Source of the DNA: a virus
DNA: 58,564 bases
Reading direction: 5' to 3' (one strand)
Virus record (IMG/VR): IMGVR_UViG_3300006162_000015
Span: 1 to 58,564 of that record
Below are positions 1 to 58,564 of this stretch, in pieces. Numbering within the stretch: position 1 is the stretch's first letter; the number at the start of each line of letters is the position of its first letter. The translations under genes were made by a program, and so were the position numbers. Below the pieces are notes generated by a model, which was given only the letters and a program-made list of their open reading frames with translations, ran no database searches and was not told the origin of the DNA.

Positions 1-9
1 GTAATATAG
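1..9. repeat. Terminal 9-bp direct repeat, left copy
   Basis: The first nine bases, gtaatatag, are repeated exactly as the last nine bases of the window (58556-58564). Joining the ends through this overlap keeps the endonuclease VII frame open, which supports a circular or circularly permuted molecule. Nine bases is too short to be a typical direct terminal repeat, so it may be an assembly overlap. Confidence 0.6.
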
Positions 10-226
10 TGTGTAATTCAAAACGGCCAACCTTGTATTTATTGTCGTAAAAACATAAAAGGCCTCTTATTCTATTATCAGAATGCCTATGGTCAACACT
101 AAGGTTATTTTTAAACGCCGATCTAGGCTTACCGCAGATACCGCATTTATTGCCGTGCTTATCTATAAGCTCTTGTCTAAGCGCGTCGATCTGTTTTTTG
201 GTATAAAGCTTACTCAATGATGCCAT
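1..226 (-). CDS. Recombination endonuclease VII-like protein, N-terminal part
   Basis: The ATG at 226 lies inside the tail codons of the upstream gene (TATATGGC). The 75 residues visible show CGICG, then LSVDHRHSDNRIRGLLC and KVGR, the pattern of the endonuclease VII family of His-Me finger nucleases, which resolve branched DNA or act as homing nucleases. The frame is open at base 1. If the window ends are joined through the 9-bp overlap it continues at 58555 and stops at 58419, giving about 120 residues, a normal length for the family. Oddly, the second zinc pair reads C-F-Y-D instead of C-x-x-C, so one zinc ligand appears to be missing. Confidence 0.8.
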   Translation of the reverse strand, partial: MASLSKLYTKKQIDALRQELIDKHGNKCGICGKPRSAFKNNLSVDHRHSDNRIRGLLCFYDNKYKVGRFELHTIL

Positions 227-452
227 ATATAATTCTTTCTAATTTTGTTGCGTCTCTTTTAATTTTAAAATAATCTTTAATGTCGTCATCGTCAGCAATC
301 CAGTGGTCGTTTTGATCTTTAATAGTCATAAGAATATAATTTATTCCGTCAAAAAATTTTATCAATGCAAGTTCTTTTTTCTTCATGTCAATATCAACAG
401 GAGAAGTAACTTTTGCTATTATAATCTTACCTATTAATTTCGCTTCGTCCAT
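210..452 (-). CDS. Small protein with C-terminal LERIIYG tail
   Basis: 80 residues, no recognised domain. The start overlaps the end of the SbcC-like gene by 26 bases. The protein ends in KLERIIYGIIE, the tail shared by about nine small proteins in this genome. The codons for the tail contain the ATG of the endonuclease VII gene that follows, so the two genes are probably translationally coupled. Function unknown. Confidence 0.75.
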   Translation of the reverse strand: MDEAKLIGKIIIAKVTSPVDIDMKKKELALIKFFDGINYILMTIKDQNDHWIADDDDIKDYFKIKRDATKLERIIYGIIE

Positions 453-1989
453 CTACAAGCTCTACTAATACTTTGTTTTCTATCATTGCTTTGACCGTTT
501 CGCTGTGTTCTACAATATATACGGAATCATAGTCTAAAGCAACTGTTTCTAGCATTTGTATTGCTTTCATTTTATTGCTGTCGTCTAGACCGTCTAAAGC
601 CTCGTCTAAGAATATCTGCCTAAAGTCTAATGCGTGGTGGGTGGCGACTGATTTCATTACCGCAATACCAAAGCATAACTTTAGCATTTGACGCTGACCT
701 TTAGATAGCTGAGTATAGGCGGCCTCGTTACCGTCTTTATTTATTGATACTTCTAATTTATCTGAGTCTGTAATCGTAAACCCCACAGAGATTTCGCCTT
801 CGAAATGCTCTCTTAATAGACGCGTAGTCTCTGTTTCTAGGCTTTCAACAGTATTTTCGATTAGTTCTGATCTAAAGGTATTTACAGCGTCGGCTAAAAT
901 CTCTAGATTTAGTTTCTCATCTAATACTTTTGCCTGTTCGGTTTCTATAGACGCGGCGGTAGCAAGTTCTTTATCGATGTCTTTAGATAGCTTTATAATA
1001 GTACTGGTATGAGGGTTTGTCTGTGCTTTAAAGTCTTGGATTTGGGTTTGATAAGTATTTTCTGAGTGTTGTAGTTCGTCTAGCCTGTTTATTAGACGCT
1101 CTAGCTCTTCGTTGTGGTGTTTTTGCTTTAATAACTCGTTTTCTAATTCTGCGCGTTTTAGATTTTCGCTAACCTTACCGCATTCTTTACACTTAGTGGT
1201 TTTAGGTAGAGCCTTTACCTTATTTTCATCTACATTAAATTGTATTTTTTCTAAACCTTCTATTTGGGCAGCTAAACTGTTTATTTGGGCTGCTTTAACA
1301 ATCTCAAAATTATCGGCTTTAGATTGTAATGCTGATATACGGTTATTGATCTCATGCGCCCATGAATCGTTTTTCTGCTGTATATTTTCTAATACCGACT
1401 TTAAAGAATCGATTTTAGCGTTTACTTTAGTATGGTTTATATCTAATGATTCTATCTGGGATTTAACTGTCTTAGTTTCTGTTTTTATTCGTTCTTGTAG
1501 TCTTATTGGTAGGCTAAGGTCTACAAGGCTTTCTGTAATAGCACGTCTGTTTTTAGCATTGGTAGTAAAAAACTGGGCTGTTTGGCTAAACTCATGAAAA
1601 TACGCGCCTGCAAGATATAATTCAGGCGTCATGCCTAAAAGCTCGTTTATTTGCTTCTGAGTGTCTGTAAGGTCTTTACCTCTAAATTGTTTAAGTCCTT
1701 CTGTATGCTTATAATAATATAAATCATTAGTTTTGCCTCTAATCCTTACTATTTCTGCGTTTTCTACGCATATAGTTACTTTAGTAACGCCGCCGTTCCA
1801 GGATTTTACCTCGTCTGCTTTACCGCCTTTAGAAGTTATGCCAAATAACCCCCAAGGTATTACGTCGCACAGCGTGCTTTTACCAGCGCCTGTAGGCCCG
1901 TGTATAAGAGTTACGCCCTGGCTGTCAAACGAGTACTCAAGTTTTTCATAAGAGGCAAAATTCTCGGCATATACGCTAATTACCTTCAT
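427..1989 (-). CDS. SbcC/Rad50-like recombination nuclease subunit (gp46-like)
   Basis: SMC-type ATPase that would partner the SbcD-like protein encoded just upstream to process DNA ends during recombination-dependent replication. Visible: Walker A GPTGAGKS at residues 31-38, coiled coil on both sides of a zinc hook CKEC near residue 265, an ABC signature LSKGQRQ, and a Walker B followed by a D-loop (IFLDEALDGLDD). At about 520 residues it is a short phage-type version like T4 gp46. I chose the ATG at 1989, which overlaps the SbcD stop as ATGA and follows GGAAGGG, rather than an upstream in-frame start. Confidence 0.93.
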   Translation of the reverse strand: MKVISVYAENFASYEKLEYSFDSQGVTLIHGPTGAGKSTLCDVIPWGLFGITSKGGKADEVKSWNGGVTKVTICVENAEIVRIRGKTNDLYYYKHTEGLKQFRGKDLTDTQKQINELLGMTPELYLAGAYFHEFSQTAQFFTTNAKNRRAITESLVDLSLPIRLQERIKTETKTVKSQIESLDINHTKVNAKIDSLKSVLENIQQKNDSWAHEINNRISALQSKADNFEIVKAAQINSLAAQIEGLEKIQFNVDENKVKALPKTTKCKECGKVSENLKRAELENELLKQKHHNEELERLINRLDELQHSENTYQTQIQDFKAQTNPHTSTIIKLSKDIDKELATAASIETEQAKVLDEKLNLEILADAVNTFRSELIENTVESLETETTRLLREHFEGEISVGFTITDSDKLEVSINKDGNEAAYTQLSKGQRQMLKLCFGIAVMKSVATHHALDFRQIFLDEALDGLDDSNKMKAIQMLETVALDYDSVYIVEHSETVKAMIENKVLVELVDGRSEINR

Positions 1990-2987
1990 AAACCCTTCCA
2001 CTTGTCTTTAAGGGCTAGTTTACGCTCTTCACTAACGTCTGTCAAACCGTCTATAATTGCGTCTAATTGATCTGGCTTGGTTTTATGTATGGTTTTAACC
2101 TTACTTACTTCCGATGTAGTCGGTATTAAGTCTAGTTTAAAATTTTTAAGCGGGTATAGCATTTTAGATACATGATCTTTAGTTTTATTGGCAAGCTGCT
2201 CTTTCGAGCCTTTCATTTTAACCCATACTATGTCTCGGTCGCGCACGTCTTCTAAGGGTATTTTTCCTGTAATTTGCCACGCATCGTCGTTTGATTGCTC
2301 TACGTTTAATATAACATGTCTTCTAAGGTTAGTCGATACAAACTCAAGGCTTCCGTCGTCGTATAAGATTTGAAAGCCTTTTGCAGGATCGTTAGCCTCT
2401 GCAAATGTAAGCGTATAAGGGTTACCAACATAGTCCCATTGGCCGCTTTTAGGAAGTTTAATAGTCTGGCGGGTATGGTAGTGCCCGCTGATTATGCGGT
2501 GACCGGCTACGTCTTTAATTAATACCGCGCTTTTGTCTTGTATGTATTCGCCTGAATTAGATCCTGAAAGGCCTTGATGTACAATGTTTATGGCGTCTTT
2601 TATTAGACATTTTTTGAAAAATTTAGGATCGTGCTGGTAGGGTATAAAATTAATGCCTAGATCTGAATAGTATTTAGGCTGATCTACTATTACTGCAATA
2701 CCGCCAAAAAAATTAAGGGCGTGTTCTTGGCTTTTTTCGTTTACTTTGTCGTGGTTGCCTACTAGTACCCATGGTTGCATGTCTGCCAAGGCAAAAGTCT
2801 CTATCATTGCGTTCATGCATTCGGCGCGAATATTAGCTTTTGAATCATGCGTATCGCCACATACAATTAAGGGTACTTTAAAGTTATTAGACAATACTAT
2901 GGCTCTACGTACAGCCTCATCGGCTACATGCATAGTCTTTAAATTGTAGTGGATATCAGATATCAGAATCGCTTTCGGTTTCTTCAC
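1986..2987 (-). CDS. SbcD/Mre11-like nuclease subunit (gp47-like)
   Basis: Calcineurin-like metallophosphoesterase, the nuclease half of the SbcCD/gp46-47 complex. Metal-binding motifs are in order: SDIHYN (residues 10-15), CGDTHDS, GNHDK and SGHYHTR. 333 residues. The start is a GTG at 2987 with GGAG seven bases upstream, overlapping the end of the RecA-like gene by 32 bases. Its stop overlaps the SbcC start, so RecA, SbcD and SbcC form one tightly packed recombination operon. Confidence 0.93.
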   Translation of the reverse strand: MKKPKAILISDIHYNLKTMHVADEAVRRAIVLSNNFKVPLIVCGDTHDSKANIRAECMNAMIETFALADMQPWVLVGNHDKVNEKSQEHALNFFGGIAVIVDQPKYYSDLGINFIPYQHDPKFFKKCLIKDAINIVHQGLSGSNSGEYIQDKSAVLIKDVAGHRIISGHYHTRQTIKLPKSGQWDYVGNPYTLTFAEANDPAKGFQILYDDGSLEFVSTNLRRHVILNVEQSNDDAWQITGKIPLEDVRDRDIVWVKMKGSKEQLANKTKDHVSKMLYPLKNFKLDLIPTTSEVSKVKTIHKTKPDQLDAIIDGLTDVSEERKLALKDKWKGL

Positions 2988-3873
2988 TTTGTTCTCCGCT
3001 TACTGTTGCTCCGTTAGCTGTGATCTCAAAGTCGAGTTGATGTAAACTAGTCTCAGACTGCGATAAGTGGTTTTTAGCTACAGTACCGCGAGTCAGTATT
3101 CCGTATTTAACTTTACGCCCTTTGATTACTTTAGTCAAAGTCTTGATGCGCTTTAGCCTTATAATGAGACTAGAATGAAATTCTATTTTTTTACCGCCAG
3201 ATTCAGCGTCGCCTACCTGCATAAAGCCGATTTTAGCGTATACCTGGTTTATAAGAAGTACTGAGATAGAGTCTGGGTATTTGTTTATAAGGCCTACAAA
3301 CATTTTCATTACAGCACCGTTTTCTTTAGCGTCTTGGCCAGGTTGACCGTGTTTTTCTGAGTCTAGTTCGCGTTCGGCAGCGCCTCGGGCTTGGCTGCCG
3401 CCTACTGAGTCCCATACGATGAATACTTTTGCGTTTGGGTATTTGTCTTTAGCCGCGATTGCAAGTTTTCGGACTTTTTCGCCCCCCTGAAGTATTTCGT
3501 TTGTTTTTACTACTAAAAGGTCTTTAGCCGACCCCTTAAACTTAGTATCGTACCTTTGGGCGTCTAACTTGTCTTCTGAGTCCCATACGATTACTATATG
3601 ATCTGTTTTTTGGGCAGATGCCATTGCTTCGCCTGCACATGTAGACTTACCTGAATCAGGAGGACCGCTTATCTGTACTATCTTGTTGTAAGGCAGACAA
3701 GGCAGCCCTGCAAGCTCTCTAACTGGGTGGGTAGGCGGCAATTTAACGCCATCTGTTTCTTTATATTCTTGGCGTATACTATCGCCAGTCGTAATCATAC
3801 CTTGAGATTTTTTGTCTTTTTTATACTGTTCTTGTACTGTGTTTACTATCGCTGATAAATCAAATTTACTCAT
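2956..3873 (-). CDS. RecA/UvsX-like recombinase
   Basis: 305-residue RecA-fold ATPase for strand exchange in phage recombination and replication. It has Walker A GPPDSGKST (70-78), a Walker B region ending VWDSVGG, and the LLINQVYAKIG segment typical of RecA/UvsX loops. The C-terminus is acidic (SEETESDSDI), as in several phage recombinases. First gene of the RecA-SbcD-SbcC set. ATG at 3873 with GGAAGG upstream. Whether it is closer to UvsX or to bacterial RecA cannot be judged by eye. Confidence 0.9.
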   Translation of the reverse strand: MSKFDLSAIVNTVQEQYKKDKKSQGMITTGDSIRQEYKETDGVKLPPTHPVRELAGLPCLPYNKIVQISGPPDSGKSTCAGEAMASAQKTDHIVIVWDSEDKLDAQRYDTKFKGSAKDLLVVKTNEILQGGEKVRKLAIAAKDKYPNAKVFIVWDSVGGSQARGAAERELDSEKHGQPGQDAKENGAVMKMFVGLINKYPDSISVLLINQVYAKIGFMQVGDAESGGKKIEFHSSLIIRLKRIKTLTKVIKGRKVKYGILTRGTVAKNHLSQSETSLHQLDFEITANGATVSGEQSEETESDSDI

Positions 3874-3891
3874 TTTTTAAATCCTTCCATA

Positions 3892-4281
3892 TCATTCAAA
3901 TTTCCCTTTGGCTATAGCTCTGTAATGGAGGTGTGCGTCTTTAAATATACCGAATAATCGAAACATTTCATCTCTAGTTACTTCAGCGTCGTCTAATGTG
4001 CCTTGTTCGGCGTTTACTTTCTCGTCTTTATCTACTATAGCATTGAGTAAAGAATCTGAGGGCTTTTTTTCGTTTGCGGTTGCCTCTTTATGAAAAACCT
4101 CTGCTTTAGTCTGTTTTACTAACGCCTTTAAGAGTCGTGCATTAAGATCTAACTGTCGTATCTCTTCTGAGACCTGAATTTGAGCTGCTAAAAACTCGCC
4201 TGCAAGGGCTTCGGCTTCGGATACGGTTACACCTTCTGTATAGCTTGCAATTATTTTGGCTTCCAATGCTTTGTAGTTCAT
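3892..4281 (-). CDS. Hypothetical protein, helical
   Basis: 129 residues, mostly helical and rich in Ala, Glu and Lys. No family recognised. It sits directly upstream of the RecA-like gene with an 18-base gap, so it is probably in the recombination operon. No membrane segment or signal peptide. Confidence 0.7.
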   Translation of the reverse strand: MNYKALEAKIIASYTEGVTVSEAEALAGEFLAAQIQVSEEIRQLDLNARLLKALVKQTKAEVFHKEATANEKKPSDSLLNAIVDKDEKVNAEQGTLDDAEVTRDEMFRLFGIFKDAHLHYRAIAKGKFE

Positions 4282-4288
4282 TTTTACC

Positions 4289-4723
4289 TCAAAAGTTAAT
4301 TCCGACCGATAAGCCTATAGTACCATTAGTTAGCCCAAAAACTCCTAAAGTTAGAGGGCCTACAAATTCCTTAGAGACGCTTATACCGTATAGAGGTATA
4401 CCGAGGTCGTGTATAGAAGTGCCGACTAATGCTGATAGGTTGATTTTACTACCGCCTTTAACCGTAACGGTTTGAGACTTAGTATCCGAGTCTTTATTAT
4501 CTACTTGGTCTTTTACAGTATCTATGACTGTGACAACTGTACTCGATCCGTCCGGACTTTTTTTTTCTGTAATAGTTTCTCGCTGGTGTGTATCTGTTTT
4601 TACAGTCTCGTCGACTTTAGTCTCAGATTTGGTATTTGTAGTAATCGTAGCCGTGTAGTGCCCTAAGGCGTACGCTATTACCATCAGCACTGTGATTAAT
4701 ATAGCAATTCCCTTAACGTTCAT
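4289..4723 (-). CDS. Membrane-anchored protein with beta-rich C-terminus
   Basis: 144 residues. One N-terminal membrane helix (IAILITVLMVIAYALGHY, residues 6-23), then a polar Thr/Lys/Asp-rich stretch to about residue 85, then a Gly-rich, beta-like domain (LSALVGTSIHDLGIPLYG to the end). The layout fits an inner-membrane-anchored protein with a periplasmic domain, in the manner of some spanin-like or phage envelope proteins, but no family is recognised. ATG preceded by GGAGG. Confidence 0.7.
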   Translation of the reverse strand: MNVKGIAILITVLMVIAYALGHYTATITTNTKSETKVDETVKTDTHQRETITEKKSPDGSSTVVTVIDTVKDQVDNKDSDTKSQTVTVKGGSKINLSALVGTSIHDLGIPLYGISVSKEFVGPLTLGVFGLTNGTIGLSVGINF

Positions 4724-4801
4724 ATAGCCTCCGTTAGAATTGCCCAGGCGGTCAGGGGGTGCTGCCGCCCAGGCTTATGCGCATCAGGATGGAATTACAG
4801 G

Positions 4802-5035
4802 TTAAACGTCTTTTTTATAAATGTCAAGGTTATTGTTTCGAATTTCTTCGTAAAGCTTGTCTTTAAGGATGTACTCGGCTTGCTTTACAAGACTATCAAA
4901 ATCTTTAGGCATTATGTAGTCTTGACCGTAATGTTTAGTAATATCTACTGCGGTTAGGCGTAGTCTTTCTTTTGCTATAGAGTATTCTTCAAATAACTTT
5001 TGGAGTAGCTGTATTTGTGATTTAAGGTTTTTCAT
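4802..5035 (-). CDS. Hypothetical protein, 77 aa
   Basis: Charged, helical protein without a recognised domain. Its ATG at 5035 overlaps the 3' end of a 33-codon gene encoding an LERIIW tail, so the two are likely coupled. The 78 bases downstream (4724-4801) contain no gene, only a GC-rich stretch with two copies of gcccaggc. Confidence 0.65.
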   Translation of the reverse strand: MKNLKSQIQLLQKLFEEYSIAKERLRLTAVDITKHYGQDYIMPKDFDSLVKQAEYILKDKLYEEIRNNNLDIYKKDV

Positions 5036-5123
5036 CTACCCCCCATATAATTCTTTCTAATTTAGAAGCTTTACGTATTTTTTTTAATTCCGCAATTAAT
5101 GAATCTTTCGTGTACGTTTTCAT
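5022..5123 (-). CDS. 33-residue protein with LERIIW tail
   Basis: Short gene with ATG at 5123 overlapping the methyltransferase stop (an ATG one codon earlier is also possible). The peptide is charged and ends KLERIIWGVDEKP, a clear member of the shared C-terminal tail family, with Trp in place of Tyr. Its last codons overlap the start of the next gene. The recurring tail and the overlaps on both sides are the reasons for calling it a gene. Confidence 0.65.
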   Translation of the reverse strand: MKTYTKDSLIAELKKIRKASKLERIIWGVDEKP

Positions 5124-5959
5124 CATGCATCTGCATCACGAAATAACGATAAATTATCGTTCTCACCGGCTTTGACCGATTTTTTACTTTTCTCAGCTTG
5201 GAATGGGTCAATACCGGTCTTCTCATAACCTTTGATTCTCTGTCTCGCTAGCTCACAATATTCTTTTGATATCTCTATCCCGATAAAATCCCTACCGGCT
5301 TTTTTCGCAGCTAACGCAGTTGTTCCTGAACCCATAAATGGGTCTAAAACAATTTTTGCTTTTTCCGGCGTTGATTTAATAATTCTATCTATTAATGCAA
5401 CAGGAAAAGGAGCTGGATGCTTATTATTCATTTCCTGCGGAAAATTCCAAATATCTCCAAAAGCATTGGCTTTCGGGGCTAATTTAAAAGCTGGCTTTGT
5501 AATCATATAAATAACTTCATAAGTAGGTAAAAAATAACCGGGATTGAAATTGATGCCCCCTGCTCTTTGCCAAATCAAAATCTGCCGTACCGGAAAACCA
5601 CCCACAATATCTTGTCGATTTTGAATCAAACCCGCTTGCACGCGCCATTTATGATTGTAAAAAAAAGCCCCATCATTTTTTAAAACACGAAGAACTTCTG
5701 TAATTAAATTTCTCTGCCATGTAGCATACTCGTCATGAGGCATATTATCGCCATAGGTGGCGTAGCCTTTTAAAAGTGCTGCGTTTGACCACTTGCCTCC
5801 TCGACCATCTTTCATTCCGTTGCCCGTCGAGTTTTTCAAATTATAAGGCGGTGACGTTATCGCCAAATCTATACTTTCATCCGGCAATTCTTTTAAAGCC
5901 TCAATCGAATCACTACAGATTATTTTATTAACAAATTTACTTAAATCTTTCTTACCCAC
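5123..5959 (-). CDS. DNA methyltransferase (N6-adenine or N4-cytosine)
   Basis: 278 residues. Catalytic motif IV TSPPYN at 35-40 and, towards the C-terminus, the AdoMet-binding motif DPFMGSGTTAL followed by FIGIEISKEYCELARQRI: the beta-group order of motifs. TSPPY is found in both N4-cytosine and N6-adenine enzymes, so the base modified cannot be decided. No restriction endonuclease is adjacent, so it is an orphan, probably shielding phage DNA from host restriction. Starts with GTG at 5959 behind AAAGGCGG. Confidence 0.92.
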   Translation of the reverse strand: MGKKDLSKFVNKIICSDSIEALKELPDESIDLAITSPPYNLKNSTGNGMKDGRGGKWSNAALLKGYATYGDNMPHDEYATWQRNLITEVLRVLKNDGAFFYNHKWRVQAGLIQNRQDIVGGFPVRQILIWQRAGGINFNPGYFLPTYEVIYMITKPAFKLAPKANAFGDIWNFPQEMNNKHPAPFPVALIDRIIKSTPEKAKIVLDPFMGSGTTALAAKKAGRDFIGIEISKEYCELARQRIKGYEKTGIDPFQAEKSKKSVKAGENDNLSLFRDADA

Positions 5960-5998
5960 GCTTATCCGCCTTTCTCAAGATGCTGACATTAATTCCTG

Positions 5999-6094
5999 TT
6001 ACGATTGTTGTTTTTTAAACTCTTGAAAACACAATTTTTCGAGTATTTCTTCATTGGTCACAAGACCTTTATTCTTTGATTTTATTTCATCCAT
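5999..6094 (-). CDS. 31-residue charged protein
   Basis: Micro-gene whose ATG at 6094 lies within the preceding micro-gene. The peptide is charged (MDEIKSKNKGLV start, ends FKKQQS). No known family. Supported only by the gene overlaps and by the lack of any alternative use of the interval. Confidence 0.45.
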   Translation of the reverse strand: MDEIKSKNKGLVTNEEILEKLCFQEFKKQQS

Positions 6095-6156
6095 AGTATG
6101 CGATTGATCCATCCTACTAATATCGCCAGCAGCAGTATTACTATCCATATATCCAT
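6082..6156 (-). CDS. 24-residue membrane peptide
   Basis: MDIWIVILLLAILVGWINRI then LWMK: a single hydrophobic helix with a basic end. The ATG at 6156 overlaps the stop of the previous micro-gene (TAATG). Too short for family assignment; it could be a small membrane effector. Confidence 0.5.
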   Translation of the reverse strand: MDIWIVILLLAILVGWINRILWMK

Positions 6157-6251
6157 TAATTTACCATAAAATAAGTAACCGTAAGAAGGATTACTATAAA
6201 CCCAAGCGTTAGTATCGCGTTTATTTCAGATTGAGTCAAATCATTTCTCAT
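6156..6251 (-). CDS. 31-residue membrane peptide
   Basis: A polar N-terminus (MRNDLTQSE) followed by one membrane helix (ILTLGFIVILLTVTYFMV). The ATG at 6251 overlaps the stop of the gene before it and is preceded by GGAGG, a strong ribosome site. Probable membrane micro-protein of unknown role. Confidence 0.55.
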   Translation of the reverse strand: MRNDLTQSEINAILTLGFIVILLTVTYFMVN

Positions 6252-6487
6252 AAATCCTCCGCTTCAAATATTATAAGCTCTAATTCTGTAGTAAGCAACC
6301 TGTCGTAAGGGCTGTCGGCGACTAACCAGCCTTCTTTAATCTCTAAATCTTTAACTACGTTACTAATATACCTATTACGCTTAAACCTACAAAAAATCTC
6401 GTTATCTATGTTAGGCTTGTTATTTAAGACTTTGAAAGCAAAATTAGAATTTTTGTCGTAGCAGACCTCGCCTATCTTTTTATTCAC
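6248..6487 (-). CDS. Hypothetical protein with variant ELELIIFE tail
   Basis: 79 residues, basic and beta-rich (NFAFKVLNNKPNIDNEIFC). It ends TELELIIFEAEDL, which looks like a diverged copy of the shared LE[KR]IIY tail. Overlaps the neighbour on each side by a few bases. Function unknown. Confidence 0.65.
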   Translation of the reverse strand: MNKKIGEVCYDKNSNFAFKVLNNKPNIDNEIFCRFKRNRYISNVVKDLEIKEGWLVADSPYDRLLTTELELIIFEAEDL

Positions 6488-6698
6488 TAGTGCACTTGCC
6501 TTCTGAGACTTTAATATTATAGTAAGATCCTACGTATTCCTGCTCTCTAGCGTATTTACTAAAATCTACGTATAGGTTTTCACCTTCTATTTTAGTAATC
6601 CTGCCTTTAGCGGCGGTTTCATACCCGTACTCCATTTGTCCAGTACTAGTCTTCAGAGTTACGTTAATCAAACACCATACTATTACGCCTACGTGCAT
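6480..6698 (-). CDS. Hypothetical small protein with hydrophobic N-terminus
   Basis: 72 residues: a hydrophobic start (MHVGVIVWCLINVTL) that could be a signal or anchor, then a small beta-rich domain (KGRITKIEGENLYVDFS). First gene of the leftward early-type operon. ATG at 6698 is preceded by AGGAGGG and by a promoter with TATAAT 16 bases upstream of the start codon. Confidence 0.7.
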   Translation of the reverse strand: MHVGVIVWCLINVTLKTSTGQMEYGYETAAKGRITKIEGENLYVDFSKYAREQEYVGSYYNIKVSEGKCTSE

Positions 6699-6713
6699 AA
6701 ACCCTCCTATTTA

Positions 6714-6751
6714 ATTATAGTACTTATCGGAAGTATTTGCAAATACTTTAG
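6714..6751 (-). promoter_or_regulatory. Leftward promoter with CTAAAGT box
   Basis: On the minus strand, CTAAAGT (6751-6745) is followed 15 bases later by CCGATAAGTAC and directly by TATAAT (6719-6714). The same arrangement occurs at 31462-31499 with identical spacing, and a related one before the MoxR-like gene. The weak -35 (TTTGCA, 18-base spacing) is part of a perfect palindrome, so the promoter is probably controlled. Confidence 0.65.
6731..6748. promoter_or_regulatory. 18-bp perfect palindrome, probable operator
   Basis: The sequence aagtatttgcaaatactt is its own reverse complement and covers the -35 region of the leftward promoter. A half site, aagtatttg, recurs at 6985-6993 in front of the rightward lipoprotein gene. 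This suggests one regulator binding between the divergent operons; the protein itself is not identified. Confidence 0.6.
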
Positions 6752-7025
6752 CGGTAGAGTATGATTTTGGCATTGCTTAAAGCTAATACGTACGCTAATG
6801 CTTAGGCGTATCGCGCGGCACATCGTTTGCTTTATTCAAAAAAACATTAAAAAAAAGATTACGCGTAAAGCTTATACGATTATACTAACGCTTTAGCCAC
6901 AGTGTCAACACTTATTTTTCTATGCCAAGGCCTATAACGCCAAATCGCATATATTTGATCTAAGAAAAAAGTATACAAGCCCTAAAGTATTTGATAGATT
7001 AACCGATATAACTTTTGGAGGACAT
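6752..7025. other. Divergent intergenic region
   Basis: No gene is seen here. The DNA is AT-rich with A-tracts (about 6837-6862) and several short dyads built from tacgc/gcgta and aaagc/gcttt (6770-6900). It lies between the leftward and rightward operons, so it must hold the rightward promoter, but no clean -35/-10 pair stands out. A replication origin is possible but unsupported. Confidence 0.4.
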
Positions 7026-7505
7026 ATGAAACACACTATAATTACTATAAGCCTTTTATTAGCCGCTTGCGGCACGCATTACGACCCAGGGTTTGTCACC
7101 CAGCCTACTGTCTCCGAAAGCCCTGCCACGGCCTCACAATGCCCTTCAGGGGGCATCGTAATAGTAGTAGATAACGGGACGCCTCAAGCTATCTGTAACG
7201 GAATTGCTGGGGCTGTAGGCCAAACAGGTGCTACCGGCCCTCAGGGTCCGCAAGGAAACCCTGGACCTCAAGGCACCCCAGGAGTTGATATAACGCCTAT
7301 TACTTGGGTTCAGTTCTGCGCGCCTACGACGGCATACCCAAATACCTTCTCAGAAGGCGGGTTTTGTATAGCCGGCAACCTTTATGCCGTTTACTCTATT
7401 AACGGTGGGTTTATGACGCTTATACCGCCTGGAGTTTATAGCTCAAACGGCGTAAACTCTACGTGTACGTTTACAGTACAAGCCAATTGCGTGGTTACTC
7501 ACTAA
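7026..7505 (+). CDS. Collagen-like lipoprotein
   Basis: 159 residues. The N-terminus is a lipoprotein signal with lipobox LAAC (cysteine near residue 15). After a linker comes a short collagen-like Gly-X-Y stretch (GATGPQGPQGNPGPQGTPG), then a Cys-containing C-terminal domain. It should be exported and lipid-anchored in the host envelope. Known phage lipoproteins often block superinfection, but collagen repeats also occur in virion adhesins. Strong ribosome site (GGAGG) before the ATG. First gene of the rightward operon. Confidence 0.8.
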   Translation: MKHTIITISLLLAACGTHYDPGFVTQPTVSESPATASQCPSGGIVIVVDNGTPQAICNGIAGAVGQTGATGPQGPQGNPGPQGTPGVDITPITWVQFCAPTTAYPNTFSEGGFCIAGNLYAVYSINGGFMTLIPPGVYSSNGVNSTCTFTVQANCVVTH

Positions 7506-7759
7506 TGGTCACAATAACGGTAGATAACTCTTATTCTAGGATTACAGGTTTGTCATTAAAGGACGAAAAAGATCTTAAAGACAAGCTTTCGTATATAGTC
7601 GGCGGCAGTAATAGTTATTTTTCTAAGTTTGGGCCTAGAAAGAGGAGTTTGTTAGGCAAACGAGGCGACTACCCTTCAGGCCTAAACCATAAAGTAATCG
7701 CGTTTTTAAAAAATCGCAAATTGCGATATGAAGTAAAAGACGTTAGGGTAGAACCTTGA
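7505..7759 (+). CDS. Helicase N-terminal domain as a separate protein
   Basis: 84 residues from the ATG at 7505, which overlaps the lipoprotein stop (TAATG). The end, KRGDYPSGLNHKVIAFLKNR followed by KDVRVEP, matches the accessory N-terminal domain that precedes the ATPase core in UvsW-like phage helicases. Here it ends with TGA and the helicase core starts on the overlapping TTGA, so the usual single protein is split in two, or is joined by ribosomal frameshifting. Confidence 0.6.
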   Translation: MVTITVDNSYSRITGLSLKDEKDLKDKLSYIVGGSNSYFSKFGPRKRSLLGKRGDYPSGLNHKVIAFLKNRKLRYEVKDVRVEP

Positions 7760-8757
7760 AGCCTTATCTTGACCAATTAAAAGCCGTAGAGGCGGCTGTT
7801 AAGCATAAGCGCGGTACTATATCTATGCCTACAGGCTCGGGCAAGTCACATGTAATAAGGCTTATAATAGAAAGACTAAACCTTAAAACACTTGTAGTAG
7901 TACCAAGCCTTGAGATTAAGCGTCAATTAAAGCATACGCTTAAAGGTCTTAAAAACGTTACCGTAGAGAATATAGATTCTAAAGCACTTAGGTACATGAC
8001 AAATTTTGACATATTAATCATAGACGAGTGTCACCACGTTGCAGCCAAGACATACCAAAAGCTAAACAAAGTAGCCTGGACTAAGATATATTACCGTTTT
8101 TTGTTTACGGCAACGCCTTTTAGAAACGATTCCGAAGAAACCTTGTTATTTGAGGCTATATGCGGAGAGGTGATATACCGCCTGTCTTACGCCGATGCCG
8201 TAAAAGCAGGGTATATAGTCCCTGTAGACGCCTTTTACGTAGAGTCTACTAAAAAAGAGACTGAAGCCTATACATACCGCCAAGTCTACAACGAGCTTGT
8301 AGTAAATAACCTTTCCAGAAATCTACTTCTTAGCTCACTTATGCTGAAGCTAAACGGGTCGCCTACGCTTTGCTTAGTAAGAGAAGTACTGCATGGGCAG
8401 ATCTTATCAGACCTTACAGGATATCCGTTTGTATCTGGCGAAGACGACGAGTCTAGAGATTACATAGATTTATTTAATCGAGGCGAGATTACGACGCTTG
8501 TAGGTACTACAGGTATACTCGGAGAAGGCGTCGACTCTAAGCCTGCCGAGTATATAATAATAGCGGGCTTAGGCAAGGCTAAAAGCCAGTTTATGCAACA
8601 AGTAGGCCGAGGCGTTAGAAAGCACGCAAATAAAGAATCTTGCAAGGTAATCCTAGTAAAAGATAAAAGCCATAAATTTACCTTGCGTCATTTCAATAGT
8701 CAGGCTAGTATATTAAAAGAAGAATATGGCGTTAAACCTATTAGGATAGATATATGA
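7756..8757 (+). CDS. UvsW-like SF2 DNA helicase core
   Basis: 333 residues with the full set of superfamily 2 motifs: Q-motif-like YLDQLKAV, Walker A PTGSGKS (about 25-31), DECHH, TATPFR, a segment GTTGILGEGVDSKP, and QQVGRGVR. It probably remodels branched DNA or R-loops during recombination-dependent replication. It begins at a TTG overlapping the stop of the upstream domain gene (TTGA). The absence of its own N-terminal domain is odd for the family. Confidence 0.85.
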   Translation: MKPYLDQLKAVEAAVKHKRGTISMPTGSGKSHVIRLIIERLNLKTLVVVPSLEIKRQLKHTLKGLKNVTVENIDSKALRYMTNFDILIIDECHHVAAKTYQKLNKVAWTKIYYRFLFTATPFRNDSEETLLFEAICGEVIYRLSYADAVKAGYIVPVDAFYVESTKKETEAYTYRQVYNELVVNNLSRNLLLSSLMLKLNGSPTLCLVREVLHGQILSDLTGYPFVSGEDDESRDYIDLFNRGEITTLVGTTGILGEGVDSKPAEYIIIAGLGKAKSQFMQQVGRGVRKHANKESCKVILVKDKSHKFTLRHFNSQASILKEEYGVKPIRIDI

Positions 8758-9158
8758 ACTTAATACTTAAAAGAACGGATTTTATAGATACAGGCATATT
8801 TGGTTTATTGACTGATACCGACGGCAATCAAGTAGCTGTTACTTTAGAACATGCATTTGATTCGGGCAACGGCGACGGCACATACGCCCCTAAGATACCA
8901 AATGGGGTTTATACGTGCCAGCGCAGCCAGCATAGATTAGAAGGCATGGACCATGATTTTACTACGTTTCAAATAATGAATGTCCCTAACCATACAAATA
9001 TACTGTTTCACTGGGGTAACTATAACCAAGACTCAGACGGCTGCGTACTTTTAGGCAACGAGCGTAACGGCGATATGATTATGAATAGCAAGGTTACATT
9101 CCAAAAATTTATGGACTTGCAAAACGGTTTAGACACATTTACACTAACTGTAACTTAA
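8754..9158 (+). CDS. DUF5675 family protein (lysis-associated)
   Basis: 134 residues. The conserved segment FHWGNYNQDSDGCVLLG, with His, Asp, Ser and Cys, is the hallmark of DUF5675, and resembles the HxxxS-x-GC site of L,D-transpeptidase folds. Such genes are common near phage lysis genes and may act on peptidoglycan, but no activity is established that I can cite. The start overlaps the helicase stop (ATGA), and a protease gene follows. Confidence 0.75.
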   Translation: MNLILKRTDFIDTGIFGLLTDTDGNQVAVTLEHAFDSGNGDGTYAPKIPNGVYTCQRSQHRLEGMDHDFTTFQIMNVPNHTNILFHWGNYNQDSDGCVLLGNERNGDMIMNSKVTFQKFMDLQNGLDTFTLTVT

Positions 9159-9166
9159 GGAGACGC

Positions 9167-9841
9167 ATGAAAGTATTAGATAGAGTTTTAGAAGTAGGCC
9201 TTTACGCAGCAGTAATTGCTTTACTTGGAATAGTTATATATGCAGGCTATAGATTTACACATAAGCCTTTAATCGCGATCACAAATCCTAGCGATAGTAA
9301 TAAATTAAGCCCTGTAGTACGCCTTACTACTCCAGACGGCAGGACTTTCTGTACGGGCACTGTAGTAAACCCTAATACTATAGTAACGGCAGCGCATTGC
9401 GTAGTCCAAGAACTTGCACCAGGTACAGGCTTTATGATTGTAGCCCAAGGAATCAATATACGTGCAGTAGACGGTAAAGACCTTGGTATTAGTACCGTAA
9501 CCGTATTTGCGTCTCCTCAAATGGATACTGCTATATTAGAAGGCGATTTTAGGTTATTTGAGCCTAGAGCAATGATTACAGACGTTACTAAGCTTACTGA
9601 AATTGTATCTAAAGGCGCTGTATTTACTAGTTGCGGGTACCCGCTTAGCGGCCCGCTTTATTGCAGTAAAACTAAATACATAGGTCGGATTAACTTTATG
9701 TGGTTAGTCTCGGGCGTATTGTTACCAGGTATGAGCGGCGGCCCTACGATGTTAGAAGACGGGACTGTAGTCGCGATTAACGACGCCGTTACTGGCGAAT
9801 TTAGTGTTGTAGTACCGACTTATAATTTACCTATTAGGTAG
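9167..9841 (+). CDS. Membrane-anchored trypsin-like serine protease
   Basis: 224 residues. An N-terminal membrane helix (about 12-30) is followed by a chymotrypsin-fold protease. His77 lies in TAAHC, Asp120 in QMDTAIL and Ser190 in PGMSGGP; Cys62 and Cys78 are placed as in trypsin's conserved disulfide. All three catalytic residues are present, so it should be active outside the cytoplasm. Exported serine proteases are rare in phages. Placement next to DUF5675 and holin-like genes hints at lysis or envelope modification. GGAG precedes the ATG. Confidence 0.88.
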   Translation: MKVLDRVLEVGLYAAVIALLGIVIYAGYRFTHKPLIAITNPSDSNKLSPVVRLTTPDGRTFCTGTVVNPNTIVTAAHCVVQELAPGTGFMIVAQGINIRAVDGKDLGISTVTVFASPQMDTAILEGDFRLFEPRAMITDVTKLTEIVSKGAVFTSCGYPLSGPLYCSKTKYIGRINFMWLVSGVLLPGMSGGPTMLEDGTVVAINDAVTGEFSVVVPTYNLPIR

Positions 9842-10046
9842 GATTTGAAGGCGGAGTCTTAGGATTGAGCTCCGCGATTTTGCTTGCGACTTTGCCTGTA
9901 AATGCAGCCCATACAAATATACTTACGTCTGCATCGTGACCAGTAAGAGCTAAGTACCCGCCAATAAGAAGGCTTAATAACGACATAACGCGGGCCATGC
10001 TTACGTCGCCGTTTTCTGAGAATAAACTTTTAAGCCAATGTTTCAT
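9834..10046 (-). CDS. Small membrane protein, holin-like
   Basis: 70 residues with a basic start, then hydrophobic stretches MARVMSLLSLLIGGYLALTG and VSIFVWAAFTGKVA: two likely membrane segments, as in small class II holins. It ends in the last bases of the convergent protease gene (8-base overlap), so there is no room for a terminator between the two operons. Its start overlaps the stop of the XhlA-like gene. Confidence 0.65.
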   Translation of the reverse strand: MKHWLKSLFSENGDVSMARVMSLLSLLIGGYLALTGHDADVSIFVWAAFTGKVASKIAELNPKTPPSNPT

Positions 10047-10306
10047 TAATATAATTTCATTAAATAATGCATAATACCATGTGCGCCGCCGCCAGTAGCA
10101 GCTAACCCACCAAGTATTTTAAGGATTGTATTTATAATAGCTACATGTTTTTCTACAGGGGCAAGCTTTGCTTCTAGCAGATTGCTACGCTTTATGTGTT
10201 CGTCTAACAATACGGATTGCTTGGCTAAAGTAACATCTATATTAGCCATGTGGTCTGTAATCTTATCTAATTTATTTTCAATGCGGTCAAATCTATTGTC
10301 GTCCAT
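10046..10306 (-). CDS. XhlA-like holin or holin accessory protein
   Basis: 86 residues. An amphipathic coiled-coil N-terminus (FDRIENKLDKITDHMANID) precedes one hydrophobic segment near the C-terminus (INTILKILGGLAATGGGAHG). This is the layout of the hemolysin XhlA family, which works with a small holin in host lysis. Paired with the membrane gene downstream. Confidence 0.65.
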   Translation of the reverse strand: MDDNRFDRIENKLDKITDHMANIDVTLAKQSVLLDEHIKRSNLLEAKLAPVEKHVAIINTILKILGGLAATGGGAHGIMHYLMKLY

Positions 10307-10312
10307 AAGTCA

Positions 10313-10678
10313 CTATAAAGATGGTTGCCGCGTAATAATCATATCTAATTTAACTGTATTTAACTGCTGGTCGTCTACTTGGCTAGATGTAAGCGTAAAG
10401 CTAATAACATCGCCTACCTGGCAGTTAGCAAGGCCTTCTATAATACGACTAGACTGGCCAGTAGTATTGGGCTGAGGAAGAGGAACTTCTGTAGCAGTAG
10501 CAATCGTAGCAGATACGCTACCAGACTGAGATATAGTAACCGTAAGACCTGAAGTCTGTAGATCTGATACTATAGCACTGCATTTATGAATGCCTGCCGT
10601 TTGTACCGCATATTGATAGGTATTTAGCCCTACCATTGTTTTTTGTGTATCGAAGTTTGGGATATTAATTGTAGCCAT
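10313..10678 (-). CDS. Tail appendage or structural protein, 121 aa
   Basis: Beta-rich, Ser/Thr/Val-rich protein with no charged clusters, typical of the virion appendage proteins in this block. No family recognised. It follows two further beta-rich genes of similar composition in the same operon. Confidence 0.6.
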   Translation of the reverse strand: MATINIPNFDTQKTMVGLNTYQYAVQTAGIHKCSAIVSDLQTSGLTVTISQSGSVSATIATATEVPLPQPNTTGQSSRIIEGLANCQVGDVISFTLTSSQVDDQQLNTVKLDMIITRQPSL

Positions 10679-10685
10679 ATATTTC

Positions 10686-11048
10686 CTATACGTTTATTGT
10701 GAACATGTTAACTATTACTGAACCTGTGCCAGAAGAAGGCGTGAATACGACTCTTAAAGCCCTAGCGCATACTGTTGAAAGAATTATACTTGCTGCTTGA
10801 ACGTTAGCAGTTACGGTCACCGTAGCGCCTGAAATATCGCTCCAATGCATGTACGTACTAGGGTTAAATGTACCGCTTGCCTGTATATCGTTACTCATCT
10901 GGACTTTATAAATTCCTGCTGCAGTAGTGCTGGCCGTGCTGAACTGAAACGATGCTTGATAGATTTGGCTAGCATCTATAGCAGATCCGTTAATAGGCGT
11001 CGTGCCTGAAATCGTACCTGAAAGAACTGTATTATTACTATTTTTCAT
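10686..11048 (-). CDS. Beta-sandwich tail appendage protein
   Basis: 120 residues from the ATG at 11048, which overlaps the upstream stop (TAATG). The pattern VQMSNDI, then a W, then ALRVVFTPSSGTGSV is matched in the 124-aa protein at 15167-15541 (VQVSNDY ... AIRLVYTPVSGTGT), so the two are probably paralogues flanking the long fibre gene. Likely a virion surface protein. Confidence 0.65.
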   Translation of the reverse strand: MKNSNNTVLSGTISGTTPINGSAIDASQIYQASFQFSTASTTAAGIYKVQMSNDIQASGTFNPSTYMHWSDISGATVTVTANVQAASIILSTVCARALRVVFTPSSGTGSVIVNMFTINV

Positions 11049-12142
11049 TATGGTAACCAACCTGTTACTGGATATCGACCCTGAATCGAAAAATCTATTT
11101 CATTACCAAACGGTCCAATAGCCCCCCACATACCCGTGGCTTGAACATATAAAGACATGGCTATTGAATTTGCCGACATTAAATACCCTACTTGAACGGT
11201 AGAATTTGTCACATCGGACCAAATTCCTTGTCCAAACATTGTTTTTTTAGTAGGTATTCCAGTTCCAGGGTTTGTTTGAGCATTAGTTAAATTAGGAGCT
11301 AAATTTGTCGGGTAAAAAATTCTGTAGTCGCCAGATCCTGCCGTGCCGCCGGATGCTGCCCATTGAGCGTCATAACGAAAATTTAAATACTGGCCAGTTC
11401 TCCACCAAATAAAATTATCAAAAGTTGTAGTGCCTTTAACTGGCGCTGATGTTGCAACTGCACTGAAGGTTAACGTTGCCGGACCAGTGCCAGACGTTCT
11501 TGTCAACGTACCGCTGGCGGCAGGAGCTCCCGTACCAGAAGTAGGCATAGACGTTACCGTGCCTGACGAAGTCACTACAAAACTTTGCGAGTTATTTGTG
11601 TACACGTCACCCGCGACTACTGTAGCTGAAGTGATAGTAAAAGTATAAGCGCTTGTAGATGATATAAAAAGTGCCGTAGATACGGCTTCAGAAGTCGTAG
11701 CGACGTGTTCTGAAACGACCCAGTTAGCCCCGTTAGACGTGAATATAAAGATTTCAGAGTTAGTATAGAGAGCTATCGCACCAGAAGCATTGGCAACACC
11801 GTTATAAGTAATAGTTTGGCTAGACGTAGTGTTTATAGTATAGACTTGCGTAAGCGATGTACCGTTATGATACACACCAATACTTTGACCGCTAACGCCT
11901 ACTGCTGTAGGAAGGGTTATAGTAAAACTCGCGCTTGAAGCTGTTACAAAATCATTTGCAGCAGCACTGTACGCAGTAGTCTGTGCAGTCATGTTATATT
12001 GCGCAGCACTACCAGCAGCAGATATGCTTATATTACCGCTAGCATCTGTTTTAACGTACCCTGCGGTTACTGTAGGTACGAACAAACCTAAACCGCCAGA
12101 GCCGCCTTGGATGATTGCTGAAGGTGATTGATTTAACGCCAT
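11048..12142 (-). CDS. Tail fibre or receptor-binding protein
   Basis: 364 residues. The N-terminal motif QSPSAIIQGGSGGLGLFVPT, a Ser/Thr/Ala-rich beta-repeat middle and an aromatic-rich C-terminal head (IWSDVTNSTVQVGYLMS and later) are typical of phage tail fibres, with the C-terminal part probably binding the receptor. Single-base TAATG overlaps with both neighbours. Confidence 0.65.
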   Translation of the reverse strand: MALNQSPSAIIQGGSGGLGLFVPTVTAGYVKTDASGNISISAAGSAAQYNMTAQTTAYSAAANDFVTASSASFTITLPTAVGVSGQSIGVYHNGTSLTQVYTINTTSSQTITYNGVANASGAIALYTNSEIFIFTSNGANWVVSEHVATTSEAVSTALFISSTSAYTFTITSATVVAGDVYTNNSQSFVVTSSGTVTSMPTSGTGAPAASGTLTRTSGTGPATLTFSAVATSAPVKGTTTFDNFIWWRTGQYLNFRYDAQWAASGGTAGSGDYRIFYPTNLAPNLTNAQTNPGTGIPTKKTMFGQGIWSDVTNSTVQVGYLMSANSIAMSLYVQATGMWGAIGPFGNEIDFSIQGRYPVTGWLP

Positions 12143-12324
12143 TACGGTACCTGTCCTATTATTCGAGACCCGTTTGCTAGTATTTCTTCTACTCTATAAG
12201 AGTTATTATTCGCCGACATTAAAGCCGATATTTTAGCAAGTGCGTCGGCATCGTTTATAGCAGTAGTTGCTTGGATTAGAGAGCCCGAACCATCTGTATT
12301 TATTAAATAAATATTAATATTCAT
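12142..12324 (-). CDS. Hypothetical 60-aa protein of the fibre operon
   Basis: Short beta-alpha protein (MNINIYLINTDGSGSLIQ start). It fits exactly between two fibre genes with one-base stop/start overlaps, so it is probably translated with them. It could be a fibre chaperone or a connector; nothing in the sequence decides. Confidence 0.6.
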   Translation of the reverse strand: MNINIYLINTDGSGSLIQATTAINDADALAKISALMSANNNSYRVEEILANGSRIIGQVP

Positions 12325-15167
12325 TATGCCTGCTTTGCTGTAAACGGTACTGATGCTGTAGCTGAGATTACGTTAACTGCTTCTGTAGACACAAAAGACG
12401 ACTCTTGTACAAAAGACGCCCCTGGGGTTAATTGTATAGATCCAGCACCTACTGTAGCGGCAGAAGTAAAGTTTATATAAATATTTGCCGTACCTACGTT
12501 TTGAATAAATAAATACTTTCTATTCTGTAGTGCAGTAAGTGCGGTAGTCGAAGTGCTAGGAGTTGCAGAAGTAGTAGTCGACGAATCTGTTAAAATACCG
12601 CCGGCTGCTTGTTGAATAGACGAAGTACTTGCTTGAGCACGAATTATTTGACGAGTAACTGACGTAATAGTATTTAAAGTCTGTACATAACGAAGCGTAG
12701 ACCCAGTCATATTTAACGTAGGTGATACTAATACGCCGTTTGCCGTAACGACACTTGCCGAAACAGTAACTGCAGGAAACGTATAAACCGTATACCAATT
12801 CGTTTGGTCGATAGATTCTTGGATTTGTACAACAAACGAGCCCGTACCCGCTGCAGCCGTTGTATCTAAGCTTACTGTATAACTAGAACCAAATGTCGGA
12901 GTAATCGCCGCCGAAGTTGTAGTTGTGGTAATCGCTGCAGATGCAACGTCTGTTACTGTAGCAGGAGCAGCGCCTTGGCCTTTTGTTACAGTACCTACAG
13001 TCGTAATAGTACCTGCAGTAATGCTTGATACCGTAGATACTGTAGATACTGTAGATACTGTCGTAATAGTACCAGACTCTACTACTACGCCGATATCGTT
13101 ACCAAAAGCCGTTAAAAGGATGTTTTGGCCTAAAGTACCGATAACACCTTGAATTGTAGCTACAGTACCAGTAGTCGTACATTGTACACGGACCCATTTA
13201 AAGCCTTGAGTCGCAATCCTATAAGAAAGAGCTGCAGATAACGTACCTACAGAAGCTGCTTGAGTGCTTGCAGAAGTAGCTGGTAATGCCGTCCAAGTAG
13301 TCAAAGTAGGATCGTTAGTACCTTGAGCCGTGTATACTGTAGTAGTAATAGCCGAGATTTGAACGGCTATTTCAGAAAAAGAAGATGCATCAAACGGACC
13401 TACAAGTGTTTGGCCAGAAGTAACCGTATAAGTCCAAGGAAATACTACGCGGCTATATGCTTGCGATTGAGATTGTACAAAAAAGTAAGCAGTCCCAGAC
13501 GTATAAGACGTCATGTTGGCGCGAATTAATATATACCCTGTCGTACTACCTGTAGCTGCTGGAGCATCTGTAAACCATAATCCGTTTGCGGTTGCAGTCG
13601 TTACGGCGCCTCCTGCAGTCGGAGTTGATACAGGATATACGTTTAAGCTATTCCAAGTCGATCCGTTATTAATAGAATATTGGAATGTAACTGTGCCTGA
13701 CCATGCAGTAGTCGCGCCAGGGCCGTTAGTAAGCGTTAAATAGAGATTAGAGCTAGGGTCTACTGTGTATTGAACTGTAGCGTTAGCTGCAGCCATTGAT
13801 ATAGTAGTAGGAGTGCCGTATACAGCAAGAGATGCAGTGCCAACTTCAAATCCGCCCTGATCAGATGCGATTACGACTGGCAAGCTGCTTGCTGAGGCTG
13901 CAGAACCTTGTGTAATGCCTACTAAATTACCTGATCCGTTTATAACGCCGATCTCAGTAGCGCTAGTAGGCGCTGTAGTGCCTGTAGTACCGACTGACGG
14001 ATTAGAAGCTGTTATTGTACCAGATACAGGTACTGGGGTGCCTGAAGCATTACCTTGAATAGTTACTAAACCTGTAGAAGCGCCAGAGCCTGCAGCCGTA
14101 GAGCCGATTACTGTAGCGTTGAGGGCAGATGCAGTACTTTGAGTAGCCGCAAATGAAGTATTTGTAATAGAGCCGATTGCATTAGAGCCTGTAGGAATAG
14201 GACTGTTAGGGCTTAAAGCGACTACTAACGAAGGATCTGTAGCAGCGGCTGCTGTACTAGCTGCTTTTACTGCTGCGGTATTTGTGCCGTCGTTGATTTT
14301 AGTAGTTTGAGAACCTAAAGTAGTCTGGTTAGCCGCCGTAGCCGCGCCTGTCGGAAGAGGCAGTGTACTTGCGCTTATAGGCTGAGTAACAGCAGATCCG
14401 TCTACTTTAAGTGCGTTTGAGGCCGTAACAGTTGCAGTATTACCGCCTTGGGTAATTTGTGTAGTTTGGTTGCCGTTAGTCTGGTTAGCTGCAGTCGCAA
14501 CGCCTGAAATAGTAGCTGTCACGGTACCAGATATCGGTATAGCAACGCCAGACGCAGAGCCTTGGATTGTAATAGCAGTAGAAGCAGAAGAGCCTGGGGC
14601 TGATTGTACGTTTGTTAAATGAGAGTCTAAAGCCGCGCCTGTAGTGTTGGTAGCGATAGTAGCTAGACTTGTATTACCGGTAGTCTGTAATGCGCTAGTA
14701 GCTGCGCCTGTAGGCAAGACAGAAGAAATTACGTTTGTATTTACGTTACCTGAAGCGTCTACAGAAATAGGCGTTAAATTACCAGCATTTACGCCTGCAA
14801 TTTCTGTGCTAGACGTGGGGGCTGTAGCGCCGTTAGTACCAACACTTGGGTTAGATGCACTAATAGTGCCAGATATAGGTAAAGGATTTGAAGCCGATAC
14901 GCCTACAAGGTTACCGGCTACGATTATACCCATTTCAGTCGCTGAAGTAGGTGCTGTAGTGCCTGTAGTGCCTACGCTTGGGTTAGAAGCAGTAATAGAC
15001 CCTGAAATAGGAAGCGGGTTAGTAGAAGAAACGCCTTGTAGTTTACCTGTATTGTCTATAATACCGATTTCGGTACTAGACGTAGGGGCTGTAGTGTTAT
15101 TAGTACCTACTGAAGCGTTTGAACTAGAACCGCCTGCTGAGGCGGGGTATTGCATGTAAAAGCTCAT
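12324..15167 (-). CDS. Long repetitive tail fibre protein
   Basis: 947 residues, almost devoid of Lys, Arg, Trp and Cys in its first half and made of Ser/Thr/Ala-rich repeats. A unit of the type SVGTTGTTAPTSATEIG plus NPLPISGTI occurs about four times (near the N-terminus and again around residue 390). A short VST repeat near residue 700 corresponds to a tandem 9-base DNA repeat. The C-terminal third is beta-rich. It should form a long trimeric fibre or whisker. Confidence 0.7.
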   Translation of the reverse strand: MSFYMQYPASAGGSSSNASVGTNNTTAPTSSTEIGIIDNTGKLQGVSSTNPLPISGSITASNPSVGTTGTTAPTSATEMGIIVAGNLVGVSASNPLPISGTISASNPSVGTNGATAPTSSTEIAGVNAGNLTPISVDASGNVNTNVISSVLPTGAATSALQTTGNTSLATIATNTTGAALDSHLTNVQSAPGSSASTAITIQGSASGVAIPISGTVTATISGVATAANQTNGNQTTQITQGGNTATVTASNALKVDGSAVTQPISASTLPLPTGAATAANQTTLGSQTTKINDGTNTAAVKAASTAAAATDPSLVVALSPNSPIPTGSNAIGSITNTSFAATQSTASALNATVIGSTAAGSGASTGLVTIQGNASGTPVPVSGTITASNPSVGTTGTTAPTSATEIGVINGSGNLVGITQGSAASASSLPVVIASDQGGFEVGTASLAVYGTPTTISMAAANATVQYTVDPSSNLYLTLTNGPGATTAWSGTVTFQYSINNGSTWNSLNVYPVSTPTAGGAVTTATANGLWFTDAPAATGSTTGYILIRANMTSYTSGTAYFFVQSQSQAYSRVVFPWTYTVTSGQTLVGPFDASSFSEIAVQISAITTTVYTAQGTNDPTLTTWTALPATSASTQAASVGTLSAALSYRIATQGFKWVRVQCTTTGTVATIQGVIGTLGQNILLTAFGNDIGVVVESGTITTVSTVSTVSTVSSITAGTITTVGTVTKGQGAAPATVTDVASAAITTTTTSAAITPTFGSSYTVSLDTTAAAGTGSFVVQIQESIDQTNWYTVYTFPAVTVSASVVTANGVLVSPTLNMTGSTLRYVQTLNTITSVTRQIIRAQASTSSIQQAAGGILTDSSTTTSATPSTSTTALTALQNRKYLFIQNVGTANIYINFTSAATVGAGSIQLTPGASFVQESSFVSTEAVNVISATASVPFTAKQA
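13030..13062. repeat. Tandem 9-bp repeat inside fibre gene
   Basis: The unit gtagatact is repeated three times in a row and encodes a Val-Ser-Thr run in the fibre. It is a likely site of copy-number slippage. Confidence 0.6.
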
Positions 15168-15541
15168 TATTGCACCTTTCCTGTAACTATTGCATTCATG
15201 GTGCCTGTACCAGAGACTGGGGTATAAACTAGTCTAATTGCGTAGCCCCCTAAAGTATCAATATCTGCAAAACCGTTGCCTGTATTGCCTGAAACAGTGC
15301 CTGTTGCACTCATTGGAAGCGTATTCCATGTACCGGCGTTTAAAACTGTGCCGGCTGCGTTGATAGAATAGTCGTTGGATACTTGGACTGTAACAGTTCC
15401 TGAAGGACTAGAGCCTGACCACGTAATACTATATGAAATCATTGAAGTATTTGGTATTAAAGTAACTGCTGATGTTATGCTAGAGGCCATATTCCCGTTA
15501 GTTATTACTGGGTAGGGGCCTAAGAGTGGGCGTGATGCCAT
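15167..15541 (-). CDS. Beta-sandwich tail appendage protein
   Basis: 124 residues. Paralogue-like to the protein at 10686-11048 (shared VQVSNDY, later LVYTPVSGTGT). Precedes the long fibre gene with a one-base overlap. Its ATG has GGAAGGA upstream and a 54-base gap to the ejection protein gene. Confidence 0.65.
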   Translation of the reverse strand: MASRPLLGPYPVITNGNMASSITSAVTLIPNTSMISYSITWSGSSPSGTVTVQVSNDYSINAAGTVLNAGTWNTLPMSATGTVSGNTGNGFADIDTLGGYAIRLVYTPVSGTGTMNAIVTGKVQ

Positions 15542-15595
15542 GTATCCTTCCTTTTGAGATTAAGGGCTTTTGACCCTAGTACTATAGACGTGTAG

Positions 15596-18370
15596 TCAGG
15601 ATTCACGAGACGACCTATCGCCTTCTGCTGCTTGGCTTGTAGTCTTATAAGCATTAGCGCCTTTTTTAAGCGACTTTGCTGCCTCGTTACTGGGTTTCTT
15701 TTGTTTGCCCTGGGGCTGAGGTTGCTGGGCCGGCTGCATTGTGCCTTGGGCCGCCTGGATCGAATTAGGCGTCATTGTAGAGTCTAATGGCTGTCCTAGG
15801 AATAAGCTTAGACTCATGCGTTGCTTATACGGTATGTGATCGCCGTTTTCGCCATGAATAGAAGTCATTTCATTTGATAGCTGTTGTGAGATTTGCTTAT
15901 AAAGACCAGGGTACATGCCTTGAAGGTCGTGCATATCGTTTACTTGGAGCGTACCGTTTTTTATTTTATTTAATACTAACATTGGATTAAGAGCAATATC
16001 TTGCGCGTTTTTATATCTGGTAATATCGGCTTGAGATGGCGGTATTGATTTGTCTAACGGGCCTTGCATTTGAGGCTTTGGTTTAAGGCCTTGAAGGTAT
16101 TGCATCGCACGAGTACTTGCTTGAGTAACAGATTGCTGATGAGGCGGTAAATAATGCCCTAAATCACCTGATTGGCTTTGGGCAAACTGTTGAGGGCTTT
16201 TTTCTGCCTTAGCCATTGCTTTGTCTAGCTTGTCTCTGTCGGCTTGGGCCGGCATGTTGTGCGCAGCAATTACCATCGCACCTGGTTTAAGAGTGTTTTT
16301 AACGGCCCTAGACAGCATGTTTTGGCCTTTATAAGTCTGATCTATAAAATCTATTGCTGCTTTAAGCCCTGGGGCCGATATAGGCTCGCTAGATGCTGCA
16401 AATCTAAGCATTGCAAGTTTTGCGGCTTCTGGCGCTTCTTTACCTAATCTCGTAGCTAGTTCGCCTAACAATAGACTAGAGCCTATACCGTGGCCTGACA
16501 TCATGCCTATCGCACCCATTGCAGACGTGCCTAAATGCTTTACCATGTTCCAAATACCTGCGGGCGTGCCAGAGTCTTTAGGGTTAGTCATTTGTTCTAA
16601 TACTCTCGCGCCGGCTTCTGCTCTTTGTATAAATTCGGGCGGCAAGATAGTATTAAGGTAAGTATCTTTACCGGCCTTGGTTTTTTCGATTATTTTGTTT
16701 AATTTATTTACATCTATAGGCATATCGTCTTTAGCTGCATTTATAGCAGGCTTTAAAAGAGATCTGCGTTCGTTTTTAATTACTTCGTTGAAAGCCTCTG
16801 GAAAATTTTTCTGTAAAAACTCAGCGCCCTCGGTATTATTTTTAATACCAAACTTCTTAAATACTTGTTCTGGCGTCATATTTTGGTCTAGTTGACGCAT
16901 AAAGTCCCTAGAATTATTAGAACGAATATTAAAGTGGTCTGAAAGCTGTTCTCTAATACCTTCTGCTTCAGCGTATTTTTGATTAAGGGCTTTACGCTCT
17001 GCAATCCAAGCAGCAGCTTCTTTAGAGGCATTTGGTATGCCTTCAGACTCCGCAGCAGAATTCATGATTATTTTGTCTTTAAAATCACGAATCATATCGC
17101 GTACTTGTTTATATGCAAGGCCAGATTCATTATCGCCTGCACGAAATGCTTTTGTAGCATCGTTTCTAAGCTCTGTATCGTACTTATCGTAATCGGCAAG
17201 GCTGCCAAAATCTAATTGGCGTTCGCCTGCTTTATAGAATATATCTGAATGAGGCGAATTAGGTGCATAACTAGTAACCCCTTTTTCGCGCAATTGATCC
17301 ATAAGCTTTAATTTATCGTTGTCGCTTGTAGATAACGTAGAAGCCTCTGCTTTACGCTTATCCATTGCTTCCCATAAAGGCTCAAACGTTTCTTTAATTT
17401 GACCGTTTATAGCGTCTTTAACGCTTTTACCGCCGTCGGCTTCGTCGTACGCCCTCATGTCTTCTATGCTAGATCCTAACGGCTCTACTACAGAGTTTGC
17501 GACGTTTTCTTTAAGGGCTTGTCGTTCAGCTAAATATTTAGGGTTTTCAGACCTTATAAGATTTTTAGACCACTCGTTTGCTGTAGGGCTTTCAGAAAGG
17601 TCTGCTGCCTGTAATGGAGTAGTAGTATCGTGTATGCCTAAGGTCTTAAGATCGTTTATAATCTCGTCTGGCGGTTTGATTATACTTTCGCCATTCCATC
17701 GCTTAGCAACAGTATTTAATAGCTGTTCTACTTTAGGGCCGGCGGTCGCCTTCCATAACGGCGATACTACGCCTGTAACGGCTGCGCCTGTCGCACCGCC
17801 TAATACCGCTCCTAACCCTGTATTTATAATAGCAGATTCGGCACTAGTATCAGGATCGTTTAAAAGCATTTTACCGACTTCGTCTGAGCCGGTAAGTACT
17901 GCCATCTCGGCTGCTTGCTGTACTGCACTAGAACCTATTTTATGAGTAAGGCTTGCGCCTTCTGCTGCTTCTGATAATCCTGCAATTCCTTTTGCGCCTT
18001 CGCCTATTTCAGACAGAAGACTTGCAGCACCTGTATCAGTAGCGATACCGCCTACTAGGCCGGCTGCTTCGCCTAAACCAGACGATATAGGATTAGTTTT
18101 TTGTCTTGCAAGGATCGACTGAGGCGATACGCCTAGACCCTGCTCTATTACATTAGACACTGGTGCAGATAGCAACCCGCGCCCAGCACCTTCTAATGCT
18201 GTAATCGCCTGCTGGCCTGTACTTCCGTATCGCTCTTCGTCTGATTGAAATTCATTTTCAGGAATAAAATCAGGCGTTGAGCCTGGGGTTTTAATTCCTT
18301 GATCGGTCTGAGATGTAGGTTGAGCCTGAGGCATTTGTGCGTCAGGAATAAAATCAGGCGTTTCTGCCAT
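15596..18370 (-). CDS. Large internal virion or ejection protein
   Basis: 924 residues. It starts with two copies of PDFIP motifs in a Pro/Gln-rich leader, followed by small-residue-rich, possibly membrane-active segments (AIINTGLGAVLGGATGAAVT, around 185-205), long charged helices, and a Gln/Pro-rich tail. Size, composition and place among tail genes suggest a protein ejected with the DNA. No enzyme motif is evident. Confidence 0.6.
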   Translation of the reverse strand: MAETPDFIPDAQMPQAQPTSQTDQGIKTPGSTPDFIPENEFQSDEERYGSTGQQAITALEGAGRGLLSAPVSNVIEQGLGVSPQSILARQKTNPISSGLGEAAGLVGGIATDTGAASLLSEIGEGAKGIAGLSEAAEGASLTHKIGSSAVQQAAEMAVLTGSDEVGKMLLNDPDTSAESAIINTGLGAVLGGATGAAVTGVVSPLWKATAGPKVEQLLNTVAKRWNGESIIKPPDEIINDLKTLGIHDTTTPLQAADLSESPTANEWSKNLIRSENPKYLAERQALKENVANSVVEPLGSSIEDMRAYDEADGGKSVKDAINGQIKETFEPLWEAMDKRKAEASTLSTSDNDKLKLMDQLREKGVTSYAPNSPHSDIFYKAGERQLDFGSLADYDKYDTELRNDATKAFRAGDNESGLAYKQVRDMIRDFKDKIIMNSAAESEGIPNASKEAAAWIAERKALNQKYAEAEGIREQLSDHFNIRSNNSRDFMRQLDQNMTPEQVFKKFGIKNNTEGAEFLQKNFPEAFNEVIKNERRSLLKPAINAAKDDMPIDVNKLNKIIEKTKAGKDTYLNTILPPEFIQRAEAGARVLEQMTNPKDSGTPAGIWNMVKHLGTSAMGAIGMMSGHGIGSSLLLGELATRLGKEAPEAAKLAMLRFAASSEPISAPGLKAAIDFIDQTYKGQNMLSRAVKNTLKPGAMVIAAHNMPAQADRDKLDKAMAKAEKSPQQFAQSQSGDLGHYLPPHQQSVTQASTRAMQYLQGLKPKPQMQGPLDKSIPPSQADITRYKNAQDIALNPMLVLNKIKNGTLQVNDMHDLQGMYPGLYKQISQQLSNEMTSIHGENGDHIPYKQRMSLSLFLGQPLDSTMTPNSIQAAQGTMQPAQQPQPQGKQKKPSNEAAKSLKKGANAYKTTSQAAEGDRSSRES

Positions 18371-18373
18371 AAG

Positions 18374-20710
18374 TTATTTTACCTTTTGCCAGCCGCCGTT
18401 TACTTTACGGTATTGGGCTCCGTTATATGTTTTTACTTCGGGCTCAGATTGTTCTGCAGGTTTTTGTGTAGGTAGACCATAATTGCTTTTAAGCGTGTTT
18501 AGCTGCATTTGGTTAGACTCTAAAATTGTTTTAATTTTAGGCTGAGAGCTAAGAGTTTTTAAAGCGCCTGCAGGGTTATCATCTACAAATTTTTCTAACA
18601 ATGGTTTTTCAGACTCGCGAAACACGGTGCCTAACAAACCTTCTCTAATAGCCTGTTGTAATATCTGGGCTTTTTGAACACCTATATTATATTCAGCAGA
18701 CCCAGGTACTAGATTAGTGTGAGTCTTAGAGTAGTTTAGCACGTCTTTACCGATACTGTCTAGCTTTTGATGCGCGACTAACTCAGATCTTACTGCTTCA
18801 GGCACTGGTATTTTTGATATACCTACGCCAGGTACTAATAACTGTTGGTATTCTGCGGCTTGTTTAGGGTCGACTGCACGCATGTAATTAAGCATATGCT
18901 CAAAGCCTGCGGTATTAGATGGATCGCCGTTATTGCCGTCGGTATAGCTCATAAGGGCTTTGCGCATCGTAAGACCCATTGCAAGCGGCGCCATTTGCTG
19001 CTGTAACTGGCTTTTAGCGTTTAGAGCGGCTGCTTTTGCAAGCGGAGTAGCGGCCTTAGCGGCTGCCTGATCTAATTGGTTTGCTACTATATCTGACTGC
19101 ATAAGGCGCGTCATATCTGTAGCGTCTCGCATATTACCGAATTGGCGAAGGTTTGCTTCTAATAGCGTCTTTTTAGCGCCAAGATTTTGGACTTGAGCGT
19201 TAATATTCTGATCCATTTGGTATTTAAGAAAATCTATTGCAGCGTTTGGTTTGCTGCTAGGATTAAACCCTGCAAGTATCATACCAAGGCCTGCTGCGAT
19301 TTTACTGTGGCTGCCGTTGCCGTTAGCATCGCCTATCCAATATTTATTAGGATCAATATAACCGTTTTGGATATCTGCAATGTGGTCTAATCGTTCTTTA
19401 TTAAGAGCGTCGTAATTAGTCTGATACCTGTTCATGGCATCAGTTTTAACGCGTTCCGCATCTTGTAAAACTTGAGATCTATCTTGACCTAGTTGACCTA
19501 ACGCTGTTGCTTGTTGATTAATACCCGCCATACCTGAATTATAGGCGCCGCTGAGCATGTCTTCATAAGAAGGCATTCCAGGCTTTGCAGGAGGGTTACC
19601 AGCAGGCGGTTGTACTGCCCCCGGCGCAGGCGCGTTAGGATCATTTTGGGTTTGATCTTGAGGCTGTTGAGGCTCGCCAAGGCCTAGGTTTTGCTTTGCT
19701 TGGGCAAAAGCATCTTGCTGCTGCTTAGATTGATCTTGCATTACCTGCTGTTGGGCGTGTTCTTTATCTAACTGGACTTCGGCCTGTTGTTCTGCAGGTA
19801 GATTTATATCTGATGGTGTTTTGCCTGATTGAAAATCAAACTTCTGATTTTGCATTTTTTGATACATATCAGGAGTAGGGGCTTTACCAAGACTTGCGAC
19901 ATGCTGTCTATCTACACTATCGTTATAAAGATGTTGAAAGTGTTCTCGTTCTGGGTTTACTTGAGAAGGCTTTGGAGTCATGTCCATAGCCTGTTGCATC
20001 ATGCTATCTTCTGGTGCAGGATTAGCCGAATTAGGGTCTAGATTGGTCGGGGCATCGTCACTTTTAGATACAAGATCGTCTGAGGACGCGTATTTTTTAC
20101 GGATAACGCCGCCGCATGCCTGGCAAGTCTCAGAGCCTGGGTGACCAGGGACTACGCCGCCGTCGGCTTCTCGGATTATTACTTTACCCCAACCTGAGTC
20201 TATACGAGATGTAGGATTGCCGGCAGTACCGCCTTGTTCTGGAGTTTCTTCTTGCGTAGCTTCGCCGCCTTGGGCCATTTGCGGCTGTTTTGGTTGCCAT
20301 TCAGGCAATTCGCCTGTCTGTTCAAAATGCTGAGCAGCGGCTTTTTGTTCTGGAGTTCTAACATCTCTAGAAGTATCTACTGGGACTTGGTTTTGTGGGG
20401 TAGGTTGGATTGCATTCTGGCCTTCAACGCCCATTGCAGTATTTGCTTTAGAGCCCCAGTTGTTTAGTATAGATTCTACATCACCGCCGTCTGCCATCAT
20501 AGCGCCTTTATGGGCTGCTTGATCTGATTCCGCAGGCGTTGCTGCTTGTTTAGCTATTGCCGATAAAGCTGAAAGGGCTTTTTGGTTTTCTGGGCTTAAC
20601 GCACTATGTGCAAGGCGTATAGAATGCCCGTCTTTATGCTGTAAAGTCGTGTACTTGTCGTCCGAATGGACGTGCTTCATTTTACTGAAGTCTAGCTTTA
20701 CGTTAGCCAT
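18374..20710 (-). CDS. Large virion protein with Gln-rich middle
   Basis: 778 residues. The N-terminal LDFSKMKHVHSDDKYTTLQH and MADGG motifs recur in virion genes of environmental podoviruses that I recognise only by pattern. The middle is Gln/Pro/Asn-rich; the C-terminal half is helical (long segments around 390-650). Contains a CQACGG pair near residue 200. Probably an internal virion or ejection protein working with its neighbours. Confidence 0.55.
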   Translation of the reverse strand: MANVKLDFSKMKHVHSDDKYTTLQHKDGHSIRLAHSALSPENQKALSALSAIAKQAATPAESDQAAHKGAMMADGGDVESILNNWGSKANTAMGVEGQNAIQPTPQNQVPVDTSRDVRTPEQKAAAQHFEQTGELPEWQPKQPQMAQGGEATQEETPEQGGTAGNPTSRIDSGWGKVIIREADGGVVPGHPGSETCQACGGVIRKKYASSDDLVSKSDDAPTNLDPNSANPAPEDSMMQQAMDMTPKPSQVNPEREHFQHLYNDSVDRQHVASLGKAPTPDMYQKMQNQKFDFQSGKTPSDINLPAEQQAEVQLDKEHAQQQVMQDQSKQQQDAFAQAKQNLGLGEPQQPQDQTQNDPNAPAPGAVQPPAGNPPAKPGMPSYEDMLSGAYNSGMAGINQQATALGQLGQDRSQVLQDAERVKTDAMNRYQTNYDALNKERLDHIADIQNGYIDPNKYWIGDANGNGSHSKIAAGLGMILAGFNPSSKPNAAIDFLKYQMDQNINAQVQNLGAKKTLLEANLRQFGNMRDATDMTRLMQSDIVANQLDQAAAKAATPLAKAAALNAKSQLQQQMAPLAMGLTMRKALMSYTDGNNGDPSNTAGFEHMLNYMRAVDPKQAAEYQQLLVPGVGISKIPVPEAVRSELVAHQKLDSIGKDVLNYSKTHTNLVPGSAEYNIGVQKAQILQQAIREGLLGTVFRESEKPLLEKFVDDNPAGALKTLSSQPKIKTILESNQMQLNTLKSNYGLPTQKPAEQSEPEVKTYNGAQYRKVNGGWQKVK

Positions 20711-21258
20711 TAAAAATCACCTGCATAAGCAAATTGATTAGTAGTTTTGCGCCTTAATTGCCAAGCTAATGTTGATTTTATAATATTGTGCGCGTAAGCT
20801 GCTTCTCGGATACTTTCGTATAAAATACCAGTTTCAAGATTTATAACTTTTTTACCTTTAAATTCGGTCGCAATGCTAATTCTCTGACCTTTTTTCCAAG
20901 TAGCAGAATGTACTAATTTCTTGCCTTTCTTAGAAATGCTTATTTTTCTTTTTGTTTCTTCTGTTCTTAAAAATCCGCCTTCTCCGCCAGTAGTAAGATT
21001 GTAGCCATTAGGCGCTAAAGTATTATACTCTTTAATGTATTTAATTTCTTTCTTATTTAACTCTTCTGAAGAATTACATTTTTCTAACACAGACCAAATA
21101 AAATCGTTTTTACCGTATTTTTTAATCGCAGAGCCAAAAGCATTATTACGCCTATTACAGTCGTCAAAATGGCCTTGCTGACGATTTTTTAATGCCTGTC
21201 TAGTTTGGCCTATATAACTTTTTCCCGATGTTTTACTCGTAGCTTTATATATAATCAT
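20710..21258 (-). CDS. GIY-YIG homing endonuclease
   Basis: 182 residues. Related to GIY-YIG nucleases: MIIYKATSKTSGKSYIGQT (catalytic Tyr and Arg region), KKYGKNDFIWSVLE, and later NGYNLTTGGEGG, then NUMOD-like DNA-binding repeats (TEETKRKISISKKGKK). A free-standing mobile gene inserted between two virion genes; its start and stop each overlap the neighbours by one base (TAATG), leaving no disruption. Confidence 0.88.
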   Translation of the reverse strand: MIIYKATSKTSGKSYIGQTRQALKNRQQGHFDDCNRRNNAFGSAIKKYGKNDFIWSVLEKCNSSEELNKKEIKYIKEYNTLAPNGYNLTTGGEGGFLRTEETKRKISISKKGKKLVHSATWKKGQRISIATEFKGKKVINLETGILYESIREAAYAHNIIKSTLAWQLRRKTTNQFAYAGDF

Positions 21259-22457
21259 TATTTTTTTGCTCTGTGTTTACCTGAAATTATATCCGCCACA
21301 AATTTATGTGCTTGCCATTGAGGATTTTTGGATTGAAGAATCGCATTAGGTATGATTATATCACCTTCGTTTAATGTTTTAGGTACTACATCATTACGAT
21401 AGTCATTGCCAGGGTATTTAGGCTTACCAGGTATTTTTTCGCCGTCTAATGGAGACTTTTTACCTTCAGCTACTTTTTTTACGTCGTTTTTGTGTATTCT
21501 TATTTCTCCTTTTGAAACTAGCGCAGGTACTTTACCGCCTTCAGCCATTTTCATTTGAGACATTGGTTGCATTTGTTTTAATGGTTGCATTGTAGGCATA
21601 GTGCCTAACATGTGACGAGCAGCAAAAGATTGAGGGCCTGATACTGGTGAAGGAGTTTGACCGCCTTGGGCCATTTTTACTTCTCCGCCGTCTGCAAAAC
21701 CGCGTTGGGCTTGTATTGCAGGAGAATTATAATCAGTAGGGCTACTAAACATATTACTAATACCGCTAGCAATAGCACCGCCAGGTATCATTTGTGCAGC
21801 AGAGCCTAAAGCTCCTGTAATACTACCTAGTAAATTCTGTTGGCCTTGGGCTGCTGTATTGGCTATACTTGCGTTTGCGCTATTAGCGTTTTGCTGAAGG
21901 CCATATAGATTGCCTTGGTTTTGAAGGCCGAATTGATTAAGATTAGTAAGCCCAGTCTGCTGCTGATTTACTTGTGTATTTGCAAGGTTAGCCATGTTGG
22001 CTTGCTGGCCTTGAAGGGCTTGCATAGCTGCAAGCTGTTGTTGGGCTTGCATCGTAGCGCCTTGGCCTGCTGCTTGCTGCTGGGTATTAGCGCCTTGCAT
22101 TGCGGCTTGACGTGCTTCTAACCCTACGTTAGCGCCTGCGCCTCTCTGGCCTGCCATTAAAGCAGACTGTGCTGCAATGTTTTGGCCTGTTGCTTGATTA
22201 AGTGCGGCTTGCGCAGGATTAGGGCCTGTACCGTTAGCTACGCCTTGGAGTTGATTTGCAAGTGCTTGCTGTTGACCAAATACTGAAGATTGATTACCGA
22301 GGCCGTTTTGGCCTTGTAGTGCGTTTACGAATGATTGCTGTTGGGTTATATCGTTATTTACTGTGTTATTTGCTTGCGATAACTGTGCAGACGAAGGGCC
22401 TACGGCCTGATAACTCATGCCTTTACCGCCGCCTAAAAGACCTGAAACAAAGCTCAT
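21258..22457 (-). CDS. Gln/Ala-rich virion protein with MADGG-type C-terminus
   Basis: 399 residues. The first 220 are a low-complexity Gln/Ala/Asn helix, typical of ejected or pore-forming virion proteins. After a hydrophobic Gly-rich turn come FADGGEV and KMAEGGKVPALVSKGEIRI motifs and a compact basic C-terminal domain. The same [AE]DGG/EGG motif occurs in the proteins at 18374 and 45484, suggesting a common packaging or assembly signal. Confidence 0.6.
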   Translation of the reverse strand: MSFVSGLLGGGKGMSYQAVGPSSAQLSQANNTVNNDITQQQSFVNALQGQNGLGNQSSVFGQQQALANQLQGVANGTGPNPAQAALNQATGQNIAAQSALMAGQRGAGANVGLEARQAAMQGANTQQQAAGQGATMQAQQQLAAMQALQGQQANMANLANTQVNQQQTGLTNLNQFGLQNQGNLYGLQQNANSANASIANTAAQGQQNLLGSITGALGSAAQMIPGGAIASGISNMFSSPTDYNSPAIQAQRGFADGGEVKMAQGGQTPSPVSGPQSFAARHMLGTMPTMQPLKQMQPMSQMKMAEGGKVPALVSKGEIRIHKNDVKKVAEGKKSPLDGEKIPGKPKYPGNDYRNDVVPKTLNEGDIIIPNAILQSKNPQWQAHKFVADIISGKHRAKK

Positions 22458-22464
22458 AACACTC

Positions 22465-22902
22465 CTATAGCTTTAAAGATAGAATCGAATGATTTATCTT
22501 AGTGAAACCAGTAGCTTCGGCCCTTACCGTAATCGCCAAGTCAGTAGTAAAAGCTATAATGCCTTCTAATTTCAGTGCTTTAGCCTCATTTATAAGGGCG
22601 TCGACTACTAAATTAATTGCTTCGTGCCTGATTACACTACCAAATACCGGATTACTACAAAGGCCGTCTAACTGTGCAATTACGTCACATTCTACGCGAC
22701 GAAGAAAACCTGCTGCGACTGGGTGCTCGCCTAACATAGCGATATAACCTATTTTTGGAATAGTTTTATTAGTAATCTGGCGAAAGCCGGGGTATTCTTG
22801 CGCTTCTAGCATTTCGTATAAAAGTACTAGATCTGTTGGTTTAAATACTCTTAGCTTAATTTGAGCCAAAACTTCTGCCAGCTCGTTGTGTACGGAATCC
22901 AC
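22465..22902 (-). CDS. GNAT-like acetyltransferase fold protein
   Basis: 145 residues with alternating beta strands and helices of the GNAT type (IGYIAMLGEHPVAAGFLRRV, then VVDALINEAKALKLEGIIAF). The acetyl-CoA binding loop is poorly conserved, so activity is doubtful. Similar GNAT-like genes are found among podovirus tail genes. The start overlaps the upstream gene by 47 bases; a later start is possible. Confidence 0.6.
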   Translation of the reverse strand: MDSVHNELAEVLAQIKLRVFKPTDLVLLYEMLEAQEYPGFRQITNKTIPKIGYIAMLGEHPVAAGFLRRVECDVIAQLDGLCSNPVFGSVIRHEAINLVVDALINEAKALKLEGIIAFTTDLAITVRAEATGFTKINHSILSLKL

Positions 22903-25900
22903 GTTTAGTACCTACTACAAGATTAAGGCCAGAAAGAGATAGTCCTTGGCCTGGGTTTACGCCGTATGATGCATCGTATACTTCTTGAAACGTAATCTGA
23001 AAACTTTCGCATTTTTGGTTTGCGGGGAAGAAACGAGCTTCAAATACGTTTGTATCTGTATTACCGCCCCACGGACCGCCAGAACCCCACTGTGCTTCTC
23101 CGCCCCAGTTAGGCGCGTAATTATCAGGAGTTATAGTAATATTCTGTACAGATCCTGGGTTATAGTTATATGCGATATTAACGTCTAGCGTAAAAGGCGT
23201 GTAATAAGTACCTAACAAATACCCAAAGTAAAAACGCTCAAATCCTTGTAATCCTGCGATATTTATCCAGGCAGTTGTAACTTTCATAAGTACAGGCGTA
23301 GAGCCATCTACAAATACGTTTGGCGTTTCTTGAAATACCTGGCCATAAGAATTTAAATAAGTCTGATAGCCTTGGTATAACGTACCAGATACAGCCGCTA
23401 CGTTGCTATGCGTACCCCATTGGCTGACGAAGTAGTCGTACATAAGGGTTATATTGTTATTAAGTATAAATCGGACTTGGTTGGTACCTGGTATTGCTTG
23501 CGCCGATACTACTGGAATAGAGTTATACGCTTCTACTGGAGAACCTATGTAATTAGTAGAAAGGTCTCTGCCTAATAACCATATGCCTTTATCAGATTGA
23601 AACATAAGGCCATGAGGCATAAGTACGATACTATTAGGGTTTGTACACCCTACGCTACTAGTAATGAATATAGGGTCAGAGTATTGGCTATTCGCCCCGG
23701 TATTATCAGGGCCTATACCGTTAATGTAATATATCGCGTCTTTTTTAAAGACTATTAGCTTATCATCCATCGGGTAAAGTGCTGTTATAACGCCAGTAGA
23801 TCCTTGTGCGCCCGATGTGGGGGCGACATAAATAGTAAGTAAATCTGACATTTCTACAGGAGTTGCTTCGATTACTTGTTTTGAATACCAAAGAAGGTTT
23901 TGGTCTTCTGCATCTACAAGCCAAAGCCTGTTATTAAACAAGGTGCTTGCAGTAGATGCAGGCGCGGCTATATCTTCTACGACTCCGCCTGTAGTATACA
24001 GTATTGCGTTACCTACTATTGCCGAGTCTGCAAACGTATCAGTAATAGTAACGTAATCTACGGTCGTATCGTTTAATATAGGGCTTGTAATACTAGTAAA
24101 TTGGTAATAAATCTGCTGGCTTAGACTCCAGCGATAGCCTACAATCCGTACAGGGTTAGGCGGTAGTTTAGATGTTAGTCGTAACGTCGGTACGTAAATC
24201 GTATTAGTACTTGTAGTACCTGTAGTTACTTGAGATATAGGAATACTTGGTGCGGATCTATGAAGGTTACCTGCAGCATCGGTCCATTCGTACGTAAACT
24301 GGTAATAATAGGTACCGGCAGTAATACTACCGCCCGAGGCCGAAGTAGAGATAGTCTGAGCTTCTGGCCATACGTGAAAGCCATGTTCTACTGGCTTTAC
24401 GCCGTCATATTCCCATAGTTGTCCACCTGTAAGATGTAATGCGCCTGCAATTTCGCTAGTATATTGCTGGTTATCGTTTATAGTAAACGTAGCAAGGTTA
24501 ATCCCTGTTTGGCTATATATTGCAGCAGACGGGAGTCCTGAGTTTGTTACTTTATTTACAGACGTTAAAAAGTCTTTATAAAGATAAGGTACGTTAAAAG
24601 TATTGTTATAAAATGATACTGACGGTAAGATTTGGGTCGATTCGTACCCGCCGCCGTTAGAGTAGGCTAGGCGCATATATATCTGGCCTGTACTGTCTAT
24701 TAAAAAGTACGTAGGCTGCATAGATACAATTTCGCCGTCTGCAGACGTTGCCTGGTACCCATACGCTACTAACATGTAAATCGTACTGTTATTTACAAAC
24801 GGCTTAGATGCAAGGCCTACAGACCTTAATATTATTGCCGTAGACCCTGGCGTACCTGCGCCTGTAGTAGCAGGGGGCGTAATACTAGTACTTGAAATGT
24901 AATTTTGGTTAGTATTAGATAATTGCGTTACTTGATTGGTAGTTTCAAAGTAAATATTTAATACCCCGTTTTGGAATATACTGGATAAAGTTGCGATGTT
25001 GCTGGCAGATATTACTGTAGTGGCCGTCATTATAGGCCCTAAGTTAAAAGAATAACTAACTGATTGTCCTGTACTTCCGCCGTAATAAGTCACATAAACT
25101 CTAGAAGAAGCCGAGTCTGCTGTTACTGATACTAAACTAGAAGCCGATGATGTAGTAATGTTCTGCGCAGACGCTACTATAAGAGAATTGTTCAAAAACG
25201 AGACTTTAACCGAACTAGAAGAAGCCGACCAAGCCAAATATAGCGTATTATTTACCACGTATCCGTCATAACCGTCTGTAATAGCCGATACCGACGAACT
25301 TATATTAGCGGCTGATTTAGGATAGTTTATATTCATTATAGGAATAGCTACGTATCTGAGAGTAGGCGTAGAAATTATAGTCGCCATATACGTTACTATA
25401 AAATAATTACCTAATACAAACGTCCTAGGGTTTATAGAGGTAGATTCTAAAGCAACTGCAGGAATTATTTGCTTGCCTGACACGCTGTCTGATATCTGGT
25501 AATAGGCAATTCCTGAGTCTTCATATGAAGTACATAAAAGTCCATTAGACGCGATTGCGGCGTCTGGGCTTGATTGAGCAGTACTTTTACGAACTATCGG
25601 GTTGACTGATAACTGGACTGGCTGTATAAGGCCTTTATTGAGCCACTGGTTATTATCTGCGTTGTAGGCATATAGGTTACTACCTGTAGCTACAAGGCCG
25701 CCGCCATAAGTGTTTAAATTAGTCTGGAGGGTATTTGGTAGATTAGTAAGGTTTTGAAACCCATTACGCTTAGTAAGCCTGCCAGTAGTAGTAAATACCG
25801 AGTTTTGAAGTAGCGTAAAGCTATCCATAGGTATTTGATATGGATCAGTCTTTGTCTCCATACCTTTAACAAAGTTAATAGATACTGGTTGCTTGTTAAG

Positions 25901-25906
25901 AGCCAT
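22856..25906 (-). CDS. Large tail or DNA-stabilisation protein
   Basis: 1016 residues. The N-terminus FVKGMETKTDPYQIPMDSF and the long beta-strand-rich body (propeller-like repeats, many Tyr, Asn and Ser) match the pattern of phage stabilisation or tail hub proteins such as P22 gp10-like families. Probably part of the tail tube or its plug. Assignment is by pattern only. Confidence 0.6.
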   Translation of the reverse strand: MALNKQPVSINFVKGMETKTDPYQIPMDSFTLLQNSVFTTTGRLTKRNGFQNLTNLPNTLQTNLNTYGGGLVATGSNLYAYNADNNQWLNKGLIQPVQLSVNPIVRKSTAQSSPDAAIASNGLLCTSYEDSGIAYYQISDSVSGKQIIPAVALESTSINPRTFVLGNYFIVTYMATIISTPTLRYVAIPIMNINYPKSAANISSSVSAITDGYDGYVVNNTLYLAWSASSSSVKVSFLNNSLIVASAQNITTSSASSLVSVTADSASSRVYVTYYGGSTGQSVSYSFNLGPIMTATTVISASNIATLSSIFQNGVLNIYFETTNQVTQLSNTNQNYISSTSITPPATTGAGTPGSTAIILRSVGLASKPFVNNSTIYMLVAYGYQATSADGEIVSMQPTYFLIDSTGQIYMRLAYSNGGGYESTQILPSVSFYNNTFNVPYLYKDFLTSVNKVTNSGLPSAAIYSQTGINLATFTINDNQQYTSEIAGALHLTGGQLWEYDGVKPVEHGFHVWPEAQTISTSASGGSITAGTYYYQFTYEWTDAAGNLHRSAPSIPISQVTTGTTSTNTIYVPTLRLTSKLPPNPVRIVGYRWSLSQQIYYQFTSITSPILNDTTVDYVTITDTFADSAIVGNAILYTTGGVVEDIAAPASTASTLFNNRLWLVDAEDQNLLWYSKQVIEATPVEMSDLLTIYVAPTSGAQGSTGVITALYPMDDKLIVFKKDAIYYINGIGPDNTGANSQYSDPIFITSSVGCTNPNSIVLMPHGLMFQSDKGIWLLGRDLSTNYIGSPVEAYNSIPVVSAQAIPGTNQVRFILNNNITLMYDYFVSQWGTHSNVAAVSGTLYQGYQTYLNSYGQVFQETPNVFVDGSTPVLMKVTTAWINIAGLQGFERFYFGYLLGTYYTPFTLDVNIAYNYNPGSVQNITITPDNYAPNWGGEAQWGSGGPWGGNTDTNVFEARFFPANQKCESFQITFQEVYDASYGVNPGQGLSLSGLNLVVGTKRGFRTQRAGRSFGSN

Positions 25907-27456
25907 TAAGAATGTCCGAGCCAGTAAATAGTTACTTTACCTGAGCCGCCGTCTCCGCCTTTGCCGGTAGCGATAGTTAAAACGCTATCTCTAGCTCCGC
26001 CGGAACCTCCGCCGCCAGCACCGCTATTTGCGGCAGCATCACTGCCGGCGCTAGAAGGAGTACCATTAGTGCCGTTTGAACCATTACCCCCTGCAGCAAA
26101 ACCTGAACCGCCGCCTCCGCCTCCGCCAGCGCCGCCGCGACTAGAGTCGGGACCTACGCCGCCTGTACCTGCAGTAGAAACTGAATTGTAATAATTAGTA
26201 GGGCCGCCGCTAGTTCCTGCACTACCATTAGAGCCGCCAGACCCATTTCCGCCGGCGCCGCCAGATCCGCCCAACGAAGTAGAGCCTATGGCATGGTAAA
26301 CTTCTGTTCCTGAATTAGTAACCATAGAGTTTACGATACCGCCGGCGCCTGGGCTTGTTGCCCCGCCAAATACGATATTAACTCCTGTACCTGTAATAGT
26401 AGTATTGCCGCCCGATGAACCTGCATTACCATTTTGGCTTGTAGTTGAAGCCACTGCTGCTCCGCCAGCACCTCCAGCACCTATAGTTACAGTTAATACC
26501 TCTGCAGGAGTAACGGGGACGTATAAAAGAGACGGTACAGAGCCAGAACCTCCGGCACCGCCAGTAGTCCCGTTACCTGTAGTAGTAGCAGCCGCGCCTG
26601 AACCGCCGCCTGCACCGCCGCCACAACCAAGTACTAAAAGAGAATTAACGTTCGAGGGTACAGTAAAAGTCCCGGATGCATTAAACACGGAAGAATTCCA
26701 CTGTAATACGGAAGTAGCAAGCTGTGTTAAACCTACAGTATTATTAATTATTTTTGAAGCGTCTAAAGTATTAGCCGTTACTTTGGCTCCGGTAATTGTA
26801 TTATCAGCAATATTAGTATTAGTTAAATACTGCTGCGTAGTCATATTACCTGAAGAATCTATAAACTGTATGCTGTTAGTTGCAGGTAATGCCGGTAAAT
26901 TAATAGTATAAGCACTAGATATTGCTGAGGGCGGGCTAAGCGTAACACCGTTTGTGGTAGCGGCTACGTTAGGACGAAGCGTTATAGAGCCTATATCAAA
27001 GTTTGCAGGAGTAGTGGGCAAGCTAGACTGGTCTTGAGTCCATATAAAAGTACCGCTGCTGTATGTTTCTCCTGGAATACTAGATGCAACTACGTTGAGG
27101 CTGCCAGACTTGGTTACTTGGATTTGAGTTCCGTTACCGTCTGTAAAATAAAGGTCGCCTGAGCCAGTACCAGAGCCTACAGCAACCGAAAGGCTGCCTG
27201 CAACGCTAGATACGCTAGACGAACTAGTAAAGTAAAAATCTAAAGCCGATACGTTTTCAAGGATGTTTTGGTTTATGTTTAACGTAGCGTTTATATTAAG
27301 GCCGGCAGGCGTTATCTTGACGCCTCTGCCTGGGCTGTGGTCGTGCTGGTCTATAAGACTTAGGCTAGAATTTACGTCAAATGCATAAGTCGGACCGCTT
27401 TCAGTACCCACACCTGGTATTATGAGATTCATCGCGGGCGATATTGTGTTGCTCAT
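25906..27456 (-). CDS. Tail fibre with Gly-rich adhesin tip
   Basis: 516 residues. The segment IDQHDHSPGRGVKITPAGL is a common tail-attachment motif. The C-terminal 230 residues are extremely Gly-rich (GGAGGGSG, GGSGGAGGNGSGG and similar loops between short variable segments), like the polyglycine receptor-binding tips of T-even gp38-type adhesins. This is the best candidate for host recognition. Confidence 0.7.
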   Translation of the reverse strand: MSNTISPAMNLIIPGVGTESGPTYAFDVNSSLSLIDQHDHSPGRGVKITPAGLNINATLNINQNILENVSALDFYFTSSSSVSSVAGSLSVAVGSGTGSGDLYFTDGNGTQIQVTKSGSLNVVASSIPGETYSSGTFIWTQDQSSLPTTPANFDIGSITLRPNVAATTNGVTLSPPSAISSAYTINLPALPATNSIQFIDSSGNMTTQQYLTNTNIADNTITGAKVTANTLDASKIINNTVGLTQLATSVLQWNSSVFNASGTFTVPSNVNSLLVLGCGGGAGGGSGAAATTTGNGTTGGAGGSGSVPSLLYVPVTPAEVLTVTIGAGGAGGAAVASTTSQNGNAGSSGGNTTITGTGVNIVFGGATSPGAGGIVNSMVTNSGTEVYHAIGSTSLGGSGGAGGNGSGGSNGSAGTSGGPTNYYNSVSTAGTGGVGPDSSRGGAGGGGGGGSGFAAGGNGSNGTNGTPSSAGSDAAANSGAGGGGSGGARDSVLTIATGKGGDGGSGKVTIYWLGHS

Positions 27457-28043
27457 TATACAACCTTTTTAAAAGTAAAGCCGCCTGTAGATTTTCGTCT
27501 ACCGCTGCAAACTAATGATATTTTATGAGGTTTAAGTTTTAAAACTTTAGCTGCTTCAACCATAGAATTAAATATTTGGTTTAATTCTACACAAATAATT
27601 TTACACATAGTTGATGGTTTTTTACCTAATCTTGAGTTCCGCAATTTTAGTTTGGATGCTTCTGTATGAATAGGTCCAAATTTGCCATACCTAGGATTTT
27701 TTGGCCCTTTTTTAGAATCAGATGCTTTTTTTAGTGATTCTTCGGACCAAACTCTATTTTTTTGAGCGCCTATTACTCGATTGTAACCGTTAGGGCTAAG
27801 AGTATTATAAAATTGAATAAAATAATCTTCTGCGTCATTTAATTGCGTTTCAGAATAGTATTCGCTTTCGATATAAAAACTAAAATTTTCACAACCATAT
27901 TTAGCTATAGCATGAGAAATTGCAGTTTTTTCTTTGTTACTTTTATGCCGCGACCATCGTTTAAACGGGTTTACAGTTTGGCCTATATATTGTTTGCCAT
28001 TAAGTTTATTTGTAATTTTATATATATAACCTACAAAATACAT
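27456..28043 (-). CDS. GIY-YIG homing endonuclease
   Basis: 195 residues with the GIY-YIG core (GYIYKITNKLNGKQYIGQT, KYGCENFSFYIE, LSPNGYNRV) and a C-terminal DNA-binding part (KKASDSKKGPKNPRYGKFG, then a helix-turn-helix-like end). Inserted between the small tail gene and the fibre gene with one-base overlaps on both sides. A different lineage from the copy at 20710, judging by sequence. Confidence 0.88.
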   Translation of the reverse strand: MYFVGYIYKITNKLNGKQYIGQTVNPFKRWSRHKSNKEKTAISHAIAKYGCENFSFYIESEYYSETQLNDAEDYFIQFYNTLSPNGYNRVIGAQKNRVWSEESLKKASDSKKGPKNPRYGKFGPIHTEASKLKLRNSRLGKKPSTMCKIICVELNQIFNSMVEAAKVLKLKPHKISLVCSGRRKSTGGFTFKKVV

Positions 28044-28330
28044 TAAAACACCTCTAAAGATATAACGGCTGGACCAGATGCCGTAAGCGTTAAGGTCAAG
28101 TCGTTAAGCGGGGCTGTACGATATAGCGTAATAGCCGCGTTTATGTCTGTTACTATCCAGCCCTGCATTTGTCGCCCAAGTTTATGGTTTATTACGTTAG
28201 TACCTGTAATAATTGGTATATTTGTTAAAAGACTAGAATTGTTAGTAGGCGACTTAAGTATCGGATTTAATTGGGAAGCCCACTGTTGAGCCATTTGAGT
28301 AGGTGTTAAGCGTTGCGGAAGAGTTGCCAT
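28043..28330 (-). CDS. Small tail protein, 95 aa
   Basis: I start it at the ATG at 28330 (MATLPQRLTPTQMAQQWASQ), which overlaps the stop of the upstream gene, rather than at an in-frame start 54 bases earlier. The C-terminal half is beta-rich (HKLGRQMQGWIVTDINAAI). Common among podovirus tail genes; role unknown. Confidence 0.65.
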   Translation of the reverse strand: MATLPQRLTPTQMAQQWASQLNPILKSPTNNSSLLTNIPIITGTNVINHKLGRQMQGWIVTDINAAITLYRTAPLNDLTLTLTASGPAVISLEVF

Positions 28331-29400
28331 TACCAGCCACCTGTTCCGCCGTTGTAGCCTGAACCGAAGCCGCCTGTTCCCCATCCGTTGCCGTTACCAC
28401 TTCTAGTATCGCTGATTCTATCAGGCTGACCAGCGTCTCTGTTGGCTGCAGTTTCTTCTATACGCTGCTTAAGGAATGCAATCTCTTCTGTAAGTTTTGT
28501 AGTATCTGACTCTTCTTTATCTAGCGCGTATTTAGCCGCGCGTACAATTACGTATTCTTGCCAGCCTGATATACCAAAATTAGTAGTATCAGTATCAGCT
28601 AATAACTCAGTCATTCTAGGTATATACCAGATGCGGATGCCTTGGCCTGCGCTTGGGGTTGGTATAAATTCTATGTTATTACCAAGTACGCGGTATTGGA
28701 GGTTAAAAACTCCGTATATAGTACTTGAAGTATTAGGGTATACGAATCTATTCCTATCGATAAAGTTAAACTTATTTATAGTAACATAAGAGTTATTAGC
28801 GTTATTGAGCGCCAAGTCTACGCCCATGATTTTATAAAAGGGCGGCGCTATATACCCAGGCTGTAACGTAATACCGTTATAATAGCTATTAATACCATTA
28901 GGTAAAGCGTATTGAAACGTAACGCCGTCGGCTGTAAATTGGAGTGGCGTTGCAAGAAAATAGTCTTCATAAGTAGTAACTAATAAATCGTATAGCTCAA
29001 ACATTGCTTGACGAACGTAAACTTTCCATTCTGAGTGAGTGACGAATTGACTGTTTACTCGGTCTGCGCGCTGTTGAGCAGCCAATATAAGCTGGCCTAA
29101 AGACATTTCGCCAGAGCCTGCAGCTAAAGCTGATAACGAATTTGTGTACGAGCTAGAGCCTAACGTGTTTCCCGCGCTTACTTGATACCAGTATTGGGTG
29201 CCCTGCGTTACAGCAGAATCTAAATAAGAGGTAGCTAAAGGAGATCCGCTAACTGTGGCTATAGTTGTAAAAGTAACATTATCTAGGCTTCTTTGAACAG
29301 TATAGAAAGTAGCTCCGGGCGATAAGTCCCAAGAAACTAATATTTGTAAATTAGCGGAATCACAAGCAAAATTTTGCGGAATTCCTGGAATGCCCGCCAT
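28330..29400 (-). CDS. Head-tail adaptor-like protein with N-terminal FN3 domain
   Basis: 356 residues. Residues 5-95 form a fibronectin type III-like domain (LVSWDLSPGATFYTVQRS, YWYQVSAGN). From about residue 97 a helical and beta domain follows (LGQLILAAQQRADRVNSQF, IRIWYIPRMTEL, KRIEETAANRDAGQPDRI) like podovirus adaptor or tail-tube proteins. FN3 modules on phage particles are thought to help surface adhesion. Gly-rich C-terminus. Confidence 0.65.
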   Translation of the reverse strand: MAGIPGIPQNFACDSANLQILVSWDLSPGATFYTVQRSLDNVTFTTIATVSGSPLATSYLDSAVTQGTQYWYQVSAGNTLGSSSYTNSLSALAAGSGEMSLGQLILAAQQRADRVNSQFVTHSEWKVYVRQAMFELYDLLVTTYEDYFLATPLQFTADGVTFQYALPNGINSYYNGITLQPGYIAPPFYKIMGVDLALNNANNSYVTINKFNFIDRNRFVYPNTSSTIYGVFNLQYRVLGNNIEFIPTPSAGQGIRIWYIPRMTELLADTDTTNFGISGWQEYVIVRAAKYALDKEESDTTKLTEEIAFLKQRIEETAANRDAGQPDRISDTRSGNGNGWGTGGFGSGYNGGTGGW

Positions 29401-29738
29401 TATCTAATCCTCAATCTAAATTCTTTGTTAACGTATGTTTTTAATCTATGGCAATTAGCACACAAAGTTTGAAGATTAGATGGATCGTCATTAAAATGAT
29501 TGCCGTCTATGTGGTCTACGTCTAATTGGCATTTGTGTATAGCCACAAAACCGCAATTATCGCATTTATCTTTTTTAAATCTGCGATAAGTTTCAGTTTC
29601 TCTTCGTTCTTTTGTTCTAATTTTAATGCAGTCAATACACTCAAAACGTCTACGAGCGCGATTAGAATCAAACCTATAGAAACAATCTATAGGTTTTTCA
29701 ATCTTGCATTTTTTACACGTACGAGTAGGCTCCCTCAT
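29400..29738 (-). CDS. HNH homing endonuclease
   Basis: 112 residues. Two zinc-type pairs (CKKC, CDNC) and the HNH core LDVDHIDGNHFND plus LCANCHRLKT. Free-standing gene between two structural genes, overlapping the next start by one base. Its ribosome site is inside a small hairpin (29739-29762), as known for other phage homing nucleases. Confidence 0.88.
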   Translation of the reverse strand: MREPTRTCKKCKIEKPIDCFYRFDSNRARRRFECIDCIKIRTKERRETETYRRFKKDKCDNCGFVAIHKCQLDVDHIDGNHFNDDPSNLQTLCANCHRLKTYVNKEFRLRIR

Positions 29739-29739
29739 A

Positions 29740-29764
29740 CTAACTCCTTGATTTTACGGAGTTA
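29740..29764 (-). promoter_or_regulatory. Hairpin covering the HNH ribosome site
   Basis: On the minus strand AACTCC, ten bases, GGAGTT can pair, burying the GGAG ribosome site just before the HNH start codon at 29738. This would limit translation of the nuclease from the long late transcript. Confidence 0.5.
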
Positions 29765-30466
29765 TTCGCCTGCTACTTGAACAGATGAATTGCTTAAGTA
29801 CATTACTAGGCTTATTACTGAGCCGTCTGCAGGGTTTGCAAGTGCGCCAGAGTTGTTACGGCATTGCAAAATGATCTGACCGCCGAAGCCTTGGTTTGCG
29901 CTTACGTTTGGCGAAAGCGTTGTATTAGGGTCGCCAAGTGTCTCGATAGTCATTACTGAAGAGCCTGCGCTAGCTGCAATCTCTACTGCTGCTGAGCCGC
30001 CGATAGTGCCTGATGCTGTAGGCACAAAACTAACGCCGATTGCAGGTGTAATTCCTTTAGGAAGGCCTACTGCTTGCCATTGTGCAAGTGTTGCAGTACC
30101 TAGGCTTACGATTGTTACAGGAACGTTAGCTGTAGTAGAAGTAAGCGGCGTGCCAGATACAGGCGATACGATTGAGTTAAAGCCTGAAAAACTTCGGTTA
30201 AAGTTGTCTTGGAGTTGTACGATGATAGTGCCGGCGCTAGGATTGGGGTTTAAAGGCTGGACGTTAGGGCTAGACGGGTTAGCGTTGCCTTTACCTGGGG
30301 TTGCAGAAGTGTGCATAAACACGTTCTGAACCATTGGGCCTTTAAGGTTACGAATACCTAAGCCGTTACCGTTAGCTGAATCGACTACGAAATTGCAGTC
30401 AATCATTACGGGTGTAGTGTGTGGGATGTAGATTCTTCCGCCGTTGGCGAAATTACGATTTGCCAT
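29762..30466 (-). CDS. Structural protein, 234 aa, behind a structured leader
   Basis: Beta-rich and Ser/Ala/Gly-rich, without enzyme motifs (MANRNFANGGRIYIPHTTPV start; IVSPVSGTPLT, FGGQIILQCRNNSG later). Position at the head of the tail operon suggests a decoration or tail protein. Its ATG at 30466 follows AGAGG, which lies in a 10-bp stem of the leader, so its translation is probably regulated. Confidence 0.7.
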   Translation of the reverse strand: MANRNFANGGRIYIPHTTPVMIDCNFVVDSANGNGLGIRNLKGPMVQNVFMHTSATPGKGNANPSSPNVQPLNPNPSAGTIIVQLQDNFNRSFSGFNSIVSPVSGTPLTSTTANVPVTIVSLGTATLAQWQAVGLPKGITPAIGVSFVPTASGTIGGSAAVEIAASAGSSVMTIETLGDPNTTLSPNVSANQGFGGQIILQCRNNSGALANPADGSVISLVMYLSNSSVQVAGE

Positions 30467-30600
30467 GAGTTACCTCTTTTTGCCACGTTATGAGCGTAGA
30501 GGCTAAGGCCGCGCTCTCACCAGGTTGCTGTGGCTAGCTTCCAGGGAAGGAGGTGAGGTAATCTCAAGTCCTAACCTAGACGCTTAGTCAGAGGTAACTA
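30467..30600 (-). promoter_or_regulatory. Structured mRNA leader with buried ribosome site
   Basis: About 130 bases without a gene. On the minus strand AGTTACCTCT (30599-30590) pairs perfectly with AGAGGTAACT (30477-30468), which contains the ribosome site of the 234-aa gene. Inner pairings include AGCGT/ACGCT, CTAAG/CTTAG and GAGCG/CGCTC. The loop also carries TCACCTCCTT (30556-30547), identical to the anti-Shine-Dalgarno end of 16S rRNA. No tRNA fold was found. A translational switch or RNA thermometer is likely. Confidence 0.6.
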
Positions 30601-30606
30601 ATCTAA

Positions 30607-30702
30607 CTAACTGATATGATTAGATAATATAATTGCTATGCCTATTAACGCTGATAATGCAGATAACGTTAAGTAAAGGACTTGGTCAAATGTAATTCTC
30701 AT
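30607..30702 (-). CDS. 31-residue membrane peptide
   Basis: ATG at 30702 overlaps the stop of the upstream gene (TAATG). The peptide is mostly one hydrophobic helix (LYLTLSALSALIGIAIIL). Unknown function; supported by overlap and composition. Confidence 0.5.
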   Translation of the reverse strand: MRITFDQVLYLTLSALSALIGIAIILSNHIS

Positions 30703-30893
30703 TAGTGGCCCTCCAGGTTAATAAGTGTTTTATCAAATACTATATTTGCAGTCTTCAAGTCTAAAAAGCTAGAATACGTAAAATCCTGCATATCTGCCAT
30801 GGCATTTTTGTACTTTACTACAAATCTGCCATCTTCGTCTTTCTCAAGGATTAATTCAAAAATCTTGTTTTCTATTGATTTAATTCTTGTCAT
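30702..30893 (-). CDS. Hypothetical protein, 63 aa
   Basis: Charged protein (MTRIKSIENKIFELILEKDE start) with a possible beta domain at the end. Overlaps both neighbours by a few bases. No family recognised. Confidence 0.6.
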   Translation of the reverse strand: MTRIKSIENKIFELILEKDEDGRFVVKYKNAMADMQDFTYSSFLDLKTANIVFDKTLINLEGH

Positions 30894-31102
30894 AGATCAC
30901 CTGTATTAATCATTTCGTTTATAATAGCCGAGACTTGCTGAGGCCCGTAAGTATTGATTAGATTAGTCAAGTGTTGCGTAATTGCAGTCACGTTATCGCG
31001 GTAGAAATGCTTGCTGCGCGTAACATTGCCTTTAGGCTGTGCAAGTTCTCGTCTCTCTGCTAATTTAAGTACTAACTCTGTAAACTGTTTATTATCGTAC
31101 AT
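30890..31102 (-). CDS. Hypothetical protein, 70 aa
   Basis: Helical protein (FTELVLKLAERRELAQPKG, then ITQHLTNLINTYGPQQVS). Basic centre could bind nucleic acid, but no helix-turn-helix is clear. Part of the leftward small-gene operon. Confidence 0.6.
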   Translation of the reverse strand: MYDNKQFTELVLKLAERRELAQPKGNVTRSKHFYRDNVTAITQHLTNLINTYGPQQVSAIINEMINTGDL

Positions 31103-31114
31103 ATAAACCCCCTA

Positions 31115-31249
31115 TTAGTTAATTAAAATTAAAAAGCCTTTAGGATGCATAGATTTCGCAATGCTTAAGGCTTGGTTATTGTTTTTAGCGTCTACTCGTA
31201 CTATATAAGTTACTTTTTCGGTTAATACTTCAAATATATACGTTTTCAT
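31115..31249 (-). CDS. Hypothetical protein, 44 aa
   Basis: ATG at 31249 with GGAGAG upstream. The peptide (MKTYIFEVLTEKVTYIVRVD then ALSIAKSMHPKGF) looks like a small beta-alpha-beta domain. It lies between two accepted genes with no other use of the interval. Confidence 0.55.
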   Translation of the reverse strand: MKTYIFEVLTEKVTYIVRVDAKNNNQALSIAKSMHPKGFLILIN

Positions 31250-31250
31250 A

Positions 31251-31451
31251 TTACTCTCCTACTATTTTATAGTTAGGTAGCCATTTAAGTTTTTCTTCTC
31301 GATCTGTATTGTCCCAAAGCACAAATGCTTCTATTGTCTCTAATTGGGTTTCTATTACTTTTGATACTCGGCCATATGAGTTATTGACCGTATCATATAC
31401 TCTATCGCCGTTTTTAAGGTCAAATACTGTCTGTCCTGTCTGTGTTTTCAT
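31251..31451 (-). CDS. SH3/KOW-like small protein
   Basis: 66 residues; NGDRVYDTVNNSYGRVSKVI and later AFVLWDN are typical of the small SH3/KOW-like barrels that recur in this genome. First gene of the leftward operon behind the promoter at 31462-31499. GGAGG precedes the ATG. No LEKIIY tail. Confidence 0.65.
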   Translation of the reverse strand: MKTQTGQTVFDLKNGDRVYDTVNNSYGRVSKVIETQLETIEAFVLWDNTDREEKLKWLPNYKIVGE

Positions 31452-31461
31452 ATCGCCTCCT

Positions 31462-31499
31462 GTTATAATACTTATCGGAGGGTTTTACCAGGACTTTAG
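31462..31499 (-). promoter_or_regulatory. Leftward promoter with CTAAAGT box
   Basis: CTAAAGT (31499-31493), then CCGATAAGTAT and TATAAC (31467-31462), with exactly the spacing of the promoter at 6714-6751. The shared CTAAAGT and CCGATAAGTA blocks, not expected of plain sigma70 promoters, suggest a common phage regulator. Confidence 0.6.
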
Positions 31500-31583
31500 C
31501 TTTATTTAAAGTTTTTCTATTATTTTGAGACTTAACTACTAATAATGAGGGTTTAGTGGTATTCTGTAATAAATGGAGGATAT

Positions 31584-31808
31584 ATGGATGATGAACGGTA
31601 TTTACCAGGTCTTTTATTGCGCGCTACGGACCCTCTTAGTCTTTACCCTGGTATTAGGGTATATGATAAAGGAAGCCATCGTACTGGCGAGATTATTAAA
31701 ATCGAGACTAACGGACGCGGATTACCGGACGTTCTTGTGGTTTTTGATAACTCTGACCGCCCTGTCAATAGCTTAGATTACCCAGGCTTAGTTATAATCG
31801 AGGATTAA
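31584..31808 (+). CDS. SH3/KOW-like small protein
   Basis: 74 residues; PGIRVYDKGSHRTGEIIKIE then VLVVFDNSDRP is again the small barrel pattern, similar to the protein at 31251 on the other strand. First gene of a short rightward operon; GGAGG lies four bases before the ATG. Ends one base before the next ATG. Confidence 0.65.
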   Translation: MDDERYLPGLLLRATDPLSLYPGIRVYDKGSHRTGEIIKIETNGRGLPDVLVVFDNSDRPVNSLDYPGLVIIED

Positions 31809-32044
31809 TGGGCATTAAAGTAGGCGATTTAGTAAAAGCTATTGAAGACGTTAATTCTGAAATATTTAAGGATAAAGTTTATCCTGTTTTAGAAATTAAT
31901 GAGAGGTTTGGTAGAGCTACCTTTATATACGTTTCAGAACAAGAAGGGTTTAAGCGCAAAGGATGGTATTCTTATAGATTTAAAAAATTTAGAGAAATGA
32001 CTACATTAGAAAAAATAGTGTACGGGATTAACGATGGAGACTAA
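31808..32044 (+). CDS. KVGD-type small protein with LEKIVYG tail
   Basis: 78 residues: KVGDLVKAIED opening and a beta domain, then the shared tail TLEKIVYGINDGD. The tail codons contain the ATG of the next gene. The SH3/KOW-like fold may bind nucleic acid or protein; function unknown. Confidence 0.7.
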   Translation: MGIKVGDLVKAIEDVNSEIFKDKVYPVLEINERFGRATFIYVSEQEGFKRKGWYSYRFKKFREMTTLEKIVYGINDGD

Positions 32045-32279
32045 TATAGCTCTTTTTACGTTATTGGCTATAGCGTCTGCCCAAAACCATGGGCAGGCGA
32101 CCTCTAAGTCTTTAGACGCTTATTTGCGATATACCGGGGTAGATAAGCAAATCGACGTCATTAATAACAATGCTAAGAACATGGTACCTGAAGAGGTTAA
32201 GTTTTATTTGGCACCTGGTATATTCATAGGTAAGACTATAATCGACCGTAAAATCGTAATACAATGGACTTTTAAATGA
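32034..32279 (+). CDS. Hypothetical protein, 81 aa
   Basis: Helical N-terminus (IALFTLLAIASAQNHGQATS) that could be a weak signal or membrane segment, followed by a mixed domain. Starts inside the tail codons of the previous gene and overlaps the next start (ATGA). Confidence 0.6.
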   Translation: METNIALFTLLAIASAQNHGQATSKSLDAYLRYTGVDKQIDVINNNAKNMVPEEVKFYLAPGIFIGKTIIDRKIVIQWTFK

Positions 32280-32491
32280 AAGAATTTAAAGTAGGCGATA
32301 GAGTATTAGTAGTGGATTGGGACATCGGCGAGCCCTATTGGAACGGCCCCGGTAGAATTGTCTATATTATTAATGATAATATTCTTGTAGTAAATACGGA
32401 TACAGGTAAACAAGGCGGGTTTGATGCGCAAAACGTGCGTCATTATTCTGAAACAAGATTAGAGAAAATCATATACAACATTGAGGGCTAA
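32276..32491 (+). CDS. KVGD-type small protein with LEKIIYN tail
   Basis: 71 residues: FKVGDRVLVVDWD, GPGRIVYIINDNILVVNT, then RLEKIIYNIEG. A textbook member of the family combining an SH3/KOW-like domain with the shared tail. The stop overlaps the next ATG (TAATG). Confidence 0.7.
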   Translation: MKEFKVGDRVLVVDWDIGEPYWNGPGRIVYIINDNILVVNTDTGKQGGFDAQNVRHYSETRLEKIIYNIEG

Positions 32492-32880
32492 TGAAATTCA
32501 AGGTAGGCGATGTAGTCGCCTGGGAATTCGACAGAATTCCGATTAGATGCTATAAAATAGAAAAAAGATATGGAATGGTATACTGTAAACACCCTATTTG
32601 GGGCGCTATAGGGTTTAGCGAAAACGAGCTTATTCTATATAACAGTATTACGCTAATAGAGAAGATTATTTATGACGTTCCAGAAACCGCAGAAATCGTC
32701 CCGTCTCGATGGCAGTCGCTTGTGACGTACCTACGAGACATTTATCACGTACGCAATTTTTATTTCTTTTTGATACGATTCCGACTCTACTACCTTTACC
32801 GGAGAATCCGTCGTAGGTGCCGACGACGGTTATACGTTTATCTATGCAGGCTGGGTAAACTGTGCAAATTTCTTCCGTAA
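32491..32880 (+). CDS. KVGD-type protein with IEKIIYD motif and aberrant extension
   Basis: The first 60 residues are a normal family member (KFKVGDVVAWEFDRIPI ... LIEKIIYDV). In its relatives the protein ends a few residues after this motif, but here the frame runs on for about 65 Arg/Tyr-rich residues antisense to the subtilase gene. The extension begins exactly where the convergent subtilase gene stops (32666), so a recombination joint has probably removed the true stop codon. Confidence 0.55.
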   Translation: MKFKVGDVVAWEFDRIPIRCYKIEKRYGMVYCKHPIWGAIGFSENELILYNSITLIEKIIYDVPETAEIVPSRWQSLVTYLRDIYHVRNFYFFLIRFRLYYLYRRIRRRCRRRLYVYLCRLGKLCKFLP

Positions 32881-33295
32881 GCTTATCACCATCGTTACCC
32901 GCCGCCGCAAATACGATTACGCCTTGGTCTAATAACTTTTTTATATATTTAGTCTCTGGAGCGTATTCTAATCGGCCTGCAAAACTGAGATTTAAAACGT
33001 CTATATGCATTTTAGTCAATAGTTCTAATGCTTTAACATACATATCGTAATTAAATGTAGGCGTAAACACAGATATTGGTATTAAGCAATAATCTGAATT
33101 TTCCGCGTTTTTTATAATCGCGTCTGCTACATTAGTGCCGTGATACTCGTATCTAGGGCCGTCTGGGAACGGGTTAGAATCTTTACATAGCGGCGCTGAT
33201 ACCTTGGTCCTATCAAGACCAGTGTCTATTATAGCTACTCTAATAGTAGCGTTTGATATCATAGGTAACAGTAAAATACTAAATATCAGTTTCAT
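32666..33295 (-). CDS. Exported subtilisin-like serine protease
   Basis: 209 residues. A signal peptide-like start ([15 protein letters not shown]) leads straight into an S8 peptidase: Asp24 in IIDTG, His52 in YHGTNVAD, oxyanion Asn134 in AAAGNDGD and Ser191 in GTSQATA. Six or so cysteines in the mature part suggest disulfides outside the cytoplasm. There is no pro-domain and it is shorter than typical subtilases. Its ATG lies inside the IIYE tail codons of the upstream gene. Confidence 0.88.
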   Translation of the reverse strand: MKLIFSILLLPMISNATIRVAIIDTGLDRTKVSAPLCKDSNPFPDGPRYEYHGTNVADAIIKNAENSDYCLIPISVFTPTFNYDMYVKALELLTKMHIDVLNLSFAGRLEYAPETKYIKKLLDQGVIVFAAAGNDGDKLTEEICTVYPACIDKRITVVGTYDGFSGKGSRVGIVSKRNKNCVRDKCLVGTSQATAIETGRFLRFLERHK

Positions 33296-33809
33296 AAATT
33301 ATTTTCTCAAGCTTTGACATGTTTTTCAATAATTCTTTTAAATATTCGTAATAGTGTTTCATTTTAGTATCTTTGGCCGCGCTGTAGGCCGCGCTGTTGG
33401 CCGCGCTGGCCGCGATGGCCGCGCTGTAGGCCGCGCTGGCCGCGCTGTTGGCCGCGCTGTGGGCCGCGCTGTAGGCCGCGCTGTAGGCCGCGCTGTTGGC
33501 CGCGCTGGCCGCGCTGTAGGCCGTGCTGGCCGCGCTGTAGGCCGTGCTGTTGGCCGCGCTGTAAACCGCGCTGGCCGCGCTGTTGGCCGCGCTGGCCGCG
33601 CTGTAGGCCGCGACTACTTCTGCGTGTGATGCATTTCCTTTATTATAGCGTTCGACTACGTTTAATGCGTCTGAGCATTGCTTTTTAATATCCTCGTCTT
33701 TAATGTTAGGCAATGTATCTCTAGCACAGTAAACCGCAAAAGCAACGTATATAGGCTTAGGTGTTTTGTTTATTAGTTTTTCTATTTCGTTAAAGTAATC
33801 TTGTGCCAT
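33279..33809 (-). CDS. Alanine-rich repeat protein with LEKIIYE tail
   Basis: 176 residues. An N-terminal globular part (about 1-65) is followed by some 80 residues of short Ala repeats (AYSAA, ANSAA, ASAA units), then a charged end with [11 protein letters not shown], the shared tail. The repeats should form a long amphipathic Ala helix or solenoid. The DNA of the repeats is far more GC-rich than the rest of the genome. Function unknown. Confidence 0.7.
33376..33611. repeat. GC-rich tandem repeat, 9-15 bp units
   Basis: Imperfect tandem copies of ggccgcgctg with ta, tt or gc variations encode the Ala-rich region. The unit is mainly 12 or 15 bases and always keeps the reading frame. Strong candidate for recombination-driven length change, and compositionally foreign to this AT-rich genome. 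Confidence 0.85.
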
Positions 33810-34954
33810 TATTTTGCCTCGACGTATATTTTAGAGCCAAACTTGCCTGGAGGTTCTTGCGTACCAAATATAGCCCATAACACCGGGTATTTAGGTTTTT
33901 TAAGGTTTTCAGTATCGTAGCAATCCATATCGCCTAAATATATAAGCGCGTCGACTTGATTTTCTTTTTTATTGAAAAAGTCAAATACAGGCTTGTATGC
34001 AGTACCGCCTCGGCCTTTTACTGAGTACTTTTTGCGAGAGTCGTAGATGTAAGAGTCTTTAATCTCAGCATCAGCTTCTACAACGAATACTTCTGCGTAT
34101 TTAGCGATATTGCCTATCTCACTCATGCACTGGGTTAAAGCCTCGTTACTCATGCTACCTGAAGTATCTATAGCAACGCCTACACGAAGTCTTTCTGTCT
34201 TGATCTGGCCTGGAATGTGTATACCGTATCTGCGGTTTCGTTTCTTTTTAGACGAGTCTATCACAGTCTCCATAGTACGCGCAGCAAAACGCCGTAACTG
34301 TTCGCGCCAGTTTACTAGATTCTCGTTTAAACTAGCTACTAATAACTCGTCGTTATGCGTCATCTTGCCTGCTGCACGCGTACGCTTAGCGGCCTTGTTA
34401 ACGGCTTGACGGACTTTCTCTTTCAAGATCTCTTTATCGCCTTCGCTTTCTGCCCATAAAGAATGATCGTCAAACTCCATAAGATCTTTTGCTTTTTCAT
34501 TGTCTTCAAGGTTAGCCAAATACCATTCCATGGTGTGGCCGTTCTCTAAATCAAAAGTCTTAGGGAATACGCCAAATTCTGGTAGATTAGCCATAATACC
34601 GTTTATCGCGCAGTCCATTGCGATATTAAGGGTTTTATGCTTTTGGTTATTAATAATTTGGTCTTCTATCTTATCAGTCTTGGCATACACCTCGGGGGCT
34701 AATTCTTTAGCCCTTGGTATGTGATTACGTAGTATATGCTCACATTCGTGCTTTAATACGGCTACTCTCTCGTCTACAGTCAAGGCTTCCATGCCTTTCG
34801 GGTTTAAATGAAGCTCTATACCGTCTTTTATGCATACGCCTGCAACTGGTATTTTATCGTCTATTACGCGCTTCATTTGAGATATGATCTCAGCATAGAA
34901 ACGCTCTGATTCAAAAAGCTTTACTATCGTCTGCGAGATCATATCGTTATTCAT
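33809..34954 (-). CDS. VWA-like metallopeptidase (DUF2201 type)
   Basis: 381 residues. An N-terminal metallopeptidase-like domain with HECEH (HExxH, residues 69-73) and a C-terminal VWA-like domain with MIDAS motif DTSGSMS (263-269) and GGTAY further on. This is the layout of the DUF2201 family. It overlaps the MoxR-like ATPase gene by four bases; such ATPase/VWA pairs act together as chaperone-like machines inserting metals or remodelling complexes. The target here is unknown. Confidence 0.85.
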   Translation of the reverse strand: MNNDMISQTIVKLFESERFYAEIISQMKRVIDDKIPVAGVCIKDGIELHLNPKGMEALTVDERVAVLKHECEHILRNHIPRAKELAPEVYAKTDKIEDQIINNQKHKTLNIAMDCAINGIMANLPEFGVFPKTFDLENGHTMEWYLANLEDNEKAKDLMEFDDHSLWAESEGDKEILKEKVRQAVNKAAKRTRAAGKMTHNDELLVASLNENLVNWREQLRRFAARTMETVIDSSKKKRNRRYGIHIPGQIKTERLRVGVAIDTSGSMSNEALTQCMSEIGNIAKYAEVFVVEADAEIKDSYIYDSRKKYSVKGRGGTAYKPVFDFFNKKENQVDALIYLGDMDCYDTENLKKPKYPVLWAIFGTQEPPGKFGSKIYVEAK

Positions 34955-36078
34955 TTTTTACCTTCTTTTTTAGTAACGATGCCTTTAGCAGTCAAAGTCA
35001 ACTCTGCGAGTGGTTTTTCGTATACCGGGTCTATGCTAAAGTCCTTGAAAGTCTCGTTACTAGAGATTACAAGTGCTTTTATAAGTGAAAAACTAATATC
35101 TTTTGGTATTGTAGTAAGAAACCACATAAAGTTACTTTTTTCTGTAGAGTTTAATATTTGCTTTGCTACGTTTTTAGCCTCAAATACTTCTTTTACGTTA
35201 TCGCACGTAATATTTAAGAAGCTAGCCTCTACGTTAACAGGGTTACTCCACTTCTCGATAAGGTCTGGTCGCTCGTGCTTCAAAATCTGATCGCCAGTCA
35301 GCGGTTTATCTACTTCTTTTAAGTACTGCTTATATGCAATAGTACGCTCTAAGCCTATAATACCTGGTATTAAACTATCCATTAAATGCTGTGGCGTTTT
35401 AATCTCGAATAGCCGGCTTAGACGCTCGTAGGCCCTACGGTCTACCTTTACGATCTTATTAAGATCAAACTCTGTCCTAGTAGCTTCAAGGAGGTTTGGT
35501 TGATCTTGAATAAAGCCTACGAGCGTCGGCTCGATTTTACGTTCTTTAGCATATTGAACCCACTCAGATACCGTAGGATCAAGTTTAATATGTACGAATC
35601 TAGCCATTAGCGCCGTCTCGTCTACGTCGGTCGTGAAGTACTCGTCTGTAGGCGGGTTACCTGCTGCGATTACGTAGCAGTTTTTAGGAAGTTTAATAGT
35701 ATGAAACGTCTTGTCTAAGGCTAGGCTAAACATACCATTTAGGATGTCGCGCCGGCCTCGGTTAAACTCGTCTAAAAATATGATCGCACCAGAGTCTGGA
35801 TTGGCATTACAGTAAGATACCACGTCAGTTAACCACTTTGGAGTTGCAAATTCAGTAGACTTTGATCCATCACCGTTGTCTACGAATTCAGCCAATCCTA
35901 ATATATCGCCTAAATCGCTCATAGTACCTAAGTGTAAAGGGAAGAAATGATACCCTTTAGACTTTGCATATTGAGATATAGATTCTGTCTTGCCCACGCC
36001 TGCATGAGACCAGACATATGGCGTTAATTGAGCCTTAAACAAATAATCAAGGCTTTCTTTAAAATCGGTAATGTTCAT
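34951..36078 (-). CDS. MoxR-like AAA+ ATPase
   Basis: 375 residues. Walker A GVGKTE (27-32), Walker B IIFLDEFNRG (about 98-107), sensor region YVIAAGNPP, and an arginine-finger region MARFVHIKL. Forms an operon with the VWA metallopeptidase downstream and has its own promoter (36105-36140). Expected to form a hexameric ring driving the VWA partner. Confidence 0.9.
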   Translation of the reverse strand: MNITDFKESLDYLFKAQLTPYVWSHAGVGKTESISQYAKSKGYHFFPLHLGTMSDLGDILGLAEFVDNGDGSKSTEFATPKWLTDVVSYCNANPDSGAIIFLDEFNRGRRDILNGMFSLALDKTFHTIKLPKNCYVIAAGNPPTDEYFTTDVDETALMARFVHIKLDPTVSEWVQYAKERKIEPTLVGFIQDQPNLLEATRTEFDLNKIVKVDRRAYERLSRLFEIKTPQHLMDSLIPGIIGLERTIAYKQYLKEVDKPLTGDQILKHERPDLIEKWSNPVNVEASFLNITCDNVKEVFEAKNVAKQILNSTEKSNFMWFLTTIPKDISFSLIKALVISSNETFKDFSIDPVYEKPLAELTLTAKGIVTKKEGKK

Positions 36079-36104
36079 TTTAACTCCTTTGGTTAGTTAG
36101 GTAT

Positions 36105-36140
36105 ACTATACTATTCGGCAGGAGTTTAGTCAAACTTTAG
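36105..36140 (-). promoter_or_regulatory. Promoter of the MoxR/VWA operon
   Basis: TTGACT (36133-36128), 17 bases, TATAGT (36110-36105): a good sigma70 match. CTAAAG lies directly upstream of the -35, as in the two other leftward promoters, and AGTTT-AGTC-AAACT forms a dyad over the -35. GGAGTT is the ribosome site for the ATG at 36078. Confidence 0.65.
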
Positions 36141-36141
36141 A

Positions 36142-36372
36142 TTATTTATGTCTCGTTTCGATATCGTATATGATTTTTTCTAGGCGGGTCAACTGGTGTA
36201 CCGTTCGGTATTTAGACAATGCGTCTTCGTTTTCCCACAGATTAAAATGATTTAGATAGTCTGATATGTCGGAATATACGGATATAAGGTGTCGTCCTGT
36301 AATTTCACCTTGGTAAAAACAAACGTTTCCCTCAGGGCTTATAAGCTTGGTACCTTTAGCGTATTTCATCAT
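36142..36372 (-). CDS. Small protein with LEKIIYD tail
   Basis: 76 residues. A small beta domain (GTKLISPEGNVCFYQGEI) and the shared tail RLEKIIYDIETRHK. Its ATG overlaps the stop of the preceding tail-bearing gene. Last of three adjacent members. Confidence 0.7.
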   Translation of the reverse strand: MMKYAKGTKLISPEGNVCFYQGEITGRHLISVYSDISDYLNHFNLWENEDALSKYRTVHQLTRLEKIIYDIETRHK

Positions 36373-36578
36373 AAGATATTGTAAATAATTTTTTCAAGTT
36401 TTGAAAGGTTTGATACTAAAATAAAGTCTAATAGTACGTGGTCTCTAGGGCCGTTCCAAGCGTAATCCATGGGCGTTAATGATACTAACGTTATTTGGTC
36501 GCCTTCTATATTTGAGACTATACAGAGTACGTTGTTGCTAGTTCTCATGTAAACCTGATTTAGGCTAATCGATGTCAT
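36369..36578 (-). CDS. Small protein with LEKIIYN tail
   Basis: 69 residues; a small barrel-like domain (NVLCIVSNIEGDQITLVSLT) and the tail KLEKIIYNIL at the extreme C-terminus. Its ATG is inside the IIYD codons of the upstream gene. Confidence 0.7.
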   Translation of the reverse strand: MTSISLNQVYMRTSNNVLCIVSNIEGDQITLVSLTPMDYAWNGPRDHVLLDFILVSNLSKLEKIIYNIL

Positions 36579-36813
36579 ATATTATGCGTTCTAACTGCGT
36601 GTCTAATTTTATCTTTTTACATCCAAGAAACGATTCCAAAAATACAAGGGGCCTAAGATCTTTATAATTTGATTGAAATGTAGAATAAATAATTTTACAT
36701 TCAAACAAGTTATTTTTGTAATCATAATTTAAAAGCTCGTATATTTGAGTATGTCTGTCCACATCGCCTGCCCATTCCCAAATAACAAAATCACCTACTT
36801 TGAATTCAGCCAT
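36565..36813 (-). CDS. KVGD-type small protein with LERIIYD tail
   Basis: 82 residues from the ATG at 36813 (MAEFKVGDFVIWEW), chosen over an upstream GTG. SH3/KOW-like domain, then QLERIIYDID as the last residues. The arginine codon in the tail is CGC where relatives use AGA or AAA, so conservation is of the peptide, not of the DNA. Confidence 0.7.
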   Translation of the reverse strand: MAEFKVGDFVIWEWAGDVDRHTQIYELLNYDYKNNLFECKIIYSTFQSNYKDLRPLVFLESFLGCKKIKLDTQLERIIYDID

Positions 36814-37157
36814 TGTCTGCACTCTTCTAGTTTTTTAGCTATAAATTCTTTATCGTTGATTTGGCGGTTGCGGCCCGATGGGTGCGGTAGCTTGAAAAAT
36901 GGTACGTTGCCCTGCTTAAGGTATTCGGCAGCACTATTGCCTAATGCAATCCATTTATGGTGCGGGTCTAACTGCTGCCCTCTAAATTGGTTTATTTGGT
37001 TTAATATTTCATATGTAGTAGATTCTATTGACTTATCTTTAGGCTTCAATACGTACTGTATCCAAGAACGTAAACGCGGTTCGCATGCCGCTCCTTCGAA
37101 CGGCTTGGCACCAGGTTTCATGCGAGGGCTTGGTTTGTCGCCTACGAAGATTATCAT
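36795..37157 (-). CDS. Uracil-DNA glycosylase superfamily protein
   Basis: 120 residues. FVGDKPSPRMKPGAKPFEG resembles motif 1 of the family 4-like phage enzymes, and FKLPHPSGRNRQIND is the PHPS[GPR]-type motif 2. It is shorter than cellular enzymes (about 200 residues) but of the compact phage type. Could remove uracil from DNA, or act as a DNA-binding relative. Overlaps genes on each side. Confidence 0.75.
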   Translation of the reverse strand: MIIFVGDKPSPRMKPGAKPFEGAACEPRLRSWIQYVLKPKDKSIESTTYEILNQINQFRGQQLDPHHKWIALGNSAAEYLKQGNVPFFKLPHPSGRNRQINDKEFIAKKLEECRQWLNSK

Positions 37158-37342
37158 TTTACTGCCTTTAGTTCGCCCGGATCAAAATAAATATGACGCC
37201 GGATAGAAGATTTAAGGTTAAAAACTACTAATAACCCAAGTCTATTGTGTGAAATCACTGTGCCTTTCATACGTTTAGAAACGCCTAAATATTCGTGGTT
37301 TTCAACGGTTTTTACTTTCTGCCCAGGCTTAAACTTTTTCAT
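37154..37342 (-). CDS. KOW-like small basic protein
   Basis: 62 residues; FKPGQKVKTVENHEYLGVSK and GTVISHNRLGLLVVFN show a KOW/SH3-like barrel with a basic surface. No LEKIIY tail. Overlaps the glycosylase-like gene (ATGA). Confidence 0.65.
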   Translation of the reverse strand: MKKFKPGQKVKTVENHEYLGVSKRMKGTVISHNRLGLLVVFNLKSSIRRHIYFDPGELKAVK

Positions 37343-37666
37343 TTATTCTCCTAACAACCAAATTTTAATTTTTTGAAAAAAAGTCAAATCCGCTTTAGGC
37401 ACTTCAAAATTTTTTACTAATTTAAAAGATCTTTCTTCAGCTATTTTCTCAAGCGCCGCTAAATACATATTAGAAGCGCGTAACCAACCAGAGTAGTACC
37501 CTGTAGTTATTTTTTCTATTGATCCGTGATAATTAATTGCTGCTATTTCAGCAGTTTTATTATTAACTAATTCTTCAATATATCTAGCCTGCAATTCAGA
37601 ATTTGATTTACAGCTATAAACGTCATATAAATTTTTAGCGGCTTGACTTTGCCAATGATTACACAT
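37343..37666 (-). CDS. Hypothetical protein, 107 aa
   Basis: Helical protein with an N-terminal MCNHWQSQAAKNLYDVYSC and a hydrophobic C-terminal helix (FFQKIKIWLLGE). No family recognised. One-base overlap with the gene upstream. Confidence 0.6.
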   Translation of the reverse strand: MCNHWQSQAAKNLYDVYSCKSNSELQARYIEELVNNKTAEIAAINYHGSIEKITTGYYSGWLRASNMYLAALEKIAEERSFKLVKNFEVPKADLTFFQKIKIWLLGE

Positions 37667-37926
37667 TACGCACCTTTATTTTTTAATAGCTCTAGAATGT
37701 ATTTAGTCTTGGCTTTTACGGCCTTTTTAACGTCGTTGTAAGGGCCGGCAAGCTCTGATACTACTGCTCGAGCTTCTTTTAAGCTTTCGTTGTTAGCCTT
37801 GTGCTCTTCTGACTCTTCTAGCTGTTCTTGCATGCTTACTATACGGGCGCGGAGCTGTTCGGCGGTTAGCGTCATGGCTTCGTTGCAAAAGTCTGGATAT
37901 TCTTTTTGGATCTTGTCTGTGTTCAT
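37666..37926 (-). CDS. Coiled-coil small protein
   Basis: 86 residues, strongly helical with heptads (ARIVSMQEQLEESEEHKANN). Resembles small phage proteins of unknown function. Its ATG overlaps the stop of the methyltransferase remnant. Confidence 0.6.
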   Translation of the reverse strand: MNTDKIQKEYPDFCNEAMTLTAEQLRARIVSMQEQLEESEEHKANNESLKEARAVVSELAGPYNDVKKAVKAKTKYILELLKNKGA

Positions 37927-38174
37927 TTAACTTCTCCTGTTTCGTTTATACGTTTTTCAGCTATTTTAAAATAATTCTCATCTTTTTCGATACCAATAAA
38001 ATTTCTATTGAGGTTTTTAGCGGCTACGCCTGTGCTGCCTGAGCCCATTGTGAAGTCTAACACAGTTTCGCCTTCAAGTGTATATGTTTTAATTAAGTAT
38101 TCTAGTAAAGCGACGGGTTTTTGAGTAGGATGTTGAGACGGACGGTCTTTAGCAAAGCGTAATATATTTCGCGC
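37923..38174 (-). pseudogene. C-terminal remnant of a second DNA methyltransferase
   Basis: In this frame the DNA reads NILRFAKDRPSQHPTQKPVA, then VLDFTMGSGSTGVAAKN and FIGIEKDENYFKIAEKRI: the TQKP and AdoMet-binding motifs that end DpnA-like adenine methyltransferases. The frame is closed by TAA just upstream (38177-38175) and the catalytic N-terminal half is absent. It overlaps, in another frame, the end of the GIY-YIG gene, so the nuclease gene probably replaced the rest. Confidence 0.8.
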
Positions 38175-38554
38175 TTATTCCAAGCTACTTGTCCGATATG
38201 AGATTTTGATTGATTGGCTATTGCTTGAGGAGATGCTTTTTTACCTTTATTCCAAGGTTTTCTGCCTCTATGTTGGCTTACGTTGCCGCCTTTCAAAAGA
38301 TTATAGCCTTTAGGGTATAAACAATCGTGCGCTTCAATTAATTTAATTTCTAATTCGTCTAAAAAAGAAACGTCTAAGCATGATGCTATAGGTTCTATTA
38401 TAAAATTTTCTACGCCATAGCTTTTAAAAGCGCTGGTTAAAGGGCTTTTACGTTTACTGGCTTTATGTACTGCCCATCGATGTTGCAACTTAGCAATAGT
38501 TTGACCTATGTATATTTTACCATTTATTTTATTAGTAATTTTATAAATAACCAT
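38102..38554 (-). CDS. GIY-YIG homing endonuclease
   Basis: 150 residues with VIYKITNKINGKIYIGQT, FKSYGVENFIIEPI and LYPKGYNLLKGG, followed by a basic segment (RKPWNKGKKASPQAIANQ). The last 24 or so residues are read out of frame across the methyltransferase remnant, so its natural C-terminus may be lost. A promoter (38561-38589) ends so close to the ATG that the mRNA may be leaderless. Confidence 0.82.
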   Translation of the reverse strand: MVIYKITNKINGKIYIGQTIAKLQHRWAVHKASKRKSPLTSAFKSYGVENFIIEPIASCLDVSFLDELEIKLIEAHDCLYPKGYNLLKGGNVSQHRGRKPWNKGKKASPQAIANQSKSHIGQVAWNKREIYYALLKTVRLNILLKNPSLY

Positions 38555-38560
38555 CTATTT

Positions 38561-38589
38561 AATATAGCATAATGGTAATGCAGACGCAA
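38561..38589 (-). promoter_or_regulatory. Promoter of the GIY-YIG gene
   Basis: TTGCGT (38589-38584), 17 bases, TATATT (38566-38561), immediately after the capsid-operon terminator. Transcription would begin near the A of the ATG at 38554. Confidence 0.6.
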
Positions 38590-38590
38590 G

Positions 38591-38623
38591 AAATAAAAAG
38601 GCTAGGATTTTAGCCCTAGCCTT
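38591..38623 (-). terminator. Rho-independent terminator of the capsid operon
   Basis: Minus strand: AAGGCTAGG, eight-base loop, CCTAGCCTT (9-bp perfect stem, 38623-38598), followed by TTTATTTC. It lies directly after the major capsid gene and its third intron. Confidence 0.85.
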
Positions 38624-38671
38624 AGATTTGCTAATTAGTTAACTAGTTGATTTAACTAGATAATTGCACTA

Positions 38672-38927
38672 CACAGTTGAAACCGGGAGCGCTGCAAATT
38701 AAATTGCCGTAGTACCCGATGCGAATTTCTACATTTTGTTACTAACTTTCGTTAGGCCTACCCAGCACTTCAGCTTTCGGCTCTCGGATTTTCTTTCTAT
38801 ATTCCGAGTTCAGACTATCACATCCCTTTCGGGGTTTCTCGTTTAGTCGTTCAGGCTGCTTTCGCTTGCCCCTTGTTACCCTGTCGGGCCTCCAAGTCAA
38901 TTAGAGAAACTTTTAGATGCACTAGTG
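38672..38927 (-). ncRNA. Group I intron without ORF in the 3' end of the capsid gene
   Basis: About 256 bases. Core helices pair by eye: P3 GTTTCTC (38910-38904) with GAGAAAC (38840-38834), P4 CTTG/CAAG, P6 GC-GAAA-GC, P7 GACTA (38848-38844) with TAGTC (38817-38813), P8 CCC-CGAAA-GGG; beyond it hairpins CTCGGA/TCCGAG and CTAAC-GAAA-GTTAG. For P1, ATGCTT at the exon end pairs with GTGCAT, leaving the usual U-G pair at the splice site. The 3' end is less sure: G38672 (TAG of the exon then pairs with the P1 loop) or G38683/38684. Confidence 0.78.
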
Positions 38928-40007
38928 AAGCATATATCGCTTAGTCGATGCATCGGCGTTGCCTACTCGCAAGCCTTCGAGACCTTCCATGCCATAAGTG
39001 AGTATATGAGGTACTTTGCCTAGCGAACGGAGCTTCCAAGTAGACATAGTCAACAAATAAGCCGTTTGCGGAGGACAAGAGCGGTCTGCAAGGATCGTTA
39101 CGCGACCATAAGCAGATTGAAAGGTAATACCTTCAAATGCAACTTCGACTTCGTCGTGGTTGACTTGAACGTATTGTACTTTTGCGCCTAATGCGTTAAC
39201 CAAAGCTGCATATGAAGCAAAGTCCATAATGCAAAGATCTGGTTTGCCGCCTTCACGGTTAGTGAATGCAAGGGCGTTAGTAATACCTTCTTCAATCGTT
39301 TGCGATTGAGCGTTATAACGAAGACCTGCAAGACGGGTCGGATCTGCTGAGCGGTTAACGCCCCAGAAACTATCGGTTGATGCAGGAGTAGTAGTCGGAA
39401 TCCAAGCAGCTAAGCCTGAAAGTGCCAAGAAACTACCAGTGTTAGAAGCGCCAGTCGACGGTAGATCGCCTGATACTGTAAGGTATGCAGAGCCTGAACC
39501 GATAGCCCAGTTAGAGCTAAGAGTTGCAGCCGATGCTGTACCAGTAACAATACCGTTTGCGCGGTCTACTGCAGTTACCAATACGGTATCAGTTGAAGGA
39601 GCGCCGCCATCAGTAGCAGAAGCTACTAATAATTGGCCGACTTCAAATGCAACGATTTGGTTAGCGTTAGTAAGAGGCAATACTGTGCCGCCTACAGTCG
39701 TACCTGACTGAGTCGAGCTTGAGCTAGAAATACCACGAGTAGCAGTACCTGAACCAAATAGTTCAAAAGCAATGTTATTCGTAATGTTACGGAAACCGCC
39801 GTCCATTTGAAGTTTTGCAGCGTCAACAAACGCACCTGCGTTAGTCTTAGTCTGTTCCATCAAAAGGTTAGTGATAGTAACAAGTTGGTAATCTTGGATC
39901 ACATACACGAAAAACGATACCAATGACGTAGCCGTCTGTTGGTTTTGAGCGTTTGAAAACGTGTGTGCGCGACCTTGAGGGTTGCCGTATTCTAGCGGTA
40001 CTGGTAT
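38928..40007 (-). CDS. Major capsid protein, exon 3 (main exon)
   Basis: 360 codons, starting at ATACCAGTACCG and ending CTT. It contains EYGNPQGRAHTFSNAQ, GAFVDAAKLQMDGGFRN and ALGAKVQYVQVNHDEVE, which I recognise as the major capsid protein of podovirus-like phages. The exon has no proper start codon of its own; a TTG at 39923 would cut off conserved N-terminal sequence. Joined with 41699-41627 and 40676-40624 it gives a protein of about 402 residues. Unspliced at the 3' end it reads YMLH then stop; spliced it ends YML or with a few other residues. Confidence 0.88.
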
Positions 40008-40037
40008 CAGAGTGTTATCGTAAAGGCTTTTTATCCT

Positions 40038-40430
40038 TTACTTCTTAAACTTTTTTACATATGCTATCGTCATTTCAAGTCTTTCTATGTTTTCTTTAGC
40101 AAATCCCACCAATGGATTGCATAAAGTACATAGCAAGGCTCTTACCTGGCGTGTTGTATGATCGTGGTCTACATGTAATCGTCTTTTAAAATTAGACTTA
40201 TGTAATCCACAACATGCACAACATTCGTTTTGGGCTATAAGCAGGTCGTTATATTGTTCCGGCGTCATATCATAAAAACGCTTTAGACCTCTAACAAACT
40301 CTTTATATGATCTGCATTCTTTACAGTCGGGTTGAGTTGTTTCTTTGCCTCTAGACATGCGGCTAAATTCTTTTTTGTCTTTAGCTTTGTTGCAAGTCCT
40401 GCATATTCTTTGTTTAAGCTCAGCGTACAT
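40038..40430 (-). CDS. Intron-encoded endonuclease VII-like homing nuclease
   Basis: 130 residues from the ATG at 40430 (AAGGAG upstream). CRTC, CKEC, CCACCGLH, LHVDHDHTTRQVRALLCTLC: complete endonuclease VII pattern with all zinc cysteines, unlike the copy at base 1. It should cut intron-less capsid genes and so spread the intron. The ribosome site lies in a hairpin CAACTC-AAG-GAGTTG. Confidence 0.88.
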   Translation of the reverse strand: MYAELKQRICRTCNKAKDKKEFSRMSRGKETTQPDCKECRSYKEFVRGLKRFYDMTPEQYNDLLIAQNECCACCGLHKSNFKRRLHVDHDHTTRQVRALLCTLCNPLVGFAKENIERLEMTIAYVKKFKK

Positions 40431-40471
40431 TATCAACTCCTTGAGTTGTCGGTCACTCTTGGTACTATTTT

Positions 40472-40500
40472 ATTCTATCAAATCGTGTAGATAGTTTCAA
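40472..40500 (-). promoter_or_regulatory. Promoter inside intron 2
   Basis: TTGAAA (40500-40495), 17 bases, TAGAAT (40477-40472). The same -10 and spacing occur in intron 1 in front of the other endonuclease. It allows nuclease expression apart from the capsid transcript. Confidence 0.75.
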
Positions 40501-40623
40501 GTACTACGCGTTACACCGTCTCATAACTGTTACATTTTGAGATTGGCACGGTATTGGCATTTCAGCTTCCACCGTTTTTGACCAATTTTCAGCCATTAGT
40601 CGCCTAATGGCGGTACATTAGTT

Positions 40624-40676
40624 ATACTTACCAGCAAAGCCGTCCGGGCTTTCATCTTTAGGTACGAGGGCTAAGA
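40624..40676 (-). CDS. Major capsid protein, exon 2 (53-base micro-exon)
   Basis: Reads TC TTA GCC CTC GTA, i.e. (F)LALVPKDESPDGFAGKY. Joined to exon 1 it restores DDTK-FLALVPKDE, and joined to exon 3 it gives FAGKY-IPVPLEYG, both continuous with the conserved N-terminal arm of this capsid family. It is only 53 bases long and lies between two nuclease-bearing introns. Confidence 0.82.
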
Positions 40677-40683
40677 CAAATTG

Positions 40684-41373
40684 TTATCCTAAAGGCTTTT
40701 TATCCTCTAGTTCTAGCACTTCAAAGCGTCTTGCGAGATTATCTTCCGCCCATAAAGGTCGCATATTCGTATAATGACATACTTCTGCGAGCTGCTTTTT
40801 GTCCGATAGATCAAAGTTTTTAATCGGCTTTATGTGATCGATGTGCCAACCGTCGAGCTTCCAATTATCCCAAGTCATTCCCGGTTTAAATTGTTTTTCT
40901 ATATGAAGTTTAAATTCTTCAATAGAACAGCCTAGCAGTTTTAAAGCAGAACCAGATTTTGCGCCGCTTTTTATAGCAGATGTTATTCTAGCTCTAATAG
41001 TTTCTCGAAGTCTAAACTGGATGTCGGTTTTAAGCTTGTTCTTCTTCCACTTATAATGTTGAGCAGAATACTTTTTACCGTGCTTTACCCAGGTGCGTTT
41101 TCTTTGTGCCATCACAGCTTCCTTATTTTCATTTCTATAAGTTTTTCGCTGTTTATTTATTTTTTCTTTGTTGACTTCGCGATACTGTTTGTTCATCAAT
41201 CTCAAGCGTTCTTTGTTTTTCTCTCTATACGCTTTCTGATACTTTTTATGACACTCTTTGCAAACCATCCAGCCCTTAGCATTTGTAGCTAAATCTTTTG
41301 CCAGATTAGTTTCGCCTCCAAGTTGACATACAAAAACATCATTCGTGTTAGTTCGGCATATATTTTCACCCAT
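40684..41373 (-). CDS. Intron-encoded HNH homing endonuclease
   Basis: 229 residues from the ATG at 41373, with GGGAG upstream; a GTG 33 bases earlier lies at the expected transcription start and is unlikely. CQLGG and CKECHKKYQ at the N-terminus, a long basic Lys/Arg/Asn middle, and the HNH motif WHIDHIKPIKNFDLSDKKQL with HYTNMRPLW at the C-terminus. Ends within the conserved 3' hairpin of the intron. Confidence 0.88.
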   Translation of the reverse strand: MGENICRTNTNDVFVCQLGGETNLAKDLATNAKGWMVCKECHKKYQKAYREKNKERLRLMNKQYREVNKEKINKQRKTYRNENKEAVMAQRKRTWVKHGKKYSAQHYKWKKNKLKTDIQFRLRETIRARITSAIKSGAKSGSALKLLGCSIEEFKLHIEKQFKPGMTWDNWKLDGWHIDHIKPIKNFDLSDKKQLAEVCHYTNMRPLWAEDNLARRFEVLELEDKKPLG

Positions 41374-41412
41374 AATTTCTCCCTGGGTGCCTACCACTCG
41401 TGGCACTATTTT

Positions 41413-41441
41413 ATTCTAGCCCTTTTTGGCACTAGTGTCAA
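41413..41441 (-). promoter_or_regulatory. Promoter inside intron 1
   Basis: TTGACA (41441-41436), 17 bases, TAGAAT (41418-41413): an almost perfect sigma70 promoter, the best in the window, placed to express the HNH gene. Confidence 0.82.
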
Positions 41442-41626
41442 GTGCTATGCTCTACACTGATACGTCTTCTTTAGGAACGTATTTAGCACGGTATTAGCGT
41501 TTCAGCCTTCACCGTTTTTGGTTGGTTTTAAATCCCCGCTTATTCCAGGGATTTTCCTTGTAAACAAGGTCCTTCATATATTCTTTCATGATATCAAGGA
41601 CTTACAAGAAAAGACGACAAAGAGTT

Positions 41627-41699
41627 ATTTGGTATCGTCTGTGTATAGTTCTTTCAACGCAGCTATCTGGTTGGAACTATTGGCATAAACTGCTGCCAT
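41627..41699 (-). CDS. Major capsid protein, exon 1
   Basis: ATG at 41699 with AAAGGAAA upstream; 24 codons plus one base: MAAVYANSSNQIAAL ... YTDDTK, then T. Without splicing the frame stops at once (TAA). This is the true start of the capsid protein, directly downstream of the scaffold gene as expected. Confidence 0.85.
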
Positions 41700-41728
41700 T
41701 TTAATTTCCTTTGTTAATAATTAAATGT

Positions 41729-41749
41729 GTAATAACCCTATGTTATTAC
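41729..41749 (-). promoter_or_regulatory. Hairpin upstream of the capsid gene
   Basis: Perfect inverted repeat GTAATAAC / GTTATTAC with a 5-base loop between the scaffold stop and the capsid start. No T-run follows, so mRNA processing or stabilisation of the abundant capsid message is more likely than termination. Confidence 0.55.
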
Positions 41750-41754
41750 AACGG

Positions 41755-42807
41755 TTATTTGAGCTCTCCTCTCATGGCTAATATTGCACGTTCTCTGGCA
41801 CTCAACTTCCGAGTACTAGATACGGTATTAGTAAGAGTTTTTAAGGGGGCTGAGTCTTGCCCTTTAGTTGCTGCTGGTTGCGCTGGCTTCTGGGCTGCGG
41901 CCTGCGTCGGCGTTAGCTTGCGCTTAATTTTTTCAATTCTTGTTAATTTCATTGCTTCGTCAATAAGGTAGTTTTCTACTTCTTGGGCTGCTTCTTCTAC
42001 TGTAAGAAGAATTTGGTCTTTTTCCCAAGTCTTAGTAATAAGCTCTACTACGTCTTTTTCTGATCGCGTAGCTTTGATAGTCTCAAAGTTAGGGTCTGAG
42101 GCTACAAGGTTTTTAGTATCTAGTTCGATTTGACGTACGGCTTGGTTATAGGCGTCTTGCTGTTGCTTAGTCATGCGTTCGTTAGCTTCAGTAGTGCCTT
42201 TTTCAAGCTCTTCTATTTTAGCCTGTAATTTATCGATAGTTGCTTGAAGGCGAGGGTCGACTTTAGTAGGGTTAATAATCTGGTCGGCGATTTGGTCGTA
42301 AGACACCCCTGCTTCGGCTAATACCGTTAGCGGGTCGTTTTTAAGCTTGTCTAGCGAAATAAAGCCTTTTTGGTTAATCTCTGATTTTTGTTGTGCTTCT
42401 GCTTCGCGGGCTTTTATAGCCTCTTCACGTTGTCTAAACTTTGCTTCTTGTTCTTGGGCTTTTTGGCGAAGAAGTCGTTCTTGTCTGGCAAGCTTTGCCC
42501 ATTCTTGGCTTGCTTTAGTTTCAGGTTTTTTCTCTTCTGCTGGAGCTTCTGGCGCCGCCTCTACTTCTCCGCCTTCAGCCTGGGCTTCGACCTGAGGTTC
42601 TTGGCTAGGAGCTTTAACGGCTGATAGCTCTTCTGCACTAATATTGTTAGGGTTTGCTACTGCAGTTTCTTGGGCGTTACCTTGGGTAGGGGCAGCCTTA
42701 GAGCCTTGCAATATAGCTATTGCGCGGGCCTTGGCGTCTGTAGCTGCTGCAGGTGATGGTGCTTGAGGCTGAATAGCGACTGGCGAGCTTACTGGGATTA
42801 CTTTCAT
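41755..42807 (-). CDS. Capsid scaffolding protein
   Basis: 350 residues, highly charged, Ala/Glu/Gln/Lys-rich. A long coiled coil (about 95-240; KASQEWAKLARQERLLRQKA) and a basic C-terminal helix (SSTRKLSARERAILAMRGEL) which in scaffolds binds the capsid protein. Located between portal and capsid genes, the standard scaffold position. Acidic, Pro/Ala-rich N-terminal linker. Confidence 0.82.
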   Translation of the reverse strand: MKVIPVSSPVAIQPQAPSPAAATDAKARAIAILQGSKAAPTQGNAQETAVANPNNISAEELSAVKAPSQEPQVEAQAEGGEVEAAPEAPAEEKKPETKASQEWAKLARQERLLRQKAQEQEAKFRQREEAIKAREAEAQQKSEINQKGFISLDKLKNDPLTVLAEAGVSYDQIADQIINPTKVDPRLQATIDKLQAKIEELEKGTTEANERMTKQQQDAYNQAVRQIELDTKNLVASDPNFETIKATRSEKDVVELITKTWEKDQILLTVEEAAQEVENYLIDEAMKLTRIEKIKRKLTPTQAAAQKPAQPAATKGQDSAPLKTLTNTVSSTRKLSARERAILAMRGELK

Positions 42808-42817
42808 TTATGACTCC

Positions 42818-43165
42818 TTAGTTACTAAAATCTTTAAGTTTTTTATCGTTTTTAAATACTTTATAAGGCGAAACGGGAACTGATTTATTGCCAAAAAAAG
42901 CTACTTCATTGTTTTTTATGTTAAAATCAGGAAAAATACTTAGAGGGCCTACCGGAGTCGTAATTCTGCATCCTTCAAAATCTTGACCGTCTTCGTGACA
43001 AATAATAAATTGTACTTTAGAGCCTAGAGCAATGATTAATTCTGTATAATCTTGATAGCTCATAACCGCGCATTCTAAACTATTGTTTTTTTCTTTGGCG
43101 TCCACGCAGTGCTTTACAAGACACTCTTCTAGATAAACGTAGTTCGACATTCTTAGCTGTTTCAT
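42818..43165 (-). CDS. Capsid-domain paralogue, 115 aa
   Basis: Residues about 30-95 (CAVMSYQDYTELIIALGSKV, FEG, then VGPLSIFPD) line up with the C-terminal domain of the major capsid protein (CIMDFASYAALVNALGAKVQ, FEG, YGRVTILAD). It lacks the rest of the capsid fold. It may be a minor capsid or assembly factor derived by partial duplication. Lies between portal and scaffold genes. Confidence 0.6.
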   Translation of the reverse strand: MKQLRMSNYVYLEECLVKHCVDAKEKNNSLECAVMSYQDYTELIIALGSKVQFIICHEDGQDFEGCRITTPVGPLSIFPDFNIKNNEVAFFGNKSVPVSPYKVFKNDKKLKDFSN

Positions 43166-43189
43166 TTAGTACTCCTGTTAAGGGTTTAG

Positions 43190-45103
43190 TTACTGTTGAG
43201 AGGCTTGAGGGCCGTTTGGCAGCATTGGGCTTACGGGGGGTGCTGCGGGTACTGCTTGGGGGCCTGCGCCTTGTGGCGAGGCTCCTGGAGCGTTTGGCAT
43301 GGGTTGTGGCATTGCGGCCTGTTTAAGGGCTTGGATTTGGGTAAAAAAGTCGCGGAGTTTTTGGGCTTTAGACTCTTCTAGCTTTGCCTGGGCGTAAAGG
43401 TTTATATACTGGGTTACTAGTTTTTCAGCTAAAGGCAAGTTCATAAACGGGTCTGGGGGCGTGTACTTCCCGCGCTCGATTATATCGTCAAGGATCTGGA
43501 ATATCCTCTCTTCTGGGGCGTTTGCAAGACGCTCTATCTGCTCAAGATCCGGGAAGTCTAGCATTCTACGGCCTTCGTCCATGCTGATAAGGCCTGCCTG
43601 CATCATCTCGGTTACTTTAGCAAGTCGGCCTGCAGGGTCTTTAGGAAGGCTAGATTGCGTAAAGCATTGGATTATAAAAGGATTTTCTTCAAGTTCTGTG
43701 TGCGGAAGGTCTATTTCTCTAGTTCCATTTTTGTTTGGGTATACTGTTTGGTAAGAGCCCTGTTCAATAGCAATATCTTTTGCCTGATCGATGATTTGAT
43801 ACGCTAAGTCTATGAATAGATTATCATAACGGCGGCTAAGACTAGCGAAACGATCAGTAGATATATCGTCGTACGTTCTGATGGCTTCACCTGAGTCGAG
43901 ACCTTGTGGCTTCTGTGAAGATGCTTGGAGGGCCGATACGCCTGACTGCTGGTACCCGTATTGGATGAGTTTGTCTCGTTCTGCATATAACTCCGGTGCG
44001 TTGCATGGTGCTACTACGTATTCTGGTTTAATACCACGGTATTTGACGATTACGCCTATTTCGTTGTTATGGGCGGCTGTAGAGATCTTAGACCCCTCTT
44101 CTTGAAATACGCGGGGTACGCCTACAAGCTTTATAGCCTTTGAAATCGTAAACAAGATGCTATTTAGCTCCATTTGAGTGCCCATTAGCTGTTCTGCGAC
44201 ACCTTGGGACCAAAAACCTAATAGTCGGGGGCTATAGTGTACAAAAGTAAACGGGAATCGTTCTTTAGTATATTCTTCGTCTATAAGGTAGCCTGAACTA
44301 CATGCAAGCGTATGCCTGCCGTCGCGTACGTTTTTACCAGATGGTAAATGCCAGCCTTCTACCACCATGATAAGGTCCGAAACCGTTTTAGAGGCTTCTG
44401 TACTGTTATCTGGGTAGCCTTTAGCCGCTATGTCTAGCTTGTCTTTCATTTTAGGAAAGTTAGCTTTTAAGACTTCTCGGTCTACAAGTTTCATGCGGTA
44501 TAGCTGGCGAGGTTCGCCATACATTGCTTCGTTAGGGTCTATGAGAAGCTCAGTTAAAAGGACTCTTTCGAGTCCGACTTTGTGGTCTGGCGTTTCGTAC
44601 GTGTGGAGAACTCCAGTACCTTGCACGAGTGCGTCCCTGAGGACGATGCTTGCTTTTTCGTAGGCGTCGGTTTGATAGAATTCGCCTTGGATAAAGTTAT
44701 TAAGTTTTTTGGCGAGGGTTCGTTGCTTGTAGTCACCATTATCGGTGAGGAAGACAGGGCTAGGTCTAGACTGTGAAAGCCTAGAGACCAGGGTATCTGT
44801 GACACTCTGAATGAGGTTGAAGGTCGGGCGTTCTTGTGGAAGCCCCTTCGTCTGATCCAGCTTATTGATATTAGACCCAGCAAAAGCGTATAGACTTTGA
44901 TTCCCATATAATCTCGCGTATATAGCGGCTTGTTTATACCGATAGTTTTGGCTTTCTTTTAAGTACGCAGCAGACGTGAGCATGTACATAGCTGCTTTGT
45001 CTGGGTTTTTCTCTGTCCACCATTCCGTTAGCGTTAGCGATTCGGCGTCTGGACGAGTCTTAAATGTTACCTTATTAGGCTTATCTACGTTTTTTACTTT
45101 CAT
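43190..45103 (-). CDS. Portal protein
   Basis: 637 residues. RPTFNLIQSVTDTLVSRLSQ, ALVQGTGVLHTYETPDHKVG, LLIDPNEAMYGEPRQLYR and SQGVAEQLMGTQMELNSI show the helical wing and stem of podovirus portals. The C-terminus is a helix followed by a Pro/Gln/Ala tail. It forms the dodecameric gate for DNA packaging with the terminase encoded upstream. Confidence 0.85.
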   Translation of the reverse strand: MKVKNVDKPNKVTFKTRPDAESLTLTEWWTEKNPDKAAMYMLTSAAYLKESQNYRYKQAAIYARLYGNQSLYAFAGSNINKLDQTKGLPQERPTFNLIQSVTDTLVSRLSQSRPSPVFLTDNGDYKQRTLAKKLNNFIQGEFYQTDAYEKASIVLRDALVQGTGVLHTYETPDHKVGLERVLLTELLIDPNEAMYGEPRQLYRMKLVDREVLKANFPKMKDKLDIAAKGYPDNSTEASKTVSDLIMVVEGWHLPSGKNVRDGRHTLACSSGYLIDEEYTKERFPFTFVHYSPRLLGFWSQGVAEQLMGTQMELNSILFTISKAIKLVGVPRVFQEEGSKISTAAHNNEIGVIVKYRGIKPEYVVAPCNAPELYAERDKLIQYGYQQSGVSALQASSQKPQGLDSGEAIRTYDDISTDRFASLSRRYDNLFIDLAYQIIDQAKDIAIEQGSYQTVYPNKNGTREIDLPHTELEENPFIIQCFTQSSLPKDPAGRLAKVTEMMQAGLISMDEGRRMLDFPDLEQIERLANAPEERIFQILDDIIERGKYTPPDPFMNLPLAEKLVTQYINLYAQAKLEESKAQKLRDFFTQIQALKQAAMPQPMPNAPGASPQGAGPQAVPAAPPVSPMLPNGPQASQQ

Positions 45104-45393
45104 TATTCAGCCCCCGGCTCTTCTTTAGCTGAATAATAAAGAAGCTGTTCTTCTGTAAGGGCGTCTGGGGTTTTAACTTCTTCTGGCTCTGATATAGGCG
45201 CTGATGGGTCTAGCTTAATACCGTTATATGCAGGTATTTTAATCTGGGCTTCTGGGAATACGTCTTCTATTTGAGGCTTAGACTGTATATTCTCTATAGC
45301 AAACTCGATGTTATCTACTTTAATCGCTCTTAAGCTATGCTTTTTACAGAGTTTTATTAATTTTTCGAGCTCAGAGATCGTGTTTATTGTCAT
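45103..45393 (-). CDS. Hypothetical portal-operon protein, 96 aa
   Basis: Helix-strand N-terminal half (ISELEKLIKLCKKHSLRAIK) and an acidic C-terminal part with LTEEQLLYYSA. Genes with this look commonly precede podovirus portal genes. One-base overlap with the portal start. Confidence 0.65.
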   Translation of the reverse strand: MTINTISELEKLIKLCKKHSLRAIKVDNIEFAIENIQSKPQIEDVFPEAQIKIPAYNGIKLDPSAPISEPEEVKTPDALTEEQLLYYSAKEEPGAE

Positions 45394-45484
45394 CGTCTAA
45401 ATTCTCTATTATATTGAAATGGTTAAAGAATCCTGCTAAGGCAATACCGAAGCAGATAGCACTAAGGGCTAATAGCGGGTCCAT
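45371..45484 (-). CDS. 37-residue membrane peptide
   Basis: ATG at 45484 overlaps the stop of the upstream gene. MDPLLALSAICFGIALAGFF is a membrane helix; the rest is acidic. It also overlaps the start of the next gene by 23 bases. Could be a small membrane effector. Confidence 0.5.
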   Translation of the reverse strand: MDPLLALSAICFGIALAGFFNHFNIIENLDDDNKHDL

Positions 45485-46881
45485 TACATTTCAGAAAAAC
45501 TACGTTTTGCCTTTAGTTTTCTGCGTATACTAGATACCATATCATTCTCGTCTGCTGGAATATCGTCACCATGCATATTAGAGTCCATGGGTTGGTCTTT
45601 AGAGTGTATAGCTTCTGAGTCTTCGTCCCATTCAAGGGCGTCACCGTTCATGGGCGGGTACTCGTTTGGCTGTTCTGTAGCGTTAAGGTCTAGGTCTACT
45701 TCGCCGCCGTCTGCGTATCGGGCTGCAAGGTCCTCGTCGTGAGCGCCTGAGTCTACTTCGGCCTTCATGCGATCTCGTCTGGCCATGATAGCTGCTGCGA
45801 TAGAGTCGTGGTGCTCTTCTTCTGCTTCTTCGGCTATACCGCCTTCTGCAAGCATAGGTTCGTCGCTATAGATCTTTTCCATAGATTGACCTTCTTGGTC
45901 GTCGTCTTCTTGTAAACCTTTAGGTTCGACTTGCATGTCTTCTTCAACTTCGCCGCCGTATTCGTCGTCTACTGCTTTGTTATGAATATTACCTGAGTGG
46001 TCGGCGTCTTCTGCCATACCGCCTTTAGCGTATTTATTAAGATTTTTAGTATGTAATGGCTGTTTTGGGGGCGTAGGGCCTTGTCGGTCTGCGCCTTCTT
46101 CATTGTCTACTTCTGGAGGCTGTCGTTGAGGGCCTTCGTTTGTAGCTGCTGATGATTGTAAGTCGTCTTCTTCGTCGCGTAAACGGACTTGTAAGACGTC
46201 TGATTTCACCATTTTGGGGTGTTTGATCTTTTGGGTTTGCATGCCTTTCTTAGGCATAGGGCGACTTTCGTTTGCTGCTGATAGCATTTCAGTTTTTTTG
46301 TCTTCTTGCTGGCTTGCCATTTTACCTGAATTGGTAGTCTGGTCTGGCATTGGACGTTTTTCGTCTACGGCTGATTGAGCCATATCACGTTCAAAAGGAT
46401 GTATTTTAAGGCCTGAAGTATTGCGTGATTTATGCATTGCAGCAGTATTTTCTTTAAGGGCTGCTATAAGGCCGCCTTCAGCTAAGCCTTGAAGTTTAGG
46501 TTTAGGCATAGCGCGGAGTTCTTCAAGTTTTGTTCTATGCTCTTGTTTGGCTTTAGATAACTGAGCTTCTTTGTAGCCTTCTGAGTGTTTGCCTAGTACA
46601 TTAGCTGCATCTACTCTTGCGCCTGCTGGAGATGATCCATGTCTAACTCCGCGTTTCATTTCATAAGTAGGCATTATTTCATGAACGCCTTTAATATCTT
46701 TGTTAGCTTTTTCTGCGGGGCCTTCATCTGCGCTGCCGCCCATAGCCATTTTCTTTTTGGCTGCTTTACGCTTCATGCTATAGGCGATTGCAAGTGATTG
46801 TTTTTGAGGCTTGCCAGCTTCCATTTCGGCTTTGATATTGTGTTCAAATGCGTGTTTTGATTTACCTTTTATTAATGGCAT
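45484..46881 (-). CDS. Acidic, disordered virion-operon protein
   Basis: 465 residues, very rich in Glu, Asp, Lys, Met and Gln. The start MPLIKGKSKHAFEHNIKAEM is a recognisable N-terminus in environmental phages. LAEGGLI, YAKGGMAED, LAEGGIAEE and YADGGEV are four spaced copies of the [AK]xGG motif seen also in the virion proteins at 18374 and 21258. Probably an internal head protein or packaging helper. Confidence 0.6.
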   Translation of the reverse strand: MPLIKGKSKHAFEHNIKAEMEAGKPQKQSLAIAYSMKRKAAKKKMAMGGSADEGPAEKANKDIKGVHEIMPTYEMKRGVRHGSSPAGARVDAANVLGKHSEGYKEAQLSKAKQEHRTKLEELRAMPKPKLQGLAEGGLIAALKENTAAMHKSRNTSGLKIHPFERDMAQSAVDEKRPMPDQTTNSGKMASQQEDKKTEMLSAANESRPMPKKGMQTQKIKHPKMVKSDVLQVRLRDEEDDLQSSAATNEGPQRQPPEVDNEEGADRQGPTPPKQPLHTKNLNKYAKGGMAEDADHSGNIHNKAVDDEYGGEVEEDMQVEPKGLQEDDDQEGQSMEKIYSDEPMLAEGGIAEEAEEEHHDSIAAAIMARRDRMKAEVDSGAHDEDLAARYADGGEVDLDLNATEQPNEYPPMNGDALEWDEDSEAIHSKDQPMDSNMHGDDIPADENDMVSSIRRKLKAKRSFSEM

Positions 46882-47132
46882 TACTCTTTATCCTCATTAG
46901 TGTGCGGCCCCTCGGAATGAGGCATGCTATCCGCGATCTCAAAAGCTGCTTTAAGGGCTTCTGCAATGCTTTTAACGTCTTTAGACTCTATGGCCGATAA
47001 AAGGTCTTGTGCGGCTGCATGCATGCCTTCGTGGCTATCATCTTGATTTTCTTCGTTTTTATCCGGAGTTCGGTTTTTAACTATTAACCCTGGACTAGAT
47101 TGTTCGTCGCGCTTTCTTAAAAATGGTAGCAT
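46881..47132 (-). CDS. Small acidic head-operon protein
   Basis: 83 residues: basic start (MLPFLRKRDEQSSPG), then an amphipathic helix (AAQDLLSAIESKDVKSIAEA). Genes of this type commonly lie between terminase and portal in related podoviruses. Role unknown. Confidence 0.65.
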   Translation of the reverse strand: MLPFLRKRDEQSSPGLIVKNRTPDKNEENQDDSHEGMHAAAQDLLSAIESKDVKSIAEALKAAFEIADSMPHSEGPHTNEDKE

Positions 47133-47161
47133 GCATACCTCTGTCTACCATAGGCGTATAG

Positions 47162-48598
47162 TCAGGATTCGTCGCCATTCATCCATTTTTCGTATTGGGC
47201 GGATGCTTGGGCGCCTTCTAGCTCTGCTTCCCACATTTCGTCTTGCTGGGCTTCGGCATATTCTTTAGTACCGTATTTAGGTTTTGGAGGCGGCGGCTTT
47301 ATGTATGCATATGCAGGGCTTAATTTAAACGCATATAACACCGAGTCTATGATATCTGAGTGAAATCTAGTACTTACTTTAATCCTGTCTGGGGTAGATT
47401 TATCTCTATCTATCTCTACAAGGTAAGAGTCTTGCGCAAACCTAGAATCTCGCTTTGCTTTTAATTTACCTGTCCTTAGAGCATCGTTTAAAAATGCAAC
47501 GTTTTCCATTTTACGGGTTTTATCTGCGGCTTCTACTGGAATAGAGTGCCTACGTATAAGCTCTTCGCCTATCTTTTTACCAAGGGCGCCCATATCCATT
47601 ATCATTTTATTTACTTTATATTTTTTATCTAAAGCCTTTATTTGGTCTGCAAGGGCTGTAATATCTTGCTTAGGCGTTATAAGCTCTTCTACCAAGAAAG
47701 TAGTCGGGTCGTCGTCTGAATACGCTAATATAGAGATTGCGTCTGCGTCTTCATGGCCTACGTCTACACCCATTATGTATTCGTATTTAAGCTTTGCAGG
47801 AAGGCTATCAAAATGGTTTATATCAGGAGTATACCTTATAAGTAATGAATCTACGTCCGTAGCCCATTCGCCGAAGAACTCTCTGCGCACGCTTGGGTCT
47901 GTTATTACTCGGCCTGATCGCTTCATTTCTCGGTCAAATACGGCCTGATGGGTTGTTTTGGCGGTTACAGGAATGTGAGGGTTGTCCCAGAAAGTCCAGG
48001 CGTGCTTAGACCAGCCTTCAGGGGCGACCCAGCACTTATGAAAATACCCTGTCGGTACAGCACCAGGTGTGCCTATAAGGCAAAGGCTACCTGCATAGTC
48101 CATAAGGGCAGGGCCTATAATATCGTCTATAAGGTCTTGAATATAAGCCTTAAATGATTGACACTCGTCTATATAGCAAAGTTTAATAGCAATACCACGT
48201 ATTTTTTCTATCTCTGTCTCGTCTTTAGCGCCTATAACAAGTACGCTAGATCCGTTAGGGAACGTAAGCGAAAGGTCTAAATCGTTGATTTTAGCTGGTA
48301 GTCCAAACCTACGGACTAGCTTTTTAAACTCATTCCATATAATACGCTTACCAGAAGTACCAGTAAGTGTTATATACACCGACATGGTCTCTGGGTTATT
48401 TATAGCCGTATGTATTAAATGCGCGGCGCAAGAAACAGTCTTGCCTGCTCTACGCGAGCATACTGCTATCTTGAATGGCGCCGGGTCTTCAACAAAAGCT
48501 AATTGCTTATCAAATAAAAACTGGGTTATGTTGAATTTACGGTGCCAAAACTGGTCAAGGCTTGTCTGTGTCGTCTGAGGCTTTGCTATTCGTTTCAT
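47162..48598 (-). CDS. Terminase large subunit
   Basis: 478 residues. ATPase: Walker A CSRRAGKT (47-54), Walker B CYIDE (141-145), coupling motif LIGTPGA. RNase H-like nuclease: MGVDVGHEDA with Asp279, IMDMGALGK, and a C-terminal acidic residue region near DSVLYAF. It packages DNA into the prohead through the portal. A 53-codon gene overlaps its start. Confidence 0.93.
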   Translation of the reverse strand: MKRIAKPQTTQTSLDQFWHRKFNITQFLFDKQLAFVEDPAPFKIAVCSRRAGKTVSCAAHLIHTAINNPETMSVYITLTGTSGKRIIWNEFKKLVRRFGLPAKINDLDLSLTFPNGSSVLVIGAKDETEIEKIRGIAIKLCYIDECQSFKAYIQDLIDDIIGPALMDYAGSLCLIGTPGAVPTGYFHKCWVAPEGWSKHAWTFWDNPHIPVTAKTTHQAVFDREMKRSGRVITDPSVRREFFGEWATDVDSLLIRYTPDINHFDSLPAKLKYEYIMGVDVGHEDADAISILAYSDDDPTTFLVEELITPKQDITALADQIKALDKKYKVNKMIMDMGALGKKIGEELIRRHSIPVEAADKTRKMENVAFLNDALRTGKLKAKRDSRFAQDSYLVEIDRDKSTPDRIKVSTRFHSDIIDSVLYAFKLSPAYAYIKPPPPKPKYGTKEYAEAQQDEMWEAELEGAQASAQYEKWMNGDES

Positions 48599-48716
48599 TT
48601 ACGACCTTTTTAGCTTTTTCTACAAATTCTAGCCACTCTTTATTTTCTTCCGCGTCTTTATATATTTTCTTGAGTTCGCTTAAAGCAGCGCTAATATTTT
48701 GAAAAGCATTACCCAT
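48555..48716 (-). CDS. 53-residue charged protein overlapping terminase start
   Basis: ATG at 48716 overlaps the stop region of the upstream gene. Helical peptide (LSELKKIYKDAEENKEWLEF) with an acidic tail. Its last 44 bases overlap the terminase gene in another frame, so it may tune terminase translation. Confidence 0.5.
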   Translation of the reverse strand: MGNAFQNISAALSELKKIYKDAEENKEWLEFVEKAKKVVNETNSKASDDTDKP

Positions 48717-48954
48717 TTGGTTGTTCCATAGGCACTAAGTGGCTAAAATAAGTAAGCGGTACTAATATTAATTCTTTTTTAGCGCGGTCTATTACTACAA
48801 GTTCTACTAGATTGCCTTTAAGAGTAATGCTTTCGCATACCTTGTTAGTCTGCGTAGGAATCAAGCCTAAGCTTGTTTTGATGTGCCCAGACTTAACTGT
48901 ATGAATCTGAGCTACTAGCGTAGCTTCTTTTATTTTAACGCCTTCATTAGCCAT
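48709..48954 (-). CDS. Hypothetical protein, 81 aa
   Basis: ATG at 48954 chosen over a GTG nine bases earlier. Beta-rich (KEATLVAQIHTVKSGHIKTS, LVELVVIDRAKKELILVPL), a possible small barrel. Located in the packaging operon; function unknown. Confidence 0.6.
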   Translation of the reverse strand: MANEGVKIKEATLVAQIHTVKSGHIKTSLGLIPTQTNKVCESITLKGNLVELVVIDRAKKELILVPLTYFSHLVPMEQPNG

Positions 48955-49189
48955 TTTGAGCACCTGCGGCGGCTTTGTCTAACTCGCGTCGTTTAAAACC
49001 CTCGTTATTAAGGCTTGTTACTAGCAATGATTTTTCTTCGATTTCACGCTCAAGGTCTTTAAGCTTTGCGGTTGCTTGGCCTAACTGAGCACATGCAGAT
49101 ACGTATTCTTTTTCGATTACGTCTAATGCACGCGGCGGTACTTCTTTTGGTTTAAGATCTACTTTATTGTTTCTAAAAAATTTAGACAT
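48947..49189 (-). CDS. Coiled-coil protein of the packaging operon
   Basis: 80 residues, one long helix with heptads (LGQATAKLKDLEREIEEKSL) after a basic start (MSKFFRNNKVDLKPKEVPPR). May be a scaffold-like or terminase helper protein. Confidence 0.6.
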   Translation of the reverse strand: MSKFFRNNKVDLKPKEVPPRALDVIEKEYVSACAQLGQATAKLKDLEREIEEKSLLVTSLNNEGFKRRELDKAAAGAQNG

Positions 49190-49204
49190 TATTGTCTCCT
49201 TTGG

Positions 49205-49624
49205 TTATAAGTTATAAAAAGGGTTAAATATTGTTCCTTGAAGCTTAGGCATTAAATCTTCGCCAAGTTTAGATAAATGCATTGCGGCTACCGGGTATTG
49301 AGGTATAAGGCTACGACCTATTCCTTTTAAGCGCCAGGCTTTTTTAACGTATACCCACGATACCGCCATGTAATCGGCGCTTAATATACTATACCCTATG
49401 ATTATATTAGGGTCGTCGGGTAAACACGCTATTTTCACTACGAACTTAGGACTTTCAAGGATCTGCTCTGCTATGTTAGAATACGCATCCATAAATACGT
49501 CTTTAGGTATTTTTGAAAACCAGCTATCGCCGTAATAAAGGCCTCGTAAAAACGTAGATTTAACAAATGCCTTGTCTGATTCTTTATAGTCTCGGATGTC
49601 GTATAAACCTTTAAAGTCGTTCAT
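49205..49624 (-). CDS. GNAT-like acetyltransferase fold protein
   Basis: 139 residues with IIGYSILSADYMAVSWVYVK and the loop KAWRLKGIGRSLI, which fits the acetyl-CoA binding R-x-x-G-x-G motif. Such genes are frequent next to podovirus terminase genes. Substrate unknown; four-base overlap with the gene upstream. Confidence 0.65.
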   Translation of the reverse strand: MNDFKGLYDIRDYKESDKAFVKSTFLRGLYYGDSWFSKIPKDVFMDAYSNIAEQILESPKFVVKIACLPDDPNIIIGYSILSADYMAVSWVYVKKAWRLKGIGRSLIPQYPVAAMHLSKLGEDLMPKLQGTIFNPFYNL

Positions 49625-50025
49625 TTTTTTAAATACATGTCTTTCATGGTGTTTGCAAGCCGTTTAATAATCTCAAATACTGCGTCTCTATTGGTCTTTT
49701 TACTAGGTAGTTTATTAAGTACTTTTACTATGCCTCTAATGCTAATGCCGTTTGAGTGGTATTCCCATATGTTTCTTTCGCGAACAGATGCAAATTTATA
49801 CTGATGTAAAAACTGATTAGCCAAGTAATAATATTCATGTTTAGAAGCCCAGTAAATCCTTGCCTGTTCCATTGTATACTCTCTACGCCTATCCATATGC
49901 GAGTATCTATAAGAAGGGTTCTTAAGAGCATAGTCGTTAATTTCTTGGTCTTCAAAACCGGATCGTTCTAGTTTTTTATACCACTTTTTACGAAGTTCTG
50001 CGTAACTAGGTTGTTTTTTCGCCAT
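49621..50025 (-). CDS. HTH protein, candidate terminase small subunit
   Basis: 134 residues, basic and helical. The segment WEYHSNGISIRGIVKVLNKL resembles a helix-turn-helix of the resolvase or terminase small-subunit type, followed by a helix (NRDAVFEIIKRLANTMKDMY). Position two genes upstream of the large terminase region supports the small subunit, but a transcription regulator is the alternative. Confidence 0.5.
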   Translation of the reverse strand: MAKKQPSYAELRKKWYKKLERSGFEDQEINDYALKNPSYRYSHMDRRREYTMEQARIYWASKHEYYYLANQFLHQYKFASVRERNIWEYHSNGISIRGIVKVLNKLPSKKTNRDAVFEIIKRLANTMKDMYLKK

Positions 50026-50416
50026 TTGCCGTACCTGAGGTAGTGGCAGTGGCTTCTGCGTCTAGTTTATTAGCTTCATTTAAGGCAGATTGTTGCAGGG
50101 CTTTTGCTTCTTGCTCTGCTTTTAGCGCGGCTTGCTGCGCTTCTTTAATATCGTTTAGAATTACTGAAACTACTTGGTTTGCGGCGGCTTTACGTAACGC
50201 TCTTGCAAAGTACTGTTTAGAAACTCTAGAAGTAGTCGAGTCTAGTCTTAGGACCATGCTTGAGATCGCAAACTTCATAGAGTCTACGTCTGCAAATTTG
50301 CCTGATACTTCAATAATATCTTCCATCCATTGATGCATCTCGGTTTTGCCTACTGGCAGCTTTGAAGGCAAGTAAGCTAAGATTTGTTTAATTAGTGTTT
50401 TTAGTTTTTGTAGCAT
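50006..50416 (-). CDS. Conserved podovirus-type protein, 136 aa
   Basis: First gene of the late operon. LPSKLPVGKTEMHQWMEDII and YFARALRKAAANQVVSVILN are patterns I recognise from genes near terminases in environmental podoviruses, without known function. Helical with an Ala/Glu/Thr-rich tail. GGAG before the ATG. Confidence 0.65.
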   Translation of the reverse strand: MLQKLKTLIKQILAYLPSKLPVGKTEMHQWMEDIIEVSGKFADVDSMKFAISSMVLRLDSTTSRVSKQYFARALRKAAANQVVSVILNDIKEAQQAALKAEQEAKALQQSALNEANKLDAEATATTSGTANGEKTT

Positions 50417-50447
50417 GTTATCTCCGTTGGTTACAAGTTCTAGCCTA

Positions 50448-50475
50448 AGAATATCATAATGATACGTAAAGTCAA
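50448..50475 (-). promoter_or_regulatory. Candidate late promoter with dyad
   Basis: TTGACT (50475-50470), 16 bases, TATTCT (50453-50448). The spacer holds the inverted repeat TATCAT-t-ATGATA. It sits between the HNH gene and the first gene of the packaging and capsid operon. Confidence 0.5.
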
Positions 50476-50945
50476 TCTTTTATTTCATTTAATTTAGCAA
50501 ATTCGCCAAAATGTTCTAAAGCCGCGATATTATAGGCTTTTGCAGCTTCTTTAAGATCAGTAAACAACCCTAAATACAATTTTTTATTTCCGCATTTTAA
50601 ATGTACTTGCCATTTATCTTTTTGATGTCTACTGACTCCTTTATACCCAGATTTATTGCGCGCACGAGATTTTGTATTAGCTCCATTTTGAGAAGTAGTG
50701 GCTAGCCTTAAATTAGCTTTTGTATTATTTAGCCCGTTGCCGTCTATGTGATCCACAGTAATACCTTTGGGCGCATTTAATATTTCTCTATGTAATCTAA
50801 TTAATCTTTTTAAGATCGGGCACCATCTGGCTACATAAACGGTATTGGGTCGCGCTTCATAAAACCATTTATAGTCTTTAATCCTATCAAAATCTTCATA
50901 GTCCACATAAGCTATTTCGCCGTGCAATAAAACTAATTCTTTCAT
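50472..50945 (-). CDS. HNH-AP2 homing endonuclease
   Basis: 157 residues. HNH core ITVDHIDGNGLNNTKANLRL followed by an AP2-type DNA-binding domain (SGYKGVSRHQKDKWQVHLKC, YLGLFTDLKEAAKAYNIAAL). A mobile gene placed right behind the DNA polymerase gene, a favoured target of such nucleases; it overlaps the polymerase stop (ATGA). Confidence 0.9.
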   Translation of the reverse strand: MKELVLLHGEIAYVDYEDFDRIKDYKWFYEARPNTVYVARWCPILKRLIRLHREILNAPKGITVDHIDGNGLNNTKANLRLATTSQNGANTKSRARNKSGYKGVSRHQKDKWQVHLKCGNKKLYLGLFTDLKEAAKAYNIAALEHFGEFAKLNEIKD

Positions 50946-53008
50946 TTTGCCAAAGTCCTTGTTACTCTAGGTATCGCCTCTAATGGAACGCCTTGTAATA
51001 TTGTACTTGTTTCCATTGCATCTCTCAACAATAAACTTATTATATCTTCATCTTCTTTTTTACACTCTACTATAACTTCGTCGTGCACCATGCTTACTAT
51101 TTTGCAATCTAAATCCAGATTTCTCGCATTACTATAAAATGCTATCATGGCTCTGTTTACTATGCTAGCGCCTGTACCTTGTATTCTGAAATTACAAGCC
51201 AAATTAAGTATTTGTCTTGCCTCATAAGGAAGATTTTCATGAGACTGTCTACCGTATATCTTTGATATTTTAATAGCATCAGGTATGCGTCTTTTTCGGC
51301 CAAAAATATTTGTCACATAACCGTTATTTTTAGCTAATTCATGCGCTTCTAACATCATTTTTTTAACGCCGGGAAACCTTTCTAAATAGTTATTCATGTC
51401 TTGCTGCGTATCGTCGATACTTTTTCCTGTAGTAGAGGCTAATTTATGGGGGGTAGCTCCATAAGCAGTAGCAAGGGCTATCACCTTTGATAGGTCTCTA
51501 AGCTTCTTATATTTGACGCCAAACGCGTTTGGATGGCCTTCTTTAAGTGGCAGCGCGTCGTGCTTATCAAAAACTTCTATGCCTACTACGCTATAAAAAT
51601 CTGATTTACCGTCGAAAGCAGACATTAACCTCGGGTCCTGGCTGTAATAGCTAAATACCCTAGGCTCTAGCTGGCTGTAGTCGGCAGATACAAACACTTT
51701 GCCGGGTCTTGATACTATGCACTCTTTTATGCGCTGATCGTCTCTAGGCAAATTTTGCCAATTTGGATTTTGGCTAGAATATCTTCCAGAAGTGGTGCCT
51801 GTTTGTAAAAACCTAGGCTGTAAAACGCTATAATGTATTCCATCTTCTATGCCTTTTATATAAGTATTAAGAAGTTTCATATTGGCTTTATATTCTAATA
51901 ATTTTTCAATCCATTTATATCTATGCGAAAGTGACTTTAAAGTACTTTTATCTGCTGCTATATACGCCCAAGGAGCTTTTACTAATTTTGCCTTTACTTT
52001 TTTGCCGTTAACTATTGCTTCGGGCTGGTAGGGCGTTCCTTCGTCCCTAAGGCAAATATCTATAAAGTCTCTACGCGCCTTTGGGTAATAAGGAAGTCTA
52101 CCTGTAAGTTTTTTACAGACTTCTTTACCGACTGATGTTAAGCGTTCGTAATCAAGATTTAACTGGCCAAATAACAACCATGATAGCTGCTGAGGAGCTT
52201 CTACGTTAAACTTTGCTTTGCCTTTAATTAGAGGGCCTATCTCGTCGTATATAAATGCCTTTGCTTCTGCGCATTCGGCTTCAAGTGTTTTTTTAAGCGT
52301 AGTAAGCGCGTTTATGTCTACTTGTAATCCTGTAGTATTCATGTCGTACGTAGGGCCTCTAAGAAGAGGCATAGACTCGTCTTTATAAAAAAAGTCTTCG
52401 AGGCCCTGCTGGTATAGCTCTGGTACTAAATCATTAAATAGCTTTAGTGTCAGCAGCGCGTCTTTCGCCCCGTACTCGCCTATAAGGTGTTTATCGGCCT
52501 TGAATAGCTCGTATTTGGCTTTAGTGGCCAAACCGCCGTTCTTTGCAATGCTTTCTTTCATTGCGGCTTGCTCGAATGTACTAGATTCGCCGTACATTGT
52601 AGACGCAAGGTCTTTTAAGCCTACACGACGGTTTTCGTTTAAAAGATGTGCAAGTATCATAGTATCGGTGTGTATGCTATCTATAAGCCTAATTCCCATA
52701 TAGCTTTCTAGCATCATGCAATCAAATACTGCGTTATGGGCTATAAGGTTTTTAGTCTTAAGATGGTTTAGCAGGTTTTTAACCTCAGGCCATAGATCGT
52801 GATTATATACTAGTTTATTGGTATTAGTGTCCCAGTACGACAAGACTATATAAAAAGCCTTGTCTTCTTCTGCGCACACAGATATGCCTATTACCTCATC
52901 TCGCTTAGTCAACCCTGTAGTCTCTGTGTCAAAAGCGACGTATTCAAAAGGCTTTAAATACTCTATTAAGCTTTTTACGCCTTCTATGTTTTCAATTACC
53001 TTTAGCAT
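50942..53008 (-). CDS. PolA-type DNA polymerase with 3'-5' exonuclease
   Basis: 688 residues. DEDDy exonuclease: FDTETTG (Asp27, Glu29), LIAHNAVFDCMML, YGAKDALLTL. Polymerase: motif A SADYSQLEPRVF, motif B-like KVIALATAYGATPHKLA, motif C MVHDEVIVE. No 5'-nuclease domain, as in T7-type enzymes. Start taken at the ATG at 53008 with AAAAGG upstream; an in-frame start 36 bases earlier lacks a ribosome site. It replicates the phage genome with the primase-helicase. Confidence 0.93.
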   Translation of the reverse strand: MLKVIENIEGVKSLIEYLKPFEYVAFDTETTGLTKRDEVIGISVCAEEDKAFYIVLSYWDTNTNKLVYNHDLWPEVKNLLNHLKTKNLIAHNAVFDCMMLESYMGIRLIDSIHTDTMILAHLLNENRRVGLKDLASTMYGESSTFEQAAMKESIAKNGGLATKAKYELFKADKHLIGEYGAKDALLTLKLFNDLVPELYQQGLEDFFYKDESMPLLRGPTYDMNTTGLQVDINALTTLKKTLEAECAEAKAFIYDEIGPLIKGKAKFNVEAPQQLSWLLFGQLNLDYERLTSVGKEVCKKLTGRLPYYPKARRDFIDICLRDEGTPYQPEAIVNGKKVKAKLVKAPWAYIAADKSTLKSLSHRYKWIEKLLEYKANMKLLNTYIKGIEDGIHYSVLQPRFLQTGTTSGRYSSQNPNWQNLPRDDQRIKECIVSRPGKVFVSADYSQLEPRVFSYYSQDPRLMSAFDGKSDFYSVVGIEVFDKHDALPLKEGHPNAFGVKYKKLRDLSKVIALATAYGATPHKLASTTGKSIDDTQQDMNNYLERFPGVKKMMLEAHELAKNNGYVTNIFGRKRRIPDAIKISKIYGRQSHENLPYEARQILNLACNFRIQGTGASIVNRAMIAFYSNARNLDLDCKIVSMVHDEVIVECKKEDEDIISLLLRDAMETSTILQGVPLEAIPRVTRTLAK

Positions 53009-53168
53009 TAAGTACCTTTTCGCATTTATACAAAAATACAGCAAAACGTAGCTCGTCTTTGTTTAAAGCGCTTAAAAAAGGATTCATAACGACCCAATTA
53101 ACTCCATCTATTGAACCCTCGTATATAATATCGCCGCTAACATCTTTTACCCTAACATATCTGTACAT
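52992..53168 (-). CDS. Hypothetical protein, 58 aa
   Basis: ATG at 53168 overlaps the helicase stop. MYRYVRVKDVSGDIIYEGSI is a small beta-hairpin-like start, then LNKDELRFAVFLYKCEKVL. The last 17 bases overlap the polymerase start, so it links primase-helicase and polymerase translation. Confidence 0.6.
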   Translation of the reverse strand: MYRYVRVKDVSGDIIYEGSIDGVNWVVMNPFLSALNKDELRFAVFLYKCEKVLNAKGN

Positions 53169-54985
53169 TATTCAATCCACTTTATAGAAGTATAATTTAC
53201 TACTTCGGTTTTGCGGTCTTGTTTTCTGCGATTAGTAGCCTGCCCTACCCAGTAACTAAGCCCTTTCTCTTCTATTTCAGTCAAAGGTCTTATAAGCTGA
53301 GTTTCAGTATCAAAAAACACTGAATAAGGCGTATCTTCTATTATTTTATCTCTTTTTTGGTTTTTGTGGCGAATCTTGCAAAACTTATAAGACAAAATCG
53401 TAGGGCATCCTTCTATTGAATATACGCGCTTAAGGGGTTGCCAAAGCGTTACTAAGTAGTCGCAAAAATTCTCAAATACCGAGGTACCAAAAGCGGCGTC
53501 CTTATTTAACTCTAAATCGCCTATGCCGGCTTTCTCGCGCGAAGTCTGAGACTGCATTATTAAAAACGTCTCAGTCTCCATTGCAAACCCTTTCATAGCT
53601 TTTGCTATGCCTTTAAGCCCTTCTTCTACGCCTAGCTTGTTATTGTTACATAGTACGCCTATATGGTCAATAACTACACAACCGACTTTTTTACCAGTAT
53701 TTTTCTTAAAGTCTAATATATGCTGTTTTATATCGTTTAAAGACAAGTCTCTAAATACGCCCTCGTCTGTATAGTTGCTTATTACGTGTACTTTAGAGTG
53801 TAAATGCGTCTTGCCTTGGCACATAAGCGCCCAACGTTCTGCTATCTCGCGTGCAGGCTGTTCTAAAGGTATAAAAAAGTGCTCGTAATCTGGGTTGTTT
53901 TCTACAAAACCTAAAAATATATTTAAAGCCATGGTAGTCTTACCGACGCCTGAGCCTGCTACAAGGCCTAATACCTGGCCTATTCTAAATCCGTTTTCGG
54001 TATCATCAATATACTTCCAGCAGTTAAGCCTTGTGCCTTTAATATTTTCGCCTGTTTTCTGGAGAATGTCTTTAACACTACTGTAAATCGGGTCTTTTTT
54101 ATTTTCATCGGTTTCTCCTTCAAAAGTCCATATCTTGTCTACTATATTCTGGGCATACGATACTCGGTGTATAGGGGCTCGCTGTAGTGCTTTTGCAGAC
54201 TGGGCTAGTACGGCCATAGCCTCTTCTTTACTAAAGCCGTTGCCGAACATTATGTGGCCTAGGCGGTAATCACCGCTACTTCTATCGTCCGTAGGCCCTG
54301 TCCATATGTTTTTAGCCTCTTCATTAGCTCTGAGTAGTACTCCGAATTTAGCGGGTATTTCGTCGGGTATAGTTACTGGCTCTGAAAGCTTATAAGTCTT
54401 ATCGTGGTGGGCTTTGCAGTATTCCTCGTCTTCTTTAGTAATAGAAGGTAATAGCCTATCAAACTCTTCTGCGGTGTACGAAGCTTCTGTTTCTACTACT
54501 ATTTCGCATCTAGAATAAGGTCTGTCTTTAGTATTAAAAGTATTTGGTAACCGCATAAGCTGAGAGATTTTGCTTACTGCTTCGTCTGTATTAAATAGCC
54601 TGCATAATCTACGCTGAAATCTAAGGTAACTCATAGCGTTTAAATTAGATACGCGCCAGTATACGTGTACGCCTCGGCCTGAGTCTACTATTCTAGTAGG
54701 GTTTAAGTCTGCTGCGATTATAGTATCTATAAACGCGTCTTTATTAGGGTAAACGCCGTCTTTAAGGTCCATATCTATAAACACCCAGTCAAACTTATCG
54801 ATCTGACTGCCGTCTACTATTTTACTAGGGTCGTATACTGATGGCGCGTTCGGGAAGTAATATACGTTGTAGCCCTGTTCGTTAAGTGAATGAAGGTCAG
54901 CATTGCTAAACTGGCCTTCAATTGCTTTTTTGGTTATTTTGCCTTCGGTTAAGGCCCAGTCTGGCGCAATTAGGCGGTAGATCAT
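53168..54985 (-). CDS. Primase-helicase: AEP-type primase fused to DnaB-like helicase
   Basis: 605 residues. The N-terminal half has the archaeo-eukaryotic primase pattern: FIDMDLKDG (catalytic Asp71 and Asp73), DSGRGVHVYW (101-110) and RLPNTFNTKD. The C-terminal half is an SF4 helicase: Walker A GSGVGKT (344-350), VVIDHIGVL, and FLIMQSQTSREK. T7 gp4 uses a Toprim primase instead, so the primase is of a different origin. Works with PolA and the ssDNA-binding protein of the same operon. Confidence 0.85.
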   Translation of the reverse strand: MIYRLIAPDWALTEGKITKKAIEGQFSNADLHSLNEQGYNVYYFPNAPSVYDPSKIVDGSQIDKFDWVFIDMDLKDGVYPNKDAFIDTIIAADLNPTRIVDSGRGVHVYWRVSNLNAMSYLRFQRRLCRLFNTDEAVSKISQLMRLPNTFNTKDRPYSRCEIVVETEASYTAEEFDRLLPSITKEDEEYCKAHHDKTYKLSEPVTIPDEIPAKFGVLLRANEEAKNIWTGPTDDRSSGDYRLGHIMFGNGFSKEEAMAVLAQSAKALQRAPIHRVSYAQNIVDKIWTFEGETDENKKDPIYSSVKDILQKTGENIKGTRLNCWKYIDDTENGFRIGQVLGLVAGSGVGKTTMALNIFLGFVENNPDYEHFFIPLEQPAREIAERWALMCQGKTHLHSKVHVISNYTDEGVFRDLSLNDIKQHILDFKKNTGKKVGCVVIDHIGVLCNNNKLGVEEGLKGIAKAMKGFAMETETFLIMQSQTSREKAGIGDLELNKDAAFGTSVFENFCDYLVTLWQPLKRVYSIEGCPTILSYKFCKIRHKNQKRDKIIEDTPYSVFFDTETQLIRPLTEIEEKGLSYWVGQATNRRKQDRKTEVVNYTSIKWIE

Positions 54986-54996
54986 GGGCCCGTCCT

Positions 54997-55554
54997 TTAC
55001 TTCTTAGCTTTTGACTTCAATAATGCCTGTACTCGGGCTTGACGCTCTGCTGCCGTTGTGCCGTTGGTAGCTGGCGCTGCTGCGAGCGGAGTTTCTGTCG
55101 GCTCTTCGTAATCGTCGCCGTCATCGCCTTGGCCGCCACCTTCATATGAATAGCCAGTATCGCTTTCGTTGTTTTCTAGCTCGTCTTCGTATGCGGGTGC
55201 CGATGCGCTAATCTCTACCTCAATAGTATTTTCTTTGTCTTGAGATACTTTAAAAGAACGCATATCGCCTCGAGGAGTAGGCTTCATGCCGGTAAACTCG
55301 ATTTTTACCATTGTGCCTACGGATACGTTACCAAGCTTTTTGTTAAGGTCGCCTGAGCCCCATACGCCAAGGTTGCCTTTTGGCGTCTTAAGAAAGTGCA
55401 ATACGCTTTTACCGTATTTACCGCCTTCTACTGTACGGTTACCAAGGTAATAGCCCTCTGCTGTTTTAGGGTCCGTCTTGCCAGTCTTTTTATTTAGCTT
55501 ACCTAGACTGTAGGTAATATCAGCGTCAAGGCTGATTACTTCTTCAAAACCCAT
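54997..55554 (-). CDS. Single-stranded DNA-binding-like protein
   Basis: 185 residues. A beta-rich OB-like domain (residues 1-110; SVLHFLKTPKGNLGVWGSGD, VGTMVKIEFTGMKP) is followed by a flexible acidic tail (YEDELENNESDT, DDGDDYEEP). This is the usual layout of phage ssDNA-binding proteins, here next to the helicase gene. It ends in a short basic helix, which is unusual, since most such tails end in acidic residues. Confidence 0.65.
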   Translation of the reverse strand: MGFEEVISLDADITYSLGKLNKKTGKTDPKTAEGYYLGNRTVEGGKYGKSVLHFLKTPKGNLGVWGSGDLNKKLGNVSVGTMVKIEFTGMKPTPRGDMRSFKVSQDKENTIEVEISASAPAYEDELENNESDTGYSYEGGGQGDDGDDYEEPTETPLAAAPATNGTTAAERQARVQALLKSKAKK

Positions 55555-55579
55555 TGTAGCTCCTTTGCTTAGGGGTTAA

Positions 55580-55792
55580 TTAATTTAAACTAAGACTACG
55601 TCGTTCTAATTCAAATTGCAAGTCAGAAATTTTAGTGCCGGCAATCATAAAGTTATTAAGCGCAACTACTGTTTTATGATCGATTTTTTGATCTTTTTTA
55701 ATAATCCGCTTAAGATGTTCTGCAAGGTCGGCACCTGCGTTAAAATATTCGATTAATGCCTGCTCTGTTTTGGTAAATTCAGCTTCGCTCAT
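55580..55792 (-). CDS. Hypothetical helical protein, 70 aa
   Basis: Two helices (TKTEQALIEYFNAGADLAEH and NNFMIAGTKISDLQFELERR). No family recognised. Four-base overlap with the gene upstream. Confidence 0.6.
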   Translation of the reverse strand: MSEAEFTKTEQALIEYFNAGADLAEHLKRIIKKDQKIDHKTVVALNNFMIAGTKISDLQFELERRSLSLN

Positions 55793-56001
55793 TTGTTAAG
55801 CCTTTCTATTAAAGCTTGCGCCTGTTTTACTGCAATGTCTGCTATATCTTCTGCTGCAAGTCTAGGCCCCGCCTCGTCGGCATATGAATTAGCAAGTATG
55901 CCTTGCATAGCTACAACTGCAAAATATTCTAATTTGTTTAATCCTTGATTAACTGAATTTATTCTAGTAGGATTAGCAGGCTCTTTAGGATTTGTTTTCA
56001 T
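55789..56001 (-). CDS. Hypothetical small protein, 70 aa
   Basis: Contains LEYFAVVAMQGILANSYADE and IADIAVKQAQALIERL, a pattern frequent in small phage proteins annotated as unknown. Member of the replication operon. Confidence 0.65.
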   Translation of the reverse strand: MKTNPKEPANPTRINSVNQGLNKLEYFAVVAMQGILANSYADEAGPRLAAEDIADIAVKQAQALIERLNK

Positions 56002-56003
56002 AA

Positions 56004-56378
56004 TTACCTCTTATAAATTGTATTTGGCGGTAGATATACACGATACTTTAACCATTCCGAAATGTCAAGGTCGTCCATGTATGCAAGTGGTTTTGTCATC
56101 ACCTGGTCTACGCAAGTTACCAAGTCCAACGCGCGTATTACGTTTGCAGCCCATTCGTACCCGCCTCGGCTCCATACTGTTATGTTAGAGCCTCTATGTT
56201 TTTCTTCTTTAAGAAGTCGTATCATAGGTTCATTTGCAATCATAAGTATAAACTTTTTAGTAATAGCATCGTATACTTGTATTTTACGCCCTGGCACCGG
56301 GTTTACAGGGTCTATAGAAAATATAAGCGTACTATCTATGTCCCAGAAAGTATTGTACTCATTTTTTATTATTCGCAT
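56004..56378 (-). CDS. HAD-like phosphatase
   Basis: 124 residues. WDIDSTL gives the DxD nucleophile motif, ITVWSRGGYEWA the second (Ser) motif, and KPLAYMDDLD the acidic C-terminal motif of the HAD fold. A compact phage version, possibly a nucleotide or polynucleotide 3'-phosphatase. Overlaps the upstream gene by 20 bases. Confidence 0.75.
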   Translation of the reverse strand: MRIIKNEYNTFWDIDSTLIFSIDPVNPVPGRKIQVYDAITKKFILMIANEPMIRLLKEEKHRGSNITVWSRGGYEWAANVIRALDLVTCVDQVMTKPLAYMDDLDISEWLKYRVYLPPNTIYKR

Positions 56379-56919
56379 ACCTGTCGTCCTTTAAGGTGCC
56401 TAGCTGGGCTTGCCTAAGTATCATAGCACAGCACGCCATTACAGACCCTAAGTGGTGCTGACCGTCTACAGGGTCGGTTTCTTCGCCCTCATTCCACGCG
56501 GCTATGTGCCTCATCGCCGCAGCTATTAACTGGCTCGCTTTGTGTCCTTTACAGTAGTTGTACCTGTTGTACTTCCGTTCTCCTACCATGAATGCTTTCG
56601 CGCACTCTTCTAATGCAACTTTTGGTATAAGACTAAGGTCTATTTTGCTTTGGTCGTTTTTAGACGCGCCTTGAGTTATTGGCACTACGTTTGTAGTCTC
56701 ATTTGCTAAATGTTTTGGCATAAATTCGTGCGTATTTAATACCGGTGATAGCTCAAAACGGTCTGCAAAAAACCAGCCGGACGTGCCGTGCACTGATATT
56801 CTATTTTGTGTTTTGTCAGTTTTATTTTCGTCTATTTCGACTACACGATATACTACTCCACCTTTAAGTTTTGTGTTTTCGGTATTAATGCATATTACAT
56901 CGTCGCCTACTTTAAACAT
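56359..56919 (-). CDS. DUF5664 nucleotide pyrophosphohydrolase-like protein with KVGD domain
   Basis: 186 residues. Residues 1-55 are a KVGD-type SH3/KOW-like domain (FKVGDDVICINTENTKLKGG) as in the small proteins of this genome. From about residue 85, KIDLSLIPKVALEECAKAFM, GERKYNRYNYCKGH, AAMRHIAAWNEGEETDPVDG and HHLGSVMACCAMIL match the family named dATP/dGTP diphosphohydrolase (DUF5664). Probably adjusts dNTP pools. Confidence 0.75.
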   Translation of the reverse strand: MFKVGDDVICINTENTKLKGGVVYRVVEIDENKTDKTQNRISVHGTSGWFFADRFELSPVLNTHEFMPKHLANETTNVVPITQGASKNDQSKIDLSLIPKVALEECAKAFMVGERKYNRYNYCKGHKASQLIAAAMRHIAAWNEGEETDPVDGQHHLGSVMACCAMILRQAQLGTLKDDRYANNKK

Positions 56920-57290
56920 ACAAACTCCTTATGCCATATCTTGTAGACTTTAACTTGGTATTTACTAGTTGTCAATAGTCTAGAGTTGCCTCGGTTATAT
57001 GCGATTACGCCTCTGTTTATAGATTTATACCGTTTGATCTGCTTTTTAAGGTAGAGCGCAGCATATTTAATATTATTTTCTGGAAGATAAAGTTCTTTTT
57101 TAGAACCGCGATAGCCAAGCTGTTTTGCGGTCGAGTATTTAATCTGGCAAATACCAATGCTGTCTTCGCCGCCGTCGTTTTTGTGTATAGCCGATGCTAC
57201 GTGACGAGATTCTACGTAGCATAACGAACTTAAAAGTCCTTCAGGCAAACCGTATTGAGCAGTAAAATAAACGAATAAAAGTTGTATCAT
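56907..57290 (-). CDS. Lytic transglycosylase (SLT-type)
   Basis: 127 residues. CYVESRH carries the catalytic Glu27; GEDSIGICQIKYSTAKQLGY and YLKKQIKRYKSINRGVIAYN complete the soluble lytic transglycosylase pattern. The N-terminus is hydrophobic and could be a signal. Either the endolysin or an entry enzyme; it lies with replication genes, not with the holin-like pair. Confidence 0.85.
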   Translation of the reverse strand: MIQLLFVYFTAQYGLPEGLLSSLCYVESRHVASAIHKNDGGEDSIGICQIKYSTAKQLGYRGSKKELYLPENNIKYAALYLKKQIKRYKSINRGVIAYNRGNSRLLTTSKYQVKVYKIWHKEFVCLK

Positions 57291-57304
57291 ACAACTAGTA
57301 TCGG

Positions 57305-58000
57305 CTATTCTAAGCGTTTTGTCCAGCGGCCTTTAGAATTTAACTGCATCGGTATAAATATTGGAATACCATTTTGGATTATACCGCAGCCAAGTATTGG
57401 TTTATTCTTAAGTTTTTTACCGTAAGCAAACGCGTATGCATGTCTATCTATGAGACATCCTGCATTAAATCCAAATATGAGATGTTTTGAATTGGCATTA
57501 TACTGTATGCCTGCAAATGCATGTATATGCCCTATTATGGTGCTTTGCATATTGCCTTGTGCTGACTTAATAGCTGCTGAAGCGCCGGTAAAGCCTTCCC
57601 CGTGTTCGTATATAACGCCGTCTACTTCCCACTCGTCGCGCCATTCCCAGCCTTTAGGAGCTTGTAAGAATGCGCGGTAGTCCTTCATAAACGCTCTGGG
57701 TATACCGTGCTTATACGCGGCTCTAAAGGGCCTGGCTGTATGGTTAGACGTACATACCATTACTTTGGGGAATAGCTTATAAATAGGCTTTAAATGCTCT
57801 ATGGTCTTCTCTAGCTCTAAGCCTGCTGCCATGCCGTCTGGATCGGAGTCGTAGTCCGATATAGCCGCCGCGTCCATTTCGTCGCCTAAGCAAACTATCT
57901 GGTTTGGGCGGTATTTAGCTTTTACTTTCTTTAAAAATGCAACCGTGTCCGGGTGTTCGAAAGGGCAGTGCATATCAGGAATTGCCAGTACAATACTCAT
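57305..58000 (-). CDS. Calcineurin-like metallophosphoesterase
   Basis: 231 residues from the ATG at 58000 (GGGAG upstream, overlapping the HNH stop as ATGA). Metal motifs: IPDMHCP (D and H), CLGDEMDA, TSNHT in place of GNHD, and IGHIHAF. A phosphoesterase on nucleotides or nucleic acid ends is likely. The change from GNHD to SNHT is unusual but keeps Asn-His. Confidence 0.82.
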   Translation of the reverse strand: MSIVLAIPDMHCPFEHPDTVAFLKKVKAKYRPNQIVCLGDEMDAAAISDYDSDPDGMAAGLELEKTIEHLKPIYKLFPKVMVCTSNHTARPFRAAYKHGIPRAFMKDYRAFLQAPKGWEWRDEWEVDGVIYEHGEGFTGASAAIKSAQGNMQSTIIGHIHAFAGIQYNANSKHLIFGFNAGCLIDRHAYAFAYGKKLKNKPILGCGIIQNGIPIFIPMQLNSKGRWTKRLE

Positions 58001-58512
58001 TTTTTCTCCCAGTTCCATGTCGTTCCTCTAGCCACTTCTGAAATAGCAGATTCTGACACATTAAATTTTTTAGCTATAGTTTTCAATAAAAATCCTGATT
58101 TTCGCATTAATCTTATTTTTTCTCGTTGATCTGCGTTTAATATAGTTTTACCTACTTTAACTCCGTTTTTAAAAGCGTGCAATAAATTTTCGGCGTTTGT
58201 TACATATTCTAAATTTTCAATAGAATTGTTTAATTTATTGAGATCTTTGTGATTTACAAACAATTCAGAATATCCTATAAAAGCTTCTATAACAAGCCTA
58301 TGTACTTTAAATTGTTTAGTTTTTGCATTAGATCTTAAATTAACAACAAAATATCCTGCGCTACCAATTGACGGCGTTATAATTTTTCCTTTGTAAAATC
58401 TTTTTTGTTTGTTGATAGTTAACGTCGTCGTGTCAAGACTTTTGACTTTACCGGCGCTACTGACTTGATATCTTCCTTCATATCCTCTAATATCTTTCCA
58501 TATTTCTTGCAT
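57997..58512 (-). CDS. NUMOD4-HNH homing endonuclease
   Basis: 171 residues. Starts with a NUMOD4 motif (MQEIWKDIRGYEGRYQVSSA), followed by HNH (VHRLVIEAFIGYSELFVNHK, LNNSIENLEYVTN) and a C-terminal helix-turn-helix (FLLKTIAKKFNVSESAISEV). It overlaps, in a different frame, the last 32 codons of the endonuclease VII gene that continues across the window ends. Confidence 0.9.
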   Translation of the reverse strand: MQEIWKDIRGYEGRYQVSSAGKVKSLDTTTLTINKQKRFYKGKIITPSIGSAGYFVVNLRSNAKTKQFKVHRLVIEAFIGYSELFVNHKDLNKLNNSIENLEYVTNAENLLHAFKNGVKVGKTILNADQREKIRLMRKSGFLLKTIAKKFNVSESAISEVARGTTWNWEKK

Positions 58513-58564
58513 AAATCTCCATCCAATTCATATTTTATAAGGTACTGTACTATTGGTAATATAG
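58419..58564 (-). CDS. Endonuclease VII-like protein, C-terminal part if ends are joined
   Basis: Continuing the frame open at base 1 through the 9-bp overlap gives LHTILPIVQYLIKYELDGDL and more, stopping with TAA at 58419. A helix ending in YLxKYE is how endonuclease VII proteins usually end, so the join is meaningful. About 94 bases overlap the HNH gene, whose insertion may have extended the frame. Confidence 0.6.
   Translation of the reverse strand, partial: ILPIVQYLIKYELDGDLCKKYGKILEDMKEDIKSVAPVKSKVLTRRR
58556..58564. repeat. Terminal 9-bp direct repeat, right copy
   Basis: Same nine bases as positions 1-9. Confidence 0.6.

What the first reader, a model, noticed from the sequence alone, without database searches (positions are those of the whole stretch)
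38669..41699. Major capsid gene split by three introns, with a 53-base micro-exon
Exons 41699-41627, 40676-40624 and 40007-38928 join to a continuous capsid protein (DDTK-FLALVPKDE, FAGKY-IPVPLEYG). Both internal junctions obey the group I rule: exon ends in U, intron ends in G. Introns 1 and 2 begin with AACT and share 3' ends; each carries a homing nuclease. A structural gene with three introns in a phage is rare, and an annotation pipeline would start the capsid at an internal TTG.
Basis: partly seen in the sequence, partly recalled or inferred. Interest (0 to 1): 0.85.

Follow-up and report, generated by a model that had tools for sequence, protein, structure and literature searches.

The report
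Core-less mini-introns in phage capsid gene
The capsid gene of this uncultured phage is cut into five pieces by three self-splicing (group I) introns plus a 47-base "mini-intron" that carries the splice-site guide but no catalytic core, so it apparently has to be cut out by a neighbouring intron's ribozyme; over thirty such mini-introns occur in relatives and I found no description of anything like them in nature.

Summary
Confirmed and extended. There are three complete group I introns (870, 616 and 216 nt). In the two large ones the core (P3-P8, P7.1, P7.2) is proven by covariation. A 40-nt micro-exon was missed. Between exon 1 and that micro-exon lies a 47-nt insert with an in-frame stop that cannot be translated through.

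Relatives carry 31 comparable inserts (30-59 nt) at several sites. All 32 follow a U, end in G, and hold a guide that pairs with both exons (P1 with U.G at the junction, plus P10): 403/447 pair cells formed, maximum 281 in 1,000 shuffles. None has room for a catalytic core. Without them the reading frame is intact and under strong purifying selection. They occur only in genes with a complete group I intron (28 vs 0 loci), and in all 28 checked that intron lies downstream, usually within 120 nt.

Best reading: non-autonomous, core-less group I-type introns spliced by the neighbouring intron's ribozyme, a natural counterpart of the engineered "spliceozyme". Splicing itself is inferred from DNA; no RNA was available.

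The parts
41634..41699 (-). exon 1 (66 nt, codons 1-22, MAAVYANSSNQIAALKELYTDD)
   Evidence: alignment to intronless relatives
41587..41633 (-). core-less mini-intron, 47 nt, in-frame TAA as third codon; follows U, ends in G
   Evidence: absent from 74 intronless relatives; equivalent inserts at the same site in L013, L023, L044, L203, L238, L270, L273
41613..41618 (-). guide (P1 3' strand) GUCGUC pairing with exon end GACGAU, U.G at the splice site
   Evidence: hairpin is also the MFE of the strand
41619..41623 (-). P10 strand UCUUU pairing with start of next exon AAAGA
   Evidence: conserved in all intronless relatives
40677..41546 (-). complete group IA intron 1 (870 nt); P1 AAUCCCU/GGGGAUU
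   Evidence: CM 165.6 bits
41350..41537 (-). intron 1 ribozyme core (P1 guide to P7)
   Evidence: alignment A1
40684..41406 (-). HNH / endonuclease VII-like homing nuclease ORF in intron 1 (true start probably downstream of the core)
40624..40676 (-). exon 3 (53-nt micro-exon)
40008..40623 (-). complete group IA intron 2 (616 nt); P1 weak (4 bp)
   Evidence: CM 178.7 bits
40417..40616 (-). intron 2 ribozyme core
40038..40436 (-). endonuclease VII-family homing nuclease ORF in intron 2
   Evidence: PF02945 1e-19, phrog_2633
38948..40007 (-). exon 4 (1060 nt)
38732..38947 (-). complete compact group I intron 3 (216 nt, no ORF); P1 GAUGCAU/GUGCAUC; conserved R/S elements
38652..38731 (-). exon 5 with stop codon

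Best explanation
The 41633-41587 insert is a core-less, non-autonomous group I-type intron. It keeps only what group I introns use to mark splice sites: a guide whose 3' half pairs with the 5' exon (P1, U.G at the cut), whose 5' half pairs with the 3' exon (P10), a spacer, and a terminal guanosine. It has no room for P3-P9. The P1 hairpin docks into the active site of a complete group I intron of the same transcript (here most likely intron 1, 40 nt downstream). Guanosine attacks after the U, the freed 5' exon, held next to the 3' exon by P10, attacks after the terminal G, and the exons are joined. Shown here: the gene structure, the necessity of removing the insert, the P1/P10/U-G architecture and its covariation, the lack of a core, and the link with a neighbouring complete intron. 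Inferred: that removal is at RNA level and that the neighbour's ribozyme does it.
For: Splice-aware alignment of 114 relatives plus the window, with no splice rule assumed: 74 without introns; insert lengths 30-59 nt, then nothing until 201 nt. All minis have exon U, insert-terminal G and U.G in P1. In 32 minis P1 positions 2-7 and P10 positions 1-5 pair in 88-100% of cases, mostly with all four Watson-Crick pair types; 403/447 cells paired vs mean 230, max 281 in 1000 shuffles. P1+P10 score 13.6 vs 5.4 for dinucleotide shuffles, 39/8400 reaching observed. Own exons P1 7.1 / P10 5.5 vs exons of other sites 1.7 / 1.2. Minis have stronger P10 than complete introns (5.5 vs 3.5, MWU p=1.7e-6). All 25 spliced mini-bearing ORFs checked are intact, dN/dS 0.03-0.08 where estimable. 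Mini and complete intron co-occur: 28 both, 0 mini alone, 11 complete alone, 74 neither (Fisher 6e-18); a complete intron lies downstream in 28/28, 23-119 nt away in 27/28. A pattern scan near cores of other contigs, made without protein alignment, gave 14 hits in 54 kb (12 distinct minis, four of them new) vs 7 in 450 kb of control. An engineered Tetrahymena ribozyme can remove introns in trans (PMC4094466).
Against: No RNA or protein data. The mini tails show no specific complementarity to the downstream intron, so the docking partner and order of events are not identified. The co-occurrence could partly reflect a shared homing hotspot, and loci are not phylogenetically independent, although minis are scattered over the tree. 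The window's P1 hairpin alone is not unusually stable (z -0.67).
Confidence: 0.75

Rival explanations
1. The short inserts are translational bypass elements (as in T4 gene 60 or yeast mitochondrial byps): ribosomes hop over them and nothing is spliced.
For: Similar length (30-59 nt), a hairpin at the 5' edge, an early in-frame stop in 25 of 30, and neighbouring homing nucleases, as in T4.
Against: Take-off and landing codons are identical in 0 of 32 cases. Inserts occur in phases 0, 1 and 2. The conserved tyrosine codon at site 31 is split T|AT by the insert and would be read as Asp after a hop. The stem uses exon bases upstream of the take-off codon, which the ribosome would cover. P10 pairing with the downstream exon, U.G at the junction and terminal G in all cases are group I splice-site features with no role in bypassing.
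Confidence: 0.07
2. The minis are removed at RNA level by group I chemistry, but the catalyst is a free ribozyme from elsewhere (another phage or host intron) or a protein-assisted system, not the neighbouring intron.
For: The minis carry their own guide, so any group I core could act on them; no tail complementarity to the neighbour was found.
Against: No mini in a gene without a complete intron; always a complete intron downstream, usually close; in the window the only class A cores are in the capsid gene.
Confidence: 0.12
3. The inserts are dead remnants of group I introns and the genes are broken, or the inserts are assembly errors.
For: Guide and 3' end resemble an intron with its middle deleted; one mini site (residue 52) is used by complete introns at exactly the same position.
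Against: They recur in more than 25 contigs from many samples, with guides that track synonymous exon changes; the rest of the gene is intact in 25 of 25 with dN/dS 0.03-0.08 where estimable; the capsid protein is essential.
Confidence: 0.05

Closest known systems
Group IA self-splicing introns of phages (T4 td/nrdB/nrdD, Twort orf142, SPO1, Bastille; review PMC3984707, PMC11878797)
   Same: The three complete introns are ordinary members; the minis use the same splice-site code (U before the 5' site, U.G in P1, P10, terminal G) and an early in-frame stop.
   Different: The minis lack the whole catalytic core and are 30-59 nt; known group I introns are about 200 nt or more.
Group I spliceozyme (engineered; PMC4094466)
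   Same: A group I ribozyme removes an intron that it is not part of, recognising both splice sites.
   Different: Engineered from Tetrahymena, with the guide in the ribozyme and a P9.2 helix formed in trans; here the guide is in the intron and no P9.2-like trans helix was found.
Natural trans-spliced (split) group I introns of mitochondria (e.g. PMC3873408)
   Same: Splicing parts lie on more than one stretch of RNA.
   Different: There the halves of one intron reassemble one core; here an intron without a core depends on another, complete intron.
Translational bypass elements (T4 gene 60, Magnusiomyces byps)
   Same: Size, 5' hairpin, early stop, homing nucleases nearby.
   Different: No matched take-off/landing codons; group I guide pairing with both exons.
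Group III introns of Euglena chloroplasts (from memory)
   Same: Shortened descendants of an autocatalytic intron class that probably rely on outside help.
   Different: Derived from group II introns; no group I equivalent known to me.
Capsid-gene introns of mycobacteriophage LittleE and lactococcal Tuc2009 (PMC3706429)
   Same: Group I-type intron in a major capsid gene; shown for LittleE by RT-PCR and N-terminal sequencing.
   Different: Single ordinary introns, no mini-intron.

Membership tests
group I intron (the three complete introns) | conserved core P3-P8 with P7 and guanosine-binding region | tested here: met
   A1, 25 sequences of the HEG-bearing class: 97.0% cells paired, 31/40 pairs with double changes, 0/500 shuffles as good; P7 covaries. 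Compact class (intron 3) shows R/S elements and a consistent fold, not counted formally.
group I intron (the three complete introns) | U.G in P1 at the 5' site, terminal G | tested here: met
   P1 of intron 2 is only 4 bp
group I intron (the three complete introns) | self-splicing in vitro | not testable with these tools
   no RNA
group I intron (the mini) | P1 with U.G, P10, terminal G | tested here: met
   32 of 32 have U, U.G and G; P1/P10 pairing
group I intron (the mini) | catalytic core P3-P9 within the intron | tested here: not met
   30-59 nt in all; the smallest complete introns in this family are 201 nt and model R1 is 178 positions long
translational bypass element | matched take-off and landing codons | tested here: not met
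   0 of 32 identical
translational bypass element | mRNA keeps the insert | not testable with these tools
   no RNA data
spliceozyme-like trans splicing | an intact ribozyme in the same transcript | tested here: met
   28/28 with a complete intron downstream
spliceozyme-like trans splicing | excision depends on that ribozyme | not testable with these tools
   needs core mutants in vitro
spliceozyme-like trans splicing | P9.2-like helix between substrate tail and ribozyme | tested here: not met
   tail complementarity to own neighbour equals that to unrelated introns (15.9 vs 15.5)

The most novel reading that the evidence does not exclude
Phages carry a natural class of non-autonomous, core-less group I-type introns (about 30-60 nt) that hold their own P1/P10 guide and are excised by the ribozyme of a neighbouring complete group I intron: one catalyst serving several introns, an RNA-only, forerunner-like version of the division of labour in the spliceosome.
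Probability: 0.7. Interest if true: 0.95.

Novelty: categorically new. Interest (0 to 1): 0.9.

Why it matters
Group I introns are thought to carry their own catalyst. An intron reduced to a guide hairpin that borrows another intron's ribozyme would be the group I counterpart of the step by which spliceosomal introns are believed to have arisen from group II introns, here in a simple, testable phage system. It would also explain genes that look broken by short frame-disrupting inserts, which annotation pipelines and Rfam miss (no hits), and would give very small removable insertions for RNA engineering. Because the minis sit where homing introns land, they may also protect the site from homing nucleases without changing the protein (speculation).

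Tried and rejected
Rfam at gathering threshold over the whole window and at E<=5 over 38300-42000: no group I hit, so an own model was built. Three loci gave spurious short DP gaps (L026 residue 6, L107, L116), dropped as contig-end or alignment artefacts: they lack the U..G/P1/P10 signature. A loose genome-wide P1/P10 scan is not specific (about 0.2 hits per kb in controls). A stringent scan upstream of class A cores in other contigs found minis only in this capsid family. Tail-to-core complementarity: nothing. Cultured phages: none encodes this capsid or portal; class A cores found in Bacillus phage PJN02 and others gave no mini in the region I read. No GTDB genome holds this capsid, so the host is unknown.

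Full report
Observation. The region 41699-38652 (minus strand) encodes a major capsid protein of the SU10 type. Searching viral contigs brought relatives of about 57-92% identity, most of them with the gene in one piece. The true C-terminus, ALEIRIGYYGNLICSAPGFNCVVQLSS, lies behind the third intron. The protein is 432 aa, and its nearest relative in the set is 94% identical.

The complete introns. Introns 1 and 2 share a core with 23 introns of relatives. In alignment A1 the group IA helices P3, P4, P5, P6, P7, P7.1, P7.2 and P8 form in 97.0% of cells; 31 of 40 pairs have changes on both sides; no shuffle of 500 comes near, and sliding the strands by one column drops pairing to 31-37%. P7 occurs as GCGUA/UACGC, GCAUA/UAUGC, GACUA/UAGUC and GAGUA/UACUC. 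A covariance model finds exactly these two cores in the window. Intron 3 belongs to a second, compact class of about 201-227 nt without ORF. Rfam missed all three.

The mini-intron. The 47 nt between exon 1 and exon 2 carry an in-frame TAA as third codon and shift the frame, so they must be removed or skipped. A splice-aware alignment that assumes no splice-site rule was run on 114 distinct relatives and the window. Insert lengths fall into 30-59 nt and 201 nt upwards, with nothing between. Apart from artefacts in three loci, all short inserts follow a U and end in G. Each contains a guide: directly 5' of a G that pairs with the last exon U lies a strand complementary to the start of the next exon, and from that G onwards a strand complementary to the end of the previous exon. 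That is the internal guide sequence of a group I intron (P1 and P10). In the window: GACGAU/GUCGUC and AAAGA/UCUUU.

Is it more than chance? Scores beat dinucleotide shuffles (13.6 vs 5.4; 39 of 8400 reach the observed value). Guides fit their own exons, not those of other sites. Laid out as 14 pair positions for 32 minis, 403 of 447 cells pair, against a maximum of 281 in 1000 permutations of guides among minis. The splice-site pair is U.G in 32 of 32, and most other positions show all four Watson-Crick types. Synonymous changes in the exon are followed by the intron: at site 23 the lysine codon AAA goes with UUU and AAG with CUU. A search for the same signature near cores of other contigs, made without the alignment, returned known minis and four new ones at a density far above control (14 hits in 54 kb, of which 12 are distinct minis, one is a duplicate and one lies inside an intron; 7 in 450 kb of control).

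Need for removal. Spliced reading frames of all 25 mini-bearing loci tested are intact, with dN/dS of 0.03 to 0.08 where it could be estimated. The elements are scattered over the capsid tree among intronless relatives. Exact empty sites exist in relatives with about 90-93% identical genes.

No core, but a neighbour. At 30-59 nt the minis cannot hold P3-P9. Minis occur in 28 of the aligned loci, all with a complete group I intron in the same gene; 11 loci have a complete intron alone, 74 neither. A complete intron follows downstream in 28 of 28 minis, at 23-119 nt of exon in 27 of them. No class A core was found anywhere in 686 kb around the intronless genes. Two loci (L036, L145) have only compact-class introns, so both classes may serve. 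The distance from guide to terminal G is never under 23 nt and mostly 23-28 nt, which suggests a steric limit. P10 is stronger than in complete introns, as expected if it must hold the 3' exon without P9.0 and the rest.

Mechanism. I infer that the P1 hairpin of the mini docks in the core of the neighbouring intron and that both transesterifications follow as usual. That a group I ribozyme can remove an intron it does not belong to is established for an engineered Tetrahymena ribozyme (PMC4094466); there the guide sits in the ribozyme. Cis or trans, and before or after excision of the neighbour, are open. I looked for extra pairing between mini tails and the neighbour and found none.

Rivals. 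Translational bypass fails on codon matching (0 of 32), on phase, and on the group I signature, but only RNA data can exclude it. Broken genes are unlikely given selection and recurrence. A catalyst from elsewhere is possible but does not explain the linkage.

Known or new. Phage genes with several group I introns, small exons and exon skipping are known (Twort, phiNIT1, SIOphi; PMC11878797), as are capsid introns (PMC3706429). I found no report of natural core-less group I introns in the literature library, which lacks most subscription papers, so the novelty claim has that limit. By membership the mini is not a group I intron, since the core test is failed; it works like one.

Limits. No transcript, no host, no cultured relative. 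The sites are not independent in a phylogenetic sense. The boundaries rest on protein homology plus the splice rule; in most cases two or fewer placements were equally good and one of them obeyed the rule. Genes other than the capsid gene were not tested by comparative alignment, so how far minis reach beyond this family is unknown.

Noticed in passing
L013, L026, L028, L030, L031, L032, L033, L035, L038, L043, L110, L111, L138, L139, L148: 3' ends of complete introns: These 15 complete introns have a further hairpin plus a short stretch ending in G after the usual P9 hairpin and GATAACA. All 15 lie in genes with a mini-intron, none in the 11 loci without (Fisher p=0.002). Some minis (L038, L043, L138) end in a similar hairpin plus GATAYTTG. 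Unexplained.
   Followed up: partly
mini-introns, all loci: In 25 of 30 minis an in-frame stop lies within the first three codons (about 19% expected); complete introns of the same genes have theirs later (median codon 6). The mini may act as a gate that halts ribosomes upstream of the large intron.
   Followed up: partly
window 42818-43165 (-): 115-aa ORF upstream of the capsid gene with weak similarity to a stretch of the capsid protein (27% identity, E 4.5e-4): possible partial duplication or decoration protein.
   Followed up: no
window 38102-38554 (-): Free-standing GIY-YIG homing endonuclease with NUMOD3 motif directly downstream of the capsid gene.
   Followed up: no
capsid codons 15-61 in relatives: Hotspot: complete introns at many different positions and minis at several sites within about 140 nt of coding sequence, probably the landing zone of several homing nucleases.
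   Followed up: partly
L254 2513-2810, L281 5557-5854: Two class A core matches only 270 bases apart on one strand of large phage contigs: tandem small introns, perhaps around another micro-exon.
   Followed up: no
L028 4001-4160, L035 4801-4937: Second, weak matches to the class A core model (32 and 38 bits) beside a diverged core in the same gene: possibly nested or duplicated introns.
   Followed up: no
window introns 1-3: Rfam 15 finds none of these group I introns (gathering threshold over the whole window, E<=5 over 38300-42000), although a model built from relatives scores the two large ones above 165 bits.
   Followed up: yes
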